DNA from: an uncultured Lachnospiraceae bacterium
GTDB taxonomy: Bacteria > Bacillota > Clostridia > Lachnospirales > Lachnospiraceae
Assembly: GCA_947628955.1 (NCBI GenBank)
Contig: CANRBX010000033.1
Coordinates: 1 to 33,697 of the forward strand
DNA length: 33,697 bases
Direction of reading: 5' to 3'
The position numbers were made by a program, and so were the translations under genes. How positions within the stretch are numbered: position 1 is the stretch's first letter; the number at the start of each line of letters is the position of its first letter. Shown here piece by piece: positions 1-33,697 of the stretch. The notes under the pieces are model-generated. The model ran no database searches. It was not told the DNA's origin and saw only the letters and a list, made by a program, of their open reading frames with translations.

Positions 1-60
1 ATTTTTACGGAAAACTCAGAATCGGGGAATTTGAGGCATCCGGGCAGGCTATAACGAAAT

Positions 61-216
61 TTACCTTTCAAAACTGGGGTGGAAATGGGGCGTTACGATC
101 ATACAGCCGACCTGCTGCCGCACAGCATCCCCCAGGGCGGCAAGCGTCTCCTCCATGTCCCCCGGCCCGTCGTCCAGCCCCGGCAGGATATGGCAATGGA
201 TATCACATATCATCAT
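61..216 (-). pseudogene. truncated 5' fragment of a cpsB-type tyrosine phosphatase gene
   Basis: The minus strand encodes about 51 residues nearly the same as the N-terminus of the intact phosphatase at 1771-2484, including the metal-binding DIHCHILPGLDDG motif and VTPHFHP. After that the match ends, and the frame reads SFER and stops. The rest of the catalytic domain (GHE, AHFERY and ASDCHG motifs) is missing, so it cannot be an active enzyme. It lies outside the left inverted repeat in mirror image to the intact gene. It may be the remains of a second, divergently oriented capsule locus, or a copied target arm. The window ends 60 bases further on, so what follows is unknown. Confidence 0.75.
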
Positions 217-297
217 CTGAATGTCTTTTTTCATCCTTCCGTATGGAAATCGCCTGTTGACATACAAAACGCTCCCAGGCGAAACTTATTACATTAT

Positions 298-382
298 ACA
301 CGGGGATAAAGCAGGCAGATTTCCGGCATCCGCGGCATTTTCAGTCAATTTCACGCTGTGCACTGTCTGAAATACGGATTTA
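298..382. repeat. left 85-bp perfect inverted repeat flanking the recombinase
   Basis: The reverse complement of 298-382 is identical to 1613-1697 over all 85 bases. The match breaks off sharply at the inner edge (383 against 1612) and at 297/1698, where a TATAAT-like hexamer on the left (minus strand, 293-298) faces TTTAAT on the right. Beyond that the outer arms (about 76-296 and 1698-1908) are only about 85-90% alike by eye and carry small indels. An imperfect 24-bp dyad centred on GTGCAC at 349-372 is a possible recombinase core. Perfect identity next to diverged flanks suggests repeated exchange between the two copies. Confidence 0.92.
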
Positions 383-456
383 GTTGATTTCGCTTTTCAT
401 TCATCGGAAATAGTCTGTTAATAATAACCGTCAAAATAGTCCAGGAGGTGATATGC

Positions 457-1449
457 GTGGATATACGCGAACGAATCATACAGAATGTGACAGCCGCCCT
501 GCAGGGCAGAGTACCTGAGGAAACGGTAAATATTGTGCACGACATTCTTGTGCTCGAACTGAATGAATATGAGGTGTCAGAGCGATGCACCGCCGTCACA
601 ACGGCCGAAAACAGCGTGGAAGGGATGCTGCGCCGTTTTATCGCAACCAAGCGGGTCGAAGGTCTGGCGGAAAGCACCATTAAGCGCTATACAGAGCAGA
701 ACCTGGCCCTGATCCGTTTTCTCCAGAAACCCTTATACGAAGTGACCACCTACGACCTGCGCTTTTATCTGGCATACCGGCGGCAGCAGGGCCGGGTAAA
801 CAACCGTACGCTGGACGGAATGCGGCGCTGTTTTTCATCGTTTTTCGGCTGGCTGAACGCCGAGGGGCTGATCGGACACAACCCCTGCGCGGCGCTGAAA
901 CAGATCAAGTACCGCAAAACTGTGAGAAAGCCGTTTTCAGCGGCAGAGCTGGACCGGATGCGCATGATGTGCGGAAATATCCGCGATCTGGCGCTGGTGG
1001 ACTTTCTCTACGCCACCGGCTGCAGGGTATCGGAAGTGGTGCATCTGGATATTGAAGACATTGATTTTGAACGCGGGGAATGTGTCGTCCTGGGGAAAGG
1101 AAACAAAGAACGGATCGTCTACCTGACCGAGGTCGCTCTGATGAACCTCAGGGAATACCTGCGCAGCCGCAGGGACTGTTGTGAGGCCCTGTTTGTCGGT
1201 CGGGGCGGCCGAAGGCTGAGCAAGGAAGGCATTGAGGCCGCCGTGAAGCGCATCGGGGCAGCGGCAGACGTGGAGAACGCCTACCCGCACAGATACCGCC
1301 ATACGCTCGCGACCAACCTCGTTGAACGAGGCATGGATATTTTAAAGGTGGCGGCCGTCCTGGGCCATGCGGACATCTCGACGACCCAGGTTTACTGTTT
1401 TAACAATCAGGCGACCACGAAAACAGATTACGGCAGATATACGGCATAG
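457..1449 (+). CDS. tyrosine recombinase (XerC/D-like DNA invertase candidate)
   Basis: This is a 330-residue phage-integrase-fold enzyme with an N-terminal SAM-like core-binding domain (about 50-140) and a C-terminal catalytic domain (about 160-325). All six catalytic positions are visible: R190 in TGCRVSE, K214 in LGKGNKER, H278 and R281 in HRYRHT, H304 in LGHADI and nucleophile Y313 in TTQVYC. I chose the GTG at 457 because AGGAGGTG ends 6 bases before it; an in-frame GTG at 448 lies inside that ribosome binding site. The gene sits alone between 85-bp perfect inverted repeats and directly before an exopolysaccharide operon, with no excisionase, phage or transposon genes nearby. The inferred job is to flip the 383-1612 segment. 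A general integrase role is the alternative. Confidence 0.93.
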   Translation: MDIRERIIQNVTAALQGRVPEETVNIVHDILVLELNEYEVSERCTAVTTAENSVEGMLRRFIATKRVEGLAESTIKRYTEQNLALIRFLQKPLYEVTTYDLRFYLAYRRQQGRVNNRTLDGMRRCFSSFFGWLNAEGLIGHNPCAALKQIKYRKTVRKPFSAAELDRMRMMCGNIRDLALVDFLYATGCRVSEVVHLDIEDIDFERGECVVLGKGNKERIVYLTEVALMNLREYLRSRRDCCEALFVGRGGRRLSKEGIEAAVKRIGAAADVENAYPHRYRHTLATNLVERGMDILKVAAVLGHADISTTQVYCFNNQATTKTDYGRYTA

Positions 1450-1472
1450 ATGAGACAGGAGCCGTCGTTTTA

Positions 1473-1497
1473 CTCCGGCCGGGCGCCGGAGCTTTTT
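1473..1497 (+). terminator. rho-independent terminator after the recombinase gene
   Basis: A 7-bp GC stem, CTCCGGC (1473-1479) and GCCGGAG (1485-1491) with a 5-base loop, is followed by CTTTTT. It begins 23 bases after the stop codon at 1449. It should stop transcription of the recombinase from running into cpsB, so the capsule operon needs its own promoter or read-through. Confidence 0.8.
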
Positions 1498-1515
1498 GTA
1501 TGCAGAAAATTCCAA

Positions 1516-1600
1516 TAAAACATACAAAAAAGCGCCGGCGGCGTAAAATAACGGCGAAGTATACAAAAAAAACTCTGCGGCGTAAAACGACGGCGGGCAG
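1516..1600 (-). repeat. two tandem terminator-like units facing the recombinase
   Basis: Read on the minus strand, two units of about 38 bases share the pattern GCCGTnnTTTTACGCCG, a GC-rich part and a T run followed by GTAT (about 1560-1600 and 1519-1556). The same beginning and end, GCCGTCGTTTTAC and TTTTTGTAT, occur on the plus strand in the recombinase terminator (1461-1500). Only the inner unit has a short hairpin (CGCC-GCC-GGCG) before its T run. They look like copies of one terminator module placed in both directions inside the putative invertible segment. Confidence 0.5.
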
Positions 1601-1612
1601 GGAAAAGTGCAT

Positions 1613-1697
1613 TAAATCCGTATTTCAGACAGTGCACAGCGTGAAATTGACTGAAAATGCCGCGGATGCCGGAAATCTGCCTGCTTTATCCCCGTGT
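1613..1697. repeat. right 85-bp perfect inverted repeat flanking the recombinase
   Basis: This is identical to the reverse complement of 298-382. It ends 73 bases before the cpsB start and so occupies the position where the 5' leader or promoter of the capsule operon would be. The imperfect 24-bp dyad centred on GTGCAC is at 1623-1646. I could not find a well-spaced sigma-A promoter in the repeat itself. Confidence 0.92.
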
Positions 1698-1770
1698 TTA
1701 ATTTTGCGTGAAAGAGTTTTGCATGTCAACAGGCGATTTTTCATACGGAAGGATGAAAGAAGGCATTCAG

Positions 1771-2484
1771 ATGATGATATGTGATATCCATTGCCATATC
1801 CTGCCGGGACTGGACGATGGATCGAGGGACATGGAGGAAACGCTTGCCGTTCTGGATGAGGCCGCGAGGCAGCAGGTCGGCTGTATGATCGTGACGCCCC
1901 ATTTCCACCCGGGCAGGTACCGCACGGACGCCGAAAAGGTGCTGCGCGTGCTGGAAAGGGTGCAGGACGAATGCGCCGCGCGGGGGTTGGACATCACGCT
2001 TTACCCGGGGCACGAGTGCTACTACTACTCCGGCCTGGTGCAGGAGCTGGAACGCGGAAATGTGCTCACGCTTGCCCGCAGCAGGTACGTCCTGGTCGAG
2101 TTTGAACCAGACTGCCCGTATTCCCATCTGACGGGAGGGCTGAGGGACCTGCAGAACAGCGGCTACGCCCCGGTCCTCGCGCATTTTGAACGGTATGGGT
2201 GCCTGCGCCGGGAGGAAAACCTGCGGGAGCTGAAACAGCGCGGCTTCCTGATGCAGATGAATTTTGACACCCTGCTGGCGAAGGAGCGTCTGTTCCGGCA
2301 TTATCCCTGGAGACGGCTGGTGCGGCAGGGCGCGGCCGATTTCCTGGCGAGCGACTGCCACGGGACACATTACCGGCCGCTGCACGCGCTGCAGGTGCAG
2401 GAATGCCTGGACGGCTTTGCTGGCGCTTCCTGTAAGGAAAAGCTTTTTCAGACGAACGTACTGCGGATACTGGAAGACCAATGA
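1771..2484 (+). CDS. cpsB: CpsB/CapC-type PHP-domain protein-tyrosine phosphatase
   Basis: This 237-residue metal-dependent phosphatase belongs to the PHP family and is expected to dephosphorylate the tyrosine tail of the BY-kinase encoded two genes downstream, setting polymer output. Metal-ligand motifs appear in the family order: DIHCHILPGLDDG near the N-terminus, TPHFHPGRYR, GHE, AHFERY and ASDCHG. The ATG at 1771 follows AGAAGG by seven bases. Reading frames from 1708 or 1723 would be longer, but the mirrored copy on the left has a one-base indel between 1723 and 1753, which argues that this stretch is untranslated. It is the first gene of the capsule-control operon, 12 bases before cpsC. 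Confidence 0.92.
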   Translation: MMICDIHCHILPGLDDGSRDMEETLAVLDEAARQQVGCMIVTPHFHPGRYRTDAEKVLRVLERVQDECAARGLDITLYPGHECYYYSGLVQELERGNVLTLARSRYVLVEFEPDCPYSHLTGGLRDLQNSGYAPVLAHFERYGCLRREENLRELKQRGFLMQMNFDTLLAKERLFRHYPWRRLVRQGAADFLASDCHGTHYRPLHALQVQECLDGFAGASCKEKLFQTNVLRILEDQ

Positions 2485-2496
2485 TGGGGGACACTT

Positions 2497-3222
2497 ATGG
2501 ACAGATTATCAGGACAACAGCCGCTTGCCGGGCAGGGCGCGGCGGACGACGTGATCGAGATCGACCTGCGGGAAATATTCTTCCTCCTGCTGGGCAACTG
2601 GAGGATGGTGTTCCTGGCGATGCTCGCCGGGGCGGTGCTGCTCGGCTCTTTCCACGCTTTCCTGCTGGAGCCTTCTTACCGGGCGGATGCGGAGATTTAC
2701 ATCACAAACACGGACTCCGTGATCTCCTTCTCGGACCTGCAGCTGAGCGCGGCGCTGACGGACGACTATGCCAACATCATCAAGAGCCGCACCGTGCTGA
2801 AACGCGTGATCCGGCAGCTGGAGCTGGACCTCGACTATGAGCAGCTGCGGGAGCTGGTCGAGGTGAACAACCCGGAATCCACGCATATCATCGAGATCAT
2901 GGTCACGTGCGACGATATCGAGCTGAGCCGCAACATCGCCAACGCGCTGCTGAACGTCAGCATCGACCAGATCTACCAGATCATCGGCAGCAATGAGCCG
3001 ACCGTCATAGACTATTCGGAGGCGGAGGCCGTGGAAAATGTGACGCCGTCGCTTTTTTCTTATCTGGCAAAAGGCGCCGTGGCGGGCATGTTCCTGGCGT
3101 GCGCATTCCTGCTCATCCGCGTGCTGATGGATACCACGATCAAGACGGAGGACGATATCGACCGGTACCTGCGCATCCCGGCGCTGGCGTCGGTCCCGTA
3201 TTTCAGGGAATCACAGGAATGA
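2497..3222 (+). CDS. cpsC: CpsC-type Wzz-domain membrane activator of the BY-kinase
   Basis: This 241-residue polysaccharide co-polymerase (Wzz/CpsC family) has the usual two-helix form: a cytoplasmic N-terminus, a membrane segment at about 36-57, an extracellular domain, a second membrane segment at about 190-210 and a short cytosolic tail. The tail reads TEDDIDRYLRIPALASVP, resembling the conserved end that contacts and activates the CpsD kinase. In Firmicutes this protein anchors CpsD at the membrane and influences chain length. GGGGGA lies before the ATG. The length is typical. It is co-directional with cpsB and separated from cpsD by 59 bases that contain a GACGGTAGA direct repeat. Confidence 0.9.
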   Translation: MDRLSGQQPLAGQGAADDVIEIDLREIFFLLLGNWRMVFLAMLAGAVLLGSFHAFLLEPSYRADAEIYITNTDSVISFSDLQLSAALTDDYANIIKSRTVLKRVIRQLELDLDYEQLRELVEVNNPESTHIIEIMVTCDDIELSRNIANALLNVSIDQIYQIIGSNEPTVIDYSEAEAVENVTPSLFSYLAKGAVAGMFLACAFLLIRVLMDTTIKTEDDIDRYLRIPALASVPYFRESQE

Positions 3223-3281
3223 CATCCGGAAACCAGATGAAACAGTGAAAAAGGAAGACGGTAGACAGGGGACGGTAGAAT

Positions 3282-4124
3282 ATGGAACAGAATGAACAGT
3301 GGCTGAAGAATCCCAGGACGGCGGGAAAGCCGGCACAGATGGTTTCCATGCAGGTCGAGGAGCTCCCGTTTCAGGCCCGGGAGGCGGTCAACGTGCTGCG
3401 GGGCAACATCCAGATGAGCGGGTACGACCTCAAAACGATCGCAGTCACCAGCGCGGTGGCGCATGAAGGCAAGTCCTCCATTTCCTTCCGGCTGGCGAAA
3501 AGCCTTGCGGGCCTGCACAGGAAGACCCTGTACCTGGACTGCGACATCCGCAACTCGACGACGGTTTCCAGGTACCATATCCAGAAAAAAACGGCCGGGC
3601 TGAGCGAATTCCTCTGCGGCCGGGCGGCGCTGCTGGATATCATCTACAGGACGGAGGACCCGTGGCTGGACATGGTCTTTACCGGGGCGTCCGCGCCAAA
3701 CCCCAGCGAGCTCATATCCGGCGTGATGTTCACCCAGATGCTCGCCTATGTGAGGGAAAAATATGACTATGTCATCGTCGATACGCCGCCGATCAACCCG
3801 GTCATCGACGGCACGCTGATCGCAAAGCACTGCGACGGGACCATCCTGGTGGTGGAGAGCGGCATCACGGAGCGCTCCCAGGCCATGCGGGCCAAGCGCC
3901 AGCTTGAGTACGCCGGGATCAAGATCCTCGGAGGGGTGCTGAACAAGGTCGGCATGCGCAGGGGCGGCTACGGGTATGGATATGGGTACGGCTATGGATA
4001 TGGATATGGTTACGGGTATGGCTACGGGGAAGACCGCGAAGGGCACAAAAAGCACAAAAAGAAGAGATCCGGAAAGAAAACCGGGGACGATTCCCTGAAC
4101 CGGCAGGAAAACACCTCCGCATAA
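3282..4124 (+). CDS. cpsD: CpsD-type BY-kinase (bacterial tyrosine autokinase) with Tyr-Gly tail
   Basis: This is a 280-residue cytosolic BY-kinase of the split Firmicute type. Walker A is HEGKSS with K64, Walker A' is LYLDCDIRNS with D86 and D88, and Walker B is VIVDTPP with D167. The usual tyrosine cluster is here an unbroken alternating Tyr-Gly run of ten tyrosines (Y230 to Y248, bases 3969-4025), followed by a basic KKHKKKRSGKK segment. In the family, these tyrosines are autophosphorylated in trans with CpsC as activator and dephosphorylated by CpsB. The run is encoded by imperfect 6-base repeats (TATGGA and TACGGG types), so its length may vary by slippage. Confidence 0.93.
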   Translation: MEQNEQWLKNPRTAGKPAQMVSMQVEELPFQAREAVNVLRGNIQMSGYDLKTIAVTSAVAHEGKSSISFRLAKSLAGLHRKTLYLDCDIRNSTTVSRYHIQKKTAGLSEFLCGRAALLDIIYRTEDPWLDMVFTGASAPNPSELISGVMFTQMLAYVREKYDYVIVDTPPINPVIDGTLIAKHCDGTILVVESGITERSQAMRAKRQLEYAGIKILGGVLNKVGMRRGGYGYGYGYGYGYGYGYGYGYGEDREGHKKHKKKRSGKKTGDDSLNRQENTSA

Positions 4125-4157
4125 CGGGAACCATTTTCGCCCGGAAAGTGTACAGAT

Positions 4158-5189
4158 ATGGGAGACAGGAGAAAAAAACGCAGGAAGCATCCGCACCGCC
4201 GGAAAACGGTACTGCTGTCCGCGGCCCTGGCATTGCTTGCGGCTGCGGGCCTGGCCCTGGCCGTCCGCCAGATCCGGTCGGACCGGGAGAAGTACCATGT
4301 GACCGCGGGCAATCCCGTGAACATGGCCGGCGGCTACCGGAACATCCGCTACCAGGGGAAAAGCTACCGCTATAACGCGCTGGTCACGACGGTGCTGTAC
4401 GCCGGCGTCGACTCATACGGGGAATTCGGGGACGGGGCAGGGTACGGCAAAGGCCCGCGGGCGGACAGCATAGCCCTGGCCGTCCTGGACAAAAAGCACG
4501 GGAAGATGACGGTCATCGCCTTAAGCCGCGATACCATGACGGGGATCCACAGGTATTCCCTGGAGGGCCGCGACATGGGGACCTATGTCAGCCACCTCGG
4601 CTACGCGTTCAGCTACGGCGACGGCGGGGAGGGGAGCTGCCGGAACCTGAAAGAGGCGGTATCCGCCCTGCTGGGCGGCATCCCCATCAATGAATACGTG
4701 GTCACAAACATGTCGTCCATGCCCTATATCAACCGGCTGGCCGGCGGGGTGACCGTGACGGTGCCCAACGGCGACGTCGCCGCGCTTCACCCGGAGCTGC
4801 AGGAGGGCGCGACCGTGAGGCTCGACGATTCCAATGTGGCGGACTACCTGCACTACAGGGATACGAAGGTTGGTTTCAGCAACGATGGGCGGCTGGAGCG
4901 CCAGAGGGCGTTCATCGACGCGTTTGTCGGGACGCTCCGCGGCCGGCTGCGAAACGAGCCCCAGGCCGTGTGGGAACAGATCGAAGAAATGGACAGCTAT
5001 ATGCTTACGAGCATCACCAAGAATAAATACCTTGACCTTGTAAACCTTTCGCAGGCTGTGGAGTATTCGCATGACTGCTATTACCGGCCGGAGGGGGAGG
5101 ATGCCGCAGGCAGCCTCCATGATGAGTTCCATGTGGACCGGGACGCCCTCATGAAAAAGGTGGTCGAGCTCTTTTATGAGGAAGTCTGA
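4158..5189 (+). CDS. LytR-CpsA-Psr (LCP) family glycopolymer ligase
   Basis: This 343-residue membrane protein has a basic cytosolic N-terminus, one membrane helix at about 17-37 and an extracellular LCP domain. Recognisable conserved blocks are RADSIALAVLD, the phosphate-binding ALSRDTM segment, and YLHYRDTKVGFSNDGRLERQ, which matches the family's RYRDT...GRxxRQ signature. LCP enzymes transfer undecaprenyl-linked glycopolymers to peptidoglycan. It lies between cpsD and two cell-envelope proteins, consistent with anchoring the polymer controlled by this operon. The ribosome binding site (GGAAAG) is weak and a little distant. Confidence 0.92.
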   Translation: MGDRRKKRRKHPHRRKTVLLSAALALLAAAGLALAVRQIRSDREKYHVTAGNPVNMAGGYRNIRYQGKSYRYNALVTTVLYAGVDSYGEFGDGAGYGKGPRADSIALAVLDKKHGKMTVIALSRDTMTGIHRYSLEGRDMGTYVSHLGYAFSYGDGGEGSCRNLKEAVSALLGGIPINEYVVTNMSSMPYINRLAGGVTVTVPNGDVAALHPELQEGATVRLDDSNVADYLHYRDTKVGFSNDGRLERQRAFIDAFVGTLRGRLRNEPQAVWEQIEEMDSYMLTSITKNKYLDLVNLSQAVEYSHDCYYRPEGEDAAGSLHDEFHVDRDALMKKVVELFYEEV

Positions 5190-5297
5190 CCCGCAGCGGC
5201 CAACGGGAAGCGGACCCGGTTTGGACCCCGGAAGGGGTTTGAACATAAATCAATTTCCCCTTGCGGGAAAAATCATGGAGGAAAGGAGGGGAGGACA

Positions 5298-5921
5298 ATG
5301 AGAAAGTTAACTGCAGTTTTCGCTGCGGCAGCGCTGGCCCTCAGCATGGCCGGCACGGTTATGGCGGCAGGAAGCATCGGCCAGCCGACCGTCCCGGAGA
5401 ATCCGAAGGTTGAGGGTGTCCCGGACGGCTACAGCGCGACCGTGAAGGAAGTTGACGAGGAGACGATCAGTAAGATCGAGGATCCCGACGTCGCCGACCT
5501 TTACAGGGCGCTGACAGGCGACGAGGGCTTTGCCAAAGAGCTGGCCGCCGTACTGGATCTTGACCCGGACGGGGAGTACACCATGTCCAACGATGTGAAG
5601 GTGGATCCGGCGAACCTGGTTCAGATTTCAACGCCGGTAGAATTCAGCATCGAAGACGGTGACGGCGTCACGTACACACCGGAAGGCGACATCGAGATGT
5701 CCATGGTGGTCGAAGCTGCGAAGGATCTCGGGGATGACGTTACGGCGGAAAACCTGGTGATCGTGCTGACCGATCCGGACAGCGGCGAGACGGTCCTGGT
5801 GCCTGTGGATTCCTATGACCCGGAGACCGGCGAGATCTCAGCAAAGCTTCCGTTCCCGGGGATCATCACGCTTATGCTGAATCCTGATACAGCGGAAACG
5901 GAGACAGAGACAGAGGCGTAA
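5298..5921 (+). CDS. secreted acidic protein of unknown function
   Basis: A 207-residue protein with a classical signal peptide (charged MRK, hydrophobic stretch, cleavage near VMAA at about 22-24) and no lipobox cysteine. The mature part is strongly acidic, rich in Asp, Glu, Val and Pro, with YSATVKEVDEE, LVIVLTDPDSGETVLVPVD and a closing TETETEA stretch. It may form a beta-rich extracellular domain. I do not recognise a family. A strong AGGAGGGGAGG site precedes the ATG, suggesting high translation. Its place between the LCP and LytR_C genes suggests a wall or capsule-associated role, which is inference only. Confidence 0.8.
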   Translation: MRKLTAVFAAAALALSMAGTVMAAGSIGQPTVPENPKVEGVPDGYSATVKEVDEETISKIEDPDVADLYRALTGDEGFAKELAAVLDLDPDGEYTMSNDVKVDPANLVQISTPVEFSIEDGDGVTYTPEGDIEMSMVVEAAKDLGDDVTAENLVIVLTDPDSGETVLVPVDSYDPETGEISAKLPFPGIITLMLNPDTAETETETEA

Positions 5922-5955
5922 ATGCCGTACGGTACTGTCCCACAGGGAGGGAAGG

Positions 5956-5995
5956 GGCCGGCGGTGTGCCGCCTGTCCTTTCCCGGCCCGGTTAT
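5956..5995 (+). other. strong intergenic hairpin after the secreted-protein gene
   Basis: The 142-base gap between the secreted protein and the LytR_C gene holds GGCGG-TGTG-CCGCC nested between GGGAAGG and CCTTTCCC, a stable RNA hairpin. It is not followed by a T run, so I do not call it a terminator. mRNA stabilisation or partial attenuation is possible. Confidence 0.4.
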
Positions 5996-6063
5996 TTGCG
6001 GTGCGAGGGAGTTTGTTCCCGGACAGAAATTTATTTTAACTGAGGGATGAGAGGACTTTTGGC

Positions 6064-7134
6064 ATGTCCACTGGAAAAAACGACAACAGGAAAACAAGTT
6101 CATTGTATACAGTGATTTACATAGCAGCAGTGCTGATCCTGGCCGGCTGCATTGCCTTCCTGCTCTGGAATTCCAGGAAAAGGAATGAGGAATTTGCGCG
6201 CAGAGTGGAGGAAATTGCCCAGGACGAGACTGAATATGTTCTCGTGGGACGGCCGCATGAGACTGAGACGGAGGCTGTGACAGAGGCACCGGCCGGCGCC
6301 GGGGCTGCAGGGCAGACCGATGCAGGAACGCCGCAGTCCGGGGCGGAAGCACAAAACGAAAGCGGGGCGGTATCACAGACGGAAAGCGGTGCAGGATCAC
6401 AGGCAGAGAGCGGTGCAGGATCACAGGCAGAAAGCAGTGCAGGATCACAGGCAGAAAGCAGTGCAGGATCACAGGCGGAAAGCAGTGCAGGATCACAGGC
6501 AGAAAGCGGTGCAGGATCGCGGACGGACAGCGGGGTGGAAATCACGACCGGGGACCTGCAGGCTTCCATCCTGGTTCTGAACGGCACCAGGAAGCCGGGC
6601 GTGGCAGCCTACTGGCAGTCCGTGCTTCTGGCGGACGGATATTCCAATGTCTCGATGGCGACCTACAGCCAGGAGGCGTCGGACCGCACGGTCATCTATT
6701 ACAGCGGGGAGCCGGCCATGCATGCGGCGCTGACCCTGCAGGCGTATTTCCCGGATACCGATATCATTTACGGCGCCCCGGCGGATGAGATCGAGCCGGG
6801 CGGTGACACTCAGATCCCGGCGCAGATCGATGTTTATATTGTGGTCGGGCTCCTGGATGCGGAGGCGGCGGAGACAGAAGAAACGACGGCGGAACAGCAG
6901 ACGCTGCCGGAAGGACAGGCGGCGGGGCTGCCGCAGGCAGCACCGGACGGACAGACAACAGGGCCGCAGCAGACGACATCAGGCGGACAGCAGACGGGAC
7001 AGCAGATATCGCCGGACGGGCAGCTGACAGAAATGAAAACCTTCGGAGAGGATAGCAGATTTGATAAACGGCAGCAGGCTGCCAGGGGAAAAGGCACACG
7101 CAGGAAGCGCATGCCTTTTTTATATGTCCTGTAG
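6064..7134 (+). CDS. membrane-anchored LytR_C-domain protein with octapeptide repeats
   Basis: A 356-residue protein: short cytosolic N-terminus, membrane helix at about 15-36, then a long Glu/Thr/Gly/Ser/Gln-rich linker. The linker includes five near-identical and two degenerate eight-residue repeats of the type GAGSQAES. A compact domain follows at about 165-265, beginning ILVLNGTRKPGVAAYWQ, which fits the LytR C-terminal (LytR_C) family usually attached to LCP proteins. A second low-complexity Gln/Pro/Gly tail follows. Here the LytR_C domain is in a separate protein from the LCP ligase of the same operon. The last codons overlap the operon terminator, so the true stop may lie earlier if a frameshift is present. 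Confidence 0.82.
   Translation: MSTGKNDNRKTSSLYTVIYIAAVLILAGCIAFLLWNSRKRNEEFARRVEEIAQDETEYVLVGRPHETETEAVTEAPAGAGAAGQTDAGTPQSGAEAQNESGAVSQTESGAGSQAESGAGSQAESSAGSQAESSAGSQAESSAGSQAESGAGSRTDSGVEITTGDLQASILVLNGTRKPGVAAYWQSVLLADGYSNVSMATYSQEASDRTVIYYSGEPAMHAALTLQAYFPDTDIIYGAPADEIEPGGDTQIPAQIDVYIVVGLLDAEAAETEETTAEQQTLPEGQAAGLPQAAPDGQTTGPQQTTSGGQQTGQQISPDGQLTEMKTFGEDSRFDKRQQAARGKGTRRKRMPFLYVL
6363..6533 (+). repeat. 24-bp in-frame tandem repeat (about seven units)
   Basis: About seven consecutive 24-base units encode [GS]-[AS]-G-S-Q-A-E-S. The inner five (about 6387-6506) differ from each other by only one or two bases; the first and last are degenerate. The frame is kept, so gain or loss of units would only change linker length. 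This is a coding minisatellite and not a CRISPR array, because there are no unique spacers. Confidence 0.9.
7093..7121 (+). terminator. terminator of the capsule-control operon
   Basis: The hairpin GGCAcaCGC-AGGAA-GCGcaTGCC is followed by a run of T (7115-7121). It overlaps the last codons of the LytR_C-domain gene (stop at 7134), which is unusual. The operon therefore ends here, convergent to the hydrogenase gene on the other strand. Confidence 0.65.
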
Positions 7135-7167
7135 CAGCAGGGCGGCTATATGCCCAGTTTGGTAACG

Positions 7168-7199
7168 CGGGGAGGGCGGGCCTGCCGCCGCTCCCCGGC
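7168..7199. other. GC-rich hairpin between convergent genes
   Basis: CGGGGAG-type arms pair across a short loop to give a long GC stem between the convergent operons. The following bases on the plus strand are an A run and there is no T run on the minus strand, so it does not meet the usual terminator pattern. No function is assigned. Confidence 0.4.
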
Positions 7200-7245
7200 A
7201 AAAAAAGTATAAAAAGTATAGTACAAATGGGGATATATAACCGAG

Positions 7246-8706
7246 CTAAATCTGCCGGTGCATCGGCACCTTATCTGCTCCGAGGTTCGCCAGGTTCTCG
7301 CGCACTCTGCGGCCGTCAGCCTGGGCGATCATCGCGTCGCGGGTCTTTCGGGCCTCCCCTTCCTGCATGTTCCTGCTGGGGCCGCCCACGCAGCCGCCCT
7401 CACAGGCCATCCCCTCCACGAAGTCCTCATTCAGCCGTCCGACCTTCATCAGCAGAAGCGCCTTTCTGCACTCTGCCGCCCCGCTGCATCGCATAACACT
7501 TGGCTTTTCCTTCTCGCCCATCTCTTCGAAGCACTGGAGCACCGCCGCCGTCACACCGCCGCTGTTGCCGAAGCGCTTGCCGTAAGTAGAGCTTTCCTGG
7601 TATGTATTGTCCTCCGGCTCCAGCTCGATATCCTTCGCGTACATCATGGAACGGACTTCTCCGTACGTCATCACATAGTCCGCGTTGCCCTCGATCCCGT
7701 GATCCTGGGCCTCGCTCTTCTTGGCCGTGCACGGCCCGATAAACACCGTGACGGTCTTCGGATCCTGCATTTTCAGGAAGCGCGACACCGCGCACATCGG
7801 GGAGACGGTGGTCGACATGTGATCCGCAAGCTGCGGGAAGTGGAGACGTATCATATTCACAAACGCCGGACAGCAGGAGGTCGTCATCTTCTTTCCCTCC
7901 CGCCAGGCCTCCGCCCATTCCTCGGCCTCAGCCGCAGCCGTCATGTCGCCGCCCAGGCCGACCTCGACCATATCCGCAAATCCGGCCTTCCTAAGCGCCG
8001 TTCTCCAGCTGGCCATCGTGATGCCGGGGCCGAACTGTCCCTCCGTGGCCGGGGCCAGCATGGCTACTACCCGCTTTCCCGCACGGATCTCATTGATCAC
8101 GGATACGATCGAAGCTTTCGGCGCAATGGCCCCGAACGGACATCTCTGCATGCAGTTTCCGCAGGCTATGCACTTCTTCTCATCGATCACGCAGACGCCG
8201 TACTCATCGTAGGCGATGGCGTCCACCGGGCAGGCCTTTTTGCAGGGCCGTTCCAGATGGGCGATCGCGCTGTAGGGGCATGCCTGCGCACACTTGCCGC
8301 ACTCCTTGCATTTCAGCGGATCGATATACGCGCGGGCGTCGCCCATGGAGATCGCCCCGAACCTGCAGGCGCTCTGGCAGGCCTTCCCCATGCACTTGCG
8401 GCAGTTGTCCGTCACCAGATAGGAGGCGATCGGGCATTCCTCGCAGGCCGCGTTGATGACCTGGATCACATTGGAGGAATCCTCCCCGACCGGGCATTTC
8501 CCCTCGGCCAGACGCACCCTCTGCCGGATGATCTCTCTCTCTTTGTAGATACAGCAGCGGAACCTGGCCTGCGGTCCCGGTATGATCCGGAACGGGATCT
8601 CCTCACGCTTCTCTTCCAGCTCCCCGGCCCATGCCAGCTTCGCAGTCTCGAGAAGCACCTGATGCCGGATGCTGTTTATCGCTGTCTCATTTGTCTCTGC
8701 AATCAT
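7246..8706 (-). CDS. monomeric [FeFe] hydrogenase, group B-like
   Basis: This 486-residue protein combines several cysteine-rich iron-sulfur regions (CEECP, CRKCMGKACQSACRFGAI, CKECGKCAQACPYSAI, CKKACPVDAI, CIACGNCMQRCPFGAI) with an H-cluster domain. H-cluster motifs are TSCCPAF (first Cys at about residue 278), SPMCAVSRF, FIGPCTAKKSEA and EGMACEGGCVGGP. The variant GPCTAKK in the second motif and MCAVSRF fit the group B branch of clostridial hydrogenases and not the bifurcating type. It should exchange electrons between a ferredoxin-like carrier and protons in the cytosol. The ATG at 8706 follows GAGGAGG by five bases. It is the last gene of the minus-strand sugar locus, 10 bases after the isomerase gene. 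Confidence 0.9.
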   Translation of the reverse strand: MIAETNETAINSIRHQVLLETAKLAWAGELEEKREEIPFRIIPGPQARFRCCIYKEREIIRQRVRLAEGKCPVGEDSSNVIQVINAACEECPIASYLVTDNCRKCMGKACQSACRFGAISMGDARAYIDPLKCKECGKCAQACPYSAIAHLERPCKKACPVDAIAYDEYGVCVIDEKKCIACGNCMQRCPFGAIAPKASIVSVINEIRAGKRVVAMLAPATEGQFGPGITMASWRTALRKAGFADMVEVGLGGDMTAAAEAEEWAEAWREGKKMTTSCCPAFVNMIRLHFPQLADHMSTTVSPMCAVSRFLKMQDPKTVTVFIGPCTAKKSEAQDHGIEGNADYVMTYGEVRSMMYAKDIELEPEDNTYQESSTYGKRFGNSGGVTAAVLQCFEEMGEKEKPSVMRCSGAAECRKALLLMKVGRLNEDFVEGMACEGGCVGGPSRNMQEGEARKTRDAMIAQADGRRVRENLANLGADKVPMHRQI

Positions 8707-8716
8707 TTCTTCCTCC

Positions 8717-9544
8717 TCAGATGACCTCGCGGTATCTGCGGATATCATTCCTGAGTTCCTCCACACGGTCTCCCTCAGAATATTCCCGCTCAACAATATG
8801 CCCGCGGCAGCCGTTCGCGTCGGCCGTCTCTGTCATAAGCTTCCAGTCCACGATCCCCTCGCAGGCGCGGCAGTTGATCTTCTTCTGGCGGTCCATGGCT
8901 GCCTTTGCCTCATCCGGCAGGATGGGCGCGCCGTTTTCATCCTTTTCAAACCCGGAAAAGTCCATCGGAGGCTGCGGCCCGATCGCTTCGCTGCTCTCTT
9001 TGACATGGATCAGCTTCACCCTGCCGCTGTAGCGCTTTACAAACTCGACCGGATCCTCCCCTGCCGCCGCGCACCAGCCGGCGTCCAGCTCGAAGCTCAC
9101 CAGCTCCGGGTCGGTCTCCTGCATCAGGACGTCGATGATCCGCGCGTCCCCGCAGGGGGCAAACTCCTGCGTGTGGTTGTGATAGACCAGCGTCAGCCCG
9201 TTCTCCGCGCAGAGCCGTCCCAGCTCATTCATCCGCGCGGCCCACGCATGCACCTCCGCGTCATTCCTCATGACCTCCATGCCGATCCCCAGGAACGGGC
9301 AGCCGATCTCCTTCGCATACGGGATCAGCGCCTCAACAGAATCCTTGCCCGGCACGTGCATCGAGATCGGCTCCAGCTTCAGCTCTCCCAGAAGACGCTT
9401 CATCTCCGGCGCCGGAATGCTGAAATCCGGCCCGAAAAGCTCGACTCCGTCGTAGCCCATCTCTGATGTAATCTTTAAGTTCTCCCTGCTGTCATTATGG
9501 TTTCCGTCTGTAAACGAGTACATCTGAAGATAAATTTTTCCCAT
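8717..9544 (-). CDS. sugar phosphate isomerase/epimerase family protein (TIM barrel)
   Basis: A 275-residue protein of the xylose-isomerase-like TIM-barrel family (AP endonuclease 2 fold). Typical features are the start MGKIYLQMYSF, GYDGVELFGPDFS, VYHNHTQEF with metal-ligand His/Glu, SFELDAGWCAAAG and KLIHVKESS. These enzymes isomerise or epimerise keto sugars or inositol derivatives; the substrate cannot be read from the sequence. The ATG at 9544 follows AGGAGGTG, so the longer in-frame extension is rejected. It lies 49 bases after the GH36 gene and is probably co-transcribed, suggesting it handles a sugar released by the glycosidases. Confidence 0.86.
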   Translation of the reverse strand: MGKIYLQMYSFTDGNHNDSRENLKITSEMGYDGVELFGPDFSIPAPEMKRLLGELKLEPISMHVPGKDSVEALIPYAKEIGCPFLGIGMEVMRNDAEVHAWAARMNELGRLCAENGLTLVYHNHTQEFAPCGDARIIDVLMQETDPELVSFELDAGWCAAAGEDPVEFVKRYSGRVKLIHVKESSEAIGPQPPMDFSGFEKDENGAPILPDEAKAAMDRQKKINCRACEGIVDWKLMTETADANGCRGHIVEREYSEGDRVEELRNDIRRYREVI

Positions 9545-9593
9545 AGGACACCTCCTGCAAATTATTTTCCTGAAAAAAATTGTACCATGTCCT

Positions 9594-11765
9594 TCATTTG
9601 AATGCAAGAGTGCACGGGCGCGCTTCTTCGCTGAGGACGGTCACAAAAACCTTTTTTCCGCTGTTTTCCACGGGAAGCACGCTGACATTGCCCCTTCTTT
9701 GCAGACGCTCTGCCGCCTCTTCTCCGTCGCACAGAACGCTCTGCAGGGGACGCTCCGACAGAAACGCCACTTCGCCTCCCTCACGGAGGACGCTGCAGAC
9801 CCTTCCGTTCCCGCGCGTCACAGCCTCGACCGCGCAGAAGCTGTTGTATTTGTCCGCCAGGCCGAGCACCGTCCCTTCCTCATGGAAGGGCAGGATCAGA
9901 TACCACGCAAAGCCACCCGCAGGCAGCTCGCCCGTGCAGGCTTCGTCCGTCTTCACATGCTCCGCCGTTCTGCTGAAGTAATCGTAAACCCAGCACGTAT
10001 CCGGAAGCGCCAGATCATAGATGTCAGACGGGCGGAAGCAGTACTCCTGCCGCTCCCCGGTAAGATTGAATACCGCGATCCCCCCGGCCCTCTCGTCCTG
10101 CCCCCAGGGGGCGGTGTTCGTCAGCTTCAGGACGCCGGACACCGTGGGATCCGCAAACAGGCAGTCCTCCGTCGGTTTTGCGCTGCGGCTCATCATCAGG
10201 ATCTCCCCGTCCCTGTAGGTCAGCGGCTTTACCGTCTCAGGATCCGTCCCGCCGACCCTGTCGCTGAAGTAGACCGGGCCGCCGCTGATGGCGCGCAGCA
10301 GGGCGTGCCTCGTACTGTCTTCGTGGTTCGTCCAGAACATGTCCCAGTCACAGTAATAGAGTTCGTCGTGGTACAGCGCGTTATACGCATTCTGCAGGAG
10401 ATGCTCCGCAAAGCCGTTTTCCCTCCCGGGCACAAAATCGTCGCTGTTCCGGGAGACGGCGGAATCCCGCCGGGACAGGATGTTTTCCATTGCCATCCCC
10501 ATGCAGTTGATGATCCGGCCGTCCATGACGGAGGCCGCTCCCTCCAGCGCGTCGTGGATGTTCCGGGCAGCGGCCGTCAGAGGGTACATGTTCTCATACT
10601 GGCTCTTCAGGGAGCTCTGGCTGTCCACCTTCACAAAGTCGATCCCCTCTCTGCAGAGATATTCATACCAGTCCCGGTAAAACCCGTACGCATTTCTCCC
10701 TGCGGGATCCGGGAGCACCTTTCCGTTCGGGGCGCGGCAGAGACCGGCGCTCTCCGAGACCTCCACCGGGCTTCCCGGCAGGATCCCGCCCCAGTATCCG
10801 GCCAGGGAATGCCACACTCCGAACCAGCGGATCTGCGTCTCTCCGCGTATTTCCCGGATCATCGGGGCAAATCCCCGCGGAAACTTCTGCCTGTCCGGGG
10901 CAAAATCCGTCAGCATCTCATCCTGCTGCGAGAGCCACCCGTCGTCCAGGATCATCCAGCGGACCGGAACCTCCTTGCCGCGCAGCTCCCGCGCCTTCTC
11001 CACGACCTGATCCTCCGTGATCTCCCTGTAGAAAGCGTCCCAGCTGCACCAGCCGAGAAAGCGGAAAAGCTCCGGGAAACGGCGTTCGCTCTTTTTCCGG
11101 ATCCCCTTATATCCGGCGATCCAGTCAAACGCAGCGGTGACAGCGTCGTAGAGCGTCCCGCTCTCTGTCATCACCAGAAACACCTCGTCCAGCTCCCGGA
11201 GTCCCCCGACGTTCGCCGTCATCACAAAGCGGAACCTGCCCTCCGCACCGGCGGCGGCGTGCGTCCTGCACTTTTTATCTGCCATCGCGGCAATGCAGCC
11301 ATAGTGGTCCCGGAATTTCATAAAGATCACCTGAGTCCTGTCAGGGATCTCCTCCGGCCGCGACAGAAATCCCGGCCGCGTCCACCAGTCGTTCAGCATG
11401 TACATGGCCGTCATGCGCTCCGGGTTCTCGCCCAGCGCCAGGTCAATCGTCACCGGCTTTTCCAGCTCCAGATTATAATTCTCCGTAAAGGGCTCGTTTT
11501 TTAGGGAAACCTTTATCCGTCCCGCCAGGCCGCCCGGTATCTCCTGAAAGGAAATCCTGGCCTGCGCTTCGTCCTCGTCACCGCCGAAGCGGAATCCGTT
11601 CCCTTCCCCGGGGCTTTCTGCTCTGCGGCCTTCCTCTTCACAGTTTTCTGCTCTGCTGTTTTTTTCTCCGCAGCTTCCTTCCGCCTCCCCGGAAAATTCA
11701 TATATCCGGCCCTTCTGACAGCGGAGCGTCAGGCCGGCCCCGGTGATTTTCTGCAGTACCTCCAT
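9594..11765 (-). CDS. GH36 alpha-galactosidase, raffinose-synthase/Sip1-like branch
   Basis: A 723-residue protein without signal peptide, therefore cytosolic. Signatures of the raffinose-synthase-like GH36 branch appear in order: GWCSWDAFYREITE, WMILDDGWLSQQD, the presumed nucleophile segment FVKVDSQSS, the presumed acid/base segment SRNSDDFVPG, and CDWDMFWTNHEDS with SGGPVYFSD. Family members hydrolyse or transfer alpha-galactosyl groups of raffinose-type sugars. The N-terminal 60 residues contain a Glu/Lys-rich low-complexity stretch (about 25-60) not needed for the fold. It is 13 bases after the GH13 gene with GAGAGGGGGA before the ATG. Together these suggest use of raffinose-family or mixed alpha-glycosides taken up by the nearby ABC transporter. 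Confidence 0.88.
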   Translation of the reverse strand: MEVLQKITGAGLTLRCQKGRIYEFSGEAEGSCGEKNSRAENCEEEGRRAESPGEGNGFRFGGDEDEAQARISFQEIPGGLAGRIKVSLKNEPFTENYNLELEKPVTIDLALGENPERMTAMYMLNDWWTRPGFLSRPEEIPDRTQVIFMKFRDHYGCIAAMADKKCRTHAAAGAEGRFRFVMTANVGGLRELDEVFLVMTESGTLYDAVTAAFDWIAGYKGIRKKSERRFPELFRFLGWCSWDAFYREITEDQVVEKARELRGKEVPVRWMILDDGWLSQQDEMLTDFAPDRQKFPRGFAPMIREIRGETQIRWFGVWHSLAGYWGGILPGSPVEVSESAGLCRAPNGKVLPDPAGRNAYGFYRDWYEYLCREGIDFVKVDSQSSLKSQYENMYPLTAAARNIHDALEGAASVMDGRIINCMGMAMENILSRRDSAVSRNSDDFVPGRENGFAEHLLQNAYNALYHDELYYCDWDMFWTNHEDSTRHALLRAISGGPVYFSDRVGGTDPETVKPLTYRDGEILMMSRSAKPTEDCLFADPTVSGVLKLTNTAPWGQDERAGGIAVFNLTGERQEYCFRPSDIYDLALPDTCWVYDYFSRTAEHVKTDEACTGELPAGGFAWYLILPFHEEGTVLGLADKYNSFCAVEAVTRGNGRVCSVLREGGEVAFLSERPLQSVLCDGEEAAERLQRRGNVSVLPVENSGKKVFVTVLSEEARPCTLAFK

Positions 11766-11778
11766 ATATATCCCCCTC

Positions 11779-13464
11779 TCATTCCGCCTCCGCGATCAGC
11801 GCCTCGAAGGCCCGCAGCGTGAGGACGTCTCCTTCCTTCCGGATGTCTCCGTAATTGTCAGCCATCAAACGAAGATCCTCCGCCGTCCGGATCCTGCACT
11901 CTTCCCGCTGGTAGTTGCAGAAGACCTGCACTCTCCTGCCCTGATAAGAGCGCTCATACGCGAGCAGGTTCCTGACGTCTTCGTACAGCGGCACAAAGCT
12001 TCCGTCCGTCAGGATGTCGGAGTACTCCGAGCAAAGCCGCAGGCGGATCAGCTTCTGGTACCAGTGATACAGAGAATCCGGATCCTGCCGCTGTCCGCGC
12101 GCGTTGATCTCCGTATAATTTTCGTTTACCCTCAGCCACGGCCTGCCGGAGGTGAAGCCGCCGTTCGGCGCGTCCTCCCACTGGAACGGTGTCCTGGCAT
12201 TGTCGCGGCTGTATTTATAGATGCACTCCATCGCCTCTTCGTGAGAAAGGCCCTTCCTTCGCGCGAGCTCATACTGGTTATGACTGGAGCAGTCGTCGTA
12301 ATCGCCGATGGAAGGCCAGCGGACACCGCGCATCCCTATCTCCTCTCCCTGGTACAGGAACGGCGTCCCCCTGCGGAACATATAGACCGCTGCCAGCATG
12401 GATGCCCCGTAGTAATTCCGTCCTTCCTCCGGAAGATAATGGTCGATGGAGCGGGACTGGTCATGATTCTCCAGAAATACCCCGTACCAGCCCTTCTCCC
12501 CCACCGCGCGGTGGCTGTTAAAGATCTCCCGCTTTACGTCCTCCTGCGTCCAGTCCCGCTCGTCATACCAGAAGTTATCCGGGCCCTTCAGAGCGATCTC
12601 CCACTCTGCGAACTCAAAGATCATGGAGAAAAGGCCGTCCTCCAGAGAAATATACTCCAAAGCGTCCTCCGGCGCAACACCCGGGGCCTCCCCCACCGCA
12701 AGCGCGCAGCGCGGCCCGTATGTGCGGTCACGAAGCTCCCGGAGGATCTCCCGGATCCCCTCACAGTTCAGGCTCCCGTACGAGCATGTGACGAGGCCGT
12801 CCTCGCCGTCCGGCGCAAATGAGGGCAGGCCGTCCTTCTTTTTCAGGTAGGTAATGGCGTCGAGCCGGAAGCCGGCCACCCCTCTGTCCATCCACCAGTT
12901 CATCATTTTATAGATCTCTTCCCGGAGTTCCCGGTTCTCCCAGTTGAGATCCGCCTGCTTCTTTGTAAATGTGTGAAGGTAATAATAGGGGGTTCCCGGA
13001 ACCGGCTCCCACGCGCTCCCGCCGAAAACGGAGCGCCAGTTGTTCGGCGGGCCGCCGTCCGCGCCCTTTCTGATATAGAAATATTTTCCGTACCTTCCTT
13101 CCGGATCCTTCAGCGCTCTCTGAAACCATTCATGTTCATCCGAGCAGTGGTTTACAACCATATCCATGACGATACGGATCCCGCGCTTTCCGGCTTCCCC
13201 GATCAGCTCCTCCAGATCCTCGTTCGTCCCATAGGAGGGGTCCACCTGATAATAGTCGGCCACGTCATAACCATTGTCAGCCATCGGCGACTTGTAGACC
13301 GGGCACAGCCACAGAACGTTTACACCAAGCTCTTCCAGATAATCCAGCTTCCGGATGATTCCTCTCAGGTCCCCCAGGCCGTCCCCGTCCGAATCGTAAA
13401 AGCTTTTCGGATAGATCTCGTAGACGACCGCTTTTTTCCACCATTGTTTTTTCAGCTTTTCCAT
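11779..13464 (-). CDS. GH13 alpha-glucosidase (oligo-1,6-glucosidase-like)
   Basis: A 561-residue cytosolic alpha-amylase-family enzyme with the subfamily 31-like layout: YEIYPKSFYDSDGDGLGDL, VMDMVVNHCSDEH, nucleophile D202 in GFRLDAI, acid/base E259 in AVGEAPG, and FLENHDQSR. The residue after the nucleophile is Ala203, where isomaltases typically have Val and maltases Thr; this position is known to influence linkage preference, so the choice between alpha-1,6 and alpha-1,4 is open. The ribosome binding site is GAGGAG. It follows the ABC permease genes after a terminator hairpin and leads into the GH36 gene. Confidence 0.92.
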   Translation of the reverse strand: MEKLKKQWWKKAVVYEIYPKSFYDSDGDGLGDLRGIIRKLDYLEELGVNVLWLCPVYKSPMADNGYDVADYYQVDPSYGTNEDLEELIGEAGKRGIRIVMDMVVNHCSDEHEWFQRALKDPEGRYGKYFYIRKGADGGPPNNWRSVFGGSAWEPVPGTPYYYLHTFTKKQADLNWENRELREEIYKMMNWWMDRGVAGFRLDAITYLKKKDGLPSFAPDGEDGLVTCSYGSLNCEGIREILRELRDRTYGPRCALAVGEAPGVAPEDALEYISLEDGLFSMIFEFAEWEIALKGPDNFWYDERDWTQEDVKREIFNSHRAVGEKGWYGVFLENHDQSRSIDHYLPEEGRNYYGASMLAAVYMFRRGTPFLYQGEEIGMRGVRWPSIGDYDDCSSHNQYELARRKGLSHEEAMECIYKYSRDNARTPFQWEDAPNGGFTSGRPWLRVNENYTEINARGQRQDPDSLYHWYQKLIRLRLCSEYSDILTDGSFVPLYEDVRNLLAYERSYQGRRVQVFCNYQREECRIRTAEDLRLMADNYGDIRKEGDVLTLRAFEALIAEAE

Positions 13465-13524
13465 ATTCTCCTCGTCATTTCGTCTGCTTCACATCTCAGA
13501 TCACACGGATCTTTTCCGCCGCGC

Positions 13525-13597
13525 AAAAAAGTCCCCGCAAAATTCATTTTCAAAACCGGATAATAAAAGTTCCCAGATACAGAATTTTGCAGAGACT
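13525..13597 (-). terminator. long-stem terminator/attenuator between permease and alpha-glucosidase genes
   Basis: On the minus strand AGTCTCTGCAAAATTC (13597-13582) pairs with GAATTTTGCGGGGACT (13545-13530) in a 16-bp stem with two G-U pairs and a 36-base loop, followed at once by a T run (13530-13525). It is 124 bases after the permease stop and 60 bases before the glucosidase start. It would end most transporter transcripts and pass some into the glycosidase genes. Confidence 0.72.
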
Positions 13598-13720
13598 CTC
13601 ATGCCGCAGCACCTGCGCGCCCATGGAAACGCCATGGAAACACAGGTACTCTCGGGTTTTCATTTATGGTGACGCTCCGCCTGCGGAGCACAGGATACTG
13701 CTTTTGCCGTCCGCCGCGTC

Positions 13721-14566
13721 TTATGCCTTAACCGCACCGTCAACCACACCGGAGATGATGTTCTTCTGAAGCACAATGTACAGAAGAATGATCGGTATGA
13801 TCGTGACAAATACGGCCGGGAAGATCAGCTCCCACGGATTTCCGTACTGTCCTGACTGCAGCTTTGCAAAGTACAGCTCCAGCGTCAGCGTCTTTACTCC
13901 CTGTTTGTTTCCGATCACCAGGAACGGAAGGAGGTAGTCGTTCCAGATCCACATCGCGTTGATAACAATCACCGTCACAGTCGTGCTCTTCATCAGCGGG
14001 AACACCACCTTGAAGAACATCTGGAACAGGTTCGCGCCGTCGATCAGCGCCGCTTCCTCCAGGGAAGCCGGCACGCCCTTTACAAAGCCGTGGTACAGGA
14101 AGATCGACATGCTGATGCCGAAGCCTCCGTACATGATGATCAGGCCGGGCAGATTCTTCAGACCCATCTTCTCAAAGATATTGATCAGCGGGTACATCAG
14201 GGCCTGGAAGGGCACCAGCATGGCCGCCGTAAACAACAGGTACATAAATTCCGCCAGCTTCGTCTTGCTGCGCACCATCGCCCACGCTGCCAGCGACGAT
14301 ACCACGACCAGAAGCAGGATCGAGCAGAATGTCACGACAAATGTGATCCAGATCGAGCTCAGGAAATGGATCTGGCTCGCAGCGTTCAGGATATAATCAA
14401 ACGTGAACGTGGTCGGCGGAGCGATCGGCGTATTCAGGATCTCATTGTTGGATTTGAATGAATTAAAAAGCAGGAACAGCAGCGGATAAAGTGTGATCAC
14501 CGCCATCGCTATCAGGACAGCATGGAAAACCGCCTGGATCGCCGTGTGTCTTCCCTTCATACTCAT
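13721..14566 (-). CDS. sugar ABC transporter permease (MalG type)
   Basis: A 281-residue inner-membrane permease with six predicted helices. The ABC-permease EAA signature is visible as EEAALIDGANLFQMFFKVVFPL, where the ATPase docks. It resembles the second permease of carbohydrate uptake systems. The ATG at 14566 overlaps the stop of the first permease (TGATG), indicating translational coupling. No ATPase gene is found in the window, as is common for Firmicute oligosaccharide importers that share an MsmK-type ATPase. Confidence 0.93.
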   Translation of the reverse strand: MSMKGRHTAIQAVFHAVLIAMAVITLYPLLFLLFNSFKSNNEILNTPIAPPTTFTFDYILNAASQIHFLSSIWITFVVTFCSILLLVVVSSLAAWAMVRSKTKLAEFMYLLFTAAMLVPFQALMYPLINIFEKMGLKNLPGLIIMYGGFGISMSIFLYHGFVKGVPASLEEAALIDGANLFQMFFKVVFPLMKSTTVTVIVINAMWIWNDYLLPFLVIGNKQGVKTLTLELYFAKLQSGQYGNPWELIFPAVFVTIIPIILLYIVLQKNIISGVVDGAVKA

Positions 14567-15462
14567 CACATCTCCACCTCCTTGCTCGAAGTGATCTTAA
14601 CCTGTATCAGGGTGATCGTCGCCACAAGGATAAAGAAGATAACCGCCTGCGCCTGCGCCATGCCATAGTCAGGCGGGTTCGTATCCTGCGTCGTCCTCAG
14701 AATCTGCATGGCCAGAAGTCTCGTGTTGAACTTTCCGTCCGTCAGCGCCACGTTCTGATCCAGCAGCATGAAGCTCTTTGAGAGCGTCAGGAAGAATACG
14801 ATCGTGAAGGAAGGCATCAGCATCGGAACAGTGATATGTCTGAAGCGCTGGAATACGTTCGCGCCGTCGATCGAGGCTGCCTCTGTCAGATCCTTCGGAA
14901 TCCCGTTCAGGCCGTTCGTGTAGATCAGCATCATGTAGCCTGCCATCTGCCAGGTGTACACGATCACAATCGCGATCATCGCTTTCCACTTGTCCTGAAG
15001 CATGTTCTGGAAGAACGGTATCTGGATAGCGCTGTTTCCGCCAAAGAGGATCTGCGAGAACACGATCTCGAAGATGAACTGCCAGATATAGCCCAGAGCC
15101 AGGCCGCCAAGCAGGTTGGGGACAAAGTAGATCGTACGGTATACTCCGCCGCCTCTGTGGAGCGCCGTGGCCAGAAGCGCCATTGCAAGGGAAACGAGAT
15201 TGATCACGACCGTCGCCACCAGGGTGAATGCGATCGTGTAGGTCAGGGAGTTCATGAACTTGCTGTTCTTAAAAATCTTTACGTAATTCTCAACGCCGAC
15301 AAATGCCTGCCAGAAATGGTCCGCTCCCGCAAAGTAGGCGCCGCGCCATGCCGTGAAGGAATAGATCACGCCTACAAAGAAAGGAATCGCTACCACCATC
15401 AGAAAAAGGATGAATGCGGGAAGGAGCAGCGGCACCAGTCTCTTCTTATAATATTTATCCAT
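14566..15462 (-). CDS. sugar ABC transporter permease (MalF type)
   Basis: A 298-residue membrane protein with about six helices and the EAA loop EAASIDGANVFQRFRHITVPM. It lacks the large extra periplasmic loop of enteric MalF, which is normal for Firmicutes. ACAGGAGGC lies before the ATG. It pairs with the following MalG-type permease (one-base overlap) and works with the binding protein upstream, from which it is separated by a hairpin terminator. Confidence 0.93.
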   Translation of the reverse strand: MDKYYKKRLVPLLLPAFILFLMVVAIPFFVGVIYSFTAWRGAYFAGADHFWQAFVGVENYVKIFKNSKFMNSLTYTIAFTLVATVVINLVSLAMALLATALHRGGGVYRTIYFVPNLLGGLALGYIWQFIFEIVFSQILFGGNSAIQIPFFQNMLQDKWKAMIAIVIVYTWQMAGYMMLIYTNGLNGIPKDLTEAASIDGANVFQRFRHITVPMLMPSFTIVFFLTLSKSFMLLDQNVALTDGKFNTRLLAMQILRTTQDTNPPDYGMAQAQAVIFFILVATITLIQVKITSSKEVEM

Positions 15463-15521
15463 ACTGCCTCCTGTTACGGACAGCAGAACCCGCGCTCTGC
15501 GGATCCTCCGTCGTCCTGAAT

Positions 15522-15565
15522 GAAAAAGGGCCGCCGCAAAACCATCTGATTATCTGCGGCAGCCC
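15522..15565 (-). terminator. terminator/attenuator between binding-protein and permease genes
   Basis: On the minus strand GGGCTGCCGCA (15565-15555) pairs with TGCGGCGGCCC (15538-15528), 11 bp with one G-U pair, followed by TTTTT (15527-15523). It lies 112 bases after the binding-protein stop and 60 before the permease start. Partial termination here would give more binding protein than permease, a common arrangement. Confidence 0.85.
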
Positions 15566-15676
15566 CGATTTTTAACGCAACTCAGTCAGCGCCGGACCGT
15601 TACAGCCCGTTCTTCTGCGGATCATAAGCTGCAACGCCAGGCATTCTGCAGGGAATATTTCCGGATATGCGGGAAA

Positions 15677-17140
15677 TTACATTCCTGCCGTCTCCTCCCA
15701 GCTGCTGATGAGGTTATCTGCAATCTGCGTATAAGCGTCCTCAGGCCACTCTGCGGTGTTGACCCAGTTCTCCATCATGTACTGGCCGAAGGTGTTGGTC
15801 GCCCATGTCGCCGGGCAGCCCGCATATGCGTTCGTGATCGTCTGGCCGGCCTGAACGTAGGACAGGATGCTGTCGCCAAGGCTGTAGCCCGCGCTGATCG
15901 TTGCCGGATCTGCGTTGAACGGGATGAATGCCATGTCGTTGATCACAAAGCTGAGGCCCTCGTCCGTGGTGTTCAGCCAGGTCAGGAACTGCTCCGCGCA
16001 CTCCTTCTCATGATCGGAAACCTTTGCGTTGATCGCATAGTACATCGGAACGAATACCGGGATAGAGCTGTTCATATAATCAGCGGTCAGGCCCTCTGCA
16101 GTGATCTGGTCATCCGTTACCGGAAGCTTGATCGGCAGGAAGGTCAGGGTCTCGCCGATGGACTCGTTCGCAGCGATGATCTGGTTGTAGCACCAGTTGC
16201 CCTGCTTTACGAACACTGCCTTGTGGTTGGCGAAGTTCTGGATCTGCATATCATAGCTGTTGCTCGTGGAGTTGATCAGCTCCGGCCCTCTCTCGGTCGT
16301 CGCATGGCTGGTCAGGACATCAGCAAGCTTCGCATAAGCTTCCCATGCGCCTCTGCCTGCCTCCAGCGTCTCCGGCGTAGCAGCTGCAGCTGCCAGGGAA
16401 TCGCTGTAAACAGCGTCGATCGCCACATTTACAAGGTGGTCGCCGTAGGTCCATCTCTCGGAACCTGCCACGGAGAACACGCCTACCAGCTGGGATGCCA
16501 GCTCGCCTTTTTCCTCTGCAAGGGCAAAATCTGTGCCGCCCATGGAGATCGTGCCGGCCGTGCCGTTCTTGATATAGTCGTCAAGTACCGTTACCATGTT
16601 CTCGAAATCCTCGTACGGAGCGGTCTTGTAAGCCTCGATGAACGCATCCACATTGTCTGCGCCGATCAGCTCGCCCAGAAGAACCGTGTCAACGATGTAG
16701 CCGTAGCCCTCGATGTTGTACGGAACGCCGTAGTTGATCTCGCCGTCCTGCGTCAGATAGAAGTTCTCCGGAATCGTCTCAGCGAAAGCCGCAAAATCTG
16801 CGTCCGCCGCCGTGGAGAGATCCATCGCAAAACCGCCCTCAACGTACTCTACCAGACGCTGCGCATCCTGGATCGTGAAAAGCGCCGGCGCATGGTCGGA
16901 CTGCAGCTCCTGTCTGAGCATCTCTGTAGAGTCTGTGCCGGATCCCAGCGTGAAGAGACGGATCGTCTGCCCGGTCTCCTCCGAGTACTTATCCACTGCA
17001 GCCTGCAGAGAATCTGCGATCTCACCCTTGCCGTTGAAGATATAGAAATCATAATCTCCGTCTTCAGCCAGGGCAGTAACAGGGAGCGCCGCTGCTGCCA
17101 GCGCAAGCGCCATTGTCATGGTTAAAAGTTTTTTCTTCAT
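15677..17140 (-). CDS. extracellular sugar-binding protein of an ABC importer
   Basis: A 487-residue type-1 solute-binding protein (MalE-like cluster). The N-terminus MKKKLLTMTMALALAAAALP is a signal peptide with probable signal peptidase I cleavage after TALA (about residue 25). There is no cysteine near the cleavage site, so it is not a normal lipoprotein. Family traits include EEKGELASQLVGVFS, the VFVKQGNWCYNQ region typical of sugar binding, and a conserved C-terminal WEETAG-like end. AAGGAGG precedes the ATG. It is the first gene of the transporter group and is followed by an attenuator. The ligand is probably an alpha-glycoside, inferred from the neighbouring glycosidases. Confidence 0.9.
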   Translation of the reverse strand: MKKKLLTMTMALALAAAALPVTALAEDGDYDFYIFNGKGEIADSLQAAVDKYSEETGQTIRLFTLGSGTDSTEMLRQELQSDHAPALFTIQDAQRLVEYVEGGFAMDLSTAADADFAAFAETIPENFYLTQDGEINYGVPYNIEGYGYIVDTVLLGELIGADNVDAFIEAYKTAPYEDFENMVTVLDDYIKNGTAGTISMGGTDFALAEEKGELASQLVGVFSVAGSERWTYGDHLVNVAIDAVYSDSLAAAAATPETLEAGRGAWEAYAKLADVLTSHATTERGPELINSTSNSYDMQIQNFANHKAVFVKQGNWCYNQIIAANESIGETLTFLPIKLPVTDDQITAEGLTADYMNSSIPVFVPMYYAINAKVSDHEKECAEQFLTWLNTTDEGLSFVINDMAFIPFNADPATISAGYSLGDSILSYVQAGQTITNAYAGCPATWATNTFGQYMMENWVNTAEWPEDAYTQIADNLISSWEETAGM

Positions 17141-17164
17141 TCTTGAATCCTCCTTATTTTTTAT

Positions 17165-17183
17165 TCAGACACAAAGTGCCTGA
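17165..17183. promoter_or_regulatory. dyad operator candidate upstream of the binding-protein gene
   Basis: TCAGACAC and GTGCCTGA form an 8-3-8 inverted repeat with one mismatch, 25 bases before the binding-protein ATG. A LacI-family regulator gene is nearby, so operator function is plausible, but the half-sites do not match the dyad before the hydrolase gene and no clear promoter was found beside it. Confidence 0.35.
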
Positions 17184-17292
17184 TAATGCACAAATCCTGA
17201 TCTGCCGCCTCTGCCTGTCTCCGCGGGCGGCGGCATGTCCGCGCGCGCCTGCCTTCCCCTCAGGTCCGGCCCTCCGGGCCTCCCAGAGAACC

Positions 17293-18843
17293 TCAGCGCT
17301 GCGGCTGTATCCTGGCAAAATACACACACGGCTGCATCTGCTTCCTGGTTCCGCCGGGGATCGTAGTCGTGAGCGGGAATGTCTCGGTCCGGATCTCCAG
17401 CTCCTCCCCGAGGAAATGGAAGCTCAGGGTCTTCGTGTAGCAGGTCTCCGGCCAGAGAACCGTTATCTGAAACACATCCGGCGCCGGGAAACACCCGCTC
17501 GCCAGCACCTGTGTGGCCACATCCCCGACGACACAGAGCGTATTCTCCCTGCGGCCTCCGTCCATCGCGATCTGCAGCGTGCAGGCCCTGCCGTCCTGGT
17601 CGAAATCCAGCGACGTCCCTGCGGGGCTGAAACAGAACCTCAGCCGCCCGATCCCGGATGTAAACCTTCCGCCGATCATCTCCTGCATCAGCTGTGTCTC
17701 AAAGCCGGGCTTTTTGCCGTCCGGACCCTCGCTCACCTTATAATCTTTTCCATTATATTGTTCAAACGCCGGATCATAGGCTGTATATGCCGGCGCCTCC
17801 ACCGCCAGGCGCTTCATCCTCCGCGCCAGATGACGGCTGGCAGCCGGATCCGCCGGAAGCTCCTTCACCGAGGCATCCAGCCTCCTCAGAAACTCCCAGA
17901 TATAATCCAGCGTGATCTGTATCCCTTCCGCACCGATCGCCGTCTCGTTCACCGCGATCACCATATCCAGATCCGGCACGCAGATCGAAAACTGCCCCAT
18001 CGCGCCGTCGGCCCGGTAGGCCCCGGGATAGCGGCACATCCAGATCTGAAAGCCGTAGCCCACAAAATTGTCCTTCGCCGGAGGGTTCACCCTCTGCTCA
18101 CTGGCAGAATCGTTCTGCAGGGAAACGGCCTGCCGGACATAGTCCTCCGCGAGAATCCGCTTTCCCTCCCAGACTCCGCCGTCCAGGTAGAGCTTCATCA
18201 GACGGAGGTTGTCCTCCGTCGCCGCATAAAGGCCGCCCCCGCCGACCTCCATCCCGTCGGGATGGCGCAGCCAGCGCAGATTTCCGGCGTCGATCCCGAT
18301 CACGTCAAACAGCCTTGGCGTGAGATATTCCTGCAGCCCCTGTCCGGAAAGCTTCCGGACCATCTCGCCGAGCAGGCTCGAACCGAGACTGTTGTACATA
18401 AAGACGGTTCCCGGCTCATGCTTCACCGGCACCGCAAGAAACTGCTTCACCCATTCCCGCCCGGGAACCGGCATCTCGTCCATCCCGCACCCCATGCACA
18501 GGACGTCGCGGACCTTCAGGTGCTGCAGATATGTATCCGGGTGCTCCGGGGCTTCCTCTTTAAAAATATCGATCACCCTGGTGTCCAGGTCGAGAAGTCC
18601 TTCTGTATACGCTATGCCCACCGCCGTCGCCGCATAAGTCTTCGACAGCGACTGCAGCCCGTGGCGCAGGCCCGGCGCATACGGGGCCCACCATCCCTCT
18701 GCGCAGACCTTTCCGCTTCTCATGATCATCAGGCCGTGCATCTGCGTGTGGTCTTCCTCCAGGCGGTCCAGCAGCCACTCGATATCTCCGCTTCTGATCC
18801 CGACAGATTCAGGCGTCACCCTGTCAAACTCAAGTCTTTTCAT
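17293..18843 (-). CDS. serine hydrolase of the class C beta-lactamase fold
   Basis: A 516-residue protein of the beta-lactamase-related serine hydrolase family. The SxxK motif is S65-L-S-K68 in QSLSKTY, and the Tyr motif is Y150-N-S in MYNSLGSSLLGEM. After the catalytic domain (about 1-340) there is a C-terminal beta-rich domain. No signal peptide is seen, so it is probably cytosolic. Such proteins are mostly esterases, amidases or D-peptidases and not resistance enzymes. GTGAGGTG precedes the ATG. Its position between the LacI regulator and the sugar importer suggests it may remove acyl groups from the imported glycoside, which is inference. Confidence 0.85.
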   Translation of the reverse strand: MKRLEFDRVTPESVGIRSGDIEWLLDRLEEDHTQMHGLMIMRSGKVCAEGWWAPYAPGLRHGLQSLSKTYAATAVGIAYTEGLLDLDTRVIDIFKEEAPEHPDTYLQHLKVRDVLCMGCGMDEMPVPGREWVKQFLAVPVKHEPGTVFMYNSLGSSLLGEMVRKLSGQGLQEYLTPRLFDVIGIDAGNLRWLRHPDGMEVGGGGLYAATEDNLRLMKLYLDGGVWEGKRILAEDYVRQAVSLQNDSASEQRVNPPAKDNFVGYGFQIWMCRYPGAYRADGAMGQFSICVPDLDMVIAVNETAIGAEGIQITLDYIWEFLRRLDASVKELPADPAASRHLARRMKRLAVEAPAYTAYDPAFEQYNGKDYKVSEGPDGKKPGFETQLMQEMIGGRFTSGIGRLRFCFSPAGTSLDFDQDGRACTLQIAMDGGRRENTLCVVGDVATQVLASGCFPAPDVFQITVLWPETCYTKTLSFHFLGEELEIRTETFPLTTTIPGGTRKQMQPCVYFARIQPQR

Positions 18844-18861
18844 GGCACCTCACGTATATTT

Positions 18862-18876
18862 ATAACATGGTGTTAT
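18862..18876. promoter_or_regulatory. perfect 15-bp palindromic operator candidate
   Basis: ATAACA-TGG-TGTTAT is a perfect 6-3-6 inverted repeat 19 bases before the serine hydrolase start codon and just downstream of the LacI-type regulator gene. The position fits a repressor site in the 5' leader. A second imperfect pair, TCATAAAACC (18906-18915) and GGTTTATGA (18937-18945), lies further upstream in this AT-rich 235-base gap. Confidence 0.5.
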
Positions 18877-19078
18877 GGTCAGATGATGCCATACGGATCA
18901 TTAAGTCATAAAACCACTTTTGCACAGGCACATCGCGGTTTATGATTTTTGACCCTGCATCATAAAATATTCATAAATAATATAGCAAAACACACAGGTA
19001 TGCGCAATAGGTTTCCTGTGAAACTATAGAATTTGCCAAATTTACCACCCGATTTTTAGTTATTTTTACCAGTGCCTG

Positions 19079-20158
19079 TCAGCCGGGATTCTCTCTCTTT
19101 TTGACAGAGTCCCGCACAACCAGTTTTACCGGCGCATAAACATACGTCTCGGGCAGCGTTTCGCCCTCTATCATCCGCTGCAGCCTGTCAAACGCCGTGA
19201 TCCCCTTCTGCTGCACATCCTGAAAAACCGTCGTCAGCCTCGGACGGATTGATTCCGCGTAGATGCAGTCGTCAAACCCGACCACAGACACCTGATCCGG
19301 CACCCGGATCCCGTGGTCGTAAAGAAAATTGATCATTTCCACCGCATTGTAGTCCGACCCGAAGGCCAGCGCGCCGGCCTCCTGCAGCTGCGGGAGGATC
19401 CGCTCGTAGTACTGTTTTCTCGCCGGAGTGTCCTCCGGAACCACCAGATAACGCCGGATGCTGCAGAAGGCGCCCTCCTTCTCCATGCCCGCCTTAAAGC
19501 CCTGCCAGCGCCTTTCATTGCTCAGCCCCGCCAGAGCCCTGCCGGACTGAACCCTGCGGTTCTCGTTGTTTGTGAGCATCCTCGATTCCTCCGCGATAAA
19601 CAGCGCCTCCGGGTATCCCATCTCCAGCAGGTAGGAGCCGACCTGATATCCCCCGTCGTAATCGTCAATTCCCACATTCTGATAGTCGTACCGGCTCTGC
19701 TGCGTATAGGTGTCCACCAGCACGGCCTTCTTGTTCAGCTTGCGGCGCAGGCTGCGGTACCGCTCTTCCGAATAGCCGATCAGGATCAGACCGTCCATAT
19801 TCCACCTCGAGGCGATCTCCAGCACGCGCTTTTCCGTGCTCCCGCCGATGATCATCACATAATAGCCCTGCCTCTCCGCCTCGTTCTGAACGGAGGCAAG
19901 CAGCTCCCCGATAAACGAGTCCATCGTTGACGGATATCCGTGCGCGTAGTCGTAGCCGATCACAAAGCCGATGATCCTCGAGCCTTTTCCCGTGAGCAGC
20001 ATGGAGCCGATGTTCGGCTGGTAATTGCTTTCCTCAAGGATTTTTTTGATCTTATCTATCGTCTCCTGCGAAACCCTCTTCGTATTTCCATGGAGAACAT
20101 TGGATACCGTCGTGCGGCTGACGCCGGCGATATCCGCGATATCCTGCAGCCGGATCAT
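19079..20158 (-). CDS. LacI-family transcriptional regulator
   Basis: A 359-residue regulator with the N-terminal helix-turn-helix LQDIADIAGVSRTTVSNVLH and hinge region (about 1-60), then a periplasmic-binding-protein-like ligand domain (IIGFVIGYDYAHGYPS ... GFDDCIYAESIRPRLTTVFQD). Such proteins usually repress sugar genes until an inducer sugar binds. A GAGGGGAGAGG site precedes the ATG. It is 96 bases downstream of malQ and upstream of the hydrolase and transporter genes, so local control of this locus is the natural inference. The likely sites are the dyads found near 18862 and 17165. Confidence 0.93.
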   Translation of the reverse strand: MIRLQDIADIAGVSRTTVSNVLHGNTKRVSQETIDKIKKILEESNYQPNIGSMLLTGKGSRIIGFVIGYDYAHGYPSTMDSFIGELLASVQNEAERQGYYVMIIGGSTEKRVLEIASRWNMDGLILIGYSEERYRSLRRKLNKKAVLVDTYTQQSRYDYQNVGIDDYDGGYQVGSYLLEMGYPEALFIAEESRMLTNNENRRVQSGRALAGLSNERRWQGFKAGMEKEGAFCSIRRYLVVPEDTPARKQYYERILPQLQEAGALAFGSDYNAVEMINFLYDHGIRVPDQVSVVGFDDCIYAESIRPRLTTVFQDVQQKGITAFDRLQRMIEGETLPETYVYAPVKLVVRDSVKKRENPG

Positions 20159-20254
20159 ATTACCTCTCCCCTCTGTGGCCGGAACAATGCCTGTACACCC
20201 CGCGCGCGGCCGGGCGGCAGGGTGAAAAAACAGGGTGCAGAAGCCTCCCCCGCG

Positions 20255-21748
20255 TCAGCCCAGACGCCCGTAGCGCATCGTGACGTCCCGGATCTTCCCG
20301 ATGAGCTCATCCGTCAGCTCGCCCTCTGTCAGCCTCCATTTCCAGTTTTTCCCGAGCGTGGACGGCTGGTTCATCCTGCAGGTGTTGTCGTAGCCGAAAT
20401 AATCCTGCATCGGGATGACGCAGAGCCTGGAGACGCTCCCCATCGCCGTGCAGATCAGATCCCAGTAGATCTCGCTGCCGCTGTCCCTGAAATTGTTCAG
20501 GTAGCTCCGGACCATCCTCCGCTCCTCCGGCCGGATGCCGGCAAACCATCCCGTCAGCGTCTCATTGTCGTGCGTCCCGGTGTAGACAATGCTGTTCACG
20601 GGATAATTGTGCGGCAGATAATCGCTGGCGCTCCCCGTGTCGCGGGAGTCAAAGGCGAACTCCAGCACCTTCATGCCCGGGAACCCGGTATCGCGCACCA
20701 GCTTGCGCACCGTGTCCGTCACGTACCCCAGATCCTCCGCGATCACCGTGCAGTCTCCGAGACATTCCCGCATTTTTCTGAAAAACTCCATCCCGGGCCC
20801 CTTCTCCCAGTGGCCGTTGCGCGCCGTAGCATCGCCGAACGGGATTGAATAATACTCGTCGAACCCGCGGAAATGGTCGATCCGCACGACGTCGTACAGC
20901 CTGAAACAGTAGCTCAGGCGGCTCATCCACCACGCAAAGCCGGTATCCCGGTGGTAATCCCAGCGGTAGAGCGGATTGCCCCACAGCTGCCCGTCCGCCG
21001 CAAAGCCGTCCGGCGGACAGCCCGCCACGGCCGCCGGCAGGTTTTCTCCGTCCAGCTGGAACAGCTGCGGGTTCGCCCATGTGTCCGCGCTGTCATACGC
21101 GACGTAGATCGGGATATCGCCGATGATCCGGATCCCGTTTTCATTCGCGTAGCTCTTCAGTCTGTTCCACTGCTTCTGGAAAACATACTGAATATATTCA
21201 TAAAATTCGATATCAAAATACAGTTCCCTCTGATAGTAATCCATGGAGTACGGCCAGCGCTTGCGGATATCCTCCGGCCATTTGTCCCAGCTCTTTCCGC
21301 CGAACCGGTCCTTCACCGCCATGAAAATGGCGTAGTCGCGCACCCAGTACGCGTTTTCCTCCACGAATTTCTGAAATCCCGCGTCCCGGCTGATATCGCT
21401 GCGCTCATACGCCAGGCGCAGGAGCGGAAATCTGGCCCGGTACATTTTTCCATAATCCACGCTCCGGGGATCGCTGCCGAAATCTGCCTCACCGCACTCC
21501 TCCCTGGTCAGAACTCCCTCTTCGATCAGGTCCTCCAGGCTGATAAAATACGGATTCCCGGCAAAGGTAGAAAACGACTGGTACGGCGAATCCCCATAGC
21601 TCGTCGGGCCGAGCGGAAGAATCTGCCAGTAGCTCTGCCCGGCCCTTTTCAGCTGATCCACAAACTCGTACGCGCTCTCTGAGAAACATCCGATCCCGTA
21701 TTTTGAAGGAAGACTGCTGACCGGCAGCAAAATACCACTTGCTCTCAT
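20255..21748 (-). CDS. malQ: 4-alpha-glucanotransferase (amylomaltase)
   Basis: A 497-residue GH77 enzyme. Signatures are RASGILLPVSSLPSKYGIG at the N-terminus, PLGPTSYGDSPYQSFS, IIGDIPIYVAYDSADTW, nucleophile Asp in VRIDHFRGF, acid/base Glu in VIAEDLG, and TGTHDNETLTGW. It moves alpha-1,4-glucan segments between maltooligosaccharides in the cytosol. The ATG at 21748 follows AAAGGAG; an in-frame ATG seven codons earlier lies before this site and is rejected. It is probably the first gene of the locus and shares it with the regulator. Confidence 0.95.
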   Translation of the reverse strand: MRASGILLPVSSLPSKYGIGCFSESAYEFVDQLKRAGQSYWQILPLGPTSYGDSPYQSFSTFAGNPYFISLEDLIEEGVLTREECGEADFGSDPRSVDYGKMYRARFPLLRLAYERSDISRDAGFQKFVEENAYWVRDYAIFMAVKDRFGGKSWDKWPEDIRKRWPYSMDYYQRELYFDIEFYEYIQYVFQKQWNRLKSYANENGIRIIGDIPIYVAYDSADTWANPQLFQLDGENLPAAVAGCPPDGFAADGQLWGNPLYRWDYHRDTGFAWWMSRLSYCFRLYDVVRIDHFRGFDEYYSIPFGDATARNGHWEKGPGMEFFRKMRECLGDCTVIAEDLGYVTDTVRKLVRDTGFPGMKVLEFAFDSRDTGSASDYLPHNYPVNSIVYTGTHDNETLTGWFAGIRPEERRMVRSYLNNFRDSGSEIYWDLICTAMGSVSRLCVIPMQDYFGYDNTCRMNQPSTLGKNWKWRLTEGELTDELIGKIRDVTMRYGRLG

Positions 21749-21783
21749 CACATACTCCTTTCTCCTCATGTATTTTCGAAAAA

Positions 21784-21812
21784 CCCTCTGTAAATTTTTT
21801 TACCACATACCA
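21784..21812 (-). promoter_or_regulatory. promoter candidate for malQ
   Basis: On the minus strand a TTGAAT -35-like hexamer, 17 bases and a TAAAAA -10-like hexamer lie about 35-65 bases before the malQ ATG. The match is moderate. The remaining part of the 224-base gap to the ATPase gene shows no gene. Confidence 0.4.
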
Positions 21813-21949
21813 ACGCCATATTCAAGATGGCCGCGGGAAAAAATCTTTCGGCCGGCCTCTGCTCCTGCCTCTACTCCGGCAGGCTCTCCCCTGCGCACAG
21901 CGCCCCCGAAGATGTCAAGTCATTGCTGCAAAAAATATGCGGCTTTTTT

Positions 21950-21968
21950 GTAAACGGCAGACGTTTAC
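21950..21968. promoter_or_regulatory. perfect 7-5-7 inverted repeat near the ATPase stop
   Basis: GTAAACG-GCAGA-CGTTTAC is a perfect inverted repeat right after the stop codon of the AAA ATPase gene and about 200 bases before malQ. Without a T run on the minus strand it is not a clear terminator. It may be an operator or an RNA hairpin. Confidence 0.35.
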
Positions 21969-21972
21969 TTCA

Positions 21973-23310
21973 TTACAAAAACATTGCCATATAAATCGGT
22001 AAATGAATCACATTTTCTTTTATGAGAATATCTTTTGTGTACAGAATATAAGACTGCCCAATTCTTCCCTTAAATTTGTTTCTGAATTTATCCAATGAGG
22101 AATGCTTCCTATATGTTCCTGATTTCACTTCAATCGGACATATTTTTCTTTTTTGCCGAATCAGGAAATCAATCTCTATATTATTTTCCCGGTTATCCGT
22201 ATCTGACCGGGAATAGAAATAAAGTTTATGACCACCGGCTCTCAATTCCTGTGCCACGATATTCTCCATGAGCATCCCCTCATTCACATGCAGCCGATCC
22301 AGCAGTATATCCCTATATAGCTCATTATCCGTAAATTTATCATCCATAAAAGAATGTGTTACCAAAAGTCCCGTGTCCGCCATATAGCACTTTCGCGTTG
22401 TATGCTCTTCACTCATAGACAATCCGACGGTTGGATCTGTCGCATTATAACAATTATTTAGAACCATAGCTTCTGTCAACCACAAAAAAGCATTTTCGTA
22501 ATCACGAAATCTGGCACCTCTGCTGATACTGGATAACTTATACTTCTTTTCAGTTTTAGAAAGCTGTGACGGCATCTCATCAAAAATCGATAATACTTTT
22601 GCTTCGTACCCTTTGGCAAATTTTGTAATATCCTGTCGATACAATGTCAGGATACGTTTCTTAATTCTGTCTGCATTTTCAAAGCTTTTCGTTGTTCTGT
22701 ATGCTTCCACTGCCTGTGGCATTCCTCCAACTAAAATATATTGGCGAAAATCATTCATGACACGTCTGTGCATGGCCTGCCCAAGAGGGCGCAATAATTC
22801 AAAACACTCCCGTAGATATGGAACTGTCGTTTCATCCCCCATCGCCCACAGAAACTCTTCAAAATCCATTGGGAACATCTCAACATGTTCCTCCTCGGAA
22901 GGAATTACAATGTCTTCCACATTCATTCTCAGAGATATCAATGAACCTGTTTCCAAATAGTCATAACGGCCATCTGCCACCAAATATTTGATTAACTCCC
23001 TGGCTTTCGGATACCTCTGAACTTCATCAAATATTATCAGGGATTCCCGTTTGTAAAGTATTTTTCTGTAATATGCTGACAGTTTATTGAAAAACAAATC
23101 AAAATCATTCAAATCGTTTTCAAACACTTCACGTACTTCTCCCGGAAGATGTGCAAAGTCAATCAGAATATAACTTTTATACTCATTTTTTCCAAATTGT
23201 TCTGCAATATAGCTTTTGCCGACACGTCTTGCCCCATCTAATAACAATGCACAGTTTCCATTATCCTTTTCTTTCCATTCTAACAGACAGTCATATATCT
23301 TACGTTTCAA
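21973..23310 (-). CDS. AAA family ATPase with DUF4143 C-terminal domain
   Basis: A 445-residue protein: an AAA_14-type ATPase domain with Walker A GARRVGKS (K32) and Walker B LIIFDEVQRYP (D95, E96), followed by a DUF4143 region whose NIEIDFLI and PIEVKSG motifs resemble a PD-(D/E)xK nuclease core. Family members are widespread, often horizontally spread, and their role is not settled. Its base composition is clearly AT-rich (around 40% GC by eye) compared with about 60% in the genes on either side, and codon use differs. It has its own surroundings without operon partners. Recent acquisition is inferred. Confidence 0.92.
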   Translation of the reverse strand: MKRKIYDCLLEWKEKDNGNCALLLDGARRVGKSYIAEQFGKNEYKSYILIDFAHLPGEVREVFENDLNDFDLFFNKLSAYYRKILYKRESLIIFDEVQRYPKARELIKYLVADGRYDYLETGSLISLRMNVEDIVIPSEEEHVEMFPMDFEEFLWAMGDETTVPYLRECFELLRPLGQAMHRRVMNDFRQYILVGGMPQAVEAYRTTKSFENADRIKKRILTLYRQDITKFAKGYEAKVLSIFDEMPSQLSKTEKKYKLSSISRGARFRDYENAFLWLTEAMVLNNCYNATDPTVGLSMSEEHTTRKCYMADTGLLVTHSFMDDKFTDNELYRDILLDRLHVNEGMLMENIVAQELRAGGHKLYFYSRSDTDNRENNIEIDFLIRQKRKICPIEVKSGTYRKHSSLDKFRNKFKGRIGQSYILYTKDILIKENVIHLPIYMAMFL

Positions 23311-23429
23311 AAAATTCTCTCCTCCCTTCCTTCACATATACTATTATACTCACGAAAGGCAGATTTGTTCAATATATTTTTGCACATAAAGGCAATTTTC
23401 TATTTTAAATTTATACACTAAAAGGCAAT

Positions 23430-25397
23430 TTATAGCGGCAAACTATCTTTCACACACAGCGCCCCGTAGCCCACCTGGTTGTTCGGGTACTGCGAAAATC
23501 CCGGAAGCTCCCGCGCGCCGCGGCGCAGGCAGGCGCGCACCTTCTCGCCGTAAAGGTACGGGTCGTTGCCGTCCACGATCCCCCACTGCATCAGAAGCGC
23601 CGCGGCGCCGGTCACAAAGGGCGCTGCAACCGATGTACCCGACACGCTGACGTACCCGCCCCCGACCGCCGTCGTCGTGATGTCAACGCCCGGCGCCGCC
23701 AGATCCGGCTTCACCAGGAACGACTGTTCCGGCCAGCCGCGCCCGGAAAAGGAGACGTAGGAATTGTTCCGCGCATCGTATGCGCCCACCGCGATCACGC
23801 GCTCCGCCGTGGACGGAATCGTCAGAGTCGCATCCGGCGACGGCTGCAGGAAACGTGTCCCGCTCCCGCGCGCCCGGCCGTCGTTCATCCACATCTCATA
23901 ATCGCCTGCCACGACGCGCTGCGGCGTCAGGAGGATCTTCCAGATCCCGCTGTCCAGATATGTCCCGTTCGGGATGAAATCCAGATAAATCTCCTGGCGG
24001 CCCTGATACGGGCTCGGCTCCCCGTAATACACCAGCAGCATCGTATTGCCGGCACGGTACCTCCTGGCGCCCGGCTCCTGCCGGATCAGCTCAATCTGAC
24101 GGCCGTCCGGATGGACAAGCGCGATCCCAAACTCGTCCGCGTAATCCTTCCATATCTGGATATTCAGCGATGTCTCGTAGTCGTTGACCAGAAACCCGAT
24201 CTCCTGCTGTCCTCCAAAACTTCCTGACCCGCCTCCGGGGCCTCTGTCACTTTCAAATCGTCCCGACACATGGCCCCCGGTGTTGCCTTCGTTTCCGGTC
24301 CCGGTCACGATAACGCTCTGCCCCCTGCCGGCCATGCTGTCAATGTAGGTCTCCAGAAGTGAGGTCCCGCGGTGGGAGCCGCAGACATTCCCGATGCTGA
24401 TGTTCACCGAAAGCGGCCTTCGCATTTCCTCCGCCTTCCGCATAACATACTCGAGCGCCTGCATCAGCTCCGCTGTCCGCGGAAACCCGTCCTCCCTAGG
24501 CGCTCCCAGCTTCACCACGATCAGGTCGCTCTCCGGGGCTACTCCCCTGTAACGGCCCCCGGACGCTCTCCCGTTCCCTGCCGCGATGCCAAGCACATGC
24601 GTGCCGTGCCCGTCCGCGTCGCGCTCCGGCACGAGCGCGTACCCTGCCGCCCGGCTGCCCGCGCTCAGCGCGGCATTGATCTCCTCCCTGGTATACTCCG
24701 CTCCCGACGCAAAGCCCTCCGGCGTTCTCCCGGTGCCGGACGGCGTCCCCGTCTGATCCCACAGCGCCAGGATCCTCGTGTTTCCCTCGTCGTCCCGGAA
24801 ATCCGGGTGGAAATAATCGACGCCGGAGTCGAGCACCGCCACCAGGATCCCCCGGCCCGTCAGGCCGGTCCGGGGCGCCTGCAGCACCGAGATACAGGAC
24901 GCCGCGCGGCCGGCGTCTGACGCAAAGTACAGACGCTTCGGCTTTTCCACATAGAGAACCTGCGGGAGCGACGCCAGAAGCTCCACCTCGCTCTGCGGCA
25001 GGGTGACGATCGCGTATCCGCCGGAGAGCGTCACGATCTCCCAGTGATCCGGCACGGAAACGCGGCCTTTTCTCTCCGGCCCACGTTTCTGTGCCGGATC
25101 CCCTCCCGTTTCTTCAACTTTTTCTCCGGATGTTTCCCCGGGCATTTTCCCGGCTTTTTCTCCGGATGTTTCCCCGGCCGTATTCCCGGTTTGTTTCACG
25201 GCCGCGGTCTCATCCCCGGTCGCCTCTTCCGGGGCACTTTCAGCCCCGAGCGTGCCCGTGTACTGCACAATGACCTGCCACGTGCGCTCCGCCCTGTCGT
25301 ACCCCGTGTCAAGGCCGTCCGATTTCTGTCTCTCTTCCTGCGTCGCATCCAGCGCCAGATTCAGAAGGTTTTCTATTTTCTGATCGTTTCCGGACAT
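23430..25397 (-). CDS. S8 family subtilisin-like serine peptidase (Csp-like)
   Basis: A 655-residue subtilase with an intact triad: D190 in AVLDSGVD, H264 in GHGTHV and S589 in GTSVAAP; the oxyanion Asn is in GTGNEG. An N-terminal prodomain-like region (about 25-165, including LLASLPQVLYVEKP) precedes it, but no signal peptide is seen. This matches the Clostridia subtilases related to the Csp germination proteases. A Lys/Glu/Gly-rich insert (about 80-130) holds a 12-residue in-frame repeat. The ATG at 25397 follows AGAGGGAG by five bases; an ATG 15 codons earlier is possible. Role in spores is only suggested by the family. Confidence 0.9.
   Translation of the reverse strand: MSGNDQKIENLLNLALDATQEERQKSDGLDTGYDRAERTWQVIVQYTGTLGAESAPEEATGDETAAVKQTGNTAGETSGEKAGKMPGETSGEKVEETGGDPAQKRGPERKGRVSVPDHWEIVTLSGGYAIVTLPQSEVELLASLPQVLYVEKPKRLYFASDAGRAASCISVLQAPRTGLTGRGILVAVLDSGVDYFHPDFRDDEGNTRILALWDQTGTPSGTGRTPEGFASGAEYTREEINAALSAGSRAAGYALVPERDADGHGTHVLGIAAGNGRASGGRYRGVAPESDLIVVKLGAPREDGFPRTAELMQALEYVMRKAEEMRRPLSVNISIGNVCGSHRGTSLLETYIDSMAGRGQSVIVTGTGNEGNTGGHVSGRFESDRGPGGGSGSFGGQQEIGFLVNDYETSLNIQIWKDYADEFGIALVHPDGRQIELIRQEPGARRYRAGNTMLLVYYGEPSPYQGRQEIYLDFIPNGTYLDSGIWKILLTPQRVVAGDYEMWMNDGRARGSGTRFLQPSPDATLTIPSTAERVIAVGAYDARNNSYVSFSGRGWPEQSFLVKPDLAAPGVDITTTAVGGGYVSVSGTSVAAPFVTGAAALLMQWGIVDGNDPYLYGEKVRACLRRGARELPGFSQYPNNQVGYGALCVKDSLPL
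25118..25177. repeat. 36-bp in-frame repeat in the subtilase prodomain insert
   Basis: A 24-base sequence (CTTTTTCTCCGGATGTTTCC and the following CCGG) occurs at 25118-25141 and 25154-25177. The spacing of 36 bases corresponds to two GETSGEK-containing 12-residue units in the peptidase. It is part of a low-complexity linker. Confidence 0.7.
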
Positions 25398-25478
25398 GGC
25401 TGCTCCCTCTGCCGGCATTCTGCGGCAGATCCGATCATTCATTTCTTCCAGTGTATGCGCATCCGGCGCCGATCTTGC

Positions 25479-25898
25479 CTATTCCTCCAGCATTGTGTTG
25501 ATCCTGCGGAAGCCCTGGCCCTTCTCCGTCTCCATGTCCTTCCAGAGGCGCTCGGCCAGCTCTGCAAGCGTCCCGTCCTCAAACGTGATCCGGCCCCCGT
25601 AGATGCTCAGCCCCTCCGCGATCGCCTGCTGTGCCTCCCGGTATTCCTCGTAGTGCTCATCCCCCTCGTAAAAATCATTGCGGACATCAATCCCGTATTG
25701 CTCGCGAAAAAAAGCAGCAAGCTCTTCCTCGCTCCCTGCTTCCTTCTCCCCGAAAAAGACAGGGCCAAGCACCTCGCAGAGCAGCTCTTTCTGGCGCTCT
25801 GACAGCTGATCGCCCTTCGCGATCAGATACATGCTCGAGGGTACCTGGTCCTTCTCCTGGTTCAGTCTCAGTTTTTTCCAGTTCGCAGTGTTGCGCAT
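25479..25898 (-). CDS. small hypothetical protein
   Basis: A 139-residue soluble, acidic protein beginning MRNTANWKKLRLNQEKDQVP, with RYxE-type charged helices and no membrane segment or signal peptide. I do not recognise a family. The ribosome binding site is weak (GGGAAAAC). It lies 81 bases upstream of the subtilase gene in the same direction and may be co-transcribed. Confidence 0.6.
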   Translation of the reverse strand: MRNTANWKKLRLNQEKDQVPSSMYLIAKGDQLSERQKELLCEVLGPVFFGEKEAGSEEELAAFFREQYGIDVRNDFYEGDEHYEEYREAQQAIAEGLSIYGGRITFEDGTLAELAERLWKDMETEKGQGFRRINTMLEE

Positions 25899-26013
25899 GA
25901 TGTTTTCCCGCTCTGTCCCCCACAACGGTCAACCTCATCCTTCATACCTGCTGTAATATTATCTTATTATGTATGGTGTGTCAAGTGTTATTTTTCTCCA
26001 TCTCTTTTTAACG

Positions 26014-26658
26014 TCAGATTTCGTTTGGAAGCCTGCCGAAACGCACCCTGATGTAGGCCTTGATCGCCTCCATCGTTCCCTCAAAGCCGAGGCGCTCGCT
26101 GTTCAGGCAGAGGTCATAGTTGCGCGCGTCGTTCCACTCCTGCCCGGTGTAATAGCGGTAAAAATCGCTGCGGGATCTGTCTGTCTTCTCAATATATTTC
26201 TCCACGTCTTTTCCGATAAAGGCGCAACGCTCGATCGCCTGACGGATGCAGTATTCCCTGGACGCATGGACAAACACGCTGACCACGCCGGGATTCCCCC
26301 TGAGTACGTAGTCCGCCGCGCGCCCGATGATCACGCAGGATTCCCTGTCTGCCAGCTCGCGGATGATCTTCGCCTGATAATTAAACAGGTTCTGGTCACT
26401 GACAAACTCGTCGCTCTCCGGGGAGATCAGCTTGCCCTTGTACTCGGCGCCGCGCGACTTGCCGAAAAACAGAGGCGGCCGTTTCAGCTTTTCGTCCGCC
26501 TGTCCAAAAAGCCCCTCATTGATCCCGCTGTCCTCAGAGGCCATCCGGATGATCTCTCTCCCGTAGCATTTTATCCCCAGATCGTCCGCCAGCATATGGC
26601 CGATCGTCTTTCCTCCGCTTCCGAAATGTCTCGCGATCGTGATAATGATGTTCCCCAT
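26014..26658 (-). CDS. cytidylate kinase-like family protein
   Basis: A 214-residue P-loop protein beginning MGNIIITIARHFGSGGKTIG, with the nucleotide-binding GSGGKT at 13-18. It continues with DDLGIKCYGREII, an SCVIIGRAADYVL segment and FVHASREYCIRQAIERC, a pattern of the cytidylate-kinase-like family common in Clostridia. It is distinct from the housekeeping CMP kinase and its substrate is uncertain. The ATG at 26658 follows AAGGAAGGTG, so the 32-codon in-frame extension is rejected. It follows the liv operon. Confidence 0.88.
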   Translation of the reverse strand: MGNIIITIARHFGSGGKTIGHMLADDLGIKCYGREIIRMASEDSGINEGLFGQADEKLKRPPLFFGKSRGAEYKGKLISPESDEFVSDQNLFNYQAKIIRELADRESCVIIGRAADYVLRGNPGVVSVFVHASREYCIRQAIERCAFIGKDVEKYIEKTDRSRSDFYRYYTGQEWNDARNYDLCLNSERLGFEGTMEAIKAYIRVRFGRLPNEI

Positions 26659-26774
26659 CCTGCACCTTCCTTTCTTTCTCCCGGGATGCCCCGCCAAAGC
26701 AGTCCTCCGGGCGGATCTTTCTTTTCCTGCGGCCCTTCTGCCGCCTGCAGACAACCGGTTCTGCCGACCAGAAC

Positions 26775-26836
26775 CTGCCGTGCGGAACCTTCTCCCGGCG
26801 GCCCTTCTGCCGTGCGGAACCTTCTCCCGGCGGCCC
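26775..26836. repeat. 30-bp direct repeat pair just after livF
   Basis: CTGCCGTGCGGAACCTTCTC plus CCGGCGGCCC occurs at 26775-26804 and 26807-26836, two exact copies with a period of 32 bases. Part of it (GCGGCCCTTCTGCCG) occurs again near 26728. It lies in the 178-base gap between livF and the kinase-like gene. No repeat family is recognised. Confidence 0.8.
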
Positions 26837-27547
26837 CTACTCTCCGAGATAGGCCTTTTTGATCGAATCGTCGTTCATGAGCTCCTTCGCGTCGCCTGAC
26901 ATCACAATGCGCCCGGTCTCCAGCACGTACGCGCGGTCCGCGATCGCAAGGGCCTTCTTTGCGTTCTGCTCGACCAGAAGCACCGTCGTCCCGGCCTCGC
27001 TGACGCTGCGGATAATGTCAAATATCTCGTTCACCAGGATCGGGGAAAGGCCCATTGACGGCTCGTCCATCAGAATGATGCGCGGCCCGGACATCAGCGC
27101 GCGGCCCATCGCCAGCATCTGCTGCTCGCCGCCCGAAAGCGTCCCGGCCAGCTGGTTTCTGCGTTCCTCCAGCCGCGGAAACCTCCGGTAGACCGTCTCG
27201 AGCGTCTGCTCGATCTCTCCCTTGTCCTTTCGCGTGTAGGCGCCCATCTTCAGGTTCTGGTACACGGACATCTCCGCAAACACACGGCGTCCCTCGGGCA
27301 CATGCGCCATCCCGAGCCCCACGATCCTGTGCGCGGGCACCTTCGTGATATCCCTGCCCTCAAACAGAATGCTGCCCTTTTTCGGAGAGATCAGTCCGGT
27401 TACCGTGTGCAAGATCGTCGTCTTGCCGGCGCCGTTCGCGCCGATCAGGGAGATGATCTCCCCCTCGTTGACCTCAAAGGAGATCCCCTTGATCGCCTGG
27501 ATCACGCCATAGTATACTTCCAGGTCTTTTATCTCAAGCATTGCCAT
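26837..27547 (-). CDS. livF: branched-chain amino acid ABC transporter ATP-binding protein LivF
   Basis: A 236-residue ATPase: Walker A GANGAGKT, signature LSGGEQQMLAMGRAL, Walker B IILMDEPSMGLSP, and the H-loop position occupied in LLVEQNAKKA by Gln-Asn, typical of LivF. It is the last gene of the liv cluster, 15 bases after livG, with AGGAGGAAGG before the ATG. It hydrolyses ATP to drive leucine/isoleucine/valine or related amino acid uptake together with LivG. Confidence 0.96.
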   Translation of the reverse strand: MAMLEIKDLEVYYGVIQAIKGISFEVNEGEIISLIGANGAGKTTILHTVTGLISPKKGSILFEGRDITKVPAHRIVGLGMAHVPEGRRVFAEMSVYQNLKMGAYTRKDKGEIEQTLETVYRRFPRLEERRNQLAGTLSGGEQQMLAMGRALMSGPRIILMDEPSMGLSPILVNEIFDIIRSVSEAGTTVLLVEQNAKKALAIADRAYVLETGRIVMSGDAKELMNDDSIKKAYLGE

Positions 27548-27562
27548 AGCCAGCCTTCCTCC

Positions 27563-28324
27563 TCATTCTCCAAGGTATGCCGTGATCACCTGCGGATCGT
27601 TCAGCACGCTGCCCGTCACGCCCTGCGCCAGGATCTCGCCGAAATTCAGCACGCTCAGCTCCTCGCAGATCCCGGACACCAGCTTCATATCATGCTCGAT
27701 CAGAAGAATCGTCATGTCGAAATGATCCCGGACAAAGCGGATCATGTCCATCAGCTCCTGCGTCTCGTTCGGGTTCATGCCCGCTGCCGGCTCGTCGAGC
27801 AGGAGAAGCTTCGGATCCGTCGCCATCGCGCGCGCGATCTCCAGCCGGCGCTGCTTGCCGTACGGGAGATTCGACGCAAGCGTCTCTGCCTCGGAGTCGA
27901 GGTCGAATACGTGCAGGAGCTCCATCGCACGCTCGTCCATCTCGCGCTCCACCCTGTGGTACGACGGCAGGCGGAAGATCCCGGCGATCGTCGAATATGA
28001 ATGATGGTTGTGCAGCCCGGCCTTGACATTGTCCAGCACCGAAAGCTCCTTGAAGAGACGGATGTTCTGGAAGGTGCGCGCAATCCCGGCTTTGCTGATG
28101 TCGATCGTCTTCTTTCCGGTAATATCCTGCCCGTCGAGCACGACGCTCCCGGTGTCCGGGCGGTACACGCCGGTGAGCAGGTTAAACACGGTCGTCTTGC
28201 CGGCGCCGTTCGGGCCGATCAGCCCGTAGAGCTGCCCCTTCGCGATCGTCACGTTAAAATTGTTTACAGCCCGCAGGCCGCCAAAAGAAATCCCGAGATT
28301 TTTTACTTCGAGCATCACAGCCAT
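27563..28324 (-). CDS. livG: branched-chain amino acid ABC transporter ATP-binding protein LivG
   Basis: A 253-residue ATPase with Walker [10 protein letters not shown], signature [16 protein letters not shown], Walker [14 protein letters not shown], and [11 protein letters not shown]. The AGMNPNET segment is characteristic of LivG. AGGAGG lies at the end of livM, one base from livM's stop to this ATG, indicating tight coupling. It is the partner of LivF in the transporter's nucleotide-binding dimer. Confidence 0.96.
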
Positions 28325-28325
28325 A

Positions 28326-29378
28326 CTATCTGCCCTCCTTCGCCGATTTCCTGAAGAAGCGCCCGAAGTAGCGTTCCCGCCATTCCAGAGCCTTCGGGGC
28401 CCAGTTGAAGAGCATCATCACGATCAGGATGATTGAATAGATCAGCATGCGGTAATCCGCCAGGCCGCGCAGCAGCTCCGGGAGCGCCGTCAGGATGACG
28501 GCCGCGATCACGGAACCGCGGATATTTCCGATGCCGCCGAGCACGACGAACACGAGCGCCAGGATGGAGGTGTTGAAGTTAAACTTCGAAGCCTGCAGCG
28601 TCGCCAGGTTGTGGGAATAAAGCGCGCCGGCCACGCCTGCCAGCGCGGCGGAAACCGTGAAAGCCATCAGCTTGTATTTTGTAATGTTGATGCCGACAGA
28701 CTCTGCCGCGATGCGGTTGTCGCGGATCGACATGATCGCACGCCCGTCGCGCGAGTCGATCAGGTTCAGCACGATAAACAGTGTGATCAGGATCAGGATC
28801 ACGCCGATCAGGAACGTAGACTGCTTCGCGATGCCGGTGATGCCCTGCGGGCCTCCGAGGATCATCTTGCCGTCCGGCTCCATGCCGAGCGAAAACTGAT
28901 CCTTCATTGAAAAATGGAACCCGTTGCTGTCTCTTCCGATATAAAAAACATTGATCACGTTCTTGATGATCTCTCCGAATGCGAGCGTCACAATAGCCAG
29001 ATAGTCGCCCTTCAGGCGGAGCACCGGGATGCCGATCAGGATCCCGAACACCGCGGCCGCCAGCGCCGCCACCACGATCGCCAGCGCAAAGCGCAGAAGA
29101 TCAGCCGGAATCACCTCCTGTGTGCACTTGGTGAAGAACGCGCCCGCGAACGCCCCCACGCACATGAAGCCCGCGTGTCCGAGGCTCAGCTCGCCGGAGA
29201 TGCCGACCACCAGGTTTAAAGAGACAGCCAGGATCACATAGACGCAGATCGGAACCAGCAGGCCCTGCAGCAGGCTGGAAAGGTGTCCCGTGCTCTGAAG
29301 GATCTGCACAATGATAAACGCCGCGATGACCATTCCGTAGGTAATCAGATTATTCTTCAGATTTTTGTTCTTCTTCAT
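28326..29378 (-). CDS. livM: branched-chain amino acid ABC transporter permease LivM
   Basis: A 350-residue membrane protein with about ten helices, including VVGISGELSLGHAGFMCVGAF and GLRLKGDYLAIVTLAFGEI-like segments (here PVLRLKGDYLAIVTL) typical of LivM. The ATG at 29378 has AGGTGAG before it; the GTG at 29387, directly after the livH stop, is an alternative start. It forms the transport channel with LivH. Confidence 0.94.
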   Translation of the reverse strand: MKKNKNLKNNLITYGMVIAAFIIVQILQSTGHLSSLLQGLLVPICVYVILAVSLNLVVGISGELSLGHAGFMCVGAFAGAFFTKCTQEVIPADLLRFALAIVVAALAAAVFGILIGIPVLRLKGDYLAIVTLAFGEIIKNVINVFYIGRDSNGFHFSMKDQFSLGMEPDGKMILGGPQGITGIAKQSTFLIGVILILITLFIVLNLIDSRDGRAIMSIRDNRIAAESVGINITKYKLMAFTVSAALAGVAGALYSHNLATLQASKFNFNTSILALVFVVLGGIGNIRGSVIAAVILTALPELLRGLADYRMLIYSIILIVMMLFNWAPKALEWRERYFGRFFRKSAKEGR

Positions 29379-29387
29379 TCCGCTCAC

Positions 29388-30272
29388 CTACACTTTCTCC
29401 TGAATCTTCCTGCCGAGCAGGCCGGTCGGCTTCACAAGAAGCACTATGATCAGCACCGCGAATACGATCGCGTCCGCCAGCTGGGAAGAAATATACGCCT
29501 TGCTCAGTATCTCGATCACTCCAAGTACGATTCCCCCTATCATCGCGCCCGGGATGGAGCCGATCCCCCCGAACACCGCCGCCACGAAGGCCTTGATGCC
29601 CGGCATGGAGCCCGTGTAAGGAGAAAGCGACGGGTAGGAGGAACACAGGAGCACGCCCGCGACCGCCGCCAGGCCGGAACCGATCGCAAAGGTCAGCGCA
29701 ATCGTGCCGTTCACATTGATTCCCATAAGCTGCGCGGCGCCCTTGTCTTCCGACACGGCCAGCATCGCCTGCCCGGCCTTCGTCTTATTGATGAAGGTCG
29801 TCAGGGCGGCCATGATCACGATACAGCTCACGATCGTCACGATCGTCTCCGCCGAGATGTTGAGCGCGCCGTCCGCCAGCTTCAGATCCGGGAACGGAAC
29901 CACGGACTGAAAGCTCTTCGGATTCGGGCCAAAGATCAAAAGTACGACGTTCTGCAGCAGATAGCTGACGCCGATGGCCGTGATCAGCACCGCCAGCGGC
30001 GAGGCCGCCGCGCGCAGCGGACGGTAGGCAACCCTCTCGATCACGATTCCCAGCACTGTACATACCACGATCGCCACCAGGACCGCGACAAGCGGATTTG
30101 TACTCCAGCTCAGCACTACAGTGAGTGCTACGTAGCCTCCCACCATAATGACGTCGCCATGTGCGAAATTCAGCATTCTTGCAATGCCGTAAACCATGGT
30201 GTAGCCCAATGCGATTATGGCATATACACTGCCGAGACTGATGCCGTTAATCAGATAGGATAATAAACTCAT
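29388..30272 (-). CDS. livH: branched-chain amino acid ABC transporter permease LivH
   Basis: A 294-residue permease beginning MSLLSYLINGISLGSVYAII, with ALGYTMVYGIARMLNFAHGD, the LivH signature, and IVLGVIEILSKAYISSQLAD near the end. It is the first transporter gene after livK, from which it is separated by a terminator hairpin. AGAGGTG precedes the ATG. It forms the membrane channel with LivM. Confidence 0.95.
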   Translation of the reverse strand: MSLLSYLINGISLGSVYAIIALGYTMVYGIARMLNFAHGDVIMVGGYVALTVVLSWSTNPLVAVLVAIVVCTVLGIVIERVAYRPLRAAASPLAVLITAIGVSYLLQNVVLLIFGPNPKSFQSVVPFPDLKLADGALNISAETIVTIVSCIVIMAALTTFINKTKAGQAMLAVSEDKGAAQLMGINVNGTIALTFAIGSGLAAVAGVLLCSSYPSLSPYTGSMPGIKAFVAAVFGGIGSIPGAMIGGIVLGVIEILSKAYISSQLADAIVFAVLIIVLLVKPTGLLGRKIQEKV

Positions 30273-30373
30273 GTTTGCACCTCTTGGTTTTCTGAACTCT
30301 TCTTAAATATACAAGACTTGTGATAACTCAGCGGCCCGCCTCCGGCACCTGCCGTGACCGCCGCCTCTATGGC

Positions 30374-30400
30374 AAAAAGGGGGTTGCTGCTGCAACCCCC
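30374..30400 (-). terminator. terminator/attenuator between livK and livH
   Basis: On the minus strand GGGGGTTGC-AGCA-GCAACCCCC (9-bp perfect stem, 30400-30379) is followed by TTTTT (30378-30374). It is 107 bases after livK and 102 before livH, so livK can be made in excess over the permeases. A second hairpin at about 30438-30468 has a T run only on the plus strand. Confidence 0.88.
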
Positions 30401-30507
30401 TGTCGGGTCTCTGTGTAAACTGTGATCTTCTGCCCGCAGGCCGCAGATGATATCTGCGCGGCCCGTTTTTCACGGGCGCCTGCCGGAGAAAGCCAGAAAC
30501 CTGTGTA

Positions 30508-31656
30508 TTACATTCCCTTGTATGCGCCGTTCTCGATCACAACAGCCTTCGGAGCCTTGGACGGCTCGCCGTCTGCGGTCCAGGTCATGCCTGCACCGGT
30601 CAGGCCGTCAACGGAAATCTCTGTCATGGCTGCCTTCAGAGCGTCGCAAAGAGCGCTCGGATCCATGTCCGCCGTAGCGCCGGACTGCTCCAGAGCCGCC
30701 TTCATGATGTAGATGCCGTCATAAGCGTCAGCTGCGAACTGGTTCGGAACCTCGCCGAACTGCTCCTGATACTTCGCAACAAAATTCTTGGTCAGATCGT
30801 CCTCAGCATCCGCGCTGAACGGGGTAAGAAGCATAACGCCCTCAGCCAGAGACGTATCGAAGCCCTCAACGCCTGTCAGGATGCCGTCCATGCCGTCCAC
30901 GCCGAACCACAGCGGAGCATAGTCCATAGCCGCTGCCTGCGTGAACACCAGAGCCGCCTCATTGTAGTAGAACGGAAGGAATACCAGCTCTGCGCCCGCA
31001 TCCTTTGCCTTCTGCAGCTGTACCGTGAAGTCGGTCTTGCTGTCTGCCGTGAACGCTTCCTCGGCGACGATCTCAAACGGCTGGTTCTCAGCCTCCTGAC
31101 GGAAGGTTCCGTAGATACCGGAAGAATAAACGTCCGAGCTGTCGTAGATCACGGCTACCTTGGATGCAAGGCCGTTCTCGCCGATGTACTGAGCGGAAGC
31201 CGCACCCTGAGACGGATCGGAGAAGCATACGCGGAACGCGTTGTCTGCATCGGAAATACACTCAACTGCAGAGCCTGACGGTGTCAGCAGGAACATGTTG
31301 TCGTTCAGGGCCTCAGCCTTCACCGCGGTGCACGGGCCGGAGGTAACGGAGCCGAGCAGCATCTGCATGCCCCAGTCCTTCAGCGTATTGTAGGCATTTA
31401 CGGATTTCTCCGGGTCATGCTCGTCGTCCTGCGGGTTGAACTCAAGCTGTGCGCCGTTCACGCCGCCCGCCTCGTTGATCTCGTCAACCGCAATCTGTGC
31501 GCCGTTCATAACGCCCATGCCGTAAGCGGCAGCCGCGCCGGTCATCGGTCCGATGCCGCCGATCTTGAAGGTTGCTGCTTCTTCTGCAAACGCAACCGTA
31601 GAAAGCATCATGGCAGATGCGCAGGCAAGTCCTGCAAGTTTCACTAATTTTCTCAT
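30508..31656 (-). CDS. livK: branched-chain amino acid ABC transporter substrate-binding protein
   Basis: A 382-residue LivJ/LivK-type binding protein with the family opening FKIGGIGPMTGAAAAYG and the YDGIYIMKAAL segment. The N-terminus MRKLVKLAGLACASAMMLST is a signal peptide; probable cleavage follows VAFA (about residue 24). The cysteine at residue 12 sits inside the hydrophobic core without a proper lipobox, so lipid attachment is doubtful. The ATG at 31656 follows AAAGGAGG, so the longer frame is rejected. It is first in the liv operon and has a well-matched promoter. Confidence 0.93.
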   Translation of the reverse strand: MRKLVKLAGLACASAMMLSTVAFAEEAATFKIGGIGPMTGAAAAYGMGVMNGAQIAVDEINEAGGVNGAQLEFNPQDDEHDPEKSVNAYNTLKDWGMQMLLGSVTSGPCTAVKAEALNDNMFLLTPSGSAVECISDADNAFRVCFSDPSQGAASAQYIGENGLASKVAVIYDSSDVYSSGIYGTFRQEAENQPFEIVAEEAFTADSKTDFTVQLQKAKDAGAELVFLPFYYNEAALVFTQAAAMDYAPLWFGVDGMDGILTGVEGFDTSLAEGVMLLTPFSADAEDDLTKNFVAKYQEQFGEVPNQFAADAYDGIYIMKAALEQSGATADMDPSALCDALKAAMTEISVDGLTGAGMTWTADGEPSKAPKAVVIENGAYKGM

Positions 31657-31718
31657 AATACCTTTCCTCCTTTTTCTGCGCGCAGTCTCCCCCATGGAAA
31701 CACGCACTCATACTGCAC

Positions 31719-31747
31719 ATGATACCCATTTCGCGCAAATTTGTCAA
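31719..31747 (-). promoter_or_regulatory. sigma-A-type promoter of the liv operon
   Basis: On the minus strand TTGACA (31747-31742), exactly 17 bases, and TATCAT (31724-31719) lie about 63 bases before the livK ATG. Just upstream are two adjacent TTTTGTGAA copies on the plus strand (31752-31760 and 31761-31769), which could bind an activator or repressor. Confidence 0.8.
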
Positions 31748-31894
31748 GAAGTTTTGTGAATTTTGTGAATACATTTGTCCGCCTGGCGCGGATTTCGCAA
31801 ACTTCCACAGAGACTTTACACAGTCTGCCGCCGAACCTGGCCTTTGTTCCCGCGGAAGCTCCTTCACGGGCATCTCATGCGCAGCTCTTCATTT

Positions 31895-33340
31895 TTAATA
31901 TGCCTTGCCCCAGTACACCATCGTCTTCGCCGGCTTCCCGCACCAGATGCAGGTGTCCGCGAGATGCTCCTGCGCAAACGGCATGCAGCGGGAAGTCACG
32001 CTGAGCTCTTCCTTGATCGCGTCTTCGCACTCCTGGCAGCCGCACCACATGGCCTTGATGAAGCCCGGCCTGTGATCCGCGATATCCCGGAACTCTTCCT
32101 TCGTCACAGCCGTGTAGGTGTGCGCGTCGCGGTGCGCGCGTGCCCGTTCGAGCATCTCGCGCTGCATCGTCTCCAGCACCTCCGGCACTTTCGCGATCAC
32201 ATCCATCATGCCGATCGGGATCGTGGTCTTCTCTCCGGTGTCGCGGCGCACGAGCACGGCCTGCCCCGCCTCGATGTCCTTCGGCCCCAGCTCGATGCGG
32301 ATCGGAATCCCGCGCATCTCCTGCTCGGCAAATTTCCAGCCCGGGCTCTTCTCGGAATCGTCCACCTTCACGCGCAGGCCGGTGCCCTCAAGCGCCTGCT
32401 TCATCTCCATGGCACGGTCGAGCACCCCTTCCTGCTGCTGGCGGATCGGGACGATCATCACCTGGGTCGGAGCGATCTTCGGGGGCAGCACGAGGCCGCT
32501 GTCGTCGCCGTGTACCATGATGATCGCGCCGATGATGCGCGTGGACAGTCCCCACGACGTCTGGTGCACATATTTCAGCGTGTTGTCGCGGTCCGCGAAC
32601 TGAATGTTGAACGCTTTCGCAAAACCGTCGCCGAAATTGTGGCTCGTGCCGGACTGCAGCGCCTTGCCGTCATGCATCAGCGCCTCGATCGTGTAGGTCG
32701 ACTCGGCGCCCGCAAATTTCTCCTTGTCTGTCTTGCGTCCGCGGATGACAGGGATTGCCAGCACTTCCTCACAGAAGTCCGCGTAGACGTTCAGCATCTG
32801 CTGCGTCCGCTCCTCGGCCTCCTCCGCGGTCGCGTGCGCGGTGTGGCCCTCCTGCCACAGAAATTCTCTCGAGCGGAGGAACGGCCTCGTCGTCTTCTCC
32901 CAGCGCACGACCGAGCACCACTGGTTGTAAACCTTTGGCAGGTCGCGGTAGGAGTGAATATCATTTGCATAAAAATCACAGAACAGCGTCTCGGACGTCG
33001 GGCGCACGCACATGCGCTCCTGCAGCGGCTCGAGCCCGCCGTGTGTAACCCAGGCAACCTCCGGCGCGAAGCCCTCCACATGATCCTTCTCCTTCTGGAG
33101 CAGGCTCTCCGGAATGAATATCGGCAGATACACATTCTCCACGCCCGTTCTCTTAAAGCGGCGGTCCAGCTCATGCTGAATGTTCTCCCAGATCGCGTAG
33201 CCGGCCGGCTTGATCACCATGCATCCCTTCACGCTTGTATAGTCGATCAGCTCCGCCTTCTTTACCACATCGGTATACCACTGCGCAAAATCCTCTTCCA
33301 TGGAAGTGATCGCTTCCACCAGTTTCTTTTCCTTCGCCAT
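31895..33340 (-). CDS. proS: prolyl-tRNA synthetase, short type with zinc-binding tail
   Basis: A 481-residue class II synthetase of the archaeal/eukaryote-like short form found in many Clostridia. Motifs include [11 protein letters not shown], the class II motif 2 [33 protein letters not shown], and motif 3 around [14 protein letters not shown]. The C-terminal domain has CGCQECE and CIWCGKPA cysteines for zinc and ends WGKAY, matching the family's conserved aromatic C-terminus. It lacks the bacterial-type editing insert. It charges tRNA-Pro. The leader carries a T-box-like antiterminator and terminator. Confidence 0.96.
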
Positions 33341-33458
33341 AGAAATCTCCTTCCTGATTAAATACTCCTGCAGATGCCGGGTTCAAATGAATCCATACGG
33401 ATTTTTGTGCGGCAGGCGGCCCCCACGCATCCGCCTGAAAAGCTCTTTCCCGCCGCAT

Positions 33459-33501
33459 AAAAAAACCGGCATCCGAATCCCGCAAGGGACCGGAATACCG
33501 G
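33459..33501 (-). terminator. leader terminator of proS (T-box-like)
   Basis: On the minus strand a branched stem runs from CCGG (33501) through CCGGTCCC-TTGC-GGGA to CCGG (33466), followed by seven T (33465-33459). It lies 118 bases before the proS ATG, so it must be bypassed for expression. Confidence 0.8.
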
Positions 33502-33516
33502 CGGTACCACTCTTCT
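33500..33516 (-). promoter_or_regulatory. T-box-like antiterminator sequence
   Basis: The minus strand reads AGAAGAGTGGTACCGCC, close to the T-box consensus (AGGGTGGNACCGCG), directly before the terminator of proS. In T-box leaders this sequence pairs with the uncharged tRNA end to form the antiterminator. Upstream I cannot find the Stem I motifs or a clear proline specifier loop. Confidence 0.6.
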
Positions 33517-33536
33517 TCCCAGCCCGATTACTGCCC

Positions 33537-33565
33537 ATTTTAAAAGCGCAAAGAGCGTTTGTCAA
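33537..33565 (-). promoter_or_regulatory. sigma-A-type promoter of proS
   Basis: On the minus strand TTGACA (33565-33560), 17 bases and TAAAAT (33542-33537). Transcription would start near 33530, only about 15 bases before the T-box-like sequence, leaving no room for a normal Stem I. Confidence 0.75.
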
Positions 33566-33648
33566 GCATTATTGCACTGCAATTCTCTTATTTCGCCGGA
33601 GTTTTGCCGGCGTCCGGACTGTTAGTGTAAAATTATAGTGGGCAAGAT

Positions 33649-33675
33649 AAAAGGAAGAGGCCAAAGCCTCTTCCC
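33649..33675 (-). terminator. terminator of the next gene beyond the right edge
   Basis: GGAAGAGGC-CAAA-GCCTCTTCC is a perfect 9-bp hairpin (33653-33674) followed on the minus strand by TTTT. It would end a minus-strand gene outside the window. The interval between it and proS (33341-33648) has no gene, only the regulatory elements listed. Confidence 0.78.
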
Positions 33676-33697
33676 AACCACACAGTTTTTCTTTATG

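Follow-up and report, generated by a model that had tools for sequence, protein, structure and literature searches.

The genome of an uncultured Lachnospiraceae bacterium carries, in the leader of a capsule-control (cps) operon, a tyrosine recombinase of a clade associated with phage tail modules. The gene lies between two convergent sequences that resemble the crossover sites of that clade. The reading we favour, with a confidence about midway between doubt and conviction, is that the enzyme can invert the segment 296–1699, and that the 85-bp inverted repeats around the gene are duplicate leaders and not recombination sites. The window analysed is the whole contig C33 (33,697 bp) of an assembly of 136 contigs (completeness 93.77, contamination 6.19%). 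Its relevant features are as follows.

1–76, no strand: end of a dispersed repeat, probably of an IS or MITE, that forms the contig boundary and recurs where six other contigs end
77–219, minus strand: 5' fragment (~48 codons) of a second cpsB, 83% identical in amino acids over 52 residues (64–219), cut by the contig-end repeat
132–385, no strand: 254-bp block identical to contig C115; its outer/inner join is uncertain in a short-read assembly
296–304, plus strand: left candidate crossover site, ATACACGGG, second-best matrix match of the window (15.7)
298–382, minus strand: left 85-bp arm, an outward-facing copy of the cps leader
457–1449, plus strand: tyrosine recombinase, 330 amino acids from GTG 457 (the open reading frame opens at 448), of the clade of phage tail-module recombinases
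1461–1594, plus strand: long hairpin 3' of the recombinase, with a terminator-like stem at 1473–1491
1613–1697, plus strand: right 85-bp arm, an outward-facing copy of the cps leader
1691–1699, minus strand: right candidate crossover site, AAACACGGG, best matrix match of the window (20.2)
1768–2484, plus strand: cpsB (CpsB_CapC, PF19567, 3.4e-62)
2497–3222, plus strand: cpsC, Wzz chain-length regulator, by domain search
3282–4124, plus strand: cpsD, tyrosine autokinase (TIGR01007, 1e-55)
4158–5189, plus strand: LCP-family protein (PF03816, 3.8e-12)

The initial annotation had described a complete tyrosine recombinase gene bracketed by identical 85-bp inverted repeats, with cpsB 5' sequence mirrored on both outer sides, and this arrangement was confirmed. 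The exact repeat belongs to a wider alignment of 90 nt at 99%. Outside it, 77–249 and 1738–1910 are 90% complementary; the mirrored part thus begins at 77 and not at 61 as first described, bases 1–76 being the repeat end. Since this end recurs at six other contig ends, the assembly of this contig evidently stopped within a dispersed repeat, ~48 codons into the left cpsB. In four of those six contigs (L012–L015) the adjoining DNA looks promoter-like by eye.

The recombinase gene stands in front of cpsB-cpsC-cpsD-LCP. The only glycosyl-transferring family among the window proteins scanned with Pfam is a 4-alpha-glucanotransferase (20258–21769) outside the cps operon, and several of the scanned proteins have no family, so the operon appears to supply the control functions of a polysaccharide system. 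The Gly-Tyr repeat tail of CpsD (3955–4030) differs in length from that of the C115 copy, the two proteins having 280 and 284 amino acids. Farther along the window, 23430–25442 encodes a subtilase with a CspB prodomain, which we take to resemble the spore germination proteases.

The recombinase frame is intact and contains a Phage_integrase domain (PF00589, 3.4e-38) and a SAM-like N-terminal domain. Tyrosine recombinases share the catalytic set R, K, H, R, H, Y, and positions fitting this set are present in the alignment; domain and residues together place the protein among the tyrosine site-specific recombinases. The GTG at 457, which follows AGGAGG at 443–448, is the likely start because the relatives begin with MDIR or MDLR. 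The XerA-like NCBIfam model NF040815 scores 219.1 bits, just below its cut-off of 220, and the solved structures matched by sequence are XerC/XerD/XerA-like chains only. The hairpin region 3' of the gene is a long imperfect palindrome with 35-bp direct repeats at 1522 and 1561, and C115 matches it at 1469–1513 only. The predicted fold of 1446–1620 has a z score of −4.04 against shuffles.

A scan of a 79-genome sample at E 1e-60 found matches to the recombinase in eight genomes, the source genome (G000) included. Three genomes of the genus contributed five matches, at 73, 68, 65, 56 and 55% identity. Beyond the genus, the best relatives among the matches listed are one of 62% in genome contigs (genome_contigs) and five loci of 55–66% in viral contigs. 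These 11 close relatives (55–73%), the latter two sets being limited to the matches listed, were examined for their surroundings. PHROG tail families occur at eight of the 11 loci (L034, L035, L036, L123, L124, L125, L126 and L127) and lysis families only at two (L037, L043). L033, the nearest relative among the matches listed, carries three sites, and two of these fall within open frames, with the LNxx phase seen in tail cassettes; the PHROG scan of four proteins from its 5.2-kb contig gave no tail gene. The window protein pairs with L033 (support 100/99) in a 20-row tree, among the phage-tail-module relatives, and the branch from this pair to the other 62–68% rows is weaker (80/91, drawn open). 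The enzyme is thus related to phage tail-module recombinases, as the recombinase of a Rin-like shufflon would be, and is likely of phage origin.

Order and class scans at E 1e-100, which scored at most five candidates per genome listed and may therefore have missed some, matched 2 of 392 and 1 of 391 genomes, G000 included in each. The one new match, L220 (48%), adjoins a fibre-like gene, with no crossover site of the pattern described below and no cps match within 13.5 kb. In the phages collection 45 records match the recombinase, the best at 36% among the matches listed. No match at 1e-4 to the window CpsB, Wzz, CpsD or LCP was found at 160 related loci (L043–L202), which were fetched by protein and are in many cases only 30–45% identical with short flanks, or at 10 further loci.

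Judged from their sequences, the crossover site in the relatives is short (~9–15 bp) and asymmetric and reads AAACACGRR or nearly so. Repeat searches there brought up AAACACGAA and repeats of the AAACACGG type, each in the two orientations. When no pattern was set beforehand, the 7-mer shared by most loci in both orientations within the 2-kb recombinase flanks was AAACACG (10/11 loci); the runner-up, an AT-rich word, reached 8/11 loci and 20 mononucleotide shuffles at most 6. The five best 8-mers, at 5/11 loci each, all fall within the AAACACG site or the sequence flanking it, against 3 loci at most in shuffles. This mononucleotide-shuffle control is weak because other words (8 and 7 of 11 loci) passed as well. 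Across the 11 loci (97,284 bp) the pattern AAAC[AG]CG[AG][AG] has 39 matches, compared with a mean of 5.9 and a maximum of 12 in 50 dinucleotide shuffles. All but one of the 39 are no farther than 3 kb from the recombinase, a closeness to be read with the shortness of most loci in mind. This broader form of the training pattern was adopted once L033 and the window were already known; AAACACGAA had been obtained earlier, from the relatives.

Cassette comparisons point to AAACACGAA as the exchange point. In G016, three pairs of cassettes show 100 bp of identity on the downstream side of AAACACGAA and 28–38% likeness on its upstream side, the change to unrelated DNA falling exactly at AAACACGAA; one pair shows the reverse, with 60 bp of upstream identity and 23% downstream likeness. 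Across the relatives' sites the left arm is variable and the core and right arm are conserved. L034, L036 and L037, which are different places in one genome, have tail-fibre cassettes that are identical and whose joins fall exactly at AAACACGAA; this may reflect cassette exchange between prophages or an assembly effect.

A matrix built from 38 of the relatives' sites was applied to the window; its lowest training sites score 9.3, under the best background matches. The two best matches of the window, the right and left candidate sites, are convergent and lie at the outer edges of the repeats, as the two sites of L035 are likewise convergent, and this arrangement makes an inversion of ~1.4 kb plausible. 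The third match of the window scores 11.1, and the best in 64,694 bp of six other contigs of the same genome scores 12.5. The exact identity of the two arms stops inside the site (298 / 1697). An extended 18-mer with 0 or 1 mismatch occurs in the 3.5-Mb genome only at the right site, the left site and C115; two further matches have three mismatches, and a reversed control pattern gives three matches. The bare pattern is not specific: it occurs three times in the window, at the right arm, 2706(+) and 24775(−), and is absent at the left arm. The three site copies of this genome are copies of one leader and not independent finds.

The initial annotation took the 85-bp repeats themselves as the recombination target. 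This is not supported, as the relatives' site is only ~9–15 bp long and maps to the outer edge of the repeats. We propose instead that a recombinase from a clade known elsewhere in phage tail modules, where it neighbours tail-fibre genes whose ends are exchangeable, came to sit in the capsule-control leader, where exchange at the two convergent sites would turn the ~1.4-kb segment 296–1699, recombinase gene included. Because the repeats are outward-facing leader copies just inside the sites, such an inversion would leave each cpsB with its proximal leader. The DNA beyond the 85 bp would be swapped, the 5' side of the recombinase taking the place of the 3' hairpin/terminator side and vice versa. 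As for their identity, exchange between the repeats possibly maintains it, yet C115, outside the segment, has the same 85 bp.

The two sites are not perfectly matched. The right site, AAACACGGG, fits the relatives' consensus, and the left, ATACACGGG, differs from it by one base, having T for A at position 2 of the 9-mer; the left and C115 sites are identical. The 2-kb flanks of the 11 relatives contain eight one-mismatch variants, of which one is changed at this base. Tyrosine recombinases usually need matched overlap sequences. The one-base difference therefore makes free flipping of the pair less likely and keeps exchange with C115 possible. In the sfx site of Rci, as far as the available text describes it, a 7-bp core is followed by a conserved right arm and preceded by a variable left arm (PMC11852207); by analogy with this layout, the differing base could lie in the overlap, favouring left with C115 over left with right. 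The mismatch, its rarity among the relatives' variants, the identity of the left and C115 sites and the ending of the left cpsB in a dispersed repeat would all suit a locked relic, in which a captured recombinase and its sites remain and the pair no longer inverts or acts only with the C115 site. However, the intact frame with its catalytic residues and the consensus fit of the right site speak against such decay, and we regard it as unlikely.

A recombinase and inverted repeats ahead of a polysaccharide operon, together with the TTGACG that the initial annotation noted at 429–434 on the minus strand and that is present in the sequence, recall a classical invertible promoter, with the repeats as target and the flip turning cps on or off. 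However, in ~385 bp upstream of each cpsB the best sigma-70-like matches reach 8/12 in both orientations, and each arm carries the same outward DNA. A consensus scan of 1–2000 gave two matches where 1.6 were expected. Both are minus-strand matches, and neither has a cpsB close downstream of it; these scans do not exclude other promoter types. One match, at 1586–1558(−), is inside the segment. The other, at 1729–1701(−) in the right leader (TTGACA-17-CAAAAT, 10/12), points into the segment, so that inversion could change what it reads; speculatively, it could read into the recombinase after inversion. The hairpin at 1461–1594 could insulate one side, and Rfam gave no match on 1–3000 up to E 0.1. 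With the relatives' short site at the arm edge, the invertible-promoter explanation appears improbable. Of the earlier proposal of an inversion switch in front of the cps operon, what is supported is that the recombinase probably recognises two convergent bracketing sites; the repeats as target and the promoter flip are not supported. Under the inversion we favour, a regulatory effect on cps is possible.

A third copy of the leader is found on contig C115 (3,988 bp), where the identical 85 bp and the third site precede a second complete cpsB-cpsC-cpsD set and an Hsp20 gene occupies the upstream position in place of the recombinase. The 85-bp block is exact in all three copies. Between the right locus and C115, 990 bp of cpsB-cpsC (window 2059–3048 and L009) match exactly and the neighbouring sequence does not, a pattern suggestive of recent conversion or of mixed strains. 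The exact blocks (85 and 254 bp) are longer than the 76 bp that contig ends have in common; the joins made at the arms in assembly are accordingly insecure, and the assembled orientation is no evidence of the biological state. These blocks, and the contamination value, would also fit a segment that is real but whose side joins mix loci or strains, the true left neighbour being, for example, the complete C115 operon. Such an artefact has, in our estimation, a small probability: the left outer end (77–131) differs from C115 at 4 of 55 bases, which marks it as a separate allele, and the right side continues through one contig.

The arm DNA was found in none of the 46 other genomes of the genus, and no exact 33-mer of the arm was found in viral contigs. 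A raw tally of 2/47 genomes included an arm match in G038, which was set aside at 26 bp only, as was a 31-bp match on contig C44 of the source genome. At E 1e-40, cpsB is present in 7/47 genomes of the genus, G000 included, and the flanks fetched for the six others gave no recombinase match. The best site near those cpsB genes (L211, 12.2) was judged a chance match: its score is within the range of the weak sites in relatives and also of background, and it lies just after a TTGACA-TATTCT promoter-like pair.

A bolder extension of the favoured reading would be a domesticated phage tail-fibre shufflon recombinase that rearranges host capsule leaders, inverting its own segment and exchanging with the second cps locus through the C115 site, so that one clade would diversify both phage receptor-binding tips and the host surface; we hold this to be distinctly unlikely. 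If the recombinase is active, the host would have put a phage diversification enzyme to new use at a capsule locus, one for which a crossover site is predicted. As a caution, the longest inverted repeat should not be assumed to be the recombination site.

The following comparisons rest on those parts of the cited papers that were available. The Rin shufflon of Bifidobacterium prophages combines a tyrosine recombinase that has no arm-binding domain with receptor-binding tail genes and 11-bp rix repeats (PMC6109161), and Rin shufflons are reported in Eggerthella lenta prophages too (PMC8778435). The relatives of the window enzyme share this layout, with exchangeable tail-gene ends and a short asymmetric AAACACGRR, a likeness seen at the level of layout. 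The window itself has short asymmetric sites in inverted orientation, the left with one mismatch. In contrast to Rin, it has no fibre gene with exchangeable 3' cassettes: its sites bracket the recombinase itself at cps leaders, with cpsB, cpsC, cpsD and LCP to the right and the left side ending after the cpsB fragment. Rci/sfx of plasmid R64 (PMC11852207) is alike in its asymmetric sites, by site layout alone, whereas the R64 system acts on pilus adhesin segments. In Bacteroides, invertible capsule loci likewise tie inversion to surface polysaccharide (PMC4747536). Mpi is described as a trans-acting serine invertase (PMC6109161), unlike the window enzyme, a tyrosine recombinase inside its own segment, where the scans showed no promoter switch. 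Group 139 of the Clostridia invertons, which is linked to tyrosine-type recombinases (PMC11892184), is similar in setting, as a clostridial inversion near a tyrosine recombinase. The portions of the literature available showed no recognised tyrosine-recombinase capsule inversion for Lachnospiraceae, Firmicutes or Clostridia, nor a re-used phage invertase. In those same sources, tyrosine-recombinase inversion in phage tails and gut Clostridia is of a known kind (PMC6109161, PMC8778435, PMC11852207, PMC11892184), and what differs here is its placement at cps leaders.
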